This document shows positions 1-64,000 of a stretch of DNA of 64,000 nucleotides, piece by piece. The stretch is from positions 62,001 to 126,000 of the forward strand of contig SUXH01000001.1 of assembly GCA_015061055.1 (NCBI GenBank), read 5' to 3'. Source of the DNA: Bacteroidales bacterium (GTDB lineage: Bacteria; Bacteroidota; Bacteroidia; Bacteroidales; Muribaculaceae). The notes under the pieces were generated by a model that saw only the letters and a program-made list of their open reading frames with translations, was not told the origin of the DNA and did not search any database. Position numbers and translations under genes: made by a program. Numbering within the stretch: position 1 is the stretch's first letter; every line of letters starts with the position of its first letter.

Positions 1-2
1 AG

Positions 3-2024
3 TTTTCGTTTATATTCGATTACCTTGATACATCGGAAGTGTCGGGTAAGCCAATATTAAACGTGTCGGTAAAGGAGAAAATATCAACTGAGTATTATAG
101 AAAGGACCCAAATACCAATAAGGAATTGGTGCGAGGAAATAAAAGTGCCGGTATTGATGAAGTTTTTGATCAGGAAAGTATTCAACGTTTTCTTGAAGAT
201 GTGTTTAGGGAAGTGAATGTGTTTGATAATGATATTACAATAATGCAGAATCGCTTTGTGAGTCCGTTGTCAAATATTGGAGTTAACTTTTATAAATATT
301 ATCTCACTGATACAATTCCTATTGAAGGCGAGAATTGTATTGAATTGAGTTTTGTTCCATTCACTCCCGAATCATTTGGGTTTACCGGAAGAATTTATGT
401 GCCACTTGGTGATAGTTCATTGTTTGTGAAGCGCGTGAAGTTAAATGTGCCAAAATCAATTAATTTGAATTATGTTGAGAATATATATATGGTGCAAGAC
501 TTTGAAAAAGCTCCCGATGGCAGTAGATTAAAAGTAAAAGACGATATGACTGTGGAGTTTCAAGTTATGCCATCGACGCAAGGATTATATGCTCGAAGAT
601 TGACAAAATATAATAATCATAGTTTTGAAGAACCGGCAGATATTGATATTTTTGATAAAGAGGGAAGAACGATAATGGCAGAGAATGCATTATATATGCC
701 GGAACAATTTTGGAATGATAATCGACAGATTCCAATAAAAGAAAGCGAAAATTCTGTAGGGAAAATGCTAAATCGAATGCGTGAAGTGCCATTGTTTTAT
801 TGGACAGAGAAAGTGATTGTTACATTAGTGTCGGGATATATTCCAACGAATGGAAACAATAGTAAATTTGATTTTGGTCCTATGAATACGACTATAAGCG
901 GTAATCCTGTGGAAGGAGTACGATTAAGAGTAGGGGGAATGACAACTGCCAATTTGAGTAAGAACTGGTTCTCTCGTGGATATGTGGCATATGGCTTTGA
1001 TGACAAAAAATTAAAATATCAAGCAGAATTAGAGTATTCGTTTAACGAGAAAAAGTATCATTCATTAGAATTTCCCATTCATTCAATCAAGGTGTCGCAT
1101 AGTTATGATGTAGATCAAATAGGTCAGAGATATATGTTTACGAATGCCGATAATGTGTTTTTGGCATTGAAGCGTCAGAAAAACGATAAAATGACTTACT
1201 TGCGCTCAAGCAATCTGCAATATACGCTTGAAACACAATCGGGATTCTCGGTATCGGGCGGATTTAAATTCAATACTCAGGAGGCTACAAGGTGGTTGCC
1301 TTTTATAGATGGTAGAGGTAATATGTATAAAAGTTATGATGAGGCTTCATTTAATCTGACTTTGCGATATGCACCGGGCGAAAAATTTTATCAAACAAAG
1401 AATTATCGTATTCCGATAAATCTTGACGCTCCGATATTTGCTTTAACGCAAACTTTTGCACCTCAAGGTTTTTTAGGTAGCAGAAACACAATAAATAAAA
1501 CGGAATTTAGCGTGCAGAAACGTTTTTGGTTTTCGGCTTTTGGATATACAGATGTAATTTTAAAAGCCGGGAAGATTTGGAGTGAAGTAAATTATCCTGA
1601 TTTGCTTATACCTAATGCAAACTTGTCATATACCATTCAGCCAGAATCATATACATTGATGAATGCTTTTGAATTTGCAAACGATCAATATTTGTCGTGG
1701 GATTTAACTTACTGGGCTAATGGTGCAATATTTAATAGAATACCGCTTTTGAAGTATTTAAAATTGCGTGAGGTATTCTCATTTAGAGGATTGTATGGTA
1801 AATTGAGCGATCAAAATAATCCGGAATTTAATGAAAGTCTATTCCGTTTCCCCAAGAACACTAATTGTAAACCAATGGAAAAGCGTCCATATATGGAATT
1901 GGGTGTAGGACTTGATAATATTTTCACTATTTTGCGATTAGATTATGTGTGGAGATTAACCTATCGAGATACTCCGGGAGTTGACAAAAGTGGTTTGAGA
2001 ATACAATTACATTTCACTTTCTAA
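3..2024 (+). CDS. DUF5686 family outer-membrane protein, 5'-truncated by the window edge
   Basis: The frame is open to base 3 with no stop, so the GTG at 39 is not the real start and the N-terminus lies off the window. About 673 C-terminal residues are visible. They match what I know of DUF5686 proteins of Bacteroidetes: normally a signal peptide and carboxypeptidase-regulatory-like domain, then a long region ending in an outer-membrane beta-barrel. Many alternating aromatic/polar strands and a final RIQLHFTF with C-terminal Phe fit a barrel. Substrate and role of the family are unknown to me. A strong hairpin terminator follows at 2040-2071, so it ends its transcription unit. Confidence 0.8.
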   Translation, partial: FSFIFDYLDTSEVSGKPILNVSVKEKISTEYYRKDPNTNKELVRGNKSAGIDEVFDQESIQRFLEDVFREVNVFDNDITIMQNRFVSPLSNIGVNFYKYYLTDTIPIEGENCIELSFVPFTPESFGFTGRIYVPLGDSSLFVKRVKLNVPKSINLNYVENIYMVQDFEKAPDGSRLKVKDDMTVEFQVMPSTQGLYARRLTKYNNHSFEEPADIDIFDKEGRTIMAENALYMPEQFWNDNRQIPIKESENSVGKMLNRMREVPLFYWTEKVIVTLVSGYIPTNGNNSKFDFGPMNTTISGNPVEGVRLRVGGMTTANLSKNWFSRGYVAYGFDDKKLKYQAELEYSFNEKKYHSLEFPIHSIKVSHSYDVDQIGQRYMFTNADNVFLALKRQKNDKMTYLRSSNLQYTLETQSGFSVSGGFKFNTQEATRWLPFIDGRGNMYKSYDEASFNLTLRYAPGEKFYQTKNYRIPINLDAPIFALTQTFAPQGFLGSRNTINKTEFSVQKRFWFSAFGYTDVILKAGKIWSEVNYPDLLIPNANLSYTIQPESYTLMNAFEFANDQYLSWDLTYWANGAIFNRIPLLKYLKLREVFSFRGLYGKLSDQNNPEFNESLFRFPKNTNCKPMEKRPYMELGVGLDNIFTILRLDYVWRLTYRDTPGVDKSGLRIQLHFTF

Positions 2025-2039
2025 AAGGATATGTAACAG

Positions 2040-2071
2040 AAAACGAGAATGTTTGGGCATTCTCGTTTTCT
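2040..2071 (+). terminator. Rho-independent terminator after the DUF5686 gene
   Basis: Perfect 10-bp stem 2042-2051 with 2058-2067 (AACGAGAATG / CATTCTCGTT), 6-nt loop and T-tract. The A-run on the 5' side would let it work on the minus strand too, where the convergent LRR gene ends at 2100. Confidence 0.85.
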
Positions 2072-2099
2072 ATTTAAAGTTGGATATTACATTTTACCA

Positions 2100-4484
2100 T
2101 TAGAAAATAACTTTTGTTGTCTTATTTCCTTGTTTCTTGATATAAATTCCCTTTTTGGGATTTTCTACCTTAATACCTTGCAAATTATAATATTCAATAG
2201 GAGTATTTTCGTCATTTACAATTTCATTGATTCCTGAACTTGGAACAACTTTTATCGTTCTTGAAACCGTTGAAGGTGTGCTGAAATTATAGTTACCCCA
2301 TTCATTCTTTTGATTTGTAATTCCAAAAATTAAATTAGTTGTGCCTTCTTGTAATCCTGTAACACTCCACTTTGGATTATTTGAATTGGCAAATTGCCCT
2401 ACAAACTTAATTTTTGTTTTATCATAATCAGCATTGAATGTACAATAGATATCACCATTGTATGAAATTCCTAAATCAACGGTTTTACCTACTTCTACCG
2501 TAATTGTGGATTCATCTTCCCATTCAAGTTCATTAGAGCCTTGTTTTACTGTCAGATATGCTCTTGATGGTTCTGCTACAACATTAGGATTAGTTCCCTT
2601 AGCTTTTAGATTGAAAATATATTTACCCACTGTTGTTGGACCTGAATAATTTACATATTTACCGGCATATTCTCCACCTGAGATAGTTGTTTCGTGTTGT
2701 GAATATTTTCCTTCTGAGTCTAAAGCCCAAACTGTCAAGTAGAAATCATCTTCATTATATTCTCCTGATATTTCCGGAACAAATTCAAACCAATGTTCAG
2801 TTACACTTTTTTCCATATCATAATATGTAACGGTGTTGTATTGGTTTTTGAAACCGATAGTTTTCGGTTTGATGGTAAGTGTTCCGTTTCTATAGGTAAA
2901 ATAATAGTTATCATCATCACCACCACTTACCACGATAGGATATGATCCTGCATTTGATTCTTTTGTTGCTACACAAGTTACTGTTGGTTGTTCTTTCAAT
3001 GAGTTCTTGGTATCTGAATTGGCAAAACCCGAATATGATAATGTGAATTTTGGATTCTCAGTACCATACATTTTAGAGCAGTCATTAGCTTTAACAGTCA
3101 ATTCACGCTTTGTGATAGTTAATTCGCCCGGTATATATTGTGTTACATCATAATTTGTTGCTACACCTCCGGTTGCTGTTACTGTATATACACCACAAGG
3201 CGAGTTTTTTGTTGCATTTGTTTTAGTAGTTGGATATGTAGTCCAATCAGGTACTGTTTCACCATTCTTCAACCCTGTATAAGTAAATTGCAATTGCGGG
3301 TTCTCGTTGCCATACACTCTTGTTGCATTTTTTACTGATAATGAGATAGCGGCTTTCTTCACTTTTAGCGTACCATATTTATATGTGATTTCGTAGTTTG
3401 GTGCGTCGAGTTCGGCAAGAATGCGATATGTACCTACATTACTTCTTCTTGTTGCTTCACAAGTGTATATTGGTCTTGAATCAAGAGTACTTAAATTTTC
3501 TCCATCGACAAAACCGGTAGCCTCGCAAGTAAACTCGGGATTATCATCACCATATTCACGTTCACAATTGTTTACGGTAAGTGTCAATGATGCCTTAGTT
3601 ATTTCGTAAGTGTATGGAATCTCAACTTCAAAATCTACGCCATTTGAATATTTTGCTATCAGATTTGTGGTGTGAGTACCTGCATTTTTATCAAACTCAA
3701 CTTCATCTACATTAAGAGTGGCATTATATGCTTTCAGGTTGTTGCTCCATTCCACTTTTGGATTCATACCTGTGTATGGAAATGTTTTTGCACCAAAAGA
3801 GATATATTCCGTTCCGAATCCATAAACTTCCTTACTTGGTACATATTGCTCAAGAGCAGAATGACAACGATAAAAACTACTTTCATAATATGTACTCATC
3901 CAAGCTCCACCACTTGATATAAATGGTGGTAGTGTAGATAAGAAAAAAACTTCCATAAGTTTACTACAACCATAAAAAGCTTCAGCTTCTATTGTTTTTA
4001 TAGATTTGGGAATAATAATTGATGTTATATTACTACAATTCTTAAAAGTTCGTCTATCAATAGTTTCAACTGAATTTCCCATCGTTACGCTTGTCAAGCC
4101 AGTGCAACCATTGAAAGCAGAATTTCCAATGCTTGTAACGGAGTTAGGTATTGTTACACTTGTCAATCCTGTGCAACCACTGAAAGCCTCTTTACCAATG
4201 CTTGTAACGGAGGTGGGGATACTAATATTCGTAAGTTTTGTGGAGTTTCTAAAAGCATTAGATATAGCACAAACAGTATAAGTACGGTTATTGTAGTTCA
4301 CTGTTTCGGGGATAACGACATCTCCTGAATATGAAGAACTTCCAGATGTTACCTCCACTTCGAGATTTGATGGAGAGGTAATATTGTAATAGATACCGTC
4401 TTTCTCAAAATCATATGAAAATGCGTGTGAACCAGTCAATAGCACCGCTATCAACATCAGTTTTCTTAAAATATTATTTTTCAT
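2100..4484 (-). CDS. Secreted BspA-like leucine-rich repeat protein with three MBG domains and a T9SS-type C-terminus
   Basis: 794 residues. Residues 1-24 are a signal peptide. About residues 70-185 are LRR_5/BspA-type 23-residue repeats (IPNSVTSIGxxAFxGCxGL). Three MBG-type modules follow, marked by YGDDNPEF (~300), YGNENPQL (~390) and YGTENPKF (~470). An Ig/Big-like segment precedes the end. The last ~30 residues (YYNLQGIKV...GIYIKKQGNK) look like a type A sorting signal of the type IX secretion system, so I infer export to the cell surface. The family is associated with adhesion and host or matrix binding; the ligand here is unknown. It is the last gene of a tight operon, starting 6 bp after the HEPN-like gene. 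Its LRR units resemble those of the lipoprotein at 47686-49002 even at DNA level. Confidence 0.85.
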   Translation of the reverse strand: MKNNILRKLMLIAVLLTGSHAFSYDFEKDGIYYNITSPSNLEVEVTSGSSSYSGDVVIPETVNYNNRTYTVCAISNAFRNSTKLTNISIPTSVTSIGKEAFSGCTGLTSVTIPNSVTSIGNSAFNGCTGLTSVTMGNSVETIDRRTFKNCSNITSIIIPKSIKTIEAEAFYGCSKLMEVFFLSTLPPFISSGGAWMSTYYESSFYRCHSALEQYVPSKEVYGFGTEYISFGAKTFPYTGMNPKVEWSNNLKAYNATLNVDEVEFDKNAGTHTTNLIAKYSNGVDFEVEIPYTYEITKASLTLTVNNCEREYGDDNPEFTCEATGFVDGENLSTLDSRPIYTCEATRRSNVGTYRILAELDAPNYEITYKYGTLKVKKAAISLSVKNATRVYGNENPQLQFTYTGLKNGETVPDWTTYPTTKTNATKNSPCGVYTVTATGGVATNYDVTQYIPGELTITKRELTVKANDCSKMYGTENPKFTLSYSGFANSDTKNSLKEQPTVTCVATKESNAGSYPIVVSGGDDDNYYFTYRNGTLTIKPKTIGFKNQYNTVTYYDMEKSVTEHWFEFVPEISGEYNEDDFYLTVWALDSEGKYSQHETTISGGEYAGKYVNYSGPTTVGKYIFNLKAKGTNPNVVAEPSRAYLTVKQGSNELEWEDESTITVEVGKTVDLGISYNGDIYCTFNADYDKTKIKFVGQFANSNNPKWSVTGLQEGTTNLIFGITNQKNEWGNYNFSTPSTVSRTIKVVPSSGINEIVNDENTPIEYYNLQGIKVENPKKGIYIKKQGNKTTKVIF

Positions 4485-4490
4485 AAATGT

Positions 4491-4940
4491 TTAATTATTT
4501 AGTTTACTTAGACATAATGTTATTAAATCCAAAACAGAATCTTTTGCATAAAGCCCATAAGCTGTATAAAATTCTATCCTATTTCCTTTATGTTTTTTTA
4601 TAGTTTTATCTATGATTTCATACGTATTATTATCTTTAAAATAAATTAAATTGCCATGAGCAATAGCATTTCTCAAATGAGTAAGGAATGATATGGGTTT
4701 GTTTTTTCTTATTACACAATACATTTGATTATGCTGACACTTATTTTTTGTATTTAAAACATCCTTTTGCTTAACTTCTATAATATTTTTATCAGGCACT
4801 ATTTTATTAAACTCTTTTTTGAACTTATTTTTTGAATATAATTCAATTATCTTATCAAAATTTGCACAATAAACATACAATAGTGTAATTTCATCAGTGG
4901 TTAAGTCATTGATTATTCTTTTTTTATTTTTAATGACCAT
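4491..4940 (-). CDS. HEPN-like small protein
   Basis: 149 residues, Lys/Asn-rich, AT-rich, no signal peptide. I do not recognise a named family with certainty. The segment THLRNAIAHG (R90 to H95) matches the Rx4-6H motif of HEPN domains, and the mostly helical remainder fits. HEPN proteins are often RNases in toxin-antitoxin, abortive-infection or stress systems, but some are catalytically silent; activity here is inferred only from the motif. It lies between the 78-residue gene (21 bp upstream) and the LRR/MBG gene (6 bp downstream), so all three are probably co-transcribed. A partner antitoxin is not obvious unless it is the small upstream protein. Confidence 0.6.
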   Translation of the reverse strand: MVIKNKKRIINDLTTDEITLLYVYCANFDKIIELYSKNKFKKEFNKIVPDKNIIEVKQKDVLNTKNKCQHNQMYCVIRKNKPISFLTHLRNAIAHGNLIYFKDNNTYEIIDKTIKKHKGNRIEFYTAYGLYAKDSVLDLITLCLSKLNN

Positions 4941-4961
4941 AATGAAATAAGGTTATAAACA

Positions 4962-5198
4962 TTAAAATTTAATCTCATCAATAACATCATAAGGTATTGA
5001 TATCATTTCCATATTATGTACACCAATGCGTGCCGCTTCAGATTTACTGATTTTTAGATTTACGACCAACGGAGTTTCCTGATTTAAACCTTCAGCACCA
5101 AAGTAAGTACCATTATAAACATCTCCATTATTTACAGAAATAGAACAATTCTGACCATAATGACCTGTCAATTTGTTTAATAAGTCATACGCATCCAT
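4962..5198 (-). CDS. Small Sm-like hypothetical protein
   Basis: 78 residues, no signal peptide, first gene of the minus-strand operon. The order of a helix (MDAYDLLNKL), strands with a central turn (ISVNNGDVYNGTYFGAEG), a hydrophobic strand (PLVVNLKI) and a last strand (ISIPYDVIDEIKF) is like a short Sm/LSm barrel with its Sm1 'G..Y.G' turn. This is a fold guess from pattern only; conserved Sm RNA-binding residues are not clear. An AGGAGG lies about 20 nt upstream of the ATG on the minus strand. The gene looks real because of its tight spacing to the HEPN-like gene. Function unknown. Confidence 0.55.
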   Translation of the reverse strand: MDAYDLLNKLTGHYGQNCSISVNNGDVYNGTYFGAEGLNQETPLVVNLKISKSEAARIGVHNMEMISIPYDVIDEIKF

Positions 5199-5283
5199 TT
5201 TATATTATTTTTGTGTGCCTCCTATGTCCTCTAATTTGGCGGTTTATGTAACTATACAAAGAAAGCGCGGGACATTGATCAGT

Positions 5284-5469
5284 TTATCTTATCAGAGGTA
5301 TCGCCAAACACCCACACAGAAATAAACAGTCCACCCACGCCCAACCTATATATTCACCCCCGCTTACAGGAGTGGATACGGCAAGCACAGCGTCTTTTGA
5401 CTGCTTTCTCCTTCTGTGTTTGAAAATTGGCGATTTTCTGATAAAGGATAAAGCTAATACGCTTTCCAT
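5284..5469 (-). CDS. Possible short ORF with unusually strong Shine-Dalgarno (doubtful)
   Basis: 61 codons starting ATG GAA AGC, with a full AAGGAGG (5478-5484) 8 nt upstream. This is notable because Bacteroidales genes usually lack strong Shine-Dalgarno sites. The peptide is basic in its first half (KHRRRKQSK) and Trp/Cys-containing in the second, without a family I recognise. A second overlapping frame on the same strand (5354-5557) is open through the same region, so the coding frame is uncertain. It may instead be a leader RNA or a decayed repeat. It sits upstream of, and could be co-transcribed with, the Sm-like/HEPN/LRR operon. Confidence 0.25.
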   Translation of the reverse strand: MESVLALSFIRKSPIFKHRRRKQSKDAVLAVSTPVSGGEYIGWAWVDCLFLCGCLAIPLIR

Positions 5470-5516
5470 AAATATGTCCTCCTTGACAATAACTCTTTAT
5501 ATGCCAAAGATTATTG

Positions 5517-5524
5517 CAAAGATA
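5517..5524 (-). promoter_or_regulatory. Bacteroidetes -7 element upstream of the short ORF and the Sm-like/HEPN/LRR operon
   Basis: The minus strand reads TATCTTTG, matching the TAnnTTTG -7 consensus of the Bacteroidetes primary sigma factor. No clear TTTG -33 box at the expected distance. If used, transcription would start near 5510 and give a leader of about 310 nt before the 78-residue gene. Confidence 0.4.
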
Positions 5525-5589
5525 GCGAAAAAATGTTATCGGTGGGGTTATATCCAATAAAATATTGAAAAAATGATTTAAAGTTGCAT

Positions 5590-5628
5590 CTCTTCGAGTT
5601 GCGAGGGGTGGGGTTGCTACTTACCGGA
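5590..5628. repeat. Dispersed repeat, copy 1
   Basis: CTCTTCGAG..TGCGAGGGG..GG..CTTACCGGA; a close copy is at 49049-49088, with the same order of blocks and a few substitutions. A second shared block, CTTCGGGCGTTTTA, is at 5770-5783 and 49129-49142. Both copies are in intergenic DNA near LRR-protein genes. Origin unknown. Confidence 0.65.
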
Positions 5629-5679
5629 ATCTAATACAGTTTCACGTCTGTCAGACGCATATCTTCTTTGCTATTCAGT

Positions 5680-5730
5680 CCCGGCGGTTTTTAAACCGCT
5701 GGCTATTACCCAAATATGTCCATACGGACA
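5680..5730. repeat. 51-bp direct repeat, unit 1
   Basis: Begins CCCGGCGGTTT and ends TACGGACA. It contains two small palindromes, GCGGTTT..AAACCGC and GTCC..GGAC. Unit 2 lies at 5814-5864; I count 42 of 51 identical positions. Confidence 0.7.
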
Positions 5731-5813
5731 AATCTTGCCTTTAAAAAAGGTTTCCTGATGTTCAATACGCTTCGGGCGTTTTATATTGATTCCGGTTTTC
5801 CTTGTTTTCCTAT

Positions 5814-5864
5814 CCCGGCGGTTTAAAAACCTCCAGCTATTATTTAAATATGTCCTTACGGACA
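5814..5864. repeat. 51-bp direct repeat, unit 2
   Basis: Second copy of the unit at 5680-5730, same orientation, about 83 bp downstream. The GTCC(TTAC)GGAC palindrome is kept while the first palindrome has lost complementarity, as expected of a decaying repeat. Confidence 0.7.
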
Positions 5865-5883
5865 TTAGTCATAAAAAGAAAAT

Positions 5884-5920
5884 GAGGTTGTGCCAAAATG
5901 AAAAATTTTGACACAACCCC
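5884..5920 (-). terminator. Terminator of the serC-serA operon
   Basis: Long inverted repeat 5886-5899 with 5905-5918 (GGTTGTG.CAAAAT / ATTTTG.CACAACC, one mismatch). It is followed on the minus strand by a T-rich tract. It lies just after the serA stop. Confidence 0.8.
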
Positions 5921-5945
5921 AATGTCATTAATATATATGTATATA

Positions 5946-6863
5946 TTATTTATTTACTTGGAAGCGGTTCCAACCATCACGAAGATGAGCTACAACTTGT
6001 TCTGCTGCTGCAATACCGGCTTTGATATTTGCTTCAGCTGTTTGAGCACCCATTTTCTTTGGAGTGAAGAATACACGATCACCATATTTTGCAGTTAATT
6101 CTTCTGCATTATCAGGTTTAACGTCTGCAACATAGCAGATGTCCGGACGAGCTTCAAGTGCTTCAGCAAGACCAGCTTCGTCAATTACTTCCTTGCGCGC
6201 AGTGTTAATCAGAACTCCATTCTTAGGTAGCTTGCAGATAAGTTCTTTTGTAACAGACTGCTTAGTTTGTGGAGTAGCAGGAATGTGAAGAGATACAAAT
6301 TGGTTGTTGCTGTAAAGTTCTTCAACTGAGTGCATTGGAGTAACACCTTCAGCAACCATATCTTCGTCTTTCACGAATGGGTCAAGAGCTGTTACTGCCA
6401 TACCGAAACCTTTTGCAATGCGAGCTACATTACGGCCCACTTGACCATAAGCATGAATACCAAGAGACTTTTCTTTAAGCTCAGTACCTGCCTTGCCATT
6501 GTAGTGATTTCTAATCATCATAATAGCCATACCGAAAACAAGTTCTGCTACAGCATTTGAATTTTGACCGGGTGTGTTCATTACGCACACACCTTTTGCC
6601 GTAGCTTCTGCAAGATCGATGTTATCGTATCCGGCACCGGCGCGTACAACTACTTTAAGTTGTTTAGCAGCGTCAAATACTTCCTTGTCGACAATGTCGC
6701 TACGCACGATAAGTCCTTCTACATCGGCTACAGCCTTGATAAGGTCTTCTTTTGTTCCTTTTTCAAGAAGAACTAACTCGTGACCGGCAGCATCAATCAC
6801 TTTCTTAATTCCGTTTACAGCTTCGGCTGCAAATGGCTTTTCTGTTGCTACTAAGACTTTCAT
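5946..6863 (-). CDS. serA: D-3-phosphoglycerate dehydrogenase, short type with Lys at the catalytic His position
   Basis: 305 residues, without the C-terminal ACT domain of long SerA proteins. Oxidises 3-phosphoglycerate to 3-phosphohydroxypyruvate, the first step of serine synthesis, in the cytosol. D-2-hydroxyacid dehydrogenase signatures are visible: an NAD-binding turn at AYGQVGRNVA, VLINTARKEVIDE with catalytic Arg-region residues, and the C-terminal TPKKMGAQTAEA. The position usually occupied by the catalytic His (TPHxG) is Lys269. I recall Lys here in Entamoeba and Bacteroides-type PGDHs, so this is probably a functional variant. It starts 33 bp after serC, the next enzyme of the pathway, and shares its promoter. 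Confidence 0.9.
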   Translation of the reverse strand: MKVLVATEKPFAAEAVNGIKKVIDAAGHELVLLEKGTKEDLIKAVADVEGLIVRSDIVDKEVFDAAKQLKVVVRAGAGYDNIDLAEATAKGVCVMNTPGQNSNAVAELVFGMAIMMIRNHYNGKAGTELKEKSLGIHAYGQVGRNVARIAKGFGMAVTALDPFVKDEDMVAEGVTPMHSVEELYSNNQFVSLHIPATPQTKQSVTKELICKLPKNGVLINTARKEVIDEAGLAEALEARPDICYVADVKPDNAEELTAKYGDRVFFTPKKMGAQTAEANIKAGIAAAEQVVAHLRDGWNRFQVNK

Positions 6864-6895
6864 ATTTTTAGAAATTGTAGATATTTATTTTGTGA

Positions 6896-7963
6896 TTAAT
6901 GATTCTTTTCAAATTCTTTCATTGCAGCGACAAGAACATCAACGCTTTCCATTGGAAGTGCATTGTAAAGAGATGCGCGGAAACCACCTACGCTGCGGTG
7001 TCCCTTGATACCTACGATACCCTTAGTGCTTGCAAAGTCGTTGAATTCTTTTTCAAGTTCAGCATATTCAGGTTTCATCACGAAGCATACATTCATAATA
7101 GAACGATCTTCTTCTTTAGTTGTACCTACGAACATACGGCTTGAATCAATGGCATCATATAGTTTAGTTGCCTTAGCGATATCCATTTCTTCAAGTTTCT
7201 TTACGCCACCAACTTCTTTGTACCAACGAAGAGTTTGAACAGCTGCGAAGATAGGAAGAACAGGAGGAGTGTTGAACATAGAACCCTTATCGGCATGTGT
7301 GCGATAATCAAGCATTGTTGGAATAACTCTGTCAACCTTACCAAGAGCATCTTCTTTCACGATTACGAAAGTTACGCCTGCAGGCGCAAGGTTCTTTTGT
7401 GCTCCACCATAGATAACATCATATTTTGATACGTCGATAGGGCGAGAGAAGATATCGCTTGACATATCGGCAATCAATGGCACGTTTACATCAAGATCCT
7501 TGCGGATTTCGGTACCATAGATAGTGTTGTTTGTTGTGATGTGGAAATAGTCGGCATCAGCAGGAACAACATAATCTTTTGGGATATAGTTATAATTGTC
7601 GGCTTTAGAAGATGCAACTACTTCTACTTCGCCAAAAAGTTTTGCTTCTTTGATTGCCTTATTAGCCCATGTGCCGGTATCAAGGTATGCCGCTTTTGTT
7701 CGTAGCATATTGAATGGAACCATACAGAATTGTGTACTTGCACCACCTCCAAGGAAAAGAACTTTATAGCCTTCCGGAATGTCAAGTAATTCTTTGAATA
7801 ATTGTTCTGCTTCGTCCATTACAGCAATGAATTCTTTGCTACGGTGTGAAATCTCAAGAATAGAAAGACCTGTTCCTGAAAAATCCTTAATTGCTTCAGC
7901 TGTTTTATTAAGTGTATATTCACTTAATATTGATGGACCGGCATAAAAATTGTGCTTCTTCAT
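6896..7963 (-). CDS. serC: Phosphoserine aminotransferase
   Basis: 355 residues, full length for the family. PLP-dependent class V transaminase converting 3-phosphohydroxypyruvate and glutamate to phosphoserine; it also acts in the pyridoxal-phosphate route in some bacteria. [16 protein letters not shown] is the typical start, the GGGASTQF turn binds phosphate, and [11 protein letters not shown] carries the Schiff-base lysine. It is first in the serC-serA operon. A well-formed promoter lies at 7997-8027 on the minus strand, about 35 bp before the ATG. Confidence 0.95.
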
Positions 7964-7996
7964 AATGAATCTTAATAATGTTCTTAAATTGAATTA

Positions 7997-8027
7997 CAAA
8001 TTTAATGCTTTTATATCAAATTGACAA
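7997..8027 (-). promoter_or_regulatory. serC-serA promoter
   Basis: Minus strand: TTG (8025-8027), 20-bp spacer, TAAATTTG (7997-8004). This fits the Bacteroidetes -33/-7 consensus. Confidence 0.6.
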
Positions 8028-8150
8028 TCGATTTTAAGGAAAAAAATCTGTAATTGGGAGTAGATTGTTTTGTATGTATAACAGAAATTTCTGAATAAAT
8101 ATGGATGTGAGTTTATAATATTTTGAGTATTAAAGGGTTGTGGCGAATTT

Positions 8151-8705
8151 CTATTCTATATCGGAAATTGCCTCAATAAAACTTTTTGCAACAGAAATGT
8201 TGGGAATACAATTATTCTTCAGTTCGTTATTTGCAAGGAATAGAATTTTATCAGTTTCGACCGATTTATTAATAGAAAGTAGATTAACAGCTAACCTCAT
8301 GCAAACATAGCGTTCCATATCGGAACCATTAACCAACTTAGCACATAATTGAGATGCAGAAGGGATATTTCTCAATAATTTATGGCAAAGATTGTCAGCA
8401 ATTTCGTGGTTTTCAATTTCTGATATCCATTTCAATGCGATTTCTTCGTTAAACAATTCAATTGGATATAGCATTGGGGCAATGATTCGGCATTCGCGAG
8501 TATCTTTGCTATTCCATAGCTCAGTAGCCACGATGGCATTTTTGTCGAAGTGTTTTGCGATGTCTATGATTTGAGGAAGATTGAGCCCAAAAATCATTTT
8601 ATGGCAATCTCCAGAATTTCGTAAGTTGTCAGCAAGCAGACCGTTACGAAATACAAAGAATTGTTGACGAATTTGTCTGGCAATTTCGTGAGAATCGTTT
8701 GGCAT
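8151..8705 (-). CDS. AlkD-like DNA alkylation repair / HEAT-repeat protein
   Basis: 184 residues, all-helical. The phrases VATELWNSKDTRECRIIAPML and LALKWISEIENHEIADNL-like helices match the HEAT-like repeats of AlkC/AlkD DNA glycosylases, which excise alkylated purines without base flipping. It is shorter than the roughly 230 residues usual for AlkD, so catalytic competence is uncertain; it may be a diverged member. Monocistronic, with about 80 bp to the dipeptidyl peptidase gene upstream. No promoter recognised. Confidence 0.65.
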   Translation of the reverse strand: MPNDSHEIARQIRQQFFVFRNGLLADNLRNSGDCHKMIFGLNLPQIIDIAKHFDKNAIVATELWNSKDTRECRIIAPMLYPIELFNEEIALKWISEIENHEIADNLCHKLLRNIPSASQLCAKLVNGSDMERYVCMRLAVNLLSINKSVETDKILFLANNELKNNCIPNISVAKSFIEAISDIE

Positions 8706-8785
8706 AATTTAAATTATATAAAAACTGTTGCAAAAATAATGAAAATTATCTTTGCAACAGCATTATTATAATACTAAACGTAGAC

Positions 8786-10801
8786 TTATTTTGTCAGATG
8801 AGAGTAGTCGCGAGAATAACGCAACATTTGATCTACGTAATTTTCAGTATAATCGATTTTCACATCAGTTATGTTGCCGTTTTCGTCGGTAACAACAGTG
8901 TAAATTGGATTAACGAAACCCTTGTAAGGAGCAATGTTTAGGCTGGCATAGCGTTCAAGTACTTCTTTGTGTATTTCAGGATCAACTTTAACTGCGTATT
9001 CTTCTACAAGCTTCATAGCCGCATCGTAGTCGCCTTCGCTCTTGATACGTTGAATTTCGGCAAGTAGTTGACCGAATAGATTGCGTAATTTTGTGTAGTC
9101 GTTAATCTTGATGAATGTCTTGCCATCACGTTTAACTAACTCGATAACATTATCTTCTTTACCATGCTTATAAGCCCATTCAGCAATAAGTTTGCGATTA
9201 CGCATATGTGATTCTTCAACGTCTTTGCCTGGTTCGATGCGAGTTAATTGAGTCATATAACCATTAAGGATATATTTGTAGTATTCAGACTTGTAAGCTT
9301 CAGGATTATCTAGAATGCCAATTTCAATTAGTTTTTCGTCAGCAAGATAATAAAGTGCAAATAGGTCGGCACGAGTTTCTTCGATAGTAGATCCGTAAGC
9401 TTTTAGTGCATCCGGGTCCACACCGGGAAGTAGCTTACCAGAACCATGACCAAGACATTCGTGAAGATCGGTATGTAGTTTGTCGGTAAGTGATAAATAT
9501 TTGTTCATACTTTCAATTTCTACTTCAGAATAAGCAAATTCTTGGTTGAACCCATTTCCCTTAGCCGCTTCATCGTAAGCATCAGTAATGTTTTCTATAG
9601 TTACTGACTTCGATCCATAGTTGGCACGAATCCAATTAGCATTTGGAAGATTGATGCCGATAGGAGTGGATGGATAGCAGTCGCCGGCAAGGATAGCAGC
9701 AGTGATAACCTTAGCTGATACGCCTTTCACTGTTTCTTTCTTGAATTTGCTATCTACTGGTGAGTTATCTTCAAACCATTGTGCATTTTCGCTAATGATT
9801 TCGGTACGGCGTGATGCATCAAGATTTTTGAAGTTAACAAGTGACTCCCATGCACCTTTCATACCGAGAGGATCGCCATAAGATTCAATGAATCCATTTA
9901 CGAAGTCAACTTGAGAAAGCGTGTCTTGTGCCCAGAGGATAGAATACTCGTCGAAAGTCTTAAGGTCGCCTGTTTCATAGAAATTGATAAGTTTTTCGAT
10001 ATGTGCCTTTTGTGCATCGTTTTCAGCAACTTCTTCAGCTTTCTTCAACCAGAATACGATATTTTCGATAGCTTCGCCATAAAGACCTCCTATTTTATAA
10101 GGAAGTTCAACGATCTTACCATCAATCTTTACAAGTTTAGTGTTAAGGCCATAAGAGATTGGAGTAGGGTCATTAGGGTCTTTAAGTTTGTTGTAATAGT
10201 CTTCAACTTCTTGTTGAGTTACACCTTCGTAAAGGTTTGCTGCAGATGTAAGAATTAGGTCTTGACCTTGAGCTTGGTTAACTCGCTTAGGTGTAACTGT
10301 TGGATCGAAGATTACAGGGCTGAGTGTCGCAATAATTTCATCGGCACTTTGAGAAAGAACTTCAGCAGGAAGATCTTTTACTTGTTCAGCAAAGAATTCA
10401 GCTGAGAATTCGGGAACAAACTTATCAGTAGAGTAATGATGGTGAATACCATTGCCAAACCATACTTGTTTCAAATATTTTTCGAATGCTTTGAATTCGG
10501 CACTGTCTTTATCTCCAGTGAAGTTGGTGTAAATAGCTTCAAGAGTTTGTCGAACTGCAAGGTTGTACTTACCATTTTGGTCAAACATAATATCACGACC
10601 ATGTAGTGCCGCTTCATTAAGGAAGTAGATAAGTTTCTTTTGATTCAAAGAAAGTTCTTCAAAACCAGGAACTTTGTAGCGAAGAACCTCAATGTCGGCA
10701 AATCGGTCGACATTATAATCAAATTCAGATGTTTTTGTTGTGTCAGTACAACTTGTTGTAAGAATTGCCATAGATGCAATTGAGATTATAAATTTATTCA
10801 T
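8786..10801 (-). CDS. Dipeptidyl peptidase III (M49), lipoprotein
   Basis: 671 residues. The N-terminus has a lipobox (ILTTSC, Cys18) so the enzyme is probably anchored in the envelope. The M49 zinc signature is present as HECLGH with the downstream EETRAD, giving the two His and the Glu ligand. The family cleaves dipeptides from the N-terminus of oligopeptides, fitting a peptide-using gut anaerobe. In Bacteroidetes these proteins form a shorter clade than eukaryotic DPP III, and the length here agrees. It starts 23 bp after the rRNA methyltransferase gene, so the two may be co-transcribed. Confidence 0.9.
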   Translation of the reverse strand: MNKFIISIASMAILTTSCTDTTKTSEFDYNVDRFADIEVLRYKVPGFEELSLNQKKLIYFLNEAALHGRDIMFDQNGKYNLAVRQTLEAIYTNFTGDKDSAEFKAFEKYLKQVWFGNGIHHHYSTDKFVPEFSAEFFAEQVKDLPAEVLSQSADEIIATLSPVIFDPTVTPKRVNQAQGQDLILTSAANLYEGVTQQEVEDYYNKLKDPNDPTPISYGLNTKLVKIDGKIVELPYKIGGLYGEAIENIVFWLKKAEEVAENDAQKAHIEKLINFYETGDLKTFDEYSILWAQDTLSQVDFVNGFIESYGDPLGMKGAWESLVNFKNLDASRRTEIISENAQWFEDNSPVDSKFKKETVKGVSAKVITAAILAGDCYPSTPIGINLPNANWIRANYGSKSVTIENITDAYDEAAKGNGFNQEFAYSEVEIESMNKYLSLTDKLHTDLHECLGHGSGKLLPGVDPDALKAYGSTIEETRADLFALYYLADEKLIEIGILDNPEAYKSEYYKYILNGYMTQLTRIEPGKDVEESHMRNRKLIAEWAYKHGKEDNVIELVKRDGKTFIKINDYTKLRNLFGQLLAEIQRIKSEGDYDAAMKLVEEYAVKVDPEIHKEVLERYASLNIAPYKGFVNPIYTVVTDENGNITDVKIDYTENYVDQMLRYSRDYSHLTK

Positions 10802-10824
10802 ATCCTGTTAAGTAATTTAAATTA

Positions 10825-12009
10825 TTATTCAACATATAATACTAAGCCTTTCAGATATTCACCTTCAGGGTGATAAATGTTGATAGGGTGGTCGGCTGGT
10901 TGTGTTAGTTGATGTAAAATACGTACTTTTCTGCCGGATTGTGCTGCAGCACTGAATACTGCAAGGCGGAATTGCTCTTTATTTACGGCTTGAGAACAAG
11001 AGAACGTAAATAAAATACCACCACTCTTGATTTTTTCGAATGCTTTTGCGTTGATTTTACGATAACCAATCAGTGCATTTTTTAATGCGCTCTTATGTTT
11101 GGCAAATGCAGGAGGATCAAGGATAATCAAGTCGTATTCATCTTTTTTCATATCGGTGAGAAACTTGAAGGCATCTTCAGCAAATGCTTTATGTCGACTG
11201 TCTCCAGGGAAATTCAATTCAACATTGTCGTTGGTAAGTTGGATAGCTTTTGAAGAACTGTCTACTGAATGTACCAGATTTGCGCGACCTCTCATTGCAT
11301 AAAAAGAGAATCCACCGGTATAACAAAACATATTGAGCACATTCCTTCCGCAAGAATATTTCTCAAGAAGCGAACGATTCTCACGTTGGTCGACAAAAAA
11401 ACCGGTCTTTTGTCCCTTTAACCAATCAACGTGAAACTTGAGCCCATTTTCGATAGCTATATTGGTGTTATAGCCGCCTATGATATAGTCGTTTTGAGCA
11501 TCAAGCTGAGCCTTATAAGGCAATGTGGTTTCTGATTTGTAGTATACGTTTTCCACAAGTTTGCTCGGAAGATTTACAAGAGCTTGAGCTATTGATTTGC
11601 GTGCAAAGTGCATACCAGGAGAGTGCGCTTGTACTACAGCTGTGTTACCGTAGATATCAATTACAAGTCCCGGTAGGAAATCTCCTTCTCCATGAACAAG
11701 ACGGAATGATGTATTATCGTTGCGAAGCAAACCTATAGATTGTCTTAATTCCAAAGCTGCTTGTAGTCGCTCTGAAAAAAATGATTCGTTTATTTCGTTG
11801 TTACCAAAAGCAAGTATGCGAACACTTATGCTGCCAACTTGGAAATGTCCGTTCCCGATAAGTTTTCCATCGTGTGAATATACACTCACAAGGTCGCCTT
11901 CTTCGATAGTGTCATCACCGCGATCGATTGCACCCGAAAAGACCCAAGGGTGAAAGCGTTTTAACGAATCTTCTTTACCGCGTTTAAGTATTATTTTTTT
12001 ATATTCCAT
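10825..12009 (-). CDS. Class I SAM-dependent rRNA methyltransferase (RlmI-like)
   Basis: 394 residues. The order is an N-terminal PUA-like domain (KKIILKRGKEDSLKRFHPWVFSGA), a linker, then a Rossmann methyltransferase with FFVDQRENR, VLNMFCYTGGFSFYA as the SAM-binding loop, and DPPAFAK as the catalytic motif. This matches RlmI/YccW, which makes 5-methylcytosine in 23S rRNA; the exact target in Bacteroidales is not known to me. It lies 9 bp after rseP on the same strand and 23 bp before the peptidase gene, a likely operon dxr-rseP-methyltransferase-dpp3. Confidence 0.88.
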   Translation of the reverse strand: MEYKKIILKRGKEDSLKRFHPWVFSGAIDRGDDTIEEGDLVSVYSHDGKLIGNGHFQVGSISVRILAFGNNEINESFFSERLQAALELRQSIGLLRNDNTSFRLVHGEGDFLPGLVIDIYGNTAVVQAHSPGMHFARKSIAQALVNLPSKLVENVYYKSETTLPYKAQLDAQNDYIIGGYNTNIAIENGLKFHVDWLKGQKTGFFVDQRENRSLLEKYSCGRNVLNMFCYTGGFSFYAMRGRANLVHSVDSSSKAIQLTNDNVELNFPGDSRHKAFAEDAFKFLTDMKKDEYDLIILDPPAFAKHKSALKNALIGYRKINAKAFEKIKSGGILFTFSCSQAVNKEQFRLAVFSAAAQSGRKVRILHQLTQPADHPINIYHPEGEYLKGLVLYVE

Positions 12010-12018
12010 ATTGTCATA

Positions 12019-13392
12019 TTATTTGAAAAGGAATCGATATATATCGTTGCCATTTGCGTATAGCATCAATGCTAATAGGAATATCATACCGGCCATTTGA
12101 GCATATTCGAGGAACTTTTCGCTTGGTTTACGACGAAGTATGATTTCGTATAGCAAGAACAATACATGACCTCCGTCGAGAGCCGGAATTGGCAAGATGT
12201 TCATAAATGCAAGTATCACAGATAGGAATGCTGTGATATACCAAAAATTCTCCCAACTCCACTTTTCGGGGAATATACTGCCAAGTGCTCCAAAACCACC
12301 AAGACTTTGAGCGCCTTCCTTGGTGAAGATAAGTCCTAATTGAGAAACATAGCTTGATAGTTTGTCAACACCCATTTCGATACCTCTTGGAATAGAATTC
12401 CATAGAGAATAGTCAATTGTAGTTGTTTCGTAAATTTCTGTAATAGGCGTGAGTTGAATGCCTATTTTACCGGCACCATCTATTTCGATATCGCAAGAAT
12501 GAGTAACGTAGTTGCGAAGGAAAGTCATAGGCACTATCTTTTCTTTGCAGCTATCGAGTTGTGCTTTGAATAGATCGTAAGAAGGTGTTGCATTACCATT
12601 AACACTAATGATGTGATCACCTTTTTGTAATCCGGCTTTGATTGCACCCATTCCGTTTTGAGTATTGGCAACAACCACAGGAAGGCGATAAGCCATAAAA
12701 GATTGTCCATCTTCAGCCTCTTTATTGGCAGTGAATATGAAGTTGTTAGGAATAGAGATTATGACTGTATCTTGCTTGTTGCGTAAAACCGATACATTTT
12801 TTGCTCCTACTATTGCTAATATTGATTCTCCAGACAAGTAATCAAGTTCTTTGTCATCGGCGAATAGAGGAATATCTCCATCTTGGAATCCAATTTTGTG
12901 TGCTGCCGGGCTATACATCATACCTTCTTCTGCATTACGGAATGGTAGGAATTGTTCGCCCCAAGTGAATATAATTCCAGCATATATGATGATTGCAAGA
13001 ATGAAATTAAATAGCACACCACCAATCATTATGAAAAGTCGTTGCCAAGCTGGTTTTGAACGAAATTCCCATGGTTGTTCGGGTTGTGCCATTTGTTCTT
13101 TATCCATTGATTCATCTATCATACCGGCAATTTTGCAGTAACCTCCAAGAGGAAGCCAGCCGATACCATATTCGGTGTCGCGCCAAGAAGCTTTATCTTG
13201 TTCACCGGGCTTAGGCTCTTTCTTTTTAGGTTTGTATTTGAAAAGAGAGAACCAAGGATTGAAGAATAGGTAAAATTTTTCAACTCTTACACCGAAAAGT
13301 CTTGAAAAGAAATAATGTCCAAACTCATGTATCAGTACCAGTATGGCAAGAGCCAACATAAGTTGGACTGCTTTAATAAGAAATGTTTCCAT
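12019..13392 (-). CDS. rseP: RIP metalloprotease RseP (site-2 protease)
   Basis: 457 residues. Inner-membrane zinc protease that cuts membrane-embedded substrates such as anti-sigma factors and signal-peptide remnants. The first helix carries HEFGH, the catalytic zinc motif, and the third conserved segment NILPIPALDGGH near residue 400 gives the Asp ligand. A PDZ region lies between (about 220-300; NGMGAIKAGLQKGDHIISVNG). Two hydrophobic C-terminal helices follow. It is 20 bp after dxr; dxr-rseP pairing is widely conserved in Bacteroidetes. Confidence 0.95.
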   Translation of the reverse strand: METFLIKAVQLMLALAILVLIHEFGHYFFSRLFGVRVEKFYLFFNPWFSLFKYKPKKKEPKPGEQDKASWRDTEYGIGWLPLGGYCKIAGMIDESMDKEQMAQPEQPWEFRSKPAWQRLFIMIGGVLFNFILAIIIYAGIIFTWGEQFLPFRNAEEGMMYSPAAHKIGFQDGDIPLFADDKELDYLSGESILAIVGAKNVSVLRNKQDTVIISIPNNFIFTANKEAEDGQSFMAYRLPVVVANTQNGMGAIKAGLQKGDHIISVNGNATPSYDLFKAQLDSCKEKIVPMTFLRNYVTHSCDIEIDGAGKIGIQLTPITEIYETTTIDYSLWNSIPRGIEMGVDKLSSYVSQLGLIFTKEGAQSLGGFGALGSIFPEKWSWENFWYITAFLSVILAFMNILPIPALDGGHVLFLLYEIILRRKPSEKFLEYAQMAGMIFLLALMLYANGNDIYRFLFK

Positions 13393-13412
13393 TTAAACGA
13401 TGTTGTCTTAAT

Positions 13413-14570
13413 TTATTTAATTAATGATGCCGCATATTCGCGTGCAATTTTATTAGTGTTAACGTAATCAGAATACGAAGGGTGAACTATATATGAAATA
13501 TTATTGATTGTATTTTCTACAATTCGTGCAATGTCGACAAATCTAATTTTTTCATTTAAGAACGCCGCTACGGCAATTTCATTGGCTGCATTTAGTATGC
13601 AAGGAATGTTGCCAGCTCTACGCATTGAATCGAATGCAAGTCCAAGAAGTGGAAATTTATTGTAGTCGGGGGTCTCGAATGTAAGATTTGAATAGTCGGT
13701 TACTCGCATACGATCGCAATTGCTTTCAAGTCGCTTAGGGAAACCGAGAGCATAACGGATAGGCAAGTGCATATCGGGCAATCCGAGTTGAGCCTTAACA
13801 GAACTATCTTTGAACTCTACCATAGAGTGTATTATTGATTGAGGGTGTACCACCACTTCTATTTGGTCGGGGGTAACATCGAAAAGCCAACGAGCCTCGA
13901 TAACTTCAAAACCTTTGTTCATCATTGTAGCTGAGTCGATTGTAATTTTTGCACCCATATCCCAATTAGGATGTTGGAGAGCATCAGCTTTTGTAACGTA
14001 TTGGAGTTCTTCGAGAGATTTAGTTCGAAATGGACCACCGGAAGCTGTTAAAATGAGTTTTGAAATAGCATCGTGGTCCTCGCCTACGAGGCATTGGAAT
14101 ATAGCTCCATGCTCTGAATCCACAGGATAGATTTTAGAAGCAGATTGTTCTAAAAGTTTGTAAATCAGTTCACCTGCAACCACTAAAGTCTCTTTATTTG
14201 CCAAGGCGATAGTCTTGTTGGCTTTGATAGCGTTGATAGTAGGTTCAAGTCCGCTATATCCCACCATAGCAGTAACAACAATGTCAATAGCAGGAATGTG
14301 CATAGCATCGCATATAGCTTTAGCTCCGGCTTCAATCACGATGTCGCGCCCTGCAAGCATACTTTTTAACAAGTCGTAACGGCTTTCATCGGCAATAATA
14401 ACGTGCTTTGCTCCATATTTAATAGCCTGTTCGGCTAATAATTCTGCTTGTGTATTGGCAGTGAGAAGATAAGGGGAAAATAGGTGAGGATATTCAGCAA
14501 GAATATCGAGAGTTTGTCGTCCTATAGATCCGGTACTTCCTAATATTGCAATTTTTCGTTTAGCTTCCAT
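13413..14570 (-). CDS. dxr: 1-deoxy-D-xylulose 5-phosphate reductoisomerase
   Basis: 385 residues, normal length. Commits to isoprenoid synthesis by the MEP pathway, making 2-C-methyl-D-erythritol 4-phosphate with NADPH and a divalent metal. Visible signatures: ILGSTGSIGRQTLDI for NADPH, ALANKETLV, PVDSEHGAIFQCL for metal binding, and TASGGPFR. First gene of the minus-strand group with rseP. A -7-like element TATTTTTG lies at 14592-14599, about 20 bp upstream of the ATG. Confidence 0.97.
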   Translation of the reverse strand: MEAKRKIAILGSTGSIGRQTLDILAEYPHLFSPYLLTANTQAELLAEQAIKYGAKHVIIADESRYDLLKSMLAGRDIVIEAGAKAICDAMHIPAIDIVVTAMVGYSGLEPTINAIKANKTIALANKETLVVAGELIYKLLEQSASKIYPVDSEHGAIFQCLVGEDHDAISKLILTASGGPFRTKSLEELQYVTKADALQHPNWDMGAKITIDSATMMNKGFEVIEARWLFDVTPDQIEVVVHPQSIIHSMVEFKDSSVKAQLGLPDMHLPIRYALGFPKRLESNCDRMRVTDYSNLTFETPDYNKFPLLGLAFDSMRRAGNIPCILNAANEIAVAAFLNEKIRFVDIARIVENTINNISYIVHPSYSDYVNTNKIAREYAASLIK

Positions 14571-14591
14571 AAACTATATAATATCAAAATA

Positions 14592-14599
14592 CAAAAATA
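14592..14599 (-). promoter_or_regulatory. Putative -7 element for dxr
   Basis: Minus strand TATTTTTG fits TAnnTTTG, just upstream of dxr; no convincing -33 box seen. Confidence 0.4.
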
Positions 14600-14667
14600 C
14601 GAAGATATTCTCGTTTATGAAAATCTGTTAACAGAATTTATTGTTTATAAATTGAATATAATACTAA

Positions 14668-15513
14668 ATCCTTTGCAGAATACAATGGGGCAAGATTGCA
14701 TTCTATAACCTTAGCCAAGGAGATGCCAAGATTGCGCGAAAGAGTGCGGGTGATTTTGCCGGAGAGATTGCCGAGCTTGAGGCGGAACGCCAAATGGCGA
14801 TTGCGTGGAGCAAGGGTGGGCCTGCGAATGAAAAGCCTTTAGGTTGGGAATATTGGAAGCAACGTGAGGGCTTGAGTGAACCTGTTGAGGGTGAGAATGG
14901 CGAAAAGGGCTTAAATGGCGAAAAAGTTGCAACAAAGGCTGTTGAGGCTGATGTGCCGGAAAAGGTATTTGGTGTGGAGGATGTGGTGAAGCGCGTGGAA
15001 GAATGGAGCGAAAAACTGGATGGGAATGGCATTCGTGTTGTGACTCGCATAGAAGATGTTGATAATGCGCGTGCGCTTGAAGTATTGAAAGAGGGGAAAC
15101 GTGTTGATGGCTGGTATGATGTTGCCAATGACCAAGTGGTGATTTATGCTCCAAATGTAAAGTCGGCTGAAGATGTGGACAAGACTTATGTTCATGAGGT
15201 GGTGGCTCACAAGGGAGTGCGCGGGTTCTTGGGTAAGCATGCAGATGAATTCTTTGAGAGAGTGTGGAAAGATGTGATGAGCGATGCCGAACGCTCGTAT
15301 TTCGAGAAATATGAGGGTGTGGGAGATATCAAGGATGATAGAAAGCGCAGAGTTGCTGCCGCTGATGAGTATGTGGCGCCTTGGGGAGAAGGTGAGTCGT
15401 TTGCTGAAGCATTCGACCGCCTTAGCCGAAAGAAGAATGTGCTGAATGTTGAGGTACAAAGGATGGAGCGCAGGCGAGCAATGGGAGGCGATATAGATGA
15501 GGGTGATGAATAA
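14668..15513 (+). pseudogene. C-terminal remnant of a mobile-element polyvalent protein with a zincin-like motif
   Basis: The frame is open from 14668 (stop just before) to the TAA at 15513, with protein-like sequence well upstream of its first ATG at 14794 (AFYNLSQGDAKIARKSAG...). The true N-terminus is therefore missing. Residues just past the middle of the frame, VHEVVAHKGVRGFLG, resemble the metallopeptidase-like domain found near the ends of very large polyvalent proteins of phages and conjugative elements of Bacteroidales. The C-terminus is rich in Arg/Glu. Codon use and base composition (GC-richer, many gcg/gtg/cgc codons) differ from neighbours. No other mobile-element gene is present, so this looks like a scar of an excised or decayed element between dxr and the OmpA gene. 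Confidence 0.6.
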
Positions 15514-15658
15514 GTGCCTGTGAGTGATAAGATATTGAATGTGACTTATTCGGTATTTGTATTAAAGAAAAACATATGATTTTTGAACCTATAAAAATAT
15601 TTGGTGTTATTTAGGTATGATAAGAATATAACGATGTTTAATTAAAATTATTAAAGTA

Positions 15659-16870
15659 ATGAAAACGAAACAACTAATTTTAGCCTTAGGATTGGTGTTG
15701 GCAATTCCAGTATGTGCGCAAACACAGAATCAAAAACCGGAAAGTGTGGAGGTGGATATTACAGAAGTAACGATCACCGAGGTAGATTGTAAACCAATTT
15801 ATACTACTACTTGGCGTGATAATTGGTTCATTCAGCTTGGAGCGGGGATGAATATGCCGCTCGTGGAGAATTATTTGCCCAAAGAAAACGCAAATCGACA
15901 GATTACCTTGGCAATGAACTTGGGTGTGGGACGTTGGTTTTCTCCGTATATGGGATTCCGATTTTCTGCATTAGGAGGTTCATTACATTGGGAAAATGTA
16001 AGTTTTAGTAGGGCAAAATACGCCAATTTAAACCTCGATTTTATGTGGGATATGATGAACTCAGTGGCCGGTGTGAATCCGAGTCGTGTGTTTAGTATTA
16101 ATCCGTTTGTAGGACTTGGAGGAGCTTATACTTGGGATATCGATAGTGAGGGAGCTAATGTGTATTCCGATGGGAAGCTACGTACTGATACATGGACTAT
16201 GCCTGTATCGGCTGGTATTCAATTTAGATTCCGCACTGGTAAATATGTTGATATTTTCCTTGAAGCACGAGGTCAATTCTATGCTGATGTATTTAATTCA
16301 ACTGTGGGAGGGAAACCAATTGATATTGATTTCACAGCTTTAGGAGGATTGAGTTTTAATATAGGTGGCGTAAACTTCTCAAAAACTGAGCCTTGTGCAT
16401 ATTTGGGATATATGCAAAATCTAAATGACCAAGTAAATGAGCTGCGTTCTAAATTGGCTAAAACTAAAAATGAATTAGCTGCAGCTAACGCACAACTTCC
16501 ATGCCCGGAACCTGTAGAACAAATTACTATGGTTGAAGTGGATAGTCCTCTTCCTCTTGCAACAGTGAGATTTGCTCTTAATTCAGCTAAGATTTCTAAT
16601 GAGCAAATGGTGAATGTGTATAATATAGCTCAATGGCTTAATGAAAATCCTGATGCAACGATTACGTTATGTGGTTATGCTGATGACGAAACAGGTTCGG
16701 CTGATTATAATATGAAACTATCGGAACATCGTGCAAAAGCGGTATGTGATGCCTTAGTGAATGAGTATGGAATAGATGCCGGAAGATTAACGCTTGTGGC
16801 TTTCGGAAGCGAAGTGCAACCATACGATACAAATAATTGGAATAGAATAGTAATATTCCAAAAGAATTAA
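15659..16870 (+). CDS. OmpA family outer-membrane protein
   Basis: 403 residues. Signal peptide 1-21 (ends VCAQTQ). Residues about 40-245 form an eight-stranded-type beta-barrel (repeated GxGxWFSPYMGFRF-like strands). A short coiled coil follows at about 255-285 (LNDQVNELRSKLAKTKNEL). The C-terminal peptidoglycan-binding OmpA domain (about 295-403) has TLCGYADDETGSADYNMKLSEHRAKAV. It likely tethers the outer membrane to the wall. Monocistronic: a mobile-element remnant upstream and a terminator at 16915. Confidence 0.92.
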   Translation: MKTKQLILALGLVLAIPVCAQTQNQKPESVEVDITEVTITEVDCKPIYTTTWRDNWFIQLGAGMNMPLVENYLPKENANRQITLAMNLGVGRWFSPYMGFRFSALGGSLHWENVSFSRAKYANLNLDFMWDMMNSVAGVNPSRVFSINPFVGLGGAYTWDIDSEGANVYSDGKLRTDTWTMPVSAGIQFRFRTGKYVDIFLEARGQFYADVFNSTVGGKPIDIDFTALGGLSFNIGGVNFSKTEPCAYLGYMQNLNDQVNELRSKLAKTKNELAAANAQLPCPEPVEQITMVEVDSPLPLATVRFALNSAKISNEQMVNVYNIAQWLNENPDATITLCGYADDETGSADYNMKLSEHRAKAVCDALVNEYGIDAGRLTLVAFGSEVQPYDTNNWNRIVIFQKN

Positions 16871-16914
16871 ATAAAGCCATAATAAATAGATGTATAAATG
16901 AATGTTAATTGAAT

Positions 16915-16945
16915 GATGTCCGGTTTGTAACCGGGCATCTTTTTT
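16915..16945 (+). terminator. Terminator after the OmpA gene
   Basis: Stem GATGTCCGGTT / AACCGGGCATC with a 3-nt loop, followed by six T. Confidence 0.9.
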
Positions 16946-16953
16946 CGTCGAAT

Positions 16954-16985
16954 TTTGGTTTTAAACTGTAAAGATTGTAACTTTG
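16954..16985 (+). promoter_or_regulatory. Promoter of the ABC-F gene
   Basis: TTTG (16954-16957), 20-bp spacer, TAACTTTG (16978-16985): a full match to the Bacteroidetes consensus. The leader is short, with a GAGGGAGG Shine-Dalgarno before the ATG at 17019. Confidence 0.75.
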
Positions 16986-17018
16986 CGTAATTTAAAAAAC
17001 AACATTCGAGGGAGGTAA

Positions 17019-18968
17019 ATGATTTCGATACAAGGATTATCGGTAGAATTTAGTAGTAAATCGCTGTTTAGCGATATAAGCTATGTAATAAATAAAAAAG
17101 ATAAAATAGCATTAGTAGGCAAAAATGGAGCAGGTAAGTCTACAATGCTTAAAATAATAGCAGGTTTACAGCAACCTACTCGTGGTATTGTTGCTGTGCA
17201 GAATAATATAGTGGTGGGTTATCTGCCACAACAAATGGTGCTTGCCGATACTAAGACAGTGCGTGATGATGTGAGTGAAGCCTTCAATCATATTACTAAG
17301 TTAAATGATGATATAAAAAAACTTAATGAAGAGCTTGGGGAACGCACCGACTATGAAAGTGAGGATTATCACAAGTTGATAGATCGCTTGACTCATTTGA
17401 CTGAAATTTCGAATTATTATAATTCGGAAAATAGTGAAGCAGAAATGGAAAAGACCCTTATGGGGCTTGGCTTTTCTCGTGCTGATTTTGACCGTCCAAC
17501 AGCAGAGTTTAGCGGAGGCTGGCGAATGCGCATAGAGCTAGCCAAACTATTGCTTCGTAAACCAGATGTGTTGCTTCTTGATGAGCCTACTAATCACCTG
17601 GATATAGAATCGATTCAGTGGCTTGAAAATTTCTTGGCAACTAAGGCTGATGCTGTGATGTTGGTATCGCATGACCGAGCTTTTATAGATAATGTAACGA
17701 ATCGTACGATAGAAATTTCTTGTGGGAAGATATATGATTATTCGGTAAATTACACACGATTTGAGGAGTTGCGCAAGGAACGAGTAGAACAGCAGATGCG
17801 TGCATATCTTAATCAACAAAAAGAAATTAAGGATATTGAGGATTTTATTGAACGTTTTCGATATAAACCAACAAAGGCAATACAAGTGCAGAGTCGTATC
17901 AAGCAACTTGAAAAAATAGAACGTATTGAAGTTGATGAGATCGATAATTCGCATATTAATCTAAAATTTCCGCCAGCACCTCGTTCGGGTGATTATCCTA
18001 TAATAGCAGAAGATGTTAGAAAGCAATATGGAGAACATCTCGTGTTTCAAAATGCAACATTTACCATTAAACGTGGAGAAAAGGTTGCATTTGTAGGAAA
18101 AAATGGCGAAGGTAAATCGACACTTATAAAGTGTATAATGAATGAGATTCCATATGACGGGACGTTAAAACTTGGTCATAATGTAAAAATAGGATATTTT
18201 GCGCAGAATCAAGCACAATTACTTGATGGAGAAATAACAGTGTTTGATACAATAGATCATGTGGCGGTAGGAGATATACGCACAAAGATTCGCGATATAC
18301 TTGGCGCATTTATGTTTGGTGGAGAGGCTTCGGATAAGAAAGTGAAGGTGCTTTCGGGAGGGGAAAAGACTCGATTGGCAATGATTCGTTTATTGCTTGA
18401 ACCTGTAAATTTGTTGATACTTGATGAGCCTACCAATCATTTGGATATGAAAACAAAGGATGTGCTTAAAGCTGCCTTAAAGGATTTTGATGGTACGATT
18501 ATAGTGGTATCGCACGATCGTGATTTCTTGAATGGTCTTGTAGATAAAGTGTATGAGTTTGGCGGAGGAAAGGTCCGTGAATTTCTTGGGGGAATCTATG
18601 AATTTCTTGATTATAAGAATATGGATTCACTGCGAGAACTTGAGAAAAAAAGTGAGTTGAAATTGTCGAACTCACCAACAAAGAAACTTGAAGAAAAGCA
18701 GAGCTTTTCGGGGGGTAAATTGAGCTATGCAGAGCAAAAAGAACGAGAAAAAAATATCAGAAAAGCAGAGAAATTGGTATTAGACTTTGAAAATAAAATT
18801 GCTGAAATAGAAAAGCAGATTGCTGAAATAGAAAAGACGCTCGCATCGGGAGAATCAGTTGGTTTCGATGTGTATTCAAAACATGCTGAATTGCAAAGTC
18901 AACTTGAAAAAACTATGAGTGAATGGGAACTTGCTTGCGAAGAAGTTGAAAAAATCAAAGTACAGTAA
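17019..18968 (+). CDS. ABC-F family ATP-binding cassette protein (Uup/EttA-like)
   Basis: 649 residues, two ABC domains in one chain and no membrane segments. Domain 1: Walker A GKNGAGKST (~38), signature FSGGWRMRIELA, Walker B VLLLDEPTNHLD. Domain 2: Walker A GKNGEGKST (~355), signature LSGGEKTRLAM, Walker B LLILDEPTNHLD. A charged inter-domain linker (~245-310) and a C-terminal coiled coil (~575-649) are typical of Uup. ABC-F proteins act on ribosomes, resolving stalls or protecting from antibiotics; nothing here marks it as a resistance factor. Unusually good Shine-Dalgarno for this genome. Confidence 0.92.
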   Translation: MISIQGLSVEFSSKSLFSDISYVINKKDKIALVGKNGAGKSTMLKIIAGLQQPTRGIVAVQNNIVVGYLPQQMVLADTKTVRDDVSEAFNHITKLNDDIKKLNEELGERTDYESEDYHKLIDRLTHLTEISNYYNSENSEAEMEKTLMGLGFSRADFDRPTAEFSGGWRMRIELAKLLLRKPDVLLLDEPTNHLDIESIQWLENFLATKADAVMLVSHDRAFIDNVTNRTIEISCGKIYDYSVNYTRFEELRKERVEQQMRAYLNQQKEIKDIEDFIERFRYKPTKAIQVQSRIKQLEKIERIEVDEIDNSHINLKFPPAPRSGDYPIIAEDVRKQYGEHLVFQNATFTIKRGEKVAFVGKNGEGKSTLIKCIMNEIPYDGTLKLGHNVKIGYFAQNQAQLLDGEITVFDTIDHVAVGDIRTKIRDILGAFMFGGEASDKKVKVLSGGEKTRLAMIRLLLEPVNLLILDEPTNHLDMKTKDVLKAALKDFDGTIIVVSHDRDFLNGLVDKVYEFGGGKVREFLGGIYEFLDYKNMDSLRELEKKSELKLSNSPTKKLEEKQSFSGGKLSYAEQKEREKNIRKAEKLVLDFENKIAEIEKQIAEIEKTLASGESVGFDVYSKHAELQSQLEKTMSEWELACEEVEKIKVQ

Positions 18969-19003
18969 TTATATAAATATAATCATAAATAAAATATTAA
19001 AGA

Positions 19004-21037
19004 ATGAAAAAGTTAAACTATTTATTAATTTCGCTGACGATGACAATAATGTGTATGAGTTGTGGCGAAGGTGCAGAAAAGCCAAAGGGAGTAGATAGAG
19101 CTAATCTTGATGAAACAGTAGCACCGGGAGATGATTTTTATCAGTATGCTTGTGGTGGTTGGATTAAAAACAATCCACTTCAACCACAATATTCTCGATT
19201 TGGTCAGTTTGACCTTATGGCAGAGAATAACAAAGAACAGCTAAGAGAGTTGGTTCAAGGACTTGCAAAGCAAGAAAATAATGATGGGTCGGTAGCTCAA
19301 AAAGTAAATGACCTATATTTACAAGGTCTTGATAGTGTTCGTTTGAATAAAGAAGGAGCGTCGTCAATTAGTGCTGATTTGGAGAAAATTAACGTAGCTA
19401 CCAAAACGGAATTTATGGAAGTTATAGCATGGATGCATTCTGAAGGCATTGCATCACCTTTCTTTAATGAAGGTGTTGATGCTGATTTGATGAACTCAAA
19501 TGAAAATGTGCTATATTTTATGGAATCGGGTAGAGGTCTTGGAGAACGAGATTACTATCTTGAAGATGACGAAAATTCAGTGAAGATACGTAATGCTTAT
19601 GTTGATTATTTGAAGAAAATATACACATTGTCGGGTTATGATGAAAAGCGTGCTGAAGAGGCTACAGCAAATGTGATGAAGATAGAAACAGCTCTTGCAA
19701 AAGTGGCTATGAATCGCGAAGAACAACGTAACATAGCCGGTCAATATAATCCATATACGTATGCACAATTGAAGAAGGATTATCCAAATATCGGTTGGGA
19801 TGTGTTAATGAATAGTTTAGGTTTAGCAAATGTTGAAAATGTGATTGTAGGACAACCACGTAGTTTTGCTGAAGTGAATAAATTGCTCGGTGTTTTGAGT
19901 GAACAAGAAATTAAGGATTATTTGTCCGCTTGTTATATTCGCTCGGCTGCATCTTATTTGAGTGATGAGTATGTTGATGCTAAGTTTGAGCTATATGGTA
20001 AAGCTATGTCGGGCAAGAAAGAACAAGAACCACGATGGAAGCGTGCATTGGCAGTTCCAAACGGGTTGTTAGGAATGGCTGTAGGTCAATTGTATGTAGA
20101 GAAGTATTTTGCAGGTGAGTCGAAGATGAAAATGCTTATGCTTGTTGATAATTTGAAATCTTCACTTAGCGAACATATCAAGAATCTTACATGGATGACT
20201 GATGAAACAAAGGCAAACGCTCTTGCAAAGTTGAATAAGTTTAAGGTGAAGATTGGTTATCCTGACACATGGAAAGATTATAGCTCAATTAATGTTGATA
20301 AGAATGATTATTATTGGTCAAATATTAAGAAGGCTATGAAATGGCATGCAGAAGATAATATAGCTAAATATGGAAAGCCTGTAGATAAAGAAGAGTGGCT
20401 GATGACACCTCAAACAGTGAATGCTTATTATAATCCTACAACAAATGAAATTTGTTTCCCTGCGGGAATTCTTCAGGCTCCTTATTTTGATGTTAATGCT
20501 GATGATGCAAGTAATTATGGCGCAATTGGTGTGGTAATTGGTCATGAAATGACACATGGGTTTGATGATCAAGGTCGACAATTTGACAAAGAAGGAAATA
20601 TGATTGATTGGTGGACAGAAGAAGATGCCAAGAAATTTACAGAATTGACAGATATACTTGTAGCTCAATTTGATTCAATAGAGGTGGCAGATGGAGTTAA
20701 TGCAAATGGACGTTATACACTTGGTGAAAATATAGCAGATCAAGGAGGTCTTAGGGTGGCATATACGGCATTCAAGAGAACTGCACAGGGGCAAAGTGAG
20801 GACCTTATTGACGGATTTACTTCCGATCAAAGATTTTATCTTGCATATGCTAATGTATGGGCCGCTAATATTACCGATCAAGAAGTGTTGCTTCGTACAA
20901 AGACTGATGTTCATTCTTTAGGAAAATGGCGTGTGAATGCAACACTCCGTAATATAGATACGTTCTTTAAAGCTTTTGGCATAAAAGAAGGCGACCCAAT
21001 GTATCGTAGTGAAGACGAACGAGTGATTATATGGTAA
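19004..21037 (+). CDS. M13 family metallopeptidase (neprilysin/PepO-like), lipoprotein
   Basis: 677 residues. The signal peptide ends in a lipobox (MCMSC, then GEG), so an envelope lipoprotein is predicted. N-terminal M13 region begins PGDDFYQYACGGWIKNNP. The catalytic site is in the C-terminal third: VIGHEMTHGFDDQG with the two zinc His and the catalytic Glu, then ENIADQGG with the Glu ligand and Asp, and the substrate-binding VNATLRN. It cleaves small peptides on the N-side of hydrophobic residues. Follows the ABC-F gene by 35 bp and is closed by a terminator. Confidence 0.95.
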   Translation: MKKLNYLLISLTMTIMCMSCGEGAEKPKGVDRANLDETVAPGDDFYQYACGGWIKNNPLQPQYSRFGQFDLMAENNKEQLRELVQGLAKQENNDGSVAQKVNDLYLQGLDSVRLNKEGASSISADLEKINVATKTEFMEVIAWMHSEGIASPFFNEGVDADLMNSNENVLYFMESGRGLGERDYYLEDDENSVKIRNAYVDYLKKIYTLSGYDEKRAEEATANVMKIETALAKVAMNREEQRNIAGQYNPYTYAQLKKDYPNIGWDVLMNSLGLANVENVIVGQPRSFAEVNKLLGVLSEQEIKDYLSACYIRSAASYLSDEYVDAKFELYGKAMSGKKEQEPRWKRALAVPNGLLGMAVGQLYVEKYFAGESKMKMLMLVDNLKSSLSEHIKNLTWMTDETKANALAKLNKFKVKIGYPDTWKDYSSINVDKNDYYWSNIKKAMKWHAEDNIAKYGKPVDKEEWLMTPQTVNAYYNPTTNEICFPAGILQAPYFDVNADDASNYGAIGVVIGHEMTHGFDDQGRQFDKEGNMIDWWTEEDAKKFTELTDILVAQFDSIEVADGVNANGRYTLGENIADQGGLRVAYTAFKRTAQGQSEDLIDGFTSDQRFYLAYANVWAANITDQEVLLRTKTDVHSLGKWRVNATLRNIDTFFKAFGIKEGDPMYRSEDERVIIW

Positions 21038-21078
21038 AACTAGATGAGTTTGTGTAAATTTAAATAACAAAGAATTAA

Positions 21079-21104
21079 AATCCTCCTAATAAGGGGGATT
21101 TTTT
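21079..21104 (+). terminator. Terminator after the M13 peptidase gene
   Basis: AATCCTCCT / AGGGGGATT hairpin, one wobble, followed by a T6 tract. Confidence 0.85.
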
Positions 21105-21275
21105 GTTGCTATAAGGAGATATAATTATATTAGAAGAAGTAAAATATGTATTTGGGTTTTATAATAATGTTTTCTTTCTTTGATAAATTGTAGTATATAT
21201 GTGATGTGTTTAAAAATCAAATATGATGTGAAATATTTTTTTGATGTAATGGTAATGAGATTGAAAGTTTTTACG

Positions 21276-21283
21276 TATATTTG
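21276..21283 (+). promoter_or_regulatory. -7 element for the dnaN operon
   Basis: TATATTTG matches TAnnTTTG; no TTTG at the expected -33 distance. It would give a leader of about 70-75 nt before dnaN. Confidence 0.5.
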
Positions 21284-21361
21284 TAAAATCTTATATAATG
21301 TGGGAATGTGTGCTTGCGTTATATGAGAAATAGAATGTAAATAATTTAAAATAAGGCATAT

Positions 21362-22477
21362 ATGAGATTTAATATTTCAAGTAAGAATTTGCTTGCACAT
21401 TTGAGCTTGGTGAGCAAAGTGGTTAATTCAAAGAATAGTATTTCTATTCTTGACAATTTTTTGTTTGAATTGAATGAAGAGCAATTGGTTATAACTGGTA
21501 GTGATTCTGAAACTACGCTTTCAACTCGAGTAGATGTTGTGGAAGGTGAAGGAGAAGGCAAATTTGCTGTAAATGTAAAGAAACTACTTGATTTGCTAAA
21601 GGAATTGCCTGATCAACCATTGCAATTTGAAGTAGATGACAATACTTTTGAAATTGTTATCACATATATGAATGGCCAGTATAATTTTGTTGGGATCGAT
21701 GGCAATGAGTTCCCTCGTCGTAGTGCTATAGATGTAGCAGCAAAGACTTATACTATTGATGTGAAGGAAATCTTGGCGGGTATCGATCATACATTGTTTG
21801 CATCAGGAACAGATGAATTGCACCCAATAATGATGAGTGTTTTTTGGAATATAACACCAGAAAATGTAACATTTGTTGCTACTGATACTCACAAACTTGT
21901 GCGTTATACAAACAATCGTATTCAAACAGGTGTTGAAGACTCGTTTATATTGCCAACTAAGCCTGCTAATATTCTTAAATCGGTGTTGGTTAAAGCGGAA
22001 GGTGATGTGAAAATATCTACTGATGCCAAGGGGGCTATTTTTGAATCATCATCGTTTACGTTAAGTTGTCGTTTTGTGAATGGAACATATCCAAAGTACA
22101 ATTCGGTAATTCCACAGAATAATCCATATAAATTGGTTGTAGATCGTGTGTCATTGTTGAATGCGATACGTCGTGTGTCGGTGTTTGCGAATGCTTCGGG
22201 ATTAGTTATTTTCCAATTGAAGGAGAATGAAATTTATATGAAGGCGGAAGATCGTGAATTTTCGACAATGGCAGAAGAAAGGATGATGTGTGATTATCAA
22301 GGAGAAGAAATGCTAATTGGTTTCAATAACACAAAGATGATAGATGTATTGAATAATATTAGTTCGGATACTATGGTAATTACTTTGTCGGGTCCATCTC
22401 GTGCCGGTGTATTCTTACCCGAAACACAAGAAGACGGAGAAGAAATGCTTGTATTGTTGATGCCAATGATGGTGTAA
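21362..22477 (+). CDS. dnaN: DNA polymerase III beta sliding clamp
   Basis: 371 residues, typical length with three clamp domains of about 120 residues. The dimeric ring tethers the replicative polymerase and other partners to DNA. Recognisable parts: MRFNISSKNLLAHLSLVSKVVNSKN at the start, the loop FVGIDGNEFPR, VATDTHKLVRY, and a C-terminal LVLLMPMMV as the usual partner-binding pocket strand. First gene of a plus-strand cluster that continues with an epsilon-like exonuclease (19 bp on), porD, recN and rlmB. Confidence 0.97.
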   Translation: MRFNISSKNLLAHLSLVSKVVNSKNSISILDNFLFELNEEQLVITGSDSETTLSTRVDVVEGEGEGKFAVNVKKLLDLLKELPDQPLQFEVDDNTFEIVITYMNGQYNFVGIDGNEFPRRSAIDVAAKTYTIDVKEILAGIDHTLFASGTDELHPIMMSVFWNITPENVTFVATDTHKLVRYTNNRIQTGVEDSFILPTKPANILKSVLVKAEGDVKISTDAKGAIFESSSFTLSCRFVNGTYPKYNSVIPQNNPYKLVVDRVSLLNAIRRVSVFANASGLVIFQLKENEIYMKAEDREFSTMAEERMMCDYQGEEMLIGFNNTKMIDVLNNISSDTMVITLSGPSRAGVFLPETQEDGEEMLVLLMPMMV

Positions 22478-22496
22478 AGAATCAGGGGGATAGTTA

Positions 22497-23258
22497 ATGA
22501 ATCTCAATTTAAGAAATCCAATAATCTTTTTTGACCTTGAAACCACAGGAGTGAACATTACTCATGATAAGATAGTGGAGATATCTTATATAAAAGTATA
22601 TCCTAATGGTGTAGAGGAAGATAAGACAATAAGAGTAAATCCTGGAAGGCATATTCCGGAAGAAGCAACGGCAGTGCATCACATTACAGATGAAGATGTG
22701 AAAGATGCTCCGTTGTTTGGCCAAATAGCGAAGGAACTCAGTCGAGTATTTGAAGGGTGTGATATCGCCGGATTTAATAGTAATCGATTTGATATACCTT
22801 TACTTGCAGAAGAATTTCTTAATGCCGGAGTAACTATAGATTTGTCGAAAAGGAAATTTGTCGATGTACAGACTATTTTCCACAAAATGGAACAACGTAC
22901 ATTAGTGGCTGCATATAAGTTCTATTGTGGTAAAGATTTGAATGATGCACATTCAGCAAGTGCTGACACTCGGGCAACATACGAAGTGCTTAAGGCTCAA
23001 CTTGACAGATATTCAGACTTGAAGAATGATGTTGAATACTTGTCGGATTTCTCATCTCAGAAGAAGAATGTAGACCTGATGGGGCGTATTGTATATAATG
23101 AGAAACAACAAGAAGTGTTTAATTTCGGAAAATATAAAGGTGTTTCGGTGGAAGAAGTGTTACGTAAGGACCAAGGATATTATGCTTGGATGATGCAAGG
23201 TGATTTTGCACAAGATACGAAACGCGTTCTTACTCAGATAAAACTGAGAATGAAATAA
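22497..23258 (+). CDS. DnaQ-like 3'-5' exonuclease (DNA polymerase III epsilon-type)
   Basis: 253 residues. DEDDh exonuclease: motif I FFDLETTGVN, motif II region GFNSNRFDIPLL, motif III NDAHSASADTRATYEVL, giving the four acidic residues and the His. A C-terminal segment (about 200-253, VFNFGKYKGVSVEEVL...YYAWMMQGDF) is the small 'quorum-like' DUF3820-type module often fused to these proteins in Bacteroidetes. Proofreading or repair role is inferred. 19 bp after dnaN. Confidence 0.92.
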   Translation: MNLNLRNPIIFFDLETTGVNITHDKIVEISYIKVYPNGVEEDKTIRVNPGRHIPEEATAVHHITDEDVKDAPLFGQIAKELSRVFEGCDIAGFNSNRFDIPLLAEEFLNAGVTIDLSKRKFVDVQTIFHKMEQRTLVAAYKFYCGKDLNDAHSASADTRATYEVLKAQLDRYSDLKNDVEYLSDFSSQKKNVDLMGRIVYNEKQQEVFNFGKYKGVSVEEVLRKDQGYYAWMMQGDFAQDTKRVLTQIKLRMK

Positions 23259-23283
23259 TATTAATCGGATAAGTGTGGAATAA

Positions 23284-24210
23284 GTGAAAAAGATACTTTG
23301 CAGAAAAATATTAGCATTAGTAATAATTTGCGCATATAGCTTTATGTGTAGTGTATATGCACAAGAATTAAATTGTAGTGTAGAGATAAATTCTGATCAA
23401 GTGCAAGGTAGTAATAAAGAGGTGTTTACTACTTTGCAACAATCCATTGCAGATTATATGAACACTACAAAGTGGACTGATGCTCAGTTTTATGCAAATG
23501 AGAAGATAGAATGTAAATTATTTTTTACGATTAAATCGTATGATGAAAGTAATGTGGTGGTGGGAGATTTGCAGATACAGTCAAACAGACCTGTTTACAA
23601 TTCAACTTATACTACTACTATATTCAATTTCAAAGATACTAAGGTTGAATTTTCTTATGCATTGAACGAGCCTTTGATATTTTCGGAAAATACGATGGAG
23701 AGTAATCTTACGGCAATCTTGAACTTTTATGCTTATATGATTTTAGCACTTGATTTTGATACGTTCTCATTGCGAGGAGGTGATCCTTATTATGAAAAAG
23801 CTGCAAATGTAGTGAGGTTGGCTCAAAGTACGGGAGAAAGTGGTTGGAAAGCTTTTGAAGATACCAAAAACAGAAGTGCAGTATTAAGTGCATATTATGA
23901 TAAAAATACGTCACTTATTAGGGATATTATGTATCAGTATCATAGAAAGGGTCTTGATGAAATGGTTCTTGGTGTTAATAAAGGAAGGGCAGTAATAACA
24001 AGCTCCTTAGAATCGTTGAAGAAGATTTATGATACAGCTCCGATGTCGGTATGTCTTTCTATTTTTAAGGATTCAAAACTTGATGAACTTGTAAATGTGT
24101 ATTCCCAAGCACCATCAACCGAAAAGGAGAAAGTATATGAACTGCTATATCCACTTTATCCCACAGAGAATACAAGATTGGAGAAAATAAAATCAACGGA
24201 AACAAAATAA
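23284..24210 (+). CDS. porD: PorD/DUF4835 family protein, type IX secretion
   Basis: 308 residues, starting at GTG (23284), which alone leaves the signal peptide complete (MKKILCRKILALVII...VYAQE). The mature protein is mixed alpha/beta with ELNCSVEINSDQVQGSNKEVF, the typical DUF4835 opening, and DPYYEKAANVVRLAQSTGESGWKAFED. The family is annotated as a periplasmic component associated with the type IX secretion system; its exact job is not settled. Supports T9SS being present, which fits the C-terminal sorting signal of the LRR/MBG protein at 2100-4484. It directly follows the exonuclease gene, where I expected coaBC. Confidence 0.88.
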   Translation: MKKILCRKILALVIICAYSFMCSVYAQELNCSVEINSDQVQGSNKEVFTTLQQSIADYMNTTKWTDAQFYANEKIECKLFFTIKSYDESNVVVGDLQIQSNRPVYNSTYTTTIFNFKDTKVEFSYALNEPLIFSENTMESNLTAILNFYAYMILALDFDTFSLRGGDPYYEKAANVVRLAQSTGESGWKAFEDTKNRSAVLSAYYDKNTSLIRDIMYQYHRKGLDEMVLGVNKGRAVITSSLESLKKIYDTAPMSVCLSIFKDSKLDELVNVYSQAPSTEKEKVYELLYPLYPTENTRLEKIKSTETK

Positions 24211-24219
24211 GAATCAAAA

Positions 24220-25878
24220 ATGCTTACGCATCTATTGATAACAAATTATGCACTAATAGATAATCTTGAAATTGAATTTAAGAAAGGATTAACTATTATT
24301 ACCGGAGAAACAGGTGCGGGAAAATCTATAATATTAGGAGCTTTATCGCTAATATTAGGTGAGCGAGCTGACTTAAAGGTGATTCGTAAGGTAGAAAGTA
24401 AGTCGGTTATTGAAGCAACATTCAATATAGAAGCATACGACAGATTGGAATCTTTCTTTGAGCAGAATGATATAGAGTATTATGGTAATGAATGTATTTT
24501 GCGAAGAGAAATTTATTCAAATGGTCGATCAAGGGCATTTATAAATGATAGTCCTGTAACATTGTCTGTTCTAAGAGATTTAACATTAAGATTAATAGAT
24601 ATACACTCTCAGCATAGTAATATGTTGTTGAGAGAAGAGGACTATCAATTAAACATAATAGACAGTGTATCGAATAATGAGGTTATACGTGCTGAGTATG
24701 CTGAGTTGTTCTCAAAATATAAATGCCTTAAGGCGGAGATTCTCGCATTAAAGGCGGAGTATGAAAAGAATCGTGCAGAGGAGGATTATATACAATTTCA
24801 ACTATCGCAAATTTCTGAATTGAAATTGCAGGAAAATGAAGATATAGAACTTGAGCGTGAACAAATGCGATTGTCGAATGTAAATGAGATAAAACAATGC
24901 TTGTGGAGTGCCTCATCAATGATACAAGATGAAGAAAATTCGATTATATCTAAAATGTCGACTATAATGAGAGGCTTTTCTCAGATAGAGGGAGTAGATG
25001 CAAATTTGAAAGAGCTTTCGGAGCGTTTGCAGTCGATGATAATTGAGCTAAAAGATTTTGGACGCACAATTAATTTGATTCAAGACTCTTATGTAGATAA
25101 TCCATTGGAATTGGAAAGAGTTACGGAGCGTTTAAATAGTATTTATGATTTAGAAAATAAGCATAAGTTGTCGAGTGTAAACGAAATAATCGCTTTACAA
25201 CACTACTATAAAGAAAAAATAGCTAAGTTGACAAACTCAGAAGAGGAAATAAATCGTTTGGAGATTGAATTGGCTAAAGTTGAGCACGATGCATTAAATA
25301 AAGCTCAAGAATTATCTCAATCACGAAAAAAAGGAGCTGAGATATTCAAAGAAATACTGAAAGAAACAGCAACGCCATTAGGCATGAAGAACTTGAGGTT
25401 TGAATTGGAATTTAGTGAATGTGAATTATATGCGCAGGGTATAGATAAAGTGAAATTCTTGTTTGCATTCAATAAGCAACAACAGTTAATGCCAATTGAA
25501 AGTACTGCATCGGGAGGTGAATTATCGCGTGTGATGCTAAGTATAAAAGCTATTATAGCACAAAATATGCAACTGCCAACAATTATATTTGATGAAGTGG
25601 ATACAGGAGTATCGGGTGAAATAGCTCATAAGATGGGTGAGATGATGTGTGGCATATCGAAAAATATACAAGTTATAGCAATTACACATCTACCACAAGT
25701 TGCAGTTATAGGAGATAATCATTTAAGAGTGTATAAGGCAGATAGTGATGAAGCTACTTATACCTCAATATGTGAATTGTCGAAAGATGAGCGAGTAGAA
25801 GAAATAGCGCGAATGCTCAGTGGAAAAGAGATTGATGCTGCTGCTATAAATAATGCTCGATCGTTGTTGGGTTTTTAA
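24220..25878 (+). CDS. recN: DNA repair ATPase RecN
   Basis: 552 residues, normal length. SMC-like protein acting at double-strand breaks. Walker A GETGAGKS near residue 30, two coiled-coil arms (about 150-350), then the signature STASGGELSRVMLSIKAI and Walker B TIIFDEVDTGVSGEIA in the C-terminal head. Starts 9 bp after porD and its stop TAA overlaps the ATG of rlmB by one base, so translation is probably coupled. Confidence 0.97.
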   Translation: MLTHLLITNYALIDNLEIEFKKGLTIITGETGAGKSIILGALSLILGERADLKVIRKVESKSVIEATFNIEAYDRLESFFEQNDIEYYGNECILRREIYSNGRSRAFINDSPVTLSVLRDLTLRLIDIHSQHSNMLLREEDYQLNIIDSVSNNEVIRAEYAELFSKYKCLKAEILALKAEYEKNRAEEDYIQFQLSQISELKLQENEDIELEREQMRLSNVNEIKQCLWSASSMIQDEENSIISKMSTIMRGFSQIEGVDANLKELSERLQSMIIELKDFGRTINLIQDSYVDNPLELERVTERLNSIYDLENKHKLSSVNEIIALQHYYKEKIAKLTNSEEEINRLEIELAKVEHDALNKAQELSQSRKKGAEIFKEILKETATPLGMKNLRFELEFSECELYAQGIDKVKFLFAFNKQQQLMPIESTASGGELSRVMLSIKAIIAQNMQLPTIIFDEVDTGVSGEIAHKMGEMMCGISKNIQVIAITHLPQVAVIGDNHLRVYKADSDEATYTSICELSKDERVEEIARMLSGKEIDAAAINNARSLLGF

Positions 25879-26636
25879 TGGAATATAAAAAGAATATGGA
25901 TAAGAGTGATTATATATTTGGTATACGTCCAGTAATTGAGGCTATTGAAGCCGGAAAAGATATTGATAAAATATTGATTAAAAAGGATTTGAGCGGAGAA
26001 CTTGTGAACGAGTTGTATGATTTAGTAAAGGAGTACAGAATATTAATTCAAAGAGTTCCACTTGAAAAAATAAATAGAATTACAAAAAAGAATCATCAGG
26101 GAGTGCTTGCTATATTGTCGTCGGTTACTTATAATAATATAAGTAATGTGATGCCTGAGATATATGAAGCAGGAGAGATGCCATTTCTTGTAGCTCTTAA
26201 TGGAGTTACTGATGTACGAAATTTTGGAGCAATTGCGCGTACTTGTGAGTGTGCCGGTGTTGATGCAATCGTAATTCCGGAGCGACATAGTGTGTCGGTA
26301 AGTGGAGATGCAATGAAAACATCGGCTGGAGCATTGAATTATGTACAGGTGTGTCGTGAACATAGTTTGCAAGGAGCATTGAACTACTTAAAAGCTAATG
26401 GATGTAAGATTGTTGGCGCTTCGGGTAAAACAGATAGGTTATATACTGATGTTGATTATACTGTACCTATAGTGATAGTAATGGGTGCAGAAGATAAGGG
26501 ATTGGATCCTGAAGTAGAATCTGTGTGCGATGAACTTGTTACAATACCTGAATTTGGAAAGATAAATTCATTGAATGTATCGGTAGCAGCGGGTGTGCTG
26601 ATGTATGAAGTGGTGCGCCAACGTAATAAAAAATAG
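25878..26636 (+). CDS. rlmB: 23S rRNA (guanosine-2'-O-)-methyltransferase RlmB
   Basis: 252 residues. SpoU/TrmH-type knotted methyltransferase. N-terminal substrate-binding domain (DYIFGIRPVIEAIEAG), then the SPOUT domain with NGVTDVRNFGAIARTCECAG, KTSAGALNYV, VMGAEDKGLDPEV and the C-terminal NSLNVSVAAGVLMYE, which form the SAM knot. The ATG at 25878 overlaps recN's stop; a second in-frame ATG at 25896 (MDKSDYIFG) better matches usual N-termini and is a realistic alternative. Last gene of the dnaN cluster. Confidence 0.95.
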   Translation: MEYKKNMDKSDYIFGIRPVIEAIEAGKDIDKILIKKDLSGELVNELYDLVKEYRILIQRVPLEKINRITKKNHQGVLAILSSVTYNNISNVMPEIYEAGEMPFLVALNGVTDVRNFGAIARTCECAGVDAIVIPERHSVSVSGDAMKTSAGALNYVQVCREHSLQGALNYLKANGCKIVGASGKTDRLYTDVDYTVPIVIVMGAEDKGLDPEVESVCDELVTIPEFGKINSLNVSVAAGVLMYEVVRQRNKK

Positions 26637-26663
26637 CAAAAGATTTAATTACTCATTAAATTG

Positions 26664-26695
26664 CTTGAAATAATAGTTATTTTAAGGTAACTTTG
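26664..26695 (+). promoter_or_regulatory. nusB operon promoter
   Basis: CTTG (26664-26667), 20-bp spacer, TAACTTTG (26688-26695), about 30 bp before the nusB ATG. Confidence 0.65.
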
Positions 26696-26724
26696 CAAAA
26701 TAATAAAAAAATAGAAAAGTATTT

Positions 26725-27657
26725 ATGATTACACGTATTTTAATACGCATAAAGGTGGTACAGATGTTTTACTCTTATCTTTTAACAAAGGAGGGTAGAA
26801 CAATATCAAATGCTAAGAAAGAATTAGAAAAGAGTTTGGATAAAGCGTATGAATTGTATATTTCGATGTTGGTGCTGATGATAGATTTGACAGATTATCA
26901 TGATTTAAAGCTTGATATGGCAAAACATAAATATTTACCAACAGAGCTTGACAAAAATCCTAATACTCGATTTGCGGATAATAAATTTATTGCAAGATTA
27001 CGTGAAAATAAAGATTTAAAGGCATATTTAAAAGATACACCTATTTCTTGGCGTGAAGATATAATCTTTATGAAACTTATGCACGATAAGATTTTGCATT
27101 CAAAAGTTTATGAAGATTATATGAATGCAGAAAGTGTAAGTTTTGAAGATGATTGTTCTCTGTGGCGTGATTTGCTAAAGAAGGTAGTTTTTGTAGATGA
27201 AGATTTACTTGAGATACTTGAATCAAAGTCGGTATATTGGAATGATGATTTAAATGTAATGGGAACTTTTGTTCTTAAGACAATTAAGCAGATTTCAAAT
27301 AACCCTGATATAGCAACAATCCAACCAAAATATAAAGATGAAGAAGATAATGAATTTGGTGAACGATTGTTTGAATGTGCTGTTAGAGAAAATGAGGAGA
27401 ACAATAAAATAATTGATAGATTTGTTCAGAAAGATCAGTGGGATACCGAACGATTAGCATTTATGGATAGGGTGATTCTTAGTGTGGGTCTATCGGAAAT
27501 AAAGAATTTTGATAATATTCCTACAAAGGTGTCAATGAATGAATATATTGAGATTGCTAAGTTTTATAGTACTCCGAAAAGTGGACAATTTATTAATGGC
27601 ATAATAAATTCGTCTATAAATTATTTGAAAGATTGTGGTAGAATTACCAAGAATTAA
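26725..27657 (+). CDS. nusB: Transcription antitermination factor NusB
   Basis: 310 residues, about twice the E. coli length, as is usual in Bacteroidetes where a long helical N-terminal region precedes the NusB fold. The family signature is in the last 110 residues: FVQKDQWDTERLAFMDRVILSVGLSEI and TKVSMNEYIEIAKFYSTPKSGQFINGIIN. The start MITRILIRIKVVQMFYSYL is the repeated NusB-like first helix. It binds rRNA boxA with NusE to prevent early termination. First of nusB-yajC-ybbR-coaE. Confidence 0.93.
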   Translation: MITRILIRIKVVQMFYSYLLTKEGRTISNAKKELEKSLDKAYELYISMLVLMIDLTDYHDLKLDMAKHKYLPTELDKNPNTRFADNKFIARLRENKDLKAYLKDTPISWREDIIFMKLMHDKILHSKVYEDYMNAESVSFEDDCSLWRDLLKKVVFVDEDLLEILESKSVYWNDDLNVMGTFVLKTIKQISNNPDIATIQPKYKDEEDNEFGERLFECAVRENEENNKIIDRFVQKDQWDTERLAFMDRVILSVGLSEIKNFDNIPTKVSMNEYIEIAKFYSTPKSGQFINGIINSSINYLKDCGRITKN

Positions 27658-27687
27658 TAATATTATAAACAATTAAAAGTGATATTT

Positions 27688-28008
27688 ATGTTAACATCAA
27701 TTTTCTTACAAGAAGCAGCTGCTGCAAGTGGTAGTGGAATGTCAACAATCATTATGATTGTGTTGATGATTGCGATTTTTTATTTCTTTATGATACGTCC
27801 ACAAAACAAAGAACGCAAAAGAATGAGAGATTTTTTGGATTCATTGCAAGTGGGAAGTAAAGTAAGAACTGCGAGTGGCGTTTATGGTAAAGTGAAAGAA
27901 ATTAAAGATAATGTGATTATTCTTGAAATTGCAGATAATGTTAAGATTAAGATTGATAAAAATTATATTGTAGGATCTGCTGAAGCTCCTGTACAAGAAT
28001 CAAAATAA
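27688..28008 (+). CDS. yajC: Preprotein translocase subunit YajC
   Basis: 106 residues from the ATG at 27688 (the GTG three codons earlier is less likely). One transmembrane helix (about 18-38, MIVLMMIAIFYFFMIRP) followed by a basic segment KERKRMRDFLDSLQVGSKVRT and a small beta domain with SGVYGKVKEIKDNVIILEIADNVKIKIDK. Accessory partner of SecDF at the inner membrane. 30 bp after nusB; a hairpin follows at 28022-28072 but ybbR and coaE probably read on partly. Confidence 0.95.
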   Translation: MLTSIFLQEAAAASGSGMSTIIMIVLMIAIFYFFMIRPQNKERKRMRDFLDSLQVGSKVRTASGVYGKVKEIKDNVIILEIADNVKIKIDKNYIVGSAEAPVQESK

Positions 28009-28021
28009 TCATTAGTAACAT

Positions 28022-28072
28022 AAAAAAAGGCCATAATGCTTGTATTTTAAATATAGGCTTATGGCTTTTTTA
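28022..28072 (+). terminator. Hairpin between yajC and ybbR
   Basis: AAAAAAGGCCATAA with TTATGGCTTTTTT, about 20-nt loop, one bulge. Could attenuate between nusB-yajC and ybbR-coaE. Confidence 0.7.
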
Positions 28073-28089
28073 ATAATGAACGGATAGAT

Positions 28090-29061
28090 ATGTTGAAAAA
28101 TAAGATAGATGAATTAATTAAGAATGTTAGAAGTTCTACGTTTGTAACAAGTACGGCTTTACAGTATTTAGTATTCGTATTTATTTCGTTCATTTTTTGG
28201 GCATTTATATCATTGAATAATAATATTCAGTATGATATAACAATGCCATTCAAGATAACAGAAATACCTGATAGCTCCACGATTATTTCTGATGTGCCAC
28301 AAAGTATAAATGTAAATGTAAAAGATAAAGGACTTAATTTGCTAAGGTTTATTATAGGAAAAAGTCCTGAAATAAAAGTAAAATTTAAGGATTATGCACT
28401 ATCGGATGGAATGATAGAAATTCCTAACTTGGCATTAAGAAAAAGTATAAGAGATGGGCTTGAGAATACGACTATTATTCAAAGTATGTCGTTGGAAGAC
28501 ATAAAATTGAAGTATACAAATCTGCCTGGTAAAAAAGTCCCTATACGAGCTGATGTAAATGTACATCCGAATATACAATATACAATTTATGGTGATATAA
28601 AATTGGATTATGACTCAGCTATTGTATATTCAGATAGGAATACACTTGCTATAATCGATGAAGTGCATACATATAAAGTAAATGAACGTAATCTGAAGGA
28701 TACATTAACCAGAGTAGTTTCAATATCTCCGATTCAAGGAGCAAAAATAATACCGGAGCAGGTGAATCTTACAATCCCTATTGAGCCGCTTATTTCAAAG
28801 AGTCAAGAGATTCCTGTTGTAGTAAAGTATGTACCATCGGATATAAATGTGATTACTTTCCCTTCAAAAGTAATTGCGACATTTTTGGTTCCTTTTAGTA
28901 TGTATAAAAAGTCATTACCACTTGAAGCCGTTGTGAACTATAATGAAATAAAAAGTACTTCGAATAATAAATTGTGTGTGCGTATTGAAGAAAGTCCTGC
29001 AATTTATGAGAACATATCATTAGTTCAAGATAGCGTTGAGTATATTATTGAAAAGCATTGA
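28090..29061 (+). CDS. YbbR-like domain protein (CdaR-type)
   Basis: 323 residues. One N-terminal transmembrane helix (about 25-45, LVFVFISFIFWAFISL) followed by extracytoplasmic YbbR-like beta repeats (for example ITEIPDSSTIISDVPQSINVNV and the later PIRADVNVHPNIQYTIYGDI). In Firmicutes YbbR/CdaR regulates the c-di-AMP cyclase; in Bacteroidetes the gene sits between yajC and coaE as here and its role is not known to me. Ends 7 bp before coaE. Confidence 0.85.
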   Translation: MLKNKIDELIKNVRSSTFVTSTALQYLVFVFISFIFWAFISLNNNIQYDITMPFKITEIPDSSTIISDVPQSINVNVKDKGLNLLRFIIGKSPEIKVKFKDYALSDGMIEIPNLALRKSIRDGLENTTIIQSMSLEDIKLKYTNLPGKKVPIRADVNVHPNIQYTIYGDIKLDYDSAIVYSDRNTLAIIDEVHTYKVNERNLKDTLTRVVSISPIQGAKIIPEQVNLTIPIEPLISKSQEIPVVVKYVPSDINVITFPSKVIATFLVPFSMYKKSLPLEAVVNYNEIKSTSNNKLCVRIEESPAIYENISLVQDSVEYIIEKH

Positions 29062-29067
29062 AGTGAA

Positions 29068-29652
29068 ATGGGAAGACTGATTGCTATTGCAGGAGGAATA
29101 GGAAGTGGCAAGAGTGTAGTATCATCAATAATACGCATATTGGGATACAAAGTATATGATTGTGATTCAGAAGCCAAAAGGTTGATGAATACAAACACTG
29201 CTATACAAGGAGAACTGGTAGAGAACTTTGGACCGCAAAGCGTATTGAATGATGGCACAATAAATAAGAAATATATTAGTTCTGTTGTATTTGGGAATGA
29301 AGATGCTTTGAATAAATTAAATTCGATTGTGCATCCTCGTGTAAAAGATGATATTGTGAATCAAGCCAAGTGTGTTATGCAATCCATTATGTTTGTAGAA
29401 ACTGCAATATTGCTTCAAAGCAATTTGTTTGATATTATTGATGATGTGTGGGTTGTTGAGGCACCGGAGAATGTACGTATCAATAGGGTAATGAAGAGAA
29501 ATGCGATGTGTGAGGAAGATGTTATAAAACGCATAAAAGCACAAGATGGACAAGATTATAATACTCTAAAGTCGGTTAAAACAATAGTTAATGATGGTGT
29601 GGCTCCTTTGTTTCCTCAAGTGGAAAAACTTGTTAAAGAAATATTGAAATAA
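29068..29652 (+). CDS. coaE: Dephospho-CoA kinase
   Basis: 194 residues, normal length. Last step of coenzyme A synthesis: phosphorylates the ribose 3'-OH of dephospho-CoA. P-loop GGIGSGKSVV at residues 8-17, the conserved YDCDSEAKRLM motif, then HPRVKDDI and the lid VIKRIKAQDGQ. Last gene of the nusB group, 7 bp after ybbR. Confidence 0.95.
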   Translation: MGRLIAIAGGIGSGKSVVSSIIRILGYKVYDCDSEAKRLMNTNTAIQGELVENFGPQSVLNDGTINKKYISSVVFGNEDALNKLNSIVHPRVKDDIVNQAKCVMQSIMFVETAILLQSNLFDIIDDVWVVEAPENVRINRVMKRNAMCEEDVIKRIKAQDGQDYNTLKSVKTIVNDGVAPLFPQVEKLVKEILK

Positions 29653-29683
29653 ATGGTGATAAATGTAAAAGAGTGTAAAGTTC

Positions 29684-29714
29684 TTGATATAACCGAAAAT
29701 GAGTGCTAAATTTG
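29684..29714 (+). promoter_or_regulatory. Promoter of the DUF5606 gene
   Basis: TTG (29684-29686), 20-bp spacer, TAAATTTG (29707-29714), about 50 bp before the ATG. Confidence 0.65.
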
Positions 29715-29762
29715 CAATAGATTAAATAAAAACAAAATATTTTATTAAGAACATTAATTATT

Positions 29763-30188
29763 ATGTTGAAGAAAATACTATCAATTTCAGGAAAATCGGG
29801 ATTGTTTAAATTAGTTTCGTATGGCAAGAATATGATTATTGTAGAAGGATTAAGTGATGGAAAGCGTCTTCCGGCTTATTCTCACGAAAAAATCATTTCT
29901 CTTGGAGATATAGCTATGTACACATATAATGAAGAAGTGTCATTGAGTAGTGTGATGCAAACTATATATGATAAAAATGAAGGTAAAGCAATAGATGCAA
30001 AACAATATGTTGATAAAAAAACTTTATTTGCATTCTTTGAAGAAATTTTGCCTGAATTTGATCAAGAAAGAGTGTATCCTAATGATATAAAGAAAGTGAT
30101 ATCTTGGTATAATTTATTAGTTGGCGCAGGGTTTACTTCATTTAAGGAAGAAGAATCAGACTCGGAAACAGAAGATGAGGCTAAGTAA
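29763..30188 (+). CDS. DUF5606 family protein
   Basis: 141 residues, no signal peptide. MLKKILSISGKSGLFKLVSYGKN and the central EGLSDGKRLPAYSHEKIISLGDIAMYT are characteristic of DUF5606, a small cytosolic family restricted to Bacteroidetes; function unknown. The N-terminal half looks like a small beta domain, the C-terminal part is helical with an acidic tail. Own promoter at 29684-29714. Confidence 0.85.
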   Translation: MLKKILSISGKSGLFKLVSYGKNMIIVEGLSDGKRLPAYSHEKIISLGDIAMYTYNEEVSLSSVMQTIYDKNEGKAIDAKQYVDKKTLFAFFEEILPEFDQERVYPNDIKKVISWYNLLVGAGFTSFKEEESDSETEDEAK

Positions 30189-30275
30189 TTAAGAATTAAA
30201 ATAATAATTAAGATATTGGTTTTAAATATAGGGGAATAAGTTTTAGTTACTTGTTTCCCTATTTGTTTTAATAAG

Positions 30276-30791
30276 ATGATTTGGTTGTTTAATATAATTG
30301 ATGTTAAGGTAGCATTAATGATAGGTGTGATGCTCTTATGTGTATCTTGCAACTCTACGAAAAATGTTGTCCACGAGGAAAATATAAACAAAGAAAAGGT
30401 GTTCTTATCTGGAAATGTAGATAAGGATCTGTATAAAGAAGTACAACAATGGATTGGTGTGCCATATAAATATGGAGGTAATAGCAAAAGTGGAATAGAT
30501 TGTTCCGGTTTGGTTGTTCAAATATATAATAATGTATATGCGAAAAAACTTTATCGTACTTCTTATGAAATATATGAAAAGAATTGTAAGAAAATAAGTG
30601 TAAACGAGTTAAAAGAGGGTGATTTATTGTTTTTTAATACATCAAAGAAGAAAAATCGAATCAATCATGTGGGACTATATCTGCAAAAGGACAAATTTGT
30701 GCATACGTCAACAAGAAAAGGTGTTATAATATCCGATTTAAAAGATTTGTATTACAAGAATTGCTTTATTGCTGCCGGACGTGTGGAGTGA
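30276..30791 (+). CDS. NlpC/P60 peptidoglycan endopeptidase, lipoprotein
   Basis: 171 residues. Signal peptide with lipobox LLCVSC. Catalytic domain about 55-171: Cys in GIDCSGLVVQIY, His in RINHVGLYL and the third polar residue His in FVHTSTRKGV. Cleaves peptide cross-bridges of peptidoglycan. The in-frame ATG at 30318 would shorten the N-terminus and is also possible. Its 3' end overlaps the convergent comEC by 26 bp. Confidence 0.9.
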   Translation: MIWLFNIIDVKVALMIGVMLLCVSCNSTKNVVHEENINKEKVFLSGNVDKDLYKEVQQWIGVPYKYGGNSKSGIDCSGLVVQIYNNVYAKKLYRTSYEIYEKNCKKISVNELKEGDLLFFNTSKKKNRINHVGLYLQKDKFVHTSTRKGVIISDLKDLYYKNCFIAAGRVE

Positions 30792-32844
30792 TATTTAATT
30801 TCCCATTGAAAGACCATACAGCCCCATCAGATGAAATAGAATGAAATGTTTGTTTCAATGCTTTGCATTCTTGTATAAGTTGTTTCACTCTTTTGTAATA
30901 AATGTTGGAACTAAAAATGATTATTTTGGGAGAATAGTTCCTTAAGATGTCTTCAATATTTCCGTAGAACCCTTTTGTAACTAAAACGATATCTACCTTT
31001 ATTTGAGGTGTGCGCGATAACTTTGTTATGCTGTTTTCACAAATTACAGCAATTTTATAATTGTCAAGTGTGGTATGTATATCGGTTGAATGATATCTGT
31101 AAGAAATAGAGTCAATATTGTGTTTTGTTAAAAATTTCTTATGATAGTGCTTGAAAGTTTCAATATCAAAATTCTCATTGTATACAGTTAATGTTGCTTT
31201 TGTATTATTTATTGTTAGAATAGGGGTTGACTTGTTGTGTTGAAATATAACAACCCCTGATTGTATGATATTCACGTTATTTTCAATTGATTTTAGTGTG
31301 ATAGTACCAATAATCAATATAATAATACTATGAATGTAGATAATCTTTTGGGGATGTATATTATATAGGACAACAAGTGTGAATATTAAAAAGGTAAAAG
31401 TTAAAATTAATGGTGAAATATATGTTTCAAGATATAAATAATCACCTAAATGAGATATATCAATTATAACCTTGTATAAACCATTGAGAATGTTTGATAA
31501 AAAGGTAAAATCAAAACCTAATATGAGAAACGATAAATAGATAATACCAATTAAGATGATAATTGGTAAAAGAGGGATAATGATACAATTAGTTATTATA
31601 GAGACATATGATATGGTGTTAAAATAGTAGGCAGTAAGGAAAATAGTTCCGATAGAAACAATAAGAGAAGTAGAAAATATAGAATATGTAAAATGTAGTA
31701 ATTGTTTTTGCGGTGAAATAATAGCAATTTTGTGTGCAAATGCTAAAATTATAAATACAGATAAGAATGATAATTGGAATCCTATGTCATAGATAGAGTA
31801 TGGATTGATTATAAGAATAATTAAAACAGATGTAAATAATGCATTCATTGATGTGTTTTTTCGATAGAGTAAATGAGCTAAGATTACAAAAGTCATCATA
31901 ATGGTAGCTCTAATTACAGAAACCGATAATCCCGTAACAAATGCAAATGCTATGATAGATAATAGGGTGGTTATATGTCGGATGCGTTTACATCCTATAT
32001 AATCAAGAGGGAGAAGTATGAAACTTATTAAAAATGCAATTATGCATATATGTAATCCACTAAGAGCTAAAATATGAGATATTCCGGCGTGAGAGAATGC
32101 ATTTCGTGTATTGAGATCAAGAAAAGAGTCCTCACCCAAAAGTATTGTGATGAAAAAATATTTTGTTTCGGGGGTTAGTGATGATGATAAGAGGTAATCA
32201 ATAAGGCGATTTTGTATTATGCGTGTATACGTAAATATATTATTTTTGTGTCCAATCACTTTATATTCATTGTTACGAATGAATGTGTGATATATAACAC
32301 CTTTGTTTTTCATATAGCCGGCATAGTCAAACTCATCGGGATTACCGTTGTTTTTTATGAGTTGTGGGATAAATTTAAAATTAATTATATCGCCCTCACT
32401 TAGAGTATAATCATTGTTTTCAATCCAAGAGGAGATTTTACTATTTATTTTTGATGTATTGCCTAATGTATCAGTGTATTGTAGGACGTTGATATGTAAA
32501 TTGCATGATGTGTCGTTATGCTTGATACTTTCAATGATGCCAATAGCACTTGTCGTATTCTCGGTATCAATCTCTTGAGGCGATTTGAGATAACTATATA
32601 AAATCCCAATAAAAAAGATCGTTATAGCTAAAGGAATATTAACTAAATAACTTTTTGATAATTTGGTGTAAGGCGATGATTTATGTGTGATAAAAAAGTA
32701 AAAACACGCACACAGGATAGTTGTAATTAGTATAAGAGAAATAGGTAAATGTATAATTCTTGATATAATAATGCCTATGCTGAAAGGTAACACAACTTTC
32801 AATATAGGCATTTTTGCAAGAGTATTATGCATTGAATAATACAA
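30766..32844 (-). CDS. comEC: ComEC/Rec2-type DNA uptake channel protein
   Basis: 692 residues. N-terminal membrane segment plus DUF4131-type OB-like soluble part, then the Competence domain with many transmembrane helices (about 230-530; HALSGLHICIIAFLISF and GLSVSVIRATIMMTFVILAHLLYR are hallmark stretches). The C-terminal ~150 residues are in the place of the metallo-beta-lactamase domain but show no HxHxDH motif, so nuclease activity is doubtful. It would carry single-stranded DNA across the inner membrane. Starts 17 bp after aroE on the minus strand. Confidence 0.9.
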   Translation of the reverse strand: MYYSMHNTLAKMPILKVVLPFSIGIIISRIIHLPISLILITTILCACFYFFITHKSSPYTKLSKSYLVNIPLAITIFFIGILYSYLKSPQEIDTENTTSAIGIIESIKHNDTSCNLHINVLQYTDTLGNTSKINSKISSWIENNDYTLSEGDIINFKFIPQLIKNNGNPDEFDYAGYMKNKGVIYHTFIRNNEYKVIGHKNNIFTYTRIIQNRLIDYLLSSSLTPETKYFFITILLGEDSFLDLNTRNAFSHAGISHILALSGLHICIIAFLISFILLPLDYIGCKRIRHITTLLSIIAFAFVTGLSVSVIRATIMMTFVILAHLLYRKNTSMNALFTSVLIILIINPYSIYDIGFQLSFLSVFIILAFAHKIAIISPQKQLLHFTYSIFSTSLIVSIGTIFLTAYYFNTISYVSIITNCIIIPLLPIIILIGIIYLSFLILGFDFTFLSNILNGLYKVIIDISHLGDYLYLETYISPLILTFTFLIFTLVVLYNIHPQKIIYIHSIIILIIGTITLKSIENNVNIIQSGVVIFQHNKSTPILTINNTKATLTVYNENFDIETFKHYHKKFLTKHNIDSISYRYHSTDIHTTLDNYKIAVICENSITKLSRTPQIKVDIVLVTKGFYGNIEDILRNYSPKIIIFSSNIYYKRVKQLIQECKALKQTFHSISSDGAVWSFNGKLNITPHVRQQ

Positions 32845-32861
32845 TTATAGAGGTGATTTTA

Positions 32862-33608
32862 TTATGAATTCCAGATTTCGTAAGAAACAAATGCTTGAAG
32901 TAGCAACATTTCCAATCCATTTTTTACTGTTGCACCATTCTCTTTGGCTTTTTTCATAAATAATGTTTCGTCGGGGTTGTAAAGTAAGTCATAACAAAGA
33001 TGTTTTTCGGAGAGTAACTCATACGGAATGTCGGGGCATTCATCAATATTAGGATACATACCGAGAGGTGTCGTGTTTACAATGATATGGTATTCATCAA
33101 TTATGTTTTTGTCTATATCAGTATATGTGATTGTGTTGTCAGTTTTTTTTCTTGACACAAGTTGAGAATCTATTCCGAATTTATTCAAACCATACATAAC
33201 AGCCTTAGCTGCACCTCCGGTACCGAGAATCATGGCCTTCTTCATATGTGGTTTTAGTAAAGGACTTATAGAATCACAGAATCCAATAACGTCGGAGTTA
33301 TATCCTTTAAGTTTTAAATTGTTATTTTCATGAATTATTTTGATTACATTGACCGCTCCTATATTAGCTGCGTCTTCATCGAGTTCATCAAGAAAAGGAA
33401 TTACTTGTTCTTTATAAGGAATAGTAACATTAAGACCATTTAAGTTATAGTATTCGCTAATAACTTCCATAAGCATATTGATGTCGGGAATTTCAAAATT
33501 TATATATTCGGCATCAATATTCTCTGCTTCAAATTTGTTGTTGAAGTAATTACGAGAAAACGAATGTCCTAATGGATAACCAAGAAGTCCGTATAAAGTA
33601 CCTTTCAT
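32862..33608 (-). CDS. aroE: Shikimate dehydrogenase
   Basis: 248 residues, slightly short as in Bacteroidetes. Reduces 3-dehydroshikimate with NADPH. Substrate motif GYPLGHSFSRNYFN near the start, catalytic LNVTIPYKE (Lys/Asp), NADP-binding ILGTGGAAKAVMYGL, and the C-terminal NGLEMLLLQA. Followed by comEC 17 bp later. Confidence 0.95.
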   Translation of the reverse strand: MKGTLYGLLGYPLGHSFSRNYFNNKFEAENIDAEYINFEIPDINMLMEVISEYYNLNGLNVTIPYKEQVIPFLDELDEDAANIGAVNVIKIIHENNNLKLKGYNSDVIGFCDSISPLLKPHMKKAMILGTGGAAKAVMYGLNKFGIDSQLVSRKKTDNTITYTDIDKNIIDEYHIIVNTTPLGMYPNIDECPDIPYELLSEKHLCYDLLYNPDETLFMKKAKENGATVKNGLEMLLLQAFVSYEIWNS

Positions 33609-33818
33609 ATTAAGTAGTGTTTAAAATATTAATAAGTGTATTGTAGATTGTTTACTGAAATCTATTGCAAAAATAATAGATTAGAGTAATACTTCATTTC
33701 ATTTTTCGCATTTTTTTGTTCATTTTTAACCCATAAAGAAAAAATGAACTTAAAAGTGGGAATAATTGCTCGTATTTTCGTAAATTTGCAAGATATAATA
33801 CTTGGAATAATATTTGTT

Positions 33819-34931
33819 ATGTTGGACGTAAGGCGATTTTTATTGATTATGATTGCAATGATGATATCATTGCTGATAAATGCATCGCCATATACAGTTG
33901 TTATTGATGCCGGACATGGAGGCAAAGATGTGGGAGCCTTAGGTCGTAAGGTGCGTGAGAAAGATGTAAACTTATCGGTTGCTTTAACTTTGGGCGGATT
34001 GATAAAGTCTGAATTTGAGGATGTAGAAGTGGTTTACACTCGCGATAAAGATAAATATCTTACATTACAAGAAAGAGCGCAAATAGCAAATAAGTCAAAA
34101 GGCAACTTATTTATATCAATTCATTGTAATTCGCTTGATAAACGGAATAAAAATCGTAATAAAATAAGAGGTGCATCAACTTACGTTCTTGGATTGCATA
34201 AATCGGACGATAATTTAGAGGTCGCAATGCGAGAAAATTCAGTTATTGCATTAGAAGATGATTATAAAATAACTTACCAAGGGTTTGACCCAAATTCTTC
34301 AGAATCGTATATTATTTTTGAGATAAGCCAAAGCGCACATTTAGCACAAAGTGTAGATTTTGCATCAAGTGTACAGAATGAACTGAATAAAACTGCTAAT
34401 AGGGTCGATAGGGGTGTGCGACAAGCAGGATTTCTTGTCCTTGCTCGCACTACAATGCCGGCAGTATTGATTGAGCTGGATTTTATTTGTAATCCAACAG
34501 AAGAACTTTTTATTGGTTCTAAGAATGGACAAGAAAAGTTAGCTAAGGCGATTTTTAATGCTTTCAAAAAGTATAAGAATTCTATTGACAATAAAACCAT
34601 ATCGGCTGAGAGCATTACAGCAAATAATAAAAAAGTTGATTTGACTGAGGTTAAATCAACTCAACAATATGATTATGACAATGACAATGTAAGTGTCGAT
34701 CAATTAAAATATAAAGTTCAATTTATGACATCTTCAGAAAGAATAAAATCGGGAGATAAACGCTTCAAAAAACTTAATGGAGTGGAATGTTATAAAGAGA
34801 ATGGAGTATACAAATATACTGTAGGCAATGAAAGTACTGAAGAAGATGCTGAAAAATTGCTTAAAGAAGTGAGAAAAAAATTTAAAAAAGCGTTTGTCGT
34901 TGTGTTCGATGGCGATAAGCGCATAAAGTGA
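33819..34931 (+). CDS. N-acetylmuramoyl-L-alanine amidase (Amidase_3) with SPOR-like C-terminus
   Basis: I choose ATG 33819 because it gives a clean signal peptide (MLDVRRFLLIMIAMMISLLINAS); an upstream in-frame ATG at 33744 would add 25 residues. Catalytic domain: VVIDAGHGGKDVGALG (first zinc His), FISIHCNS, and AVLIELDFICNPTEE with the essential Glu. The last ~80 residues (VSVDQLKYKVQFMTS...) resemble a SPOR domain that binds denuded septal glycan. It cuts the stem peptide from MurNAc at cell division. MlaD-type gene follows 17 bp later. Confidence 0.92.
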   Translation: MLDVRRFLLIMIAMMISLLINASPYTVVIDAGHGGKDVGALGRKVREKDVNLSVALTLGGLIKSEFEDVEVVYTRDKDKYLTLQERAQIANKSKGNLFISIHCNSLDKRNKNRNKIRGASTYVLGLHKSDDNLEVAMRENSVIALEDDYKITYQGFDPNSSESYIIFEISQSAHLAQSVDFASSVQNELNKTANRVDRGVRQAGFLVLARTTMPAVLIELDFICNPTEELFIGSKNGQEKLAKAIFNAFKKYKNSIDNKTISAESITANNKKVDLTEVKSTQQYDYDNDNVSVDQLKYKVQFMTSSERIKSGDKRFKKLNGVECYKENGVYKYTVGNESTEEDAEKLLKEVRKKFKKAFVVVFDGDKRIK

Positions 34932-34948
34932 TTTAAATATTAATAATA

Positions 34949-35842
34949 ATGAAGAAAATTTTTACAAAAGAAGTACTAATTGCCATTGCTGTAATAATAA
35001 GTATTGGCTTGATGTATTGGGGAATTAATTATCTTAAAGGTGTGAATTTGTTTACCCCGTCAAACTATTATAAAGTTAGCTTTGAAAAGGTTAATGGACT
35101 TAATGTGTCGGCTCCGGTAACTATCAATGGATTTCAAGTGGGATTGGTAAGCAATGTTTCTTATGATTTCAACAACAATGGTAATATTATTGTTGAACTA
35201 AGCCTTGATAAGAAACTTCGATTGCCTATCGGTACGGAAGCTATGATAAGTACAGATATGCTCGGAACCTCTACAGTGTTGTTGGTATTAAATAAGGACC
35301 GGAATGATTATTATGAGGTTGGAGCTGAAATACCCGGTAAAATTCAAACAGGACTCATGGATAATGTATCAAATGATATTATGCCATCAATAACACAGCT
35401 ATTACCTAAAGTTGATAGCATTCTTGAAAATTTAAATAATATATTGTCTAATCCTGCATTGAATGAATCGGTGACACGCTTGAATAATATAACATCTAAT
35501 TTAGAAAACTTGACATTGCAGTTGAATAGAAGTGTACCTGAAATTTTCAATAATGTTAATGTAATATCGAATGATTTAAAAACTATATCGGGGAATGTTG
35601 CTGAGATGACAACAGAGCTAAATACAGTGCCTTTAGATTCGACTATGAAAAGTATAAATGAAACTATGGCAAATCTTAAGGATCTTACAGAAGCAATGAA
35701 GAATGAAAATTCAAGTCTGGGTTTATTGATGAATAATGATGGATTGTATAATCATCTTGATCAAACAATACTAAGCTTAGATTCATTGTTCAAGGATATA
35801 AAAGCTAATCCAAAACGATACATTAATGTAAAAGTATTCTAA
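34949..35842 (+). CDS. MlaD/MCE-domain protein of a lipid transport system
   Basis: 297 residues. One N-terminal transmembrane helix (about 8-26), then an MCE domain (YYKVSFEKVNGLNVSAPVTINGFQVG) and an extended helical C-terminus (about 150-290) rich in Asn/Leu heptads. Substrate-binding part of an ABC transporter that moves phospholipids between membranes; its ATPase and permease are not in this window. Pairing with an amidase gene is common in Bacteroidales. A strong terminator follows. Confidence 0.9.
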   Translation: MKKIFTKEVLIAIAVIISIGLMYWGINYLKGVNLFTPSNYYKVSFEKVNGLNVSAPVTINGFQVGLVSNVSYDFNNNGNIIVELSLDKKLRLPIGTEAMISTDMLGTSTVLLVLNKDRNDYYEVGAEIPGKIQTGLMDNVSNDIMPSITQLLPKVDSILENLNNILSNPALNESVTRLNNITSNLENLTLQLNRSVPEIFNNVNVISNDLKTISGNVAEMTTELNTVPLDSTMKSINETMANLKDLTEAMKNENSSLGLLMNNDGLYNHLDQTILSLDSLFKDIKANPKRYINVKVF

Positions 35843-36179
35843 TTTATAGTTTAATTATAATCTGGAATGATTATTTAGAATTATTCTAAACAGCGTAAAA
35901 TGCGTGGAATTTTATTTGGAGCATTTTATGCTGTTTTTATTAATGGTTTTTGATAGGTGCAATTTATGAGTAAAATAACGCTTTTTTGTGAAGTCGTTGA
36001 AAATAAGGAAGATAAATATTTTGCTTGAGTGGATAATCTATAAAAACATTGTTTTTTCATAATTAGCTGATATATAAATCGTTATTATCCTTTCCTAAAA
36101 ACCAAATTTTTTAATGTTTTTTTTTGAAAATAATTTTGGCAAATTTTGTACTCGAAAACGAAGAATATAATAACTGAAA
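35843..36179 (+). other. Intergenic region upstream of dnaA
   Basis: About 340 bp, very AT-rich. It holds the mlaD-side terminator and a TAATTTTG -7-like motif at 36131-36138 for dnaA. I looked for TTATCCACA-type DnaA boxes and found no cluster, so no origin is claimed. Confidence 0.5.
35889..35940 (+). terminator. Terminator after the MlaD-type gene
   Basis: 14-bp stem 35890-35903 with 35921-35934 (ACAGCGTAAAATGC / GCATTTTATGCTGT, one wobble), then T5. Confidence 0.85.
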
Positions 36180-37556
36180 ATGGTTTCTCAAGATAAAAAC
36201 ATATTATGGGATAAGTGCCTTGCAATTTTTAGGGACAACTTATCAGAGGAGCAATTCAAAGCTTGGTTTGAACCAATAACTGTACACAGTTTTGATGGTG
36301 TCAAGCTTGTTTTGAATGTGCCTTCACAGTATTATGTTGAGCGTATTGAGAGTGTTTATCTAAATTTGGTTAGAAAAACATTGCGCCATGTCTTTGGAGA
36401 TCAAATTCGTTTATATTATAATGACTCAAGTACGACAGTAAGAGGTGCTACAAGCAGTCCTGTTATTGAAAACAGAGTAGAGAGGTCAATTCCCAAAGTG
36501 GTGTCACCATTCCAGAAGGTTGAATATGATGAAATTGATTCACAATTAAATCCAAAGTACACCTTTGATAATTATTGTGGAGGAATGTGCAATAAATTGG
36601 CTGTTACTATTGGTGAAAAGATAGCAACCGATCCTACTTGTCGAACATTCAGTCCATTGTTTATATTTGGAGCTACAGGTGTTGGTAAAACGCATTTGAT
36701 ACAGGCTATAGGTATAAAGATGAAAGAGTCGCAGCCACGAAGCCGAGTGCTATATGTTACTGCACGTATTTTTGAGAGTCAATATACAACTGCTGTAAGA
36801 AATAATAAAGTTAATGATTTTATTAATTTTTATCAAAGCATTGACACCTTAATCCTTGATGATATTCAAGAATTGGCAGGTAAAACAGCAACCCAGAATA
36901 CATTTTATCATATATTTAACCACTTACATCAAAATCAAAAACAATTGATTCTTTCGAGTGATACTCGACCGGTTGATATGGACGGAATGGTCCCTCGATT
37001 GATATCACGATTTAAGTGGGGGATGACAGTTGAACTTAATAAACCCGATTTCTCATTACGTCGTAATGTGCTTACGATGAAAGCAGAACAAGATGGGCTT
37101 GTTATTTCAAATGAAGTTCTTGATTACATCGCAAACAATGTTACTGATAGTGTAAGAGAACTTGAGGGTGTTGTGGTTTCTTTGCTCGGGCACGCAGCTA
37201 TGTTAAATCAAGATATTACTTTGGATTTGGCAAAAGCCGTAGTTGCTAATGCGGTGAAGGTTTCAAAGACACAATTAACATTTGAAATTATTGCCGAAAA
37301 AGTGTGTGAGCATTATAATATTGACACCGATTTGATTTATTGTAAGTCTCGTAAGCGTGAGATTTCGGATGCAAGACAAGTTGTGATGTATTTAGTGAAA
37401 AAACATACCCAATTATCATCTACAAACATTGGGTTACGATTGTCAAGAAATCATGCAACGGTGCTACATGCTTGTAAAAACATTGAAGAACGCCTTTCGG
37501 TTGACAAACAGTTACAAGAAGATATAAATGCAATAGAGAACGGATTTAAGGGTTAA
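36180..37556 (+). CDS. dnaA: Chromosomal replication initiator DnaA
   Basis: 458 residues, normal length. N-terminal domain I (LWDKCLAIFRDNLSEEQFKAWFEPI), variable linker (~85-120), AAA+ domain with Walker A GATGVGKTH (~165) and Walker B LILDDIQEL, and C-terminal DNA-binding domain IV with the signature RLSRNHATVLHACKNIE. Binds DnaA boxes and opens oriC. Monocistronic: its stop lies inside the terminator hairpin. Confidence 0.97.
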   Translation: MVSQDKNILWDKCLAIFRDNLSEEQFKAWFEPITVHSFDGVKLVLNVPSQYYVERIESVYLNLVRKTLRHVFGDQIRLYYNDSSTTVRGATSSPVIENRVERSIPKVVSPFQKVEYDEIDSQLNPKYTFDNYCGGMCNKLAVTIGEKIATDPTCRTFSPLFIFGATGVGKTHLIQAIGIKMKESQPRSRVLYVTARIFESQYTTAVRNNKVNDFINFYQSIDTLILDDIQELAGKTATQNTFYHIFNHLHQNQKQLILSSDTRPVDMDGMVPRLISRFKWGMTVELNKPDFSLRRNVLTMKAEQDGLVISNEVLDYIANNVTDSVRELEGVVVSLLGHAAMLNQDITLDLAKAVVANAVKVSKTQLTFEIIAEKVCEHYNIDTDLIYCKSRKREISDARQVVMYLVKKHTQLSSTNIGLRLSRNHATVLHACKNIEERLSVDKQLQEDINAIENGFKG

Positions 37557-37575
37557 TTCTTAAATCCGTTTTTAT
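37539..37575 (+). terminator. dnaA terminator overlapping its stop codon
   Basis: ACGGATTTAAG (37540-37550) / CTTAAATCCGT (37559-37569), then T5. The dnaA stop TAA (37554-37556) is in the loop. Confidence 0.9.
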
Positions 37576-37587
37576 TATGTGATAAAT

Positions 37588-37618
37588 TTTGTTAGGAAAA
37601 TAATTATAATTAATTTTG
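37588..37618 (+). promoter_or_regulatory. Promoter of the structured RNA gene
   Basis: TTTG (37588-37591), 19-bp spacer, TAATTTTG (37611-37618): a full Bacteroidetes consensus directly ahead of the predicted RNA, after dnaA's terminator. Confidence 0.7.
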
Positions 37619-37624
37619 TATGTG

Positions 37625-37937
37625 CCTGCGTCGAATGTTTCAGGAGTGAGACGGTGGGGCGGGCATAGTTTTTATGGAAAGACGTTTACTTGACGTTTTG
37701 TTTTTGGCTTATCAAAACTTAGGAACTTTTGAAATCACAGTCAAAAATGAGATAAAAGGTAGATGTCTGTGTGGTATGTATATACCGGCTCTGTGTGCTA
37801 CCCTTAGCAGGGTAGTGCATGGAGTTGTAATTATACAATCGACGTAGGTATCTTGATTTACTCGTTTTACTGTGGTGGGTTTCCTAAGACCTTGATAAGC
37901 GGAACGAGTGAAGAGTACAGATTCCTGCGTTTTTCTT
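37625..37937 (+). ncRNA. Structured non-coding RNA of about 310 nt, identity not recognised
   Basis: Bounded by a full promoter and a T-rich 3' end (37930-37940), with no protein-like ORF. Nested long-range helices: 37641-37647/37921-37927, 37694-37700/37900-37906, 37708-37715/37892-37899, 37718-37725/37881-37888, 37734-37740/37870-37876 and 37744-37751/37861-37868. Three apical hairpins follow: 37773-37777/37782-37786, 37798-37803/37810-37815 and 37825-37829/37834-37838. Several pairs are G.U only when the plus strand is the RNA, fixing the strand. It is a long rod with a branched head. It lacks the RNase P, tmRNA and 4.5S hallmarks I know. A Bacteroidetes 6S-like or lineage-specific RNA is possible, but I cannot assign it. 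Confidence 0.7.
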
Positions 37938-37993
37938 TTTATTAATAATAAAAATATGCCTGTTTGAGGAGTCTGGTGGGTGAAATAAAAATT

Positions 37994-38788
37994 ATGGAAT
38001 GTACGAGTAATTTAACAATCGATTCTTTTAGGGAAGAAGATTACGTGAGGTTAATGGATAAAATATATGTGCATAAATCGATTGATTTAAAAAAGAAAAT
38101 ATATCATTATTTACCTTTGGAATATTTATTACCTATTTTAGAAAATAATAAGTTTAGAATTTCTAATAGGAGGAATTTTACAGATTTAAGTGAAAAAGGG
38201 CAAAAAGGTGATATTAAAAAATGTTTTAGAATGTGCTATAGTTCTCCTGATAATAAAGAAAGAGAAATTAATTTAATACGTGAAAATGAATTATCTGAAA
38301 AGATTAGAATATCATATAGTATCTGTGTTTCTTGTTGGACTTATGATACACATATTGTAGAAGGACTTGGCAATGAAGTTGACGAAAATTTTTTGATGTG
38401 GAAAGCTTATACAGGTGGTATTACTGGAGTACGAATAGAAACAACTATTGATGATTTTTTGAATTCAATAAAAGAAACGCCTTGTTATATATTAGTCAGA
38501 AATGTAGAATATAAAAAAGAATCATTTACTAATACTGTGGAAGAATCAATATTTAATAAAACTATATATTATAGCAAAGAGCAGGAATTACGAATTTGTG
38601 CATTATGCTCGGCTGATAAATTATGTTTAGATGTTGATGTGTCTAAAATGATTCATGGGATTTGTTTATCTCCGTTTATTTCAAATACCTATGCTGATTT
38701 TATCAAAAGATCATTGGAGAAAAAATATGAATTTCTACAAGAAAAGATAAAAAAATCAAGATTATTAGAATATAAAAAGAATGTTTAA
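37994..38788 (+). CDS. DUF2971 family protein
   Basis: 264 residues from ATG 37994 (a TTG 10 codons upstream is in frame but unlikely). Cytosolic, AT-rich. The layout matches DUF2971: YHYLPLEYLLPILENNKFRISN near the start, a Cys-rich middle (ISYSICVSCWTYD), then MWKAYTGGITGVRIETT and a late PFISNTYADFIKRS. The function of the family is unknown to me; it is often seen in accessory and defence-rich regions. First of three orphan genes that follow the RNA gene. Confidence 0.7.
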   Translation: MECTSNLTIDSFREEDYVRLMDKIYVHKSIDLKKKIYHYLPLEYLLPILENNKFRISNRRNFTDLSEKGQKGDIKKCFRMCYSSPDNKEREINLIRENELSEKIRISYSICVSCWTYDTHIVEGLGNEVDENFLMWKAYTGGITGVRIETTIDDFLNSIKETPCYILVRNVEYKKESFTNTVEESIFNKTIYYSKEQELRICALCSADKLCLDVDVSKMIHGICLSPFISNTYADFIKRSLEKKYEFLQEKIKKSRLLEYKKNV

Positions 38789-38804
38789 TTTAAAAGTATA
38801 TGTT

Positions 38805-39308
38805 ATGAGAAAAATCACGTTTATTTTATTTGCTTTTTTTATTTACACAGCAAATGCTCAAATACAAAATAAAATTTACAACTGTACTTTGGGTAAAACG
38901 AGTTTTAGTCAAGTAGTTAATAATGTAAATAATAAAGGCTATTTACCATTACCATATGAAGATTTTTTATTTGCAAATAATGTGTCTTGGGGTGGAGTAA
39001 AATGGGCTGTTGCTACATTTCAATTTGATGAAAGTCGCAGGCTTGTGAAAATTCGATTTTTGATAGATGAAACGACTACACCTAAGAATAAAATTTATTA
39101 TACATTTGAACAATTGAAGAAGAAATTACAAAAAAAATATTTTTCATATATGGTGAATGATGATGAAGGTATAATTAGGTTTGTTGATAAAGTAACGGGG
39201 TTAAATTTAATCTATCATAACAATGAAGATAATACTTGTGTTGAGTTACAATATATGTATTTCCCATATTTTGTCAATGAATATGAAAGAGGGAATAATG
39301 AGTTGTAG
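38805..39308 (+). CDS. Secreted hypothetical protein
   Basis: I choose ATG 38805, which gives a clean signal peptide (MRKITFILFAFFIYTANAQ); the ATG at 38781 overlaps the upstream gene and adds eight residues. 167 residues, mature part mixed alpha/beta with many aromatic and Lys residues, no Cys cluster. Not recognised. Its signal peptide resembles that of the next gene, so the two may be related secreted factors. Confidence 0.6.
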   Translation: MRKITFILFAFFIYTANAQIQNKIYNCTLGKTSFSQVVNNVNNKGYLPLPYEDFLFANNVSWGGVKWAVATFQFDESRRLVKIRFLIDETTTPKNKIYYTFEQLKKKLQKKYFSYMVNDDEGIIRFVDKVTGLNLIYHNNEDNTCVELQYMYFPYFVNEYERGNNEL

Positions 39309-39410
39309 ACTTGATGTAAAATAGAAGAATATATGCATCAAAAGATAAAGATGAAAGTCTATCAGTTTAATAATTGAGAAGAATAGGCTATCCATTAAAA
39401 AATACGAACT

Positions 39411-39830
39411 ATGAGAAAAATTATATTATTATTTCTTACCATTATATTTTCAATAGCAACTATCGCACAAACAAATAGTTTGAGAAATATTCTTATATTT
39501 AACGTTATAGGAATTAATTATGAACTTCATTTAAAAAACGGAGAAAAATCATATGGTGATAATAAGCCAATTACTGATGGTAGAAAAGTAATATTTGATT
39601 TTGATAATAATACCATTTACGTTCAAAAAAATGTGTATTCTCCTTTTAAGATTATAAACCACTTTACAGCTCAAAATACGACAATTTATTCTGTAGTATT
39701 TGATGTAATTGGTAGAGATAAGAAACCTGCAAAACTCCAATTGGTATTGTTAAACTATCGAGCCTTGTTATATATTCAACTAAATAATAGACCAGAACTA
39801 TTATATGTATATGATTTGGCATATGAGTAG
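39411..39830 (+). CDS. Secreted hypothetical protein
   Basis: 139 residues with signal peptide (MRKIILLFLTIIFSIATIAQ). The mature part is mostly beta-strand (KVIFDFDNNTIYVQKN, LQLVLLNYRALLYIQL). Not recognised. Located about 100 bp after the previous orphan and closed by a strong bidirectional terminator. Confidence 0.6.
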   Translation: MRKIILLFLTIIFSIATIAQTNSLRNILIFNVIGINYELHLKNGEKSYGDNKPITDGRKVIFDFDNNTIYVQKNVYSPFKIINHFTAQNTTIYSVVFDVIGRDKKPAKLQLVLLNYRALLYIQLNNRPELLYVYDLAYE

Positions 39831-39910
39831 GAGCATAAAGAAATGTAGTGGTAACATTGGTTGTGAAATTATTATTAAAAGATGCTAATAGGGTGGATAT
39901 TGTAGGGAAT

Positions 39911-39948
39911 AAAAAATACCCGTGGAATTTTCCTCACGGGTATTTTTT
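39911..39948. terminator. Bidirectional terminator between the orphan genes and mutB
   Basis: AAAAAATACCCGTG / CACGGGTATTTTTT with a loop of about 10 nt; A and T tracts on both sides serve the two convergent units. Confidence 0.9.
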
Positions 39949-39972
39949 ACATTGTATTATTTAATGCTGTGA

Positions 39973-42108
39973 TTATTCTTCGTCAAGAAGGATTTCAAGC
40001 ATCTTGATTACTGATGTTGCAACCGGAGTACCAGGACCGAAGATTGCAGCCACACCTGCTTGATACAAGTAGTCGTAGTCTTGTGCCGGGATTACACCGC
40101 CGGCAACCACCACGATATCTTCACGACCAAGTTTCTTCAACTCTTCAATTACTTGAGGAAGAAGAGTCTTGTGTCCTGCAGCAAGTGATGATGCTCCAAG
40201 AATGTGAACGTCGTTTTCTACAGCTTGACGAGCAGCTTCGGCAGGAGTTTGGAACAATGGTCCCATATCTACGTCGAAACCACAGTCAGCATAACCTGTA
40301 GCAACTACCTTAGCACCGCGGTCGTGTCCGTCTTGTCCCATCTTAGCAATCATGATACGAGGTTGACGACCTTCTTTCTTAGCAAACTTCTCACACAATT
40401 CTTGTGCTTTCTTGAAGTTTTCGTCTTGTTTAGCTTCTGATGAATACACGCCTGAAATAGTTTTGATTACAGCTTTATAGCGACCTACTACTTCTTCGCA
40501 AGCATCTGAGATTTCACCTAGAGATGCACGAACGCCAGCAGCCTTAACTGCTAGGTCAAGTAGGTTACCCTTCTTAGTTCTCACACATTCTGTGATAGCA
40601 GCAAGTGCAGCCTTAACAGCTTCTTCGTCGCGAGCTTCACGCAATTCAGCAAGACGTTCAACTTGTTCCTTGCGAACTTCGGTGTTGTCGATTTCAAGGA
40701 TGTCAAGAGGAGCTTCTTCTGCAAGACGATACTTGTTGATACCAACGATAGTTTGTTGTCCTGAGTCGATGCGAGCTTGAGTGCGAGCAGCAGCTTCTTC
40801 GATACGCATCTTAGGAATACCTGATTCGATAGCCTTAGCCATACCGCCAAGTTTTTCAACTTCTTGGATGTGTGCCCAAGCCTTTTGAGCAATTTCGTTA
40901 GTAAGAGCTTCTACATAATAAGAACCAGCCCATGGGTCAACTTCTTTGCAGATGAATGTTTCTTGTTGGATGTAAATCTGAGTGTTACGAGCGATACGAG
41001 CAGAGAAGTCAGTTGGAAGTGCAATAGCTTCGTCAAGTGCATTTGTGTGCAATGATTGAGTGTGACCAAGAGCTGCCGCCATAGCTTCGATACAAGTACG
41101 ACCAACGTTGTTGAATGGGTCTTGCTCAGTAAGTGACCAACCTGAAGTTTGGCTGTGAGTACGCAAAGCAAGTGACTTAGGATTCTTAGGACCGAATTGA
41201 TTAACAATCTTAGCCCAAAGCATACGTGCTGCACGCATCTTAGCAACTTCCATGAAGAAGTGCATACTGATACCCCAGAAGAATGATAGGCGAGGAGCAA
41301 ACTGGTCGATAGTCATACCTGCATTTACACCGGCACGAAGGTATTCAAGACCGTCGGCAAGAGTGTAAGCAAGTTCGATATCAGCAGTGGCACCTGCTTC
41401 TTGCATATGGTAACCGGAGATTGATATTGAGTTGAATTTAGGCATATTTTGAGAAGTGTACTCAAAAATGTCGGCAATGATACGCATTGAGAATTCAGGT
41501 GGATAAATATATGTGTTACGCACCATAAATTCTTTTAAGATATCATTTTGGATGGTACCAGCCATTTCGTCAAGTTTAGCACCTTGTTCAAGACCTGCAT
41601 TGATGTAGAATGCAAGAACAGGAAGTACAGCTCCGTTCATAGTCATAGATACTGACATCTTATTCAATGGAATACCATCGAACAATACCTTCATATCTTC
41701 GATAGAGCAGATAGATACACCTGCCTTACCAACATCACCTACTACGCGTTCGTGATCGGCATCGTAACCGCGGTGAGTAGGAAGGTCGAATGCAACAGAA
41801 AGACCTTTTTGACCTGAAGCAAGATTACGACGATAGAATGCGTTAGATTCAGCTGCAGTAGAGAAACCTGCGTATTGGCGCACTGTCCAAGGACGCATAG
41901 CATACATACCGCTATAAGGACCTCTCAAGAAAGGAGGAAGACCTGCTACATATTCAAGGTGTTCAAGACCTTCAAGGTCATTTTTTGTATAAATAGGCTT
42001 AACCGGAATAAGCTCAGGAGTCAACCAAGTTTCGCCTTCAGCAATCGGATTATGCTTAACATTAAAAGCATCGGTTGCGATATCTATATTTTTAAAATTA
42101 GGTTTCAT
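39973..42108 (-). CDS. mutB: Methylmalonyl-CoA mutase, large (catalytic, B12-binding) subunit
   Basis: 711 residues. Adenosylcobalamin-dependent interconversion of succinyl-CoA and methylmalonyl-CoA, used by Bacteroidales to make propionate. The catalytic TIM-barrel domain (about 60-550) has [15 protein letters not shown] and the substrate region [11 protein letters not shown]. The C-terminal B12 domain (about 585-711) has the base-off motif [11 protein letters not shown] (DxHxxG) and [13 protein letters not shown]. It starts 8 bp after mutA; the subunits form a heterodimer. Confidence 0.97.
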
Positions 42109-42116
42109 AGTCGATG

Positions 42117-43970
42117 TTATTTTAATAGTTTAGCGTTGAATGCTTGAAGAGTTTCAAGAACGTTACTCTTAACATTTACAAAGTTAGTAATTCCAATTGC
42201 CTTAAGGTCGTCGCTACAAGCAGGAGCGCCGGCTACTACGAATTCAGCACGACCATTCAAATATTTGTAAGCTTCAGGAGCTAATTCAGCATATTCGTCG
42301 TCGCTTGAGCAAAGAACGATAACATCGGCTTCTTGTGCGATAGCTGCATCTACACCTTCTTGAACTGTATTGAATCCAAGGTTGTCGATGATTTCATAAC
42401 CAGCGCAAGCAAAGAAGTTAGCAGAGAATTGAGAACGAGCAAGACGCATAGCCAAGTTGCCTATAGTAAGCATAAATACCTTAGGACGATTTGCTGCGCG
42501 TTCGGTGGCAAGACGAAGTTCTTCGAAATCGCTTGCAGCACGCTTGTCGCTCAATGCTTCAACAGCTTCGCCGTTAGCATCTTTAGCGCAACCACAGTTG
42601 CAACCTTCAACTTCAATCTTATCGTTAGCCATTTCGTTGAAGTTAGGGAATTGGTTAGTACCAAGAAGGTCTTCCTTGCGACGAGCAACGTCAGTGTGAC
42701 GTTTAGCCGCTGAAGCGTTAACAGCCTTTTGGACTTCACCTGCTGCAACTTGAGCAGCAAATCCACCATTATCTTCTACAGCCAAGAATACTTTCCAACC
42801 TTCTTGTGCGATTGCAACAGTAAGAGTTTCAACATAGTAAGAACCACCGGCAGGGTCAACAATCTTATCCATATCAGATTCTTCCTTAAGAAGAAGTTGT
42901 TGATTGCGAGCCATACGTTCAGAGAATTCACCAGGAGTCTTATATTGCTTGTCGAAAGGAACTACAGTCAAAGAATCGATACCTGCGATTACAGCCGACA
43001 TAGCTTCAGTTTGAGAACGAAGCAAATTTACGTGTGCATCGTAGATAGTTTGGTTGAATTCAGAAGTGATAGCGTGAACTGCCATCTTGCAAGCGCATTC
43101 ACAAGCAGGTTCATATTGCTTAACGATTTGAGCCCAAAGCATACGAACAGCACGGAATTTAGCGATTTCCATAAAGTAGTTGGTAGAAACGCCCATATTG
43201 AATTTGATGCGCTTAGCAACTTCATCAGCAGAAAGACCTGCCTCAGTAAGAGCAGTCATCCATTGTGTACCCCAAGCAAGGGCATAACCTATTTCTTGAT
43301 AGATGTATGCTCCGGCATTAGTAAGCATATAAGAATCTACAGCAAGAACTCTTAAATCTTTAACATCAGCAACCACCTTAACAAGTTCAACTGCAGTAGC
43401 AGTGATATCTTTATGGAATGCAAGACCATGTTTTAATAGACGCTTGTAAGGGTTGAATTCGATAGAACCCTTAAATGTTTCTTCTGCTTTGTTTGCCTTG
43501 ATGTAAGCTACAAGAGCATTCGCCAATTCTACGGCTTTGCCTGGACAACAAGCAAAGTTTACTTCTACAGCACCCAATACAACGCCATTAAGAAGTGTTG
43601 CGATGTTTTCAGTTGTAGGCTCAACCTTTAGCTTGAAACCAAGAGAATCTACACCCTTGTTCAAGATGTCAAGAGCCTTTTCATTGGCTGCTTTCACGTC
43701 GTTAACTACGATTTCTTGACGGATAAACCAATTGTTGTTGGTTTTAGTACCACGAACAAATGGATATTCTCCAGGAAGAGAATCAGTTGTTTTTAAATCT
43801 TTAATGTCTTCAGCGCGATACATTGGCTGTACATTAAAACCCTCATTTGTTCGCCAAACAAGTTTCTTCTCGAAATCAGCACCTTTTAGGTCGGCTACAA
43901 CTTTAGCCTTCCATTCTTCGGTAGAAATCGGAGGAAATTCGGTAAACAATTTTTCTTTGTTTTCTGCCAT
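42117..43970 (-). CDS. mutA: Methylmalonyl-CoA mutase, small subunit
   Basis: 617 residues, same fold as MutB but without catalytic and B12-contact residues (no DxHxxG in the C-terminal domain), as in other MutA proteins. [28 protein letters not shown] is the typical opening. Two unusual Cys-rich patches stand out: CECAC near residue 290 and CNCGC near residue 457, the latter in the linker to the B12-like domain. Their role is unknown. Promoter at 44079-44109. Confidence 0.95.
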
Positions 43971-44078
43971 AACTTTAATTATGAAATTTATAGTAATTTA
44001 AGTTTGTTAGTTCCTTATGGATTTTTGCTATGGTAATTTAGTTGTTAATTCAATAATTAATTGATAATATTAATTGTG

Positions 44079-44109
44079 CAAATTTAATAATTATTCTTGT
44101 GAAAACAAA
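44079..44109 (-). promoter_or_regulatory. mutA-mutB promoter
   Basis: Minus strand TTTG (44106-44109), 19-bp spacer, TAAATTTG (44079-44086), about 110 bp before mutA. No B12 riboswitch is visible in the leader. Confidence 0.7.
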
Positions 44110-44134
44110 TGAAACAAGTATGGTTTTAAAACAT

Positions 44135-44165
44135 AAAAGGTCCATTCGTTGAAGAATGAACCTTA
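44135..44165 (-). terminator. pgk terminator
   Basis: Minus strand AAGGTTCATTC / GAATGGACCTT with a 6-nt loop, then TTTT. Lies just after the pgk stop. Confidence 0.75.
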
Positions 44166-44187
44166 AATATGTTTAAAACAACAATTC

Positions 44188-45435
44188 TTAGCCTTTGATA
44201 GCAGCAATTCCAGGAAGAATCTTTCCTTCGATAGCTTCAAGAAGTGCACCACCACCAGTAGAAACGTAAGAAACCTTATCGGCAAGACCGAACTTGTTTA
44301 CACAAGCTACAGAGTCGCCACCACCAACAAGTGAGAATGCACCTTTTTCAGTTGCTTCTACGATAGCGTCGGCAATTGCGCGTGAACCTGCAGTGAAGTT
44401 GTCGAATTCGAATACGCCTGCAGGACCGTTCCAAAGAATAGTCTTAGCATCTTTGATGGCGTTAGCAAATTTTTCACGAGTTTCAGGACCTGCATCAAGA
44501 CCTTCCCAACCTTCTGGGATGTTGCCGGCAGGAACTACTTGAGTGTTTGCGTCGTTGCTGAATGAGTCGGCTGCAACACAGTCAACACCAAGAACCAAGT
44601 TTACGCCTTTAGCCTTAGCTTTTTCGATAATATTAAGAGCAAGGTCAAGTTTGTCATTTTCGCAGATAGATACACCTACAGTTCCGCCAAGAGCCTTAGC
44701 AAAAGTGTAAGTCATACCACCACAGAGAATCAAGTTGTCAACTTTATCCATCAAGTTTTCGATGATACCAATTTTAGTTGAAACCTTTGATCCACCCATA
44801 ATAGCGGTGAAAGGACGCTTGATGTTGTTGAGTACGTTTTCAACAGCATTTACTTCTTTTTCCATCAAGTAGCCAAGCATTTTGTGGTCGGCATCAAAGT
44901 AGTCAGCAATAACAGCTGTTGAAGCGTGTTTGCGGTGTGCTGTACCGAAAGCATCGTTTACATATACATCGGCATAGCTAGCAAGAGTCTTAGCAAATTC
45001 TTTTTGACTTGCTTTCATTGCGTTCTTGGCTTCTTCGTAAGCAGGATCTTCTTTGTCGATACCTACCGGTTTTCCTTCTTCTTCAGGATAGAAACGAAGA
45101 TTTTCAAGAAGAAGAACTTCACCTGGTTTAAGAGCGGCAGCAGCATCAGCAGCTTTAGCACAATCAGGAGCAAATTCTACGTTAGCACCAAGACGATCGG
45201 CAACTACGTCCTTGATTTGACCAAGAGAGAATTTAGGATTAACCTTTCCTTTAGGTTTGCCCATATGTGACATAATGATAAGACTACCACCGTCAGCAAG
45301 AATTTTCTTAAGTGTAGGAAGTGCACCGCGGATACGAGTATCGTCGGTTACTTTACCATTTTCGTCCAATGGAACATTGAAGTCTACACGAACGATTGCT
45401 TTTTTACCAGCAAAATTAAATTGATCGATTGTCAT
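44188..45435 (-). CDS. pgk: Phosphoglycerate kinase
   Basis: 415 residues, normal length. Transfers phosphate from 1,3-bisphosphoglycerate to ADP in glycolysis. Motifs: [20 protein letters not shown] near residue 15, [30 protein letters not shown], and the nucleotide site GGGDSVACV plus STGGGALLE at the C-terminus. Monocistronic with its own terminator; a TATTTTTG -7-like element lies about 50 bp upstream (45483-45490). Confidence 0.97.
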
Positions 45436-45554
45436 TTCTTTAAATATTTAAAATGAGTAATATAATTTTCTATAATATCATACAAAAATACTCTAAATTT
45501 TTGATATTTTATTGTGCTATGGAGTGTTTTTTGCTTGAAATAGTTGAAAAATAA

Positions 45555-46376
45555 TTAAATTATGTGGTTTTCAGCAAGTAACTGAGCCATTTCTTCTTGT
45601 AGTTCTTTTGCTTTTTCTCCTGCAATGCTTGCGAAATCTGCATCTTTTGAAGCATGGATAATACCACGTGATGAATTAACCAATAAACCACATTCGGGTG
45701 TGATACCATATTTAACGACTTCGCTTAGGCTACCGCCTTGAGCGCCAACGCCGGGAACAAGGAGGAAACTTTTGGGGGCTATACGACGGATTTCTTCAAA
45801 CATTTTTCCTTGAGTAGCACCTACTACATACATCATATTAGAGTCGTCTCCCCATTCAGCCGATTTGCGAAGAACTTTTTCAAATAGGGGAGTGCCATTT
45901 TCATCTTTACCAAATTGGAAGTCTTGCGAACCTTTATTTGAAGTTAATGCAAGTAAGATTACCCATTTTCCTTCGTATCCAAGGAATGGAGTAACACTAT
46001 CTTCACCCATATAAGGAGCTACTGTTATTGCGTCTACATTGGTGTGTTCGAAAAGTCCTTTTGCATACATCTTTGATGTATTACCAATGTCACCACGCTT
46101 AGCATCGGCAATAATAAATATGTCGGGATGGTTTTCTTGGATATATTTTACTGTTTCTTCAAAAGCCTTAACACCTTCAGAACCTAATACTTCGTAGAAC
46201 GCAAGATTAGGTTTGTATGCTACAGTATATTTTGCTGTTGCGTCGATAATTTCTTTATTGAACTCAAATAGTTTGCCTTTAAGATGTTCCGGCATTTTTT
46301 CTATGTCTGGATCAAGACCAACGCATAAGAATGATTTTTTTGCCTTGATGTTGTTGATAAGTTCTTGCTTATTCAT
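45555..46376 (-). CDS. pyrF: Orotidine 5'-phosphate decarboxylase
   Basis: 273 residues, the longer type found in Bacteroidetes and mycobacteria. Last step of UMP synthesis. [14 protein letters not shown] opens the barrel, [14 protein letters not shown] carries the catalytic Lys/Asp array, and [12 protein letters not shown] plus VNSSRGII bind phosphate. It follows prfA by 57 bp on the minus strand; prfA-pyrF pairing is common in this order. Confidence 0.96.
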
Positions 46377-46433
46377 ATTCTGTAATTATTTAGACTATAT
46401 AGATGTTACTAATATTGGAATTTGAATTGTAAA

Positions 46434-47543
46434 TTATAATTCGTTTTCTTTCAATTTTTCAGCATTTTCGGCAACAATCAGGTGATCGATACAATCTTGA
46501 ATATCACCATCCATAAACGCATTCAAGTTGTAGATTGTATAGCCAATACGGTGGTCGGTGATACGTCCCTGAGGATAGTTATATGTGCGAATTTTTGCCG
46601 AACGATCACCTGTTGATACCATCGTTTTGCGTCGTGACGCGATATCATCTACATACTTTTGATGTTCTTTGTCGTAGATGAATGAACGTAGGCGTGTCAA
46701 AGCTCGTTCCTTGTTTTTGGGTTGGTCGCGAGTTTCGGTACATTCGATAAGAATCTCTTCCGATACTCCGGTGTTAGGATTCTTCCACATATAACGTAGG
46801 CGTACGCCCGATTCCACTTTATTTACGTTCTGCCCGCCGGCTCCACCACTTCTAAAAGTGTCCCATTTAATTTCGCCTTCATTGATTTCCACATCAAACG
46901 GTTCAGCTTCGGGAAGCACTGCAACCGATGCAGCCGAAGTGTGTACGCGACCTTGTGTCTCGGTGGCTGGTACGCGTTGCACACGATGAACACCCGATTC
47001 ATATTTCATAGTGCCATAAACTCCCGGACCGCTTACCGTAAATACAATTTCTTTGAAACCGCCTGCAGCGCCTTCATTGAAACTTGAAACTTCGGTTTTC
47101 CAACCTTTTGTTTCACAATATTTGGTGTACATGCGGAATAGGTCGCCGGCAAAAATAGCAGCTTCATCGCCACCAGTGCCACCTCGTATTTCCACGATAG
47201 CATTACGGCTGTCTTCTGGATCTTCGGGGATAAGTAATAACTTGATTTCCTCTTCAATTTTAGGAATTGCGGCAGTGTTGGCCTCAAGCTCTTCCTTTGC
47301 CATATCTCGCAAATCTTCGTCGGTTTCAGTGTCAAGAATAAGATGTGCTTCGTCAATTCCGTTTAATAGAGCTTTATACTTATTGGCTGCTTTTAGCAGT
47401 TCCCCAAGGTCTTTATATTCTTTGCTTAACTTGACATATCGTTTCATATCGGCTATAACCGATGGGTCGGTTATAAGTGTGCCAATCTCTTCAAAACGAG
47501 CATCAAGCCCTTCAAGACGTTCTAATAATGGTGTTTGTGCCAT
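46434..47543 (-). CDS. prfA: Peptide chain release factor 1
   Basis: 369 residues. Reads UAA/UAG and triggers peptide release. N-terminal helical domain 1, codon-recognition domain with PATETQGR (the RF1-type P-A-T element), and the GGQ loop SGGAGGQNVNKVES near residue 235. RF1 rather than RF2 because of the PAT motif and absence of SPF. Upstream of pyrF. Confidence 0.96.
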   Translation of the reverse strand: MAQTPLLERLEGLDARFEEIGTLITDPSVIADMKRYVKLSKEYKDLGELLKAANKYKALLNGIDEAHLILDTETDEDLRDMAKEELEANTAAIPKIEEEIKLLLIPEDPEDSRNAIVEIRGGTGGDEAAIFAGDLFRMYTKYCETKGWKTEVSSFNEGAAGGFKEIVFTVSGPGVYGTMKYESGVHRVQRVPATETQGRVHTSAASVAVLPEAEPFDVEINEGEIKWDTFRSGGAGGQNVNKVESGVRLRYMWKNPNTGVSEEILIECTETRDQPKNKERALTRLRSFIYDKEHQKYVDDIASRRKTMVSTGDRSAKIRTYNYPQGRITDHRIGYTIYNLNAFMDGDIQDCIDHLIVAENAEKLKENEL

Positions 47544-47685
47544 GAAAAAAATGTTTGTATGTAATTTCCTACAAAATTAGCAAAAAAATTGCACACAAAC
47601 CACAATTTATAACAAGATTAGGTAAATAAGCCCAATATGCCCAATAAGCCTAATAGTTCAATATGGCTAATGAACCAAGTAGAAA

Positions 47686-49002
47686 TTAAAAACTTGTTTC
47701 ATAGATATATTTAAAATTTTCCCAATCGGTGGCTGACTTATATACCGATTTACAGCCAATAGGTACATATAAAGTTGCATTATAAGAAGAGTCAGAAAAT
47801 GTAAAAGAATAACAAATTGGAGGTGTTGTTGCTTTACAATAGACTTCAGTCAAGCCGGTACAATCGTAGAAAGCGCAATATCCAATGCTTGTAACGGACT
47901 TTGGTATCGCTACACTTGTCAAGCCGGAGCAACCCCAGAAAGCAGAACTTCCAATGTTTGTAACAGAATTCGGAATGGTTACACTTGTCAAACTATTGCA
48001 ACCATAGAAAGCAGATTCTCCAATGCTTGTAACCGAGTTAGGGATAATCGTAGTTTTACAACCGGTAGTCAGAGCGTTTGTAGATGTTTCTATTATTGCA
48101 TTACAATTATCACGCGAATCATAGACGGTATTTCCACTTCCCACAACTATTGATGTCAAGCCGGTGCAACCAGAGAAAGCTCTTTTTCCTATGTTTGTAA
48201 CGGAGTTTGGAATCGTTATACTTGTCAAACCACTGCAACCAGAGAAAGCGTACTCAAAAATATTTGTAACGGAATTAGGTATAATTGTATTACTACAACC
48301 TTTTATCAAAGTGTTTGTTTTAGTTTCAATAATTGCATTACAATTATCTCGTGAATCATATTTTGTGTTTCCACTTTCTACAACTATTGATGTCAAGCCA
48401 CTGCAACCATAGAAAGCAGATTCTCCAATGCTTGTAACCAAGTTTGGTATGGTTACACTTGCCAAGCCACTGCAACCATAGAAAGCAGATTCTCCAATGC
48501 TTGTAACCGAGTTAGGTATCGTTACACTTGTTAAGCCGGTACAACCGTTGAAAGCCCAATTTCCAATGCTTGTAACAGAGTTCGGTATCGTGATTGATTT
48601 TAATTTTGAGCAATGATCAAAAGCGTTATTTCCGATAGTAATGACGTTCTTAGGTAGTACAATACTTACTAAGTTATCGGCATTCTTAAATGCTTCTTTA
48701 TCTATTGCCGTTACTGGTGAATGAAATACTATTGTGCAATAACCATCTTTTGACGAATATGTATTCGATACAGGTATAGCACCTCCAAATACATCGAGAT
48801 TCTCAAAGCGAACAATAATGTTATCATTGGTTTTGTAGATGATTGTGTTGTCATCAATCTTTGTGGGAAGCCCTGATTCATTGTAAGCAGGAGTACTGCC
48901 ACCACCTCCTCCTCCGGGTTCATCGTCTTTGCTACAAGAAGATAGACTGATGCTTGCTAAAATAGCGATAAATGTTAGTGAACGAAAAAGTTGTTTTTTC
49001 AT
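47686..49002 (-). CDS. BspA-like leucine-rich repeat surface lipoprotein
   Basis: 438 residues. Lipobox SLSSC followed by SKDDEPGGGGGG; the acidic residues right after the Cys match the Bacteroidetes lipoprotein export signal, so surface exposure is likely. Almost all of the rest is about a dozen LRR_5 units of 23 residues (IPNSVTSIGESAFYGCSGL), with two longer inserts containing YDSRDNCNAIIET. A final beta segment follows. Likely adhesin or scaffold with unknown ligand. Monocistronic; a GC-richer repeat lies just upstream at 49049. Confidence 0.88.
   Translation of the reverse strand: MKKQLFRSLTFIAILASISLSSCSKDDEPGGGGGGSTPAYNESGLPTKIDDNTIIYKTNDNIIVRFENLDVFGGAIPVSNTYSSKDGYCTIVFHSPVTAIDKEAFKNADNLVSIVLPKNVITIGNNAFDHCSKLKSITIPNSVTSIGNWAFNGCTGLTSVTIPNSVTSIGESAFYGCSGLASVTIPNLVTSIGESAFYGCSGLTSIVVESGNTKYDSRDNCNAIIETKTNTLIKGCSNTIIPNSVTNIFEYAFSGCSGLTSITIPNSVTNIGKRAFSGCTGLTSIVVGSGNTVYDSRDNCNAIIETSTNALTTGCKTTIIPNSVTSIGESAFYGCNSLTSVTIPNSVTNIGSSAFWGCSGLTSVAIPKSVTSIGYCAFYDCTGLTEVYCKATTPPICYSFTFSDSSYNATLYVPIGCKSVYKSATDWENFKYIYETSF
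47860..48600 (-). repeat. 69-bp coding repeats of the LRR lipoprotein
   Basis: Successive units encode the 23-residue LRR consensus. Some neighbours are nearly identical at DNA level (for example around 48410-48560), and similar units occur at 4080-4260 in the LRR/MBG gene. Such repeats can recombine and change copy number. Confidence 0.75.
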
Positions 49003-49280
49003 ATTTTTTTGTTATTTAGTTATTACTTTGTTTCTTTTTTAGTAGTACCTCTTCGAGGTGCGAGGGGGGTGGTATGTTTCTTACCGGAGGTATCGCTTTG
49101 CACACCATAGGTTACTCGAAATCACACCCTTCGGGCGTTTTAAACTCTTTGAACGAATTAGTCCAAGGAGCCTTATTAGCCTAATTTGGCTTATCCAATT
49201 TTTCTGTTTTTTGTATAGAATTATTTTGCACTGGGAGGTTCAAGTTGGTGCGTGTTTTCAAAAATGGTTTACGGTTAGGG
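49003..49280. other. Non-coding region upstream of the LRR lipoprotein gene
   Basis: Contains the second copy of the dispersed repeats (49049-49088 and 49129-49142) in otherwise featureless sequence. No ORF worth calling. No clear promoter for the LRR gene was recognised. Confidence 0.5.
49049..49088. repeat. Dispersed repeat, copy 2
   Basis: CTCTTCGAGGTGCGAGGGG...CTTACCGGA; matches 5590-5628. The companion block CTTCGGGCGTTTTA follows at 49129-49142 instead of about 140 bp away as in copy 1. Confidence 0.65.
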
Positions 49281-49281
49281 C

Positions 49282-49512
49282 ATAAAAGAAAGGTGTGAAC
49301 CTCTTTAACTTATCCTTAGATAGGCTCTGGACTGCCCTGCGATAGATAAATTAAAACAGTTCACACCTTTGGTTGTATATGATTGTTAGTACACATATAT
49401 ACATTACCAAAGGAGAACGCTTTGTCATTCCTATCGCAAATGAATTGTCCAGATTCATCTAATGGAATATGCTAAACGTCTTCCTAATATGTCAATGTTG
49501 CTCTCTTGCAAC
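49282..49512 (-). ncRNA. Structured RNA candidate with a loop-loop pseudoknot and built-in terminator
   Basis: Read on the minus strand: a 5' hairpin (49496-49501/49508-49513, TGTTGC/GCAACA on the plus strand) and a hairpin ATGAAT-CTGGACA-ATTCAT (49440-49458). A long 3' hairpin has helices 49359-49370/49289-49300 (12 bp) and 49345-49355/49304-49314 (11 bp) and a 30-nt loop. Loop segments 49326-49332 and 49338-49345 are complementary to 49447-49453 and 49431-49438, so the two hairpins can pair with each other. One pair of the 11-bp helix is G.U only on the minus strand, and a T-rich tract follows the 3' hairpin on that strand. A TAAATTTG -7 motif lies at 49518-49525. Identity unknown. Confidence 0.6.
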
Positions 49513-49517
49513 AAGTG

Positions 49518-49525
49518 CAAATTTA
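49518..49525 (-). promoter_or_regulatory. -7 element of the minus-strand RNA candidate
   Basis: Minus strand TAAATTTG; the expected -33 box is not evident. Confidence 0.4.
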
Positions 49526-49820
49526 AAAAATATTTAGCAAATTGCGTTCTTTTTGTGAACTGTTTTTTTTGTTTTTCTTGAAATAAACGTAAAATATTGC
49601 TTGCAAAACGTTGATTTAACTCTTATAAGCCATGAGACCAATGCTCGGTTAATCCTCTGATTTACAAGTATAAAGTTACAACTTTTTATTTGATTATGCA
49701 AGTTTTCTGATACTTATTTTTTGTAATATTTATATGTTTTAAGTGGTTGATTTTATGATAGTTGAGAATTGGTGTTTAATAGTCGAAAGGTTTTATCTAT
49801 TGTGTAATAGGTGTAATCTG

Positions 49821-49851
49821 TTGTCGAATGTGAAAGGTGAGTGTATATTTG
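49821..49851 (+). promoter_or_regulatory. Rubredoxin promoter
   Basis: TTG (49821-49823), 20-bp spacer, TATATTTG (49844-49851), about 36 bp before the rubredoxin ATG. Confidence 0.65.
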
Positions 49852-49887
49852 CAATGAAAAATAATTAATAATTAAAAATAAAAAGTT

Positions 49888-50052
49888 ATGAAAAAGTATA
49901 TTTGCAATGTATGTGGATGGGTTTATGATGTTAATGTAGGTGATCCTGATAGTGGAATTGCACCGGGAACAAAATTTGAAGATATTCCGGAAGACTGGGT
50001 ATGTCCGTTGTGTGGAGTAACTAAAGATGACTTTGAAGTGTATGATGAATAG
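49888..50052 (+). CDS. Rubredoxin
   Basis: 54 residues, [14 protein letters not shown] at the start and [14 protein letters not shown] near the end: the two CxxCG knuckles that hold a single Fe(SCys)4 centre, with the usual ~29-residue spacing. Small cytosolic electron carrier, in anaerobes often serving rubrerythrin-type peroxide or oxygen reduction. Own promoter upstream; the nitroreductase gene follows after 56 bp, possibly a redox-stress unit. Confidence 0.97.
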
Positions 50053-50108
50053 TAATGTGTAGGTTGAACTATCTTCGTTGCTATAATGTTTAATGTAAAA
50101 AGACTGTT

Positions 50109-50864
50109 ATGATAGATATGGAAGATATAAAAACTATGTTTGATGAGCGGACGAGTGTGCGTAGATATGAGCGTGAACCGATTCCCGAAGGTGCGCTGAG
50201 TGTAATCTATTCGGCAATTTTGAATACTCCAACAAGTTACAATGGACAGCAATTTTCGGTAATCGATGTTTCCGAACAGACTATGAAAGAAAAGATTTAT
50301 GAGATAGTGGGACAGAAGCAAATAAAGACATGTAATCGTTTTTTTGTGTTCTGTGCCGATTATAATAAGATCAAGAAGCTATCTCAGAAGAAAGGTCTTG
50401 AAATGCCGGCAGTGGAAAAAACTATGGATGGGATAATGGTTGGGGTGATTGATGCAACATTGGCTATGAGTAATGCTTTGATTGCAGCTCAGTCGTGTGG
50501 GCTTGGCAGTTGCTGTATAGGTTACACGAGAACAGCTGATCCTCAACGCTTGGCAGAGTTGCTGAATCTTCCGAAAGGTGTGTTTGTTGTGTGTGGTTTG
50601 GCAGTGGGAATTCCTCGTGAAAGTCCGGATGTAAAGCCTAAGCAACCCAAAGGAGCCGTAATTCACAAGGATAGGTATAATGAAGACGGATTGACCGAAA
50701 AACTGGAATATTATGATAATATGATAACTGCTTATAATGCAACTCGTAGCGGACAGAAAACCGATAATGATTGGTGTGCACACATATTAGATTATTATAA
50801 GGATATAATGGGGTATCGTATTCTTGAATATTTGCAGCAACAAGGGTTTGATGTACAAAAGTAA
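50109..50864 (+). CDS. Nitroreductase family FMN-dependent oxidoreductase
   Basis: 251 residues. FDERTSVRRYEREPIPEGAL is the standard FMN-binding start (RxSxRxY), TPTSYNGQQFSVIDV follows, and SCGLGSCCIGYTR is the second FMN-contact region; VVCGLAVGIPRESPDVKPKQP is the typical tail of NfsA/Frp-like proteins. Reduces nitroaromatics, quinones or flavins with NAD(P)H; substrate unknown. Follows rubredoxin and ends at a terminator. Confidence 0.93.
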   Translation: MIDMEDIKTMFDERTSVRRYEREPIPEGALSVIYSAILNTPTSYNGQQFSVIDVSEQTMKEKIYEIVGQKQIKTCNRFFVFCADYNKIKKLSQKKGLEMPAVEKTMDGIMVGVIDATLAMSNALIAAQSCGLGSCCIGYTRTADPQRLAELLNLPKGVFVVCGLAVGIPRESPDVKPKQPKGAVIHKDRYNEDGLTEKLEYYDNMITAYNATRSGQKTDNDWCAHILDYYKDIMGYRILEYLQQQGFDVQK

Positions 50865-50867
50865 TAA

Positions 50868-50896
50868 TAAAAAAGTCCCCAAATGGGACTTTTTTA
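50868..50896. terminator. Bidirectional terminator between nitroreductase and marC
   Basis: AAAAAAGTCCC / GGGACTTTTTT hairpin with a small loop between convergent genes. Confidence 0.9.
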
Positions 50897-50904
50897 TTAT
50901 TACT

Positions 50905-51489
50905 TTATCCAAAAAGTTGTGATATATTTGAGGTAATAAGTTTTACAGATATAGCAAGCAAAATTACGCCAAAGAACTTTCTAATAAGGAATATTCCACC
51001 AGCACCTAAGAAACGTTGTACCTTATCGGTCATTTTCAGCACAAAGTATACCCAAATCATGTTGGCAGTAAGTCCCAAAAGTATATTTATGGAGTCGAAT
51101 TCAGCTTTTAGAGATAAAAGTGTTGTAAAAGCACCCGGACCTGCCAATAGAGGGAACACAAGAGGTACAAGGGTGGCTTCTTTTATTGGGCCATTATTCT
51201 TGAATATTTCTATATCGAGAATCATTTCAAGTGCAACGCAGAAAATTATAATACCACCGGCAGCTGCAAATGATGTGATGTCTACGTGAAATAATTTTAG
51301 CAACAAATCACCTGCCAGAAAGAATACAAGCATTAATACAAAAGATAATATAGTTGCTTTAAATTCGCTAACCGGACGTTCGCGTTGTTTCAAATTAATT
51401 ATGATTGGAACAGAACCGATAATATCGATAATTGCAAACAGTACAATAAAGGCACTTAAAAATTCTTGGATGTTAAATTCGTTGAACAT
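50905..51489 (-). CDS. MarC family integral membrane protein
   Basis: 194 residues with six hydrophobic segments. FIVLFAIIDIIGSVPIII and PLVFPLLAGPGAFTTLLSL are the family hallmarks. MarC/YhgN proteins sit in the inner membrane; transport of small neutral amino acids has been proposed for a related archaeal protein, but function is unsettled and no antibiotic-resistance role is proven. Monocistronic. Confidence 0.92.
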   Translation of the reverse strand: MFNEFNIQEFLSAFIVLFAIIDIIGSVPIIINLKQRERPVSEFKATILSFVLMLVFFLAGDLLLKLFHVDITSFAAAGGIIIFCVALEMILDIEIFKNNGPIKEATLVPLVFPLLAGPGAFTTLLSLKAEFDSINILLGLTANMIWVYFVLKMTDKVQRFLGAGGIFLIRKFFGVILLAISVKLITSNISQLFG

Positions 51490-51626
51490 AATTTTATGAT
51501 TATTTTTTTACAAAAATAGTGTTTTTTACTGTTAAATACAAATGAATGGTTTTGTGTGTTTTTAATAGTTTAAGAGGTAAAACATATTTAAAATATATGT
51601 TTTTATGATTTGTGGGTAAAAGTGTT

Positions 51627-51634
51627 TAAATTTG
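51627..51634 (+). promoter_or_regulatory. -7 element for the trmN6-like gene
   Basis: TAAATTTG; a TTTG is present only 14 bp upstream, so the -33 part is poor. Confidence 0.4.
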
Positions 51635-51683
51635 TAAGCAAATTGTAGAGAAAAGTTTTATACTATAATTTGTAAAGTTATTA

Positions 51684-52397
51684 ATGGCGCGCGAAAAAAA
51701 TTTTAGATTTAAACAATTTAGCATAAAAAATGAGAAAAGTGCAATGAAAGTAGGGACGGATGGGGTCTTGCTTGGTGCTTGGTGTGATGTGGAAGATGTA
51801 AAGACGGTGCTTGATATAGGAACCGGAACAGGACTATTGGCTTTGATGGTGGCACAAAGATGTAATGCTGAAATTATAGCAGTGGAAATTGATGTTGATG
51901 CAGTGGAAGAAGCTAAATTAAATTTTGAATTGTCACCTTGGGAAGAACGATTGAGAGTTGTACATAGTGATTTTGTGGATTTTTCGAAAAATTGTGAATT
52001 GAAATTTGATGTGATTGTATCTAATCCACCTTATTTTATCGATAGCCTTGTGTGTCCAGATGAAAAGAGATTGAAGGCCAGGCACACTGAGTCGTTGTCC
52101 TATGAAAACTTGATTGAAGGGGCTGTGAAACTATTGAATGATGATGGGTATATGTGTATTATTACTCCGAGTGATGTGGAAGGCTATTTAGATAATGTAA
52201 TTAAGAATAATGGTTGCTTTGTTGAAAAGAAGCTATATGTGCATCCTATAGTTGGAGGAGAAATAAAACGAATTTTGTGGAAATTAGGAAAAAAGTCCGT
52301 TGGATGTGTAGTAGGACATATAGAAATAGAAAAGGCTCGTCACGAATATACAGATGAATATATTGCTCTCACTTGTGAATATTATATAAAGATGTAA
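51684..52397 (+). CDS. tRNA1(Val) adenine-37 N6-methyltransferase TrmN6-like
   Basis: 237 residues. Rossmann methyltransferase with SAM loop VLDIGTGTGLLALMVAQR, acidic EIDVDAVEEA, and catalytic SNPPYF (N6-adenine type, NPPY). N-terminal FRFKQFSIKNEKSAMKVGTDGVLLGAWC is typical of YfiC/TrmN6, which modifies A37 of tRNA1(Val). TAAATTTG -7 element at 51627-51634, about 50 bp upstream. Confidence 0.92.
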   Translation: MAREKNFRFKQFSIKNEKSAMKVGTDGVLLGAWCDVEDVKTVLDIGTGTGLLALMVAQRCNAEIIAVEIDVDAVEEAKLNFELSPWEERLRVVHSDFVDFSKNCELKFDVIVSNPPYFIDSLVCPDEKRLKARHTESLSYENLIEGAVKLLNDDGYMCIITPSDVEGYLDNVIKNNGCFVEKKLYVHPIVGGEIKRILWKLGKKSVGCVVGHIEIEKARHEYTDEYIALTCEYYIKM

Positions 52398-52546
52398 ATA
52401 GAGTCTTAATATTATATAAAAACGAAACAAATCATTGCGGTTTATGCTAAAGTGTTGATTTATTTGTACTAACTTTAGCAAGTGTTAGATTAAACTTTAA
52501 GAGTTTATATATGTCTAAGAATAAAATAATTAAATTATAGCTGACT

Positions 52547-53503
52547 ATGAAAGTGAAAGTGTTATTGTTGCTAAGTGTTTTTCTGTCAACCTCGTTTGTG
52601 AGTGTTGCTCAAGACTATGATGATATATATTATGATAGTTCAAAGGCAAGTAAAAAAGAGGTGAAAAAGAATGATAAAAAAGTGAGTACGGAAGTAAACA
52701 ATTATGTTGTGTACTCGGATAATTCCAATCTGGATAACGGAAATTGGAGAGATGTTGATGAATATAATCGCAGATATACCTATAATGATACTTTAGCCGT
52801 CAATAATACAAACCTTGAAATGCAAGGAGATTTTGTATATACAGATAGGTTACGCAGATTTTATAATCCTTCAGTTATAGTAGAGTCGAATGATCCTCAG
52901 TTGGCAGAGCTATATTATGTGTCAACAACGCCGGAAGTAAATTTAATAATTGGAACACCAACATATTATTGGAATCCTTTTGGGTATTATTGGTATAGTC
53001 CATCTTATTATTGGCATTATGGTTGGTATGACCCAATGTGGCATTATTCTTGGCATTGGGATTGGTGGTATCCACATTATCCACACTATCCCCACAATCC
53101 TCCAGGATGGCATCCGGGCGGAGGTCATTACCCTGGTGGAGGTATAGCTCCTGGTGGAGGATCTCATAGAAGACCTACATATAATGCAGGCGGTAGACGT
53201 CCATTTGGTGTAGATGCTTCACAGAATGGTTCGAGTTTAGGTCGTCGTCCATCATCAGGAACAACAGGACGTGGCAACTCATCGGTAAATAATGGTATAA
53301 AGCGTCAACAATCAAATGTAAATAGAGGTAGCTCATCAAGTAATAATACGGGTCGTCGCCCATCAATGAGTCAAGGCTCCGGTAATACGAGAAGTTCAAG
53401 TTCTTCAAGTAATAGAGGTGGGTATTCATCAGGAGGTAATAACTCACGTGGTGAAAATTTTGGTGGTGCTACAAGAGGTGGGTCTCGTGGCGGACGTAGA
53501 TAA
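52547..53503 (+). CDS. Secreted low-complexity protein, His/Trp/Tyr-rich then Gly/Ser/Arg/Asn-rich
   Basis: 318 residues. Signal peptide 1-21 (SFVSVAQD). Residues about 20-130 are charged and Tyr/Asn-rich. Residues about 135-200 are packed with Trp, Tyr, His, Pro and Gly (for example WHYSWHWDWWYPHYPHYP). From about 200 to the end the chain is Gly/Ser/Arg/Asn-rich and probably unfolded (RRPSSGTTGRGNSS...RGGSRGGRR). No enzyme family recognised. Such composition suggests an extracellular matrix, metal-binding or scaffold protein; that is a guess. The FadL-like barrel gene starts 48 bp downstream, so they are probably co-transcribed. Confidence 0.75.
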   Translation: MKVKVLLLLSVFLSTSFVSVAQDYDDIYYDSSKASKKEVKKNDKKVSTEVNNYVVYSDNSNLDNGNWRDVDEYNRRYTYNDTLAVNNTNLEMQGDFVYTDRLRRFYNPSVIVESNDPQLAELYYVSTTPEVNLIIGTPTYYWNPFGYYWYSPSYYWHYGWYDPMWHYSWHWDWWYPHYPHYPHNPPGWHPGGGHYPGGGIAPGGGSHRRPTYNAGGRRPFGVDASQNGSSLGRRPSSGTTGRGNSSVNNGIKRQQSNVNRGSSSSNNTGRRPSMSQGSGNTRSSSSSSNRGGYSSGGNNSRGENFGGATRGGSRGGRR

Positions 53504-53551
53504 TCATTAGTGGATCAGATATAGAAATAATAAAATAAGATAAATAAAATT

Positions 53552-55168
53552 ATGAAAAAGATATTATTGTCAATGATGATGACTTTGCCATTGATGGCAA
53601 TAGCTCAAACTGCAGTCGATGCATATTCGGTGTCGCAAACAGAGCTAAAAGGTACAGCAAGGTATATGTCAATGGCCGGTGCGTATGGAGCATTAGGAGG
53701 CGACTTGTCGTCAATTAATCAAAATCCCGGTGGTTTAGGTGTGTATCGTAGTTCCGATATAGGGATAACTTTTAGTCTTAATATGCAATCTTCTGAGACT
53801 ACATCGAAAGGCTTCTCTACAAGTGTGAATCAAACAAAATTTAATGTTAATAATTTGGGATATGTAGGAGCATTCAAGCTTGATTCAGAAATAATGCCAT
53901 ATTTGAATTTTGGAATTTCATATAATCGTCCTGTATCATATAATCATCGATATAGCGGGAGAATAAATAATATTAAGAACTCATTGTCTAATTATATTGC
54001 TGATGTAACCAATGCAGGGGGGTATACGACTTATGATTTGGCATATTTTGATAATAGTGATCCATACTTGGATTCAAATGCACCTTGGTTAAGTATAATG
54101 GCTTATAATTCATTCTTAATAAATCCTCAAGGTGTTGATTCGTATGGTGATGGAAATAATTTTACCGGATTGATGAATGAATCTACATTGGGGTTCGGTG
54201 AATATGAAGTGATTGAATCCGGTGGTGTAGATGAATTTAATATGAGTATGGGTGGAAATCTTGCTGAAATACTATATTGGGGATTGGGTTTTGGATTAAG
54301 TAATCTTGATTATAGTAAATATACGTATTATGGTGAAGCTTTGAGTAATGCAACTGTTTTAGAAAATGATAATGGTGGATTGGACCACAATGGAACGGCT
54401 TCATTTGGGTTGGAGAATTGGCTGAATACGACAGGTAGTGGATGGAATTTTAAGTTTGGTGTGATTTTGAAACCTATCAATGAGTTGCGTTTTGGGGTGG
54501 CAATACATACTCCTACTTATTGGAACTTATCGGATGTTATATATTCTTCTATTAGTTATGAAACAGAAAATTCATTGGGTAATTATATGAATGAAGGTTT
54601 GGAAGAAGCAAATGCAGGGTATGCCGATGAGATATATTATAAAATAAGAACTCCATGGAAATTTAATGTAAGTATGGCTACAGTTTTGGGAGGTTCTGCA
54701 GTTTTAAGTGGAGAATATGAACGCATTGCATATAATGATATGAATATACAATACGAATATGATTATAATATATATCATGAAGACCCACAAGTAACGTCGT
54801 CAATTAAGGACTATTATAAAGCGATGAACATTTATCGTATAGGAGGTGAGTATAAGTTTATACCATCGGTTAGTGTGCGTTTGGGATATGCTTATCAAAG
54901 TTCTCCTGTTAATGATAAAGCGTTAAATGATAGAATTGATATTATAACTTCGGGAACGACTCCGGCATATGTGTTTGATAAGTCTACTCAGTATATAACA
55001 GGAGGTTTGGGTTATAGGCATAAGGGCTTTTATACAGATGTCGCATATGTTCATAAAATGAAGGAAAGTGTGTATAAGGCATTCTCTCCAATACCGGATG
55101 GTTCTCCTTCGGCAATAATAAAGGATCATGACAATCAAATTGTATGGTCAATAGGGTATAGATTTTAA
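53552..55168 (+). CDS. OMPP1/FadL/TodX-family outer-membrane transport protein
   Basis: 538 residues. Signal peptide ends MAIAQT. The mature start TELKGTARYMSMAGAYGALGGDLSSINQNPGGLGVYRSSD is a clear FadL-family plug region. The rest is a long beta-barrel with repeated GFGLSNLDY/FKFGVILKP-like strands and a C-terminal aromatic strand (IVWSIGYRF, terminal Phe). These barrels import hydrophobic compounds; the substrate is unknown. Second gene of a pair with the low-complexity secreted protein. Confidence 0.88.
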   Translation: MKKILLSMMMTLPLMAIAQTAVDAYSVSQTELKGTARYMSMAGAYGALGGDLSSINQNPGGLGVYRSSDIGITFSLNMQSSETTSKGFSTSVNQTKFNVNNLGYVGAFKLDSEIMPYLNFGISYNRPVSYNHRYSGRINNIKNSLSNYIADVTNAGGYTTYDLAYFDNSDPYLDSNAPWLSIMAYNSFLINPQGVDSYGDGNNFTGLMNESTLGFGEYEVIESGGVDEFNMSMGGNLAEILYWGLGFGLSNLDYSKYTYYGEALSNATVLENDNGGLDHNGTASFGLENWLNTTGSGWNFKFGVILKPINELRFGVAIHTPTYWNLSDVIYSSISYETENSLGNYMNEGLEEANAGYADEIYYKIRTPWKFNVSMATVLGGSAVLSGEYERIAYNDMNIQYEYDYNIYHEDPQVTSSIKDYYKAMNIYRIGGEYKFIPSVSVRLGYAYQSSPVNDKALNDRIDIITSGTTPAYVFDKSTQYITGGLGYRHKGFYTDVAYVHKMKESVYKAFSPIPDGSPSAIIKDHDNQIVWSIGYRF

Positions 55169-55248
55169 TCCAAATTAAAATGATGTAATGGGGTAGAGAT
55201 GTCTGATCTTTACCTCATTTGTTTATATAGGTATTATATTTAAATAGT

Positions 55249-55277
55249 AAAAGCTCCTTGGTTAAGGAGCTTTTTGG
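55249..55277. terminator. Bidirectional terminator between the FadL-like gene and clpC
   Basis: AAAAGCTCCTT / AAGGAGCTTTTT hairpin with a 4-nt loop. Confidence 0.9.
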
Positions 55278-55281
55278 GGTG

Positions 55282-57432
55282 TTATTTGATAATTGTTGAG
55301 ATTCTTTTTTTGTCGTTTGAAATGTCGATTAATATTGTGTCTCCATTGTGAGCATCACCTTTTAATATAATTTCGGCAAGACTGTCTTCTATGTGAGTTT
55401 GGATGGCTCGTTTAAGAGGTCTTGCTCCATATTGTTTGTCGTAACCTTTTTCTGCTATAAAATTCTTTGCTTCAGAGGTTATTTCAAGTTTAAAACCTAA
55501 TTCATGCACACGTTTGTAGAATGCTTGTAATTCAACATCAATGATTTTAAATATTGCATCTTTGCTGAGAGAATCGAACATAATGATATCATCAATGCGA
55601 TTAAGAAATTCGGGTGAGAATCGTTGATTTAATGCTTTGGTGATAACACTATGAGAACGCTCTTTAGTGATAATATCGGTGTTAAAACCAACTCCTCCTC
55701 CAAAGTCCTTTAACTCACGAGAACCTGTGTTGGAAGTCATAATAATGATAGTGTTCTTAAAGTCAACTTTACGACCGAAACTATCGGTTAAATGACCTTC
55801 GTCCATAACTTGAAGCAACATATTGAAAACATCTGTGTGAGCTTTCTCAAGTTCATCGAGAAGGACCACAGAGTAAGGGTGACGACGCACTTTTTCGGTT
55901 AGTTGTCCACCTTCTTCATATCCTACATATCCCGGAGGAGCTCCTACGAGTCGTGAAGCCGAGAATTTTTCCATATATTCACTCATATCAATACGAATAA
56001 GAGCATCTTCACTACCGAAAAGGAACTGTGCTAGTTTTTTTGCGAGATATGTTTTGCCAACTCCTGTTGGGCCTAAAAACATAAAACTTCCAATAGGACG
56101 ATTAGGATCTTTAAGTCCTACGCGATTACGACGAATGCATTTGGCTATTTTTTCAATAGCTTCATCTTGTCCTATGATGGAATCTTTTAGTTCATCAGCC
56201 ATTTTTAAAAGACGTTCGCTTTCTCCTTGTGCAATGCGTTGAACAGGAACTCCTGTCATAAGTGCTACTACTTCTGCTATTTTATTGGCGTCGACAATTT
56301 CTCGTTTTTTAGCCAATTCTTTTTCCCACTCAAATCGGACCTTGTTTAGTTTGTGAGAGAGCTGTTCTTGCATATCGCGATAGTTTGCGGCAATTTCAAA
56401 GTTTTGAGATTGAGCTGCTTTAATTTTATTGCGTTGTACTTCAGTGATCTCTTTTTCAAGATCTATAATTTCTTTTGGAACTGCAATATTAGCAATACGA
56501 ACACTTGCTCCTGCTTCATCGAGTGCGTCGATAGCTTTATCTGGGAAATTACGATCGCTAATATATTGTTCGGTTAGTTTTATGCAACTTCTTATTGCTT
56601 CAGGTGTGTATGTTACACTATGGTGTTCTTCGTATTTGTCTTTAATACGGTTTAGAATTTCTAAAGTTTCTTCTGCTGTTGTTGGTTCCACTAAAACTTT
56701 TTGGAAACGTCGTTCGAGGGCTCCGTCTTTTTCAATGTTTTTTCGATATTCATCAAGTGTTGTTGCACCGATACATTGGATTTCTCCTCGTGCAAGCGCT
56801 GGTTTTAGTAAATTGGCTGCATCCATAGAACCTGTTGCATTGCCAGCTCCAACGATATTGTGAATCTCGTCAATAAATAATATGACATCAGGGTTTGATG
56901 ATAGTTCATCAATAACAGCTTTGATTCGTTCTTCAAATTGGCCTCGATATTTAGTGCCTGCAACGAGTGAAGCCATATCTAATGAAACAATACGTTTGTC
57001 GAATAGTGTGCGTGATACTTTTCGTTTTGAAATAGCAAGAGCAAGCCCTTCGACGATAGCAGATTTTCCAACACCAGGCTCGCCGATTAGTATAGGATTA
57101 TTCTTTTTTCTTCGGCACAGAATTTGAGTAAGGCGTTCAATTTCTTTTTCTCTGCCAATAACAGGGTCGAGTTTTCCATTATCGGCTTCTCTTGTCATAT
57201 CTTTGCCAAATTTGTCGAGTATCGGAGTTCCGTTACTATTCTTTGTGGTGGTTTTGTTTGTTGTGCCACTACTTGATTGTACTTGCTCATCGGGATGATT
57301 GCTTTTACCTTGTGGGGTATCATTGGCAAAATCTTCTTCATCATCATCGTTGGCGAAGTCGGCGCCCATTCGAGGACTTGTTTTATATAAGTCTATGTGA
57401 TTGAGATGTTTAAGTCTGTCGCTTAATTCCAT
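55282..57432 (-). CDS. clpC: ClpC-type AAA+ unfoldase lacking the N-terminal Clp_N domain
   Basis: 716 residues; ClpC of Bacteroidales is normally about 840-860. The missing part is the Clp_N double repeat that binds adaptors and substrates: the protein opens with a ~90-residue acidic linker and goes straight into D1. D1: Walker [10 protein letters not shown], Walker [12 protein letters not shown] short ClpC-type middle domain ([20 protein letters not shown]) follows. D2: Walker A GPTGVGKT, then the ClpP-binding tripeptide VGF in [10 protein letters not shown]. In-frame stop TAA is 12 nt upstream of the ATG, so no longer start exists. It probably still works with ClpP, but adaptor use must differ. 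Confidence 0.9.
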
Positions 57433-57482
57433 ATATCGTTTTAATTATTTACTTGTTTGGTATTAATTGTAACGCAAAATCA

Positions 57483-57490
57483 CAAATGTA
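57483..57490 (-). promoter_or_regulatory. -7 element for clpC
   Basis: Minus strand TACATTTG about 50 bp before the clpC ATG; no clear -33 box. Supports a genuine 5' end for the short ClpC. Confidence 0.45.
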
Positions 57491-57589
57491 AGTTTTAATT
57501 TATGATTTGTTAATTACGAATATTTATTAATACAACAATTATTATGCCAAACTCGTGTCTTTTATTAAATAATAGTTGGGGTAATTGGA

Positions 57590-57619
57590 TTGTAATATTA
57601 CTTTTTTTTTGTATCTTTG
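57590..57619 (+). promoter_or_regulatory. gyrA promoter
   Basis: TTG (57590-57592), 19-bp spacer, TATCTTTG (57612-57619); leader of about 65 nt. Confidence 0.6.
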
Positions 57620-57690
57620 TATGTTCAAATTTATTGAATTTAAGCGCTGGATAGGTGTTGAAAGTATAATAGAATATAATAGTAAAAAAA

Positions 57691-60222
57691 ATGTCGGAAG
57701 ATCGAATAAGAAAGATCAGTATTGAAAATGAAATGAAGTCGGCATACATTGACTATTCAATGTCGGTGATTGTGTCGCGTGCGCTTCCTGATGTCAGAGA
57801 CGGATTTAAGCCTGTACATCGAAGAGTCTTGTTTGGGATGGAGAAGTTGGGCAATGTGTCTACAGCTCCAACAAAGAAATCTGCTCGTATTGTTGGAGAG
57901 GTTCTCGGTAAGTATCATCCACATGGGGACTCATCAGTGTATTTTGCCATGGTGCGTATGGCACAAGATTGGGCTTTGCGTTATCCGTTGGTAGAAGGAC
58001 AGGGAAATTTTGGCTCAATTGATGGTGATAGCCCTGCTGCAATGCGTTATACTGAAGCTCGTTTGGCAAAGATGGGTGAAGAAATGATGCGTGATATTGA
58101 TGAAGATACAGTAGACTTTACTTATAATTTCGATAATACGTTACAAGAGCCAACAGTGTTGCCAACCAGATTCCCTAATTTGTTGGTAAATGGAACCTCT
58201 GGGATTGCTGTGGGTATGGCAACAAATATGCCTCCACATAACCTTACAGAGTCAATCAATGGTTGTCTTGCATTACTTAATAACCCTGAAATTGATATAG
58301 AAGGGTTGATGCAGTACATTAAAGCTCCTGATTTCCCAACAGGAGGTATTATATATGGCTATTCGGGAGTGAAAGATGCTTTCTTAACCGGAAGAGGCCG
58401 AATTGTGGTTAGAGCAAAGGCTGAGATTGTAACAGAAGATGATAGAGAGAAAATAATTGTATCAGAAATACCATATAATGTAAATAAACGAGTATTAATT
58501 GAAGATATAGCTCGATTAGTAGAAGAAAAACGATTGGATGGTATTTCAAATATTAATGACGAAAGTGACCGTAAGGGTATGCGTATCGTTATTGATATAA
58601 AGAAAGATGCTAATGCAAATGTCGTTTTAAACAAATTGTTTAAGATGACTCAATTACAGTCCTCGTTTAGTGTTAATAATGTGGCGTTGGTAAAAGGTCG
58701 TCCACAGACACTAAATCTTAAGGAAATTCTTCAATACTTCCTTGAGCATCGTCATGATGTTGTTATTCGTCGTACAAAGTTTGAGCTTAAAAAGGCACAA
58801 GAAAGAGCCCATATAGTGGAAGGCTTGATTATAGCTTCGGATAATATTGACGAAGTAATTCAAATTATAAAGTCAAGTAAGACTACAGATGAAGCTCGCG
58901 AGAGATTAAAAGAAAGATTTAATCTGGACGATGTACAGACTCGTGCAATTGTAGAAATGCGCTTACGCAATCTAACAAATCTTGAACAAGATAAATTGCG
59001 TGATGAATATGCAGAGTTGATGAAGTTGATACAGCATTTGAATGACATTTTGACAGATGACACTGTGTGTCGAAAGGTTATCGAAGATGAATTAATTGAA
59101 GTCAGAGATAAATTTGGTGATGAAAGAAAAACCAAAATCGAATATACTGCTGGCGAGTTTAATGCAGAAGACTTCTATGCCGACGATGAAATGATAATCA
59201 CAATATCTCATCTTGGTTATATTAAGAGAACTGCATTGAGCGAATTTAGAGCGCAAAACAGAGGTGGAGTAGGTGCGAAGGGTAGTGATACACGTGATGA
59301 AGATTTTATTGAGTATATCTATCCAGCATCAATGCACAACTATATGCTGTTCTTTACACAAAAGGGCCGTTGCTATTGGCTAAAAGTATATGAAATCCCT
59401 GAAGGAAGTAAAAACTCAAAGGGTAGGGCAATTCAGAATATGTTAAATATCGACTCTGATGATAAGGTTAATGCTTTCATTAGGTGTAAGAAATTGACCG
59501 ACCCTGAATACAATAGTACGCATAACTTGATTTTCTGTACCAAGAATGGTATTATAAAGAAAACTAAGCTTGAAGCATATTCACGCCCACGTGTAAATGG
59601 AGTTAATGCTATTATTATACGTGAAGATGACCAAGTTGTTGAAGTGAGACTAACTGATGGTGATAGTGAAGTGATTATGGCGAACAAATATGGAAATGCA
59701 ATTCGTTTTCATGAAAGTAAGGTACGTGAAATGGGACGTATGTCAACCGGTGTAAAGGGTATGACATTGAACTCTGAAGATGATGAAGTTGTAGGTATGA
59801 TTTGTATGCCGAAGGGAACAGAGAATACTGTGATGGTAGTGTCGGAACAAGGGTACGGAAAAAGATCTGAACTTGACGATTATCGCATAACAAATCGCGG
59901 AGGTAAGGGTGTAAAGACTATTAATGTTACAGATAAGACAGGACATTTAGTAGCTATAAAGAGTGTGAATGATAAGAATGACTTGGTGATTATTAACAAA
60001 TCAGGAATTACTTTGCGCTTGAATGTTGCCGATGTAAGAGTAATGGGTAGAGCAACGCAAGGAGTCAGATTAATTAATCTTGAGAAACGTGGCGATGAGA
60101 TTGCTTCTGTTTGTAAAGTAGATACATCTGAAATAGAAGAAACTGAAGCATTGGAGATCACACAATTAAACGATTCAACTGAAATTGAGTCTAATGAGAT
60201 AAACGTAACAGAAAACAATTAA
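57691..60222 (+). CDS. gyrA: DNA gyrase subunit A
   Basis: 843 residues. Breakage-reunion domain begins [25 protein letters not shown]; the catalytic Tyr lies in [10 protein letters not shown]. The quinolone-determining region reads [15 protein letters not shown], with the usual Ser (E. coli 83) present, so no classical resistance change there. The C-terminal pinwheel has GyrA-type blades ([14 protein letters not shown] region is the GyrA box, replacing QRRGGKG). Acidic tail. TPR-protein gene follows 25 bp later, a pairing common in Bacteroidales. Confidence 0.97.
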
Positions 60223-60247
60223 TAATTATTTTAAAATTATTTTCGAT

Positions 60248-61480
60248 ATGAAGAAATTATTTTTAATGTTAGCATGCTCTTCAATGTGCTTAATGAGTCT
60301 TAATGCACAAGAGAAACTTGTTAAAGAAGTAGAAAAAGAGATTGGTTCTGTAAAGTGTGAAACTTTACGTGAAAAATTGCAACCAGCATTTACTGATGCA
60401 ACATCAAAAGACGATGCTTATACTTGGTTTGTGGCAGCTAAGGTTGAGTTGAATACCTTCGATGAATTATTCAAACAAAAAATGGTTGGTAAAGCAGTTG
60501 ATGCGTCTCTTCTTGGTACCTATCTTTTGAATGGTGTAGATTATTTGAAGAAAGTGTTTCCTTTGGATACAGTTCCTGAAGTAGATAAGAAGACTGGTCT
60601 TCCAAAAGTGGATAAGAAAACAGGTGCTGTTAAGGTGAAAACTCGTTTTTCGGGTAAGGCTGTTGATATGTTGGTTGAAAATTATAATCCATTGAATATG
60701 CTTATGAGTGAAATTCATAATAATAAAGATTATAAGAATGCAATCAAAGCATATGAATTGTTTGTAACACTACCATACGAACCATATATGTTAGGTAGAA
60801 TGCTTGTTCCGGCAGATACAGTTGTTGGTGAAATCAGATTCTATCAGGGTATTGCAATGTGGCAGTCAGGTAATCCTGCCGATGCTATAGGTGCATTTGA
60901 ATTGGCTCGCAAACTTGGTTATACAAAGAAGGAAGCTTTTGATTATGCTTTGAGTTGCGCTGTTGAAGCAAAGAATGAACCAGCTATCGTTGCTATTGCA
61001 GAAGAAGCAATGCCATTATATGGCAAACAAGATGGTCAATATGTTCGCATTCTTATCAATGCTTATTTGAATGATCAAAACTATGCAGAAGCAAATAAGA
61101 TTCTTGATGAAGCTATTAAAAATGATCCTAATAGTGCTGAATTAGTTAATCTGAAGGGATGTTTGGTTGAAAATCAATCTTCAATCGAAGACGCATTGCC
61201 TCATTTTAAGAAAGCTGTGGAATTGGACCCAACATTCTCAAAGGCTCAATTTGACTTAGGTCGTTATTACTATAACAAGGCAGTGAAAGTTCGTGATGAA
61301 AGAACTGATTTGGCTGGAGAAGAATTGGCTAAGTTGACAGATCCATTATATGAACAAGCTCTTCCTTATCTTGAAAAGGCATATGAATTAGATAAAGATA
61401 ATTTTGATGCAAAGAATGCTTTGCGCTCAATCTATTATCAACTTGGTAATGAAGAAAAGCTAAATGCAATTGAACAATAA
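60248..61480 (+). CDS. Secreted tetratricopeptide-repeat protein
   Basis: 410 residues. Signal peptide 1-20 (LMSLNAQE). Helical throughout, with TPR units clear in the C-terminal 250 residues (AIGAFELARKLGYTKKEAFDYALSCAV, AEANKILDEAIKNDPNSAELVNLKG, ALPHFKKAVELDPTFSKAQFDLGRYYYNKA). Periplasmic scaffold of unknown partner. Co-transcribed with gyrA by position; ends at a terminator. Confidence 0.88.
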   Translation: MKKLFLMLACSSMCLMSLNAQEKLVKEVEKEIGSVKCETLREKLQPAFTDATSKDDAYTWFVAAKVELNTFDELFKQKMVGKAVDASLLGTYLLNGVDYLKKVFPLDTVPEVDKKTGLPKVDKKTGAVKVKTRFSGKAVDMLVENYNPLNMLMSEIHNNKDYKNAIKAYELFVTLPYEPYMLGRMLVPADTVVGEIRFYQGIAMWQSGNPADAIGAFELARKLGYTKKEAFDYALSCAVEAKNEPAIVAIAEEAMPLYGKQDGQYVRILINAYLNDQNYAEANKILDEAIKNDPNSAELVNLKGCLVENQSSIEDALPHFKKAVELDPTFSKAQFDLGRYYYNKAVKVRDERTDLAGEELAKLTDPLYEQALPYLEKAYELDKDNFDAKNALRSIYYQLGNEEKLNAIEQ

Positions 61481-61496
61481 TTATCAATTATGATAC

Positions 61497-61530
61497 AAAA
61501 AAATCCGAGGAAATTTCCTCGGATTTTTTT
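61497..61530. terminator. Bidirectional terminator between the TPR and DUF3332 genes
   Basis: Near-perfect palindrome AAATCCGAGGAAA / TTTCCTCGGATTT flanked by A and T tracts. Confidence 0.92.
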
Positions 61531-61543
61531 GTACTTTATTTGT

Positions 61544-62092
61544 TTATTTTTGAGCAAACAAGATGTTGTTATTGATGATTTCTTGATAAGCAAGAATACC
61601 TTCGTTAGTAAGTTCGATAGTTTTATACTCATTGTTAGGTGTAATCATTTTAACATGGTTGTCATCAACAAATTGCATCAACGGATATACAGTTTCGTTC
61701 GCTTCAAGTGACCAAGAGTTTTCTACTTCATTGAAATTGAATTTGATAATGCTGTTATCGGCAAGATTAGTGATGGTATAACCATATTGATTACGTTCAA
61801 TTTTGTATTTAGCATCTTTACCGTCAATTATTTGTGTACTAGCCTCGATTGGATTTGCTCCCGACCAAAATTCGATACTATTGATTACTATAGCATCGGC
61901 TAAAGTTGTGATTTCATACACAGGGATAATCCAGAATGCCGTAAAGATAAGTGCATTTACAAATTTAGTACTTGCTTGCTTGTTCCAGTCCAATACTTTG
62001 TTAGTAAGTGCAAAACTTCCTATACAAGAAGAGAATGTCATAGAAGATGCTATTGCAATTACTACTGCTACAGATAAATAAGTCTTTTTCAT
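61544..62092 (-). CDS. DUF3332 family lipoprotein
   Basis: 182 residues. Lipobox TFSSC (then IGSFALTNKVLDWNKQAS), a membrane-like segment VNALIFTAFWIIPVYEITTLADAIVINSIEFW, and a small C-terminal beta domain. This matches DUF3332, a Bacteroidetes/proteobacterial family of unknown function. It starts 20 bp after the MltF-like gene on the minus strand. Confidence 0.85.
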   Translation of the reverse strand: MKKTYLSVAVVIAIASSMTFSSCIGSFALTNKVLDWNKQASTKFVNALIFTAFWIIPVYEITTLADAIVINSIEFWSGANPIEASTQIIDGKDAKYKIERNQYGYTITNLADNSIIKFNFNEVENSWSLEANETVYPLMQFVDDNHVKMITPNNEYKTIELTNEGILAYQEIINNNILFAQK

Positions 62093-62112
62093 AATTTAAT
62101 GTGTTAAATAGT

Positions 62113-63492
62113 TTATTTTATATTTGAAGAGAAGTAGTTAAAACAGTTCTCAACCTTTTTAACATATGTAATAGTTTGGCTCCCTCTGAAGTATCCATTT
62201 CGGCATACAACATCGTTAAAATATTCCGGATTAGATTTCCATTGAAGTGTAACGCTTACGTTGTTTTCCCATTTTTGAGGGTTCTTACCATATTTTTCGG
62301 CTAAAGCGATAGCATCAAGAATATGCCCTGCGCCAGAGTTGTATGCGGCAATTATAAACTTAATTCGTTCAGCAGGGTCGGTTACTCTTTTAGAGAAGAT
62401 TTCATCAAGATCTTTGATGTTTGCCACAGCTGCTTTAACGTTGAGTTCGGGATTTTCAATATGCTCAAGTTCTAATCCATAGGCTCGAGCTGTACTTGGC
62501 ATCAACTGCATAAGTCCTCTTGCACCGGCCCATGACACAGCAGTTGTATCAAAATGTGATTCACTCCACGCTTGAGCTGCCAACAGTTTCCAATCCCAAT
62601 TAATTTCTTTAGCATATTTTTTGAAAATATTATCGTAAGGCGAGATGATTCCGTTAATGAATTTGAATTTTGGTAACTCGGTCTCAATATCGGAATTTTT
62701 ACTTAGCTCAAAATATCGTTTTAATAGTCGTTTGTTGTCGGTTAGGGTTTTTGATGTTTTCGCCCAAGAGTTAATACTATCGGCTAATTGTGTATTAGAT
62801 TTATTTACTGCCCACGATGCTCTCTGTTCAAAACTGATAGGCAAACTGATATCAATGTTTTTATAGTAGGTTTGATTAAGTTTTGCAATGTCGCTGTCGA
62901 CTATAGTAAGTGGTATCTGTTTGTTTGCTACCATTTTAATCAAATCTTCTGTTATAATGGAATCTTGTGTGATACTATGAATATTGATACCTCCACCTAC
63001 TTCATTATCAAGGTTTTTAAGACGTATTTCATATTTAGAATTCTGTTCAACATATATATCTTTACCAATGAGCTGTGTTACATCGGTTATCATTGAATTT
63101 GATTTTGGTTGAACAAGAACTTGTGTGGTTATTGTTTCTGTACCGCAATTAATAAGTTTATTTTTATATTCATTAATTATAGGCACCTCATAAGCTATAA
63201 TATCAATTTTACCGGAATCTAGCATTTCTATCATTTCGGTCATATTTCGAGCAATATGGAATTGATAATTAAGCTTTTTGTCGACAATAAAGTTGTGGAT
63301 ACGCTCATATTCATATCCTAAGGTGTCTCCTCTAAAAATGAAAAATGATGTGGGGCTATATAGTGTGCCAATCTTTAATGTATCCGGCAAATTATATATT
63401 AGCTCATTCCTACTTCTATTTTCACAAGAATTGTTTATTATAAGTAGGAATGAACTAAGTATGATAAGACATATTTTGCGCAGATAAGTCAT
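62113..63492 (-). CDS. MltF-like membrane-bound lytic transglycosylase with substrate-binding domain
   Basis: 459 residues. Lipobox-like end of signal (LIINNSC). Residues about 35-265 are a type-3 periplasmic solute-binding domain (TLKIGTLYSPTSFFIFRGDTLGYEYE). Residues about 290-459 are an SLT domain with catalytic Glu in AQAWSESHFD and SWAGARGLMQLMPSTARAYG, then AAYNSGAGHILDA. Cleaves glycan strands giving 1,6-anhydroMurNAc; the binding domain is regulatory in MltF. The ATG lies 2 bp after the purM stop, so it is in one operon with purM and DUF3332. Confidence 0.93.
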   Translation of the reverse strand: MTYLRKICLIILSSFLLIINNSCENRSRNELIYNLPDTLKIGTLYSPTSFFIFRGDTLGYEYERIHNFIVDKKLNYQFHIARNMTEMIEMLDSGKIDIIAYEVPIINEYKNKLINCGTETITTQVLVQPKSNSMITDVTQLIGKDIYVEQNSKYEIRLKNLDNEVGGGINIHSITQDSIITEDLIKMVANKQIPLTIVDSDIAKLNQTYYKNIDISLPISFEQRASWAVNKSNTQLADSINSWAKTSKTLTDNKRLLKRYFELSKNSDIETELPKFKFINGIISPYDNIFKKYAKEINWDWKLLAAQAWSESHFDTTAVSWAGARGLMQLMPSTARAYGLELEHIENPELNVKAAVANIKDLDEIFSKRVTDPAERIKFIIAAYNSGAGHILDAIALAEKYGKNPQKWENNVSVTLQWKSNPEYFNDVVCRNGYFRGSQTITYVKKVENCFNYFSSNIK

Positions 63493-63494
63493 AT

Positions 63495-64000
63495 TTAATA
63501 TTCGAAAATGCCGTATTCTGATTTTATCGTTAGTTTGTTTTCTGTTGCATCTTCTACTCGACCTACAATTTGTGCATCGATACCAAATGATTGAGCAATT
63601 TGAATTATATTTTCAGCATCTTTAGGAGCTAAATATATTTCCATACGATGCCCCATATTAAATACTTTATACATTTCTTTCCAATCAGTTCCTGATTGTT
63701 CTTGAATAAGTTTGAAAAGGGGAGGAGTAGGAAACAAATTGTCCTTTATGACGTGTTTGTTCTCGATGAAATGTAGAATTTTAGTTTGAGCTCCACCGGA
63801 ACAGTGTACCATTCCATGAATTTTAGGTCTCATTTCATCAAGGATTCGTTTAATTACAGGTGCATAAGTACGAGTAGGAGAAAGAACGAGTTTACCAGCG
63901 TCAATATCAACTCCCTCTACTTTATCGGTTAATTTTACGTTACCTGAATATACTAATTCTTTTGGTACATTTTTGTCGTAGCTTTCCGGGTACTTTTCAG
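63495..64000 (-). CDS. purM: Phosphoribosylformylglycinamidine cyclo-ligase (AIR synthase), 5'-truncated by the window edge
   Basis: The frame is open to 64000 without a stop; only the C-terminal ~167 residues are in the window. LVLSPTRTYAPVIKRILDEM, IHGMVHCSGGAQTKILHF, VFNMGHRMEIYLAPKDAENI and AQIVGRVEDA match the C-terminal AIR-synthase domain of Bacteroidetes PurM. ATP-dependent ring closure making AIR in purine synthesis. First visible gene of the purM-mltF-DUF3332 run. Confidence 0.88.
   Translation of the reverse strand, partial: EKYPESYDKNVPKELVYSGNVKLTDKVEGVDIDAGKLVLSPTRTYAPVIKRILDEMRPKIHGMVHCSGGAQTKILHFIENKHVIKDNLFPTPPLFKLIQEQSGTDWKEMYKVFNMGHRMEIYLAPKDAENIIQIAQSFGIDAQIVGRVEDATENKLTIKSEYGIFEY

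What the first reader, a model, noticed from the sequence alone, without database searches (positions are those of the whole stretch)
37588..37940. Unidentified ~310-nt structured RNA gene between dnaA and an orphan cluster
A full promoter (TTTG-N19-TAATTTTG) directly follows the dnaA terminator. It leads into a sequence with six nested long-range helices of 7-8 bp (listed in the feature), three small apical hairpins and a T-rich end. Wobble pairs (for example 37748.37864, 37735.37875, 37646.37922) are valid only on the plus strand. This rod-with-branched-head shape does not carry the RNase P, tmRNA or SRP hallmarks I know. It could be a Bacteroidales 6S-type RNA or an undescribed class.
Basis: partly seen in the sequence, partly recalled or inferred. 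Interest (0 to 1): 0.8.

Follow-up and report, generated by a model that had tools for sequence, protein, structure and literature searches.

The report
New multi-copy Bacteroidales leader RNA
The sequence after dnaA is one copy of a previously undescribed, roughly 330-nucleotide structured RNA that gut Bacteroidales carry in several to many copies, each placed directly in front of an unrelated gene, where it probably acts as an RNA switch in that gene's leader.

Summary
Window 37620-37942 folds at -125.8 kcal/mol on the plus strand (z -8.2), has the Bacteroidetes promoter stated, and matches no Rfam family even at E<=10.

It is not a lone gene. A covariance model built here finds a multi-copy family: 35 of 37 genomes of the same bacterial family (up to 17 copies), 70 of 295 Bacteroidales genomes, and none of the 295 other genomes in a phylum-wide sample. 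The window holds two more, weaker copies. Covariation is unequivocal: one helix uses all four Watson-Crick pair types at 96-100% pairing.

Each copy has its own promoter and lies just upstream of a same-strand gene (155 of 163; median gap 69 nt), almost never with a second promoter between (3 of 117). The genes are unrelated. So it is a 5' leader, not 6S, RNase P or tmRNA.

The RNA's 3' end is complementary to a site just before the start codon (replicated on 74 fresh copies against swapped-partner controls). Two mutually exclusive pairing schemes are both conserved: a long rod, and local hairpins ending in a U-tract.

Best explanation: a bistable attenuator-type leader. Family, structure and leader position are shown; switching, termination and any signal are inferred.

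The parts
37588..37618 (+). Bacteroidetes-type promoter: TTTG 37588-37591, 19-nt spacer, TAATTTTG 37611-37618
   Evidence: sequence; TAnnTTTG within 200 nt upstream in 68 of 73 copies versus 7.1 +/- 2.3 in shuffles, peak 50-80 nt before the core
37621..37667 (+). 5' hairpin (P0) with conserved GGGCGGG-type 3' strand
   Evidence: MFE structure; similar hairpin in most copies
37678..37934 (+). conserved RNA core recognised by covariance model R1 (179 bits)
37681..37697 (+). P1 hairpin (GACGT/ACGTT); its 5' strand alternatively pairs with 37928-37934 at the rod base
37701..37747 (+). hairpin A: stem 37701-37708/37740-37747, whose large loop holds the 5' strands of H1, H2, H3
   Evidence: 94.7% of cells paired, 5 of 8 pairs with change on both sides
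37708..37899 (+). long-range helix H1, strands 37708-37715 (CTTATCAA) and 37892-37899 (TTGATAAG), hypervariable in sequence
   Evidence: 98.0% paired, all 8 pairs with changes on both sides
37718..37888 (+). long-range helix H2, strands 37718-37724 and 37882-37888
   Evidence: 96.8% paired, 5 of 7 pairs with changes on both sides
37735..37875 (+). long-range helix H3, strands 37735-37741 and 37869-37875, hypervariable in sequence
   Evidence: 80.8% paired, all 7 pairs with changes on both sides
37758..37765 (+). GGTAGATG, most conserved segment
   Evidence: alignments A1 and A3
37787..37828 (+). copy-specific apical hairpin
37842..37930 (+). helix PA: strand S2 37842-37848 (ACGTAGG) with 37924-37930 (CCTGCGT), directly before the U-tract; encloses helix PB 37860-37867/37902-37909
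   Evidence: PA 99.7% of cells paired, 4 of 7 pairs with changes on both sides; 3' domain local fold mean z -4.1
37918..37926 (+). S3, CAGATTCCT, complementary to S4
   Evidence: replicated
37930..37940 (+). U-tract TTTTTCTTTTT
   Evidence: sequence; conserved in relatives
37967..37975 (+). S4, AGGAGTCTG, 9-bp complement of S3, 18 nt before the start codon, inside a small GCC...GGT hairpin
37994..38788 (+). downstream gene, DUF2971 protein (264 aa), first gene behind the leader
49287..49483 (-). second, weaker copy of the leader (26.5 bits), ahead of a BspA-like LRR gene 49002-47686
5261..5466 (-). third, weaker copy of the leader (22.6 bits), ahead of ORF 5198-4962 and a BspA-like gene 4484-2100

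Best explanation
This is one copy of an undescribed, multi-copy, cis-acting 5' leader RNA of Bacteroidales. It is transcribed from its own promoter and continues into the next gene. The leader can take two mutually exclusive folds. In the rod fold (R), the 5' and 3' arms pair over their whole length (H1-H6). In the local fold (T), hairpins P1 and A form in the 5' arm, and the nested PB/PA hairpin forms in the 3' arm directly before a U-tract, like an intrinsic terminator. In R the 3'-terminal heptamer (S3) is free to pair with S4 just before the start codon. I propose that the choice between R and T sets how much of the downstream gene is transcribed (attenuation at the U-tract), and that S3:S4 sets access to the start region in read-through transcripts. 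Shown: the RNA family, its covarying structure, promoter and leader position, conservation of both pairing schemes, and S3/S4 complementarity. Inferred: switching between the folds, termination at the U-tract, the role of S3:S4. Unknown: what signal is sensed.
For: Fold z -8.2. R fold on 50 sequences: 94.4% cells paired, 330 cells changed on both sides versus 107 +/- 9 in shuffles and at most 98 with slid partners, covariation score 0.432 versus 0.165 +/- 0.007. T fold: 95.2% paired, 38 cells changed on both sides versus 12.4 +/- 2.8; PA 99.7%. PA and H5 share columns 211-212, each almost fully paired with both partners, so the two cannot coexist. Promoter in 68 of 73. First downstream ORF on the same strand 155 of 163 versus upstream gene 86 of 163; median gap 69 nt; only 3 of 117 have a promoter motif in the gap. 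In nine copies from different genera, homology starts at the promoter -7 box and stops at the S4 hairpin, with unrelated flanks. S3:S4 pairing score 15.1 versus 11.6 +/- 0.2 shuffled and 12.3 +/- 0.2 with swapped partners (96 copies); replicated at 16.2 versus 11.6 +/- 0.2 and 12.8 +/- 0.3 (74 fresh copies). Both folds are stable in silico, R about 10 kcal/mol better on average. H1 and H3, which have a partner in one fold only, are sequence-free while segments with two partners are conserved, as a bistable RNA predicts.
Against: No transcript data. The simple terminator scan finds none here, because the PA/PB loop exceeds its 8-nt limit. S4 is transcribed after the U-tract, so it cannot act as a classical antiterminator. 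The downstream genes share no function, which is unusual for a sensor of one signal. The T-fold covariation is modest apart from PA, and the alignment was made with conserved sequence. A conserved pseudoknot or kissing complex could mimic two alternative folds.
Confidence: 0.5

Rival explanations
1. A small RNA gene that ends at the U-tract and is encoded in tandem with its target. The released RNA base-pairs through S3 with S4 in the leader of the adjacent mRNA and controls its translation.
For: Own promoter and U-tract; seed-like heptamer complementary to a site before the neighbouring start codon, better with the own than with swapped partners. Multi-copy sRNA families that repress near start codons through seeds exist in Bacteroides (FopS, PMC11697453).
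Against: Then the downstream gene needs its own promoter, but a promoter motif lies in the gap in only 3 of 117 copies. Strict adjacency and near-constant spacing are unnecessary for an RNA acting in trans.
Confidence: 0.25
2. A leader that recruits a protein (for example an RNA-binding protein or a NusG-type antitermination factor) to many unrelated genes. The conserved framework is the binding site and the rod is a scaffold; there is no metabolite and no intrinsic switching.
For: Framework strongly conserved in sequence while downstream genes are unrelated (51 Pfam families among 91 proteins), which suits a general factor.
Against: No candidate protein was identified; the conserved alternative pairings need an extra reason.
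Confidence: 0.15
3. A DNA-level mobile or recombination element whose hairpins only incidentally look like RNA.
For: Near-identical units next to unrelated genes and flanks in different genera; a chimeric pair L194/L196 that joins at the GACATA motif.
Against: Homology begins at the -7 box and ends before the start codon, i.e. follows the transcribed leader; plus-strand fold far better than minus; same-strand gene always downstream; no terminal repeats or target duplications were seen in the alignment.
Confidence: 0.05
4. A 6S-type or other housekeeping RNA.
For: Long imperfect hairpin of a few hundred nucleotides; 6S-Flavo is not detected elsewhere in this genome.
Against: No Rfam match; multi-copy; absent from many Bacteroidales genomes; fixed position before genes; RNase P RNA and tmRNA lie elsewhere.
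Confidence: 0.01

Closest known systems
Transcription attenuators and riboswitch leaders (general kind)
   Same: structured 5' leader, alternative exclusive helices, terminator-like hairpin plus U-tract before the gene
   Different: no known aptamer; downstream genes unrelated; about 330 nt; strands paired in one fold only are hypervariable; a conserved complement to the 3' end lies beyond the U-tract
6S RNA (6S-Flavo RF01685)
   Same: long imperfect hairpin, Bacteroidetes
   Different: multi-copy, upstream of genes, different length and sequence, no model match
FopS multi-copy sRNA family of Bacteroides (PMC11697453)
   Same: multi-copy in Bacteroidales, canonical promoter, pairing near start codons
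   Different: FopS is about 65-70 nt with a single-stranded 5' seed and a plain terminator; this RNA is about 330 nt, rod-shaped and always next to its putative target
DUF805 RNA motif (RF03081)
   Same: cis-regulatory candidate, found in the same leaders of some members (L186)
   Different: a separate 68-nt element lying between this RNA and the gene; no sequence relation
Large ornate RNAs (GOLLD, ROOL, OLE)
   Same: large, strongly structured bacterial RNAs of unclear function
   Different: no Rfam match to any of them; this one is a leader with fixed distance to a gene and covaries as one long rod

Membership tests
6S RNA | matches 6S covariance models | tested here: not met
   no Rfam match at gathering score or E<=10
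6S RNA | single housekeeping locus | tested here: not met
   7 matches by genome search plus 2 further in the window, at least 9 places in this genome
6S RNA | binds RNA polymerase holoenzyme | not testable with these tools
   needs co-purification
RNase P RNA | matches RF00010, one per genome | tested here: not met
   genome's RNase P RNA is at G000:C14:10239-10624
tmRNA | tRNA-like domain and tag ORF | tested here: not met
   ARAGORN none in window; tmRNA at G000:C10:116926-117322
cis-acting leader / attenuator (kind) | lies in the 5' UTR of a same-strand gene at near-constant distance, without a second promoter | tested here: met
   155 of 163 same strand, median 69 nt; promoter motif in the gap in 3 of 117
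cis-acting leader / attenuator (kind) | mutually exclusive conserved helices | tested here: met
   columns 211-212 pair in PA (100%) and in H5 (96-100%); covariation counts
cis-acting leader / attenuator (kind) | terminator hairpin plus U-tract that stops transcription | tested here: inconclusive
   PA helix 99.7% paired directly before a conserved U-tract, but simple terminator scan negative; no transcript data
cis-acting leader / attenuator (kind) | signal-dependent change of downstream expression | not testable with these tools
   needs reporter or RNA-seq
riboswitch | conserved aptamer with coherent regulon | tested here: not met
   first downstream proteins fall into 51 Pfam families among 91 proteins, LRR_5 commonest with 8
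FopS sRNA | 65-70 nt, single-stranded 5' seed plus terminator hairpin | tested here: not met
   length and structure differ (PMC11697453)

The most novel reading that the evidence does not exclude
A horizontally spreading regulatory RNA module that Bacteroidales attach to unrelated accessory and surface genes, whose 5' and 3' arms recognise each other through copy-specific complementary helices (H1, H3), so that many co-expressed leaders fold or act only on their own gene: an addressable RNA control layer with no described counterpart.
Probability: 0.25. Interest if true: 0.92.

Novelty: categorically new. Interest (0 to 1): 0.82.

Why it matters
Muribaculaceae and Prevotella-type bacteria are major members of animal guts, and few of their RNA regulators are known. 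A large RNA class present in up to 17 copies per genome, in front of surface proteins, lipoproteins and many unknown genes, would be a major unrecognised layer of gene control. The class can be tested at once in cultured species that carry it (Paraprevotella clara, Bacteroides caecigallinarum, Prevotella ihumii, Xylanibacter rarus). The pattern of helices that must pair but are free in sequence, next to segments frozen because they have two partners, offers a clear handle on bistable RNA folding. The label 'categorically new' refers to the RNA family: it belongs to no known one. The general kind it most resembles, a structured leader, is known.

Tried and rejected
Rfam at gathering score and at E<=10: nothing relevant for the long or the short form. 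6S, RNase P, tmRNA: rejected. Plasmid and phage collections: no match by blastn with one member; the virus collection gave three contigs, so it is mainly chromosomal. Empty-site test at dnaA: gene order after dnaA differs in all relatives, so no clean insertion boundary could be drawn. Leader-peptide idea (ATG in GGTAGATG): read by eye, frames end at different places and the apical hairpin varies in length; no formal coding test was made. Idea that H1/H3 are gene-specific barcodes under diversifying selection: not supported as such. H1 identity is random (0.35) even where the framework is 90-96% identical, but an orthologous gene pair (L129/L144, 70% aa identity) also differs (H1 1/5, H3 0/5) and some copies with different genes share barcodes, so free compensatory drift under a frozen framework is the simpler reading. 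Regulon by downstream protein family: no single function. Papers on structured RNAs in 26 and 50 bacterial genomes do not mention Bacteroidetes in the main text; supplements could not be read.

Full report
Observation. The promoter TTTG-N19-TAATTTTG is at 37588-37618. The stretch 37620-37942 folds at -125.8 kcal/mol (z -8.2; 0 of 100 shuffles as good) on the plus strand and at -71.4 (z -4.3) on the minus strand. No Rfam family matches at gathering score, nor anything relevant at E<=10.

Family. A blastn search in 61 genomes gave partial matches in several genera. From 13 members I built an alignment and a covariance model, R1. R1 matches 41 of 61 related genomes at E<=0.01: 35 of 37 in the window's own bacterial family and 6 of 24 elsewhere in the order, with up to 17 copies per genome. 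Order-wide it matches 70 of 295 genomes and 47 of 178 genera at E<=1e-5, including a shorter form of about 165 nt. In a phylum-wide sample only the window's own genome matched. These are minimum figures, because the multi-genome searches use strict filters. In this genome seven places match and two weaker copies lie inside the window at 49287-49483(-) and 5261-5466(-); both have the promoter, the conserved GACATA..AAAGCG/GACGTTTA start, the U-tract and an S3/S4 pair. An independent exact-pattern scan of named genomes returned 117 stretches before its limit, and R1 confirmed each of the 83 loci tested (80 from that scan, 3 viral). Named carriers include Bacteroides bouchesdurhonensis, Paraprevotella clara, Prevotella ihumii, Xylanibacter rarus and Bacteroides caecigallinarum.

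Structure. In a 50-sequence alignment, the strongest covarying column pairs are all long-range rod pairs, with UA, AU, GC and CG all common at 98-100% pairing. On alignment A3 the rod fold has 94.4% of cells paired and 330 cells changed on both sides, versus 107 +/- 9 in shuffles and at most 98 with slid partners. A second set of helices is also conserved: P1, A, PB and PA (95.2% paired; PA 99.7%, including a 34:15 split of A-U and G-C at one pair). PA and H5 use the same two columns (211-212), each almost fully paired with both partners, so the sets are exclusive. Rod and local folds are both stable in silico, the rod by about 10 kcal/mol more on average. This supports, but does not prove, two alternative conformers.

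Position. Over 173 copies, the first downstream ORF is on the same strand in 155 of 163 cases and the upstream gene in 86 of 163. The median gap from the RNA end to the ORF is 69 nt. ORF starts were called by a simple rule, so distances are approximate. The promoter motif TAnnTTTG lies upstream in 68 of 73 copies versus 7.1 +/- 2.3 in shuffles, and in the gap before the gene in only 3 of 117. In nine copies, the homologous block begins at the -7 box and stops at the small hairpin before the start codon, while both flanks are unrelated. The conserved unit is therefore the transcribed leader. The first downstream proteins are diverse: 51 Pfam families among 91 proteins, BspA-type LRR_5 commonest with 8; by a crude hydrophobicity rule 89 of 142 have a signal-like N terminus. 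In the window the gene is a DUF2971 protein.

3'-end complementarity. The heptamer just before the CACGC-U-tract (S3) is complementary to a site (S4) in the gap before the gene. In the window it is CAGATTCCT (37918-37926) with AGGAGTCTG (37967-37975), nine pairs. Over 96 copies the pairing score was 15.1, against 11.6 +/- 0.2 for shuffled sites and 12.3 +/- 0.2 for swapped partners. I fixed the test there and repeated it on 74 new copies: 16.2 versus 11.6 +/- 0.2 and 12.8 +/- 0.3. Related copies are not independent, so these are not strict probabilities, but the swapped control holds composition and motif constant.

Hypervariable helices. Between copies with 90-96% framework identity, H1 identity is 0.35 and H3 0.45, whereas H2 is 0.99, PB 0.98 and PA 1.00, yet H1 stays 98% paired. 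H1 and H3 have a partner in one fold only; the conserved segments mostly have two. That is what a bistable RNA predicts, and free compensatory drift suffices; diversifying selection is not required.

Mechanism. I favour an attenuator-type leader whose rod and local folds compete, with the local 3' hairpin before the U-tract acting as terminator, and S3:S4 controlling the start region in read-through transcripts. The steps after the structure are inference. The main rival is a tandem-encoded small RNA acting on its neighbour; the lack of a second promoter argues against it. A general protein-recruiting leader is also possible.

Known relatives. No membership in 6S, RNase P, tmRNA, FopS or any Rfam family. 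DUF805 RNA (RF03081) occurs between this RNA and the gene in one member and is a separate element. I found no description of this RNA in the papers searched, but subscription papers and supplements were out of reach, so earlier listing as an unnamed candidate cannot be excluded.

Limits. No transcript data; genomes are partly metagenome assemblies; E-values from R1 are rough; alignments rest partly on conserved sequence.

Noticed in passing
window 49150-49530 (-): Second copy of the leader RNA, ahead of a BspA-like LRR lipoprotein gene (49002-47686); 83% identical over 430 nt to another copy in the same genome (L093).
   Followed up: partly
window 5180-5530 (-): Third copy of the leader RNA, ahead of a 78-aa ORF, a 149-aa ORF and a 794-aa BspA-like gene.
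   Followed up: partly
L186 4471-4539 (-): The known DUF805 RNA motif lies between this leader RNA and its gene, so two cis-regulatory candidates are stacked in one leader; L185 has a similar sequence.
   Followed up: partly
L194 4488-4705, L196 1713-1930: Two species share an identical RNA core and downstream gene (94.6% over 1961 nt) but have different promoters and 5' hairpins, with the join at the GACATA motif, which suggests recombination between leaders.
   Followed up: no
L203 4288-4512, L199 region and other loci: A small helix-turn-helix-like protein of about 70-75 aa (MxIHIGKLIKSVLKLQGRSVTWFAKxL..) recurs as the first gene behind several leader copies.
   Followed up: no
G111, G272, G033, G035 contigs: Many leader copies lie within a few hundred bases of contig ends, hinting that near-identical repeats next to them break the assemblies.
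   Followed up: no
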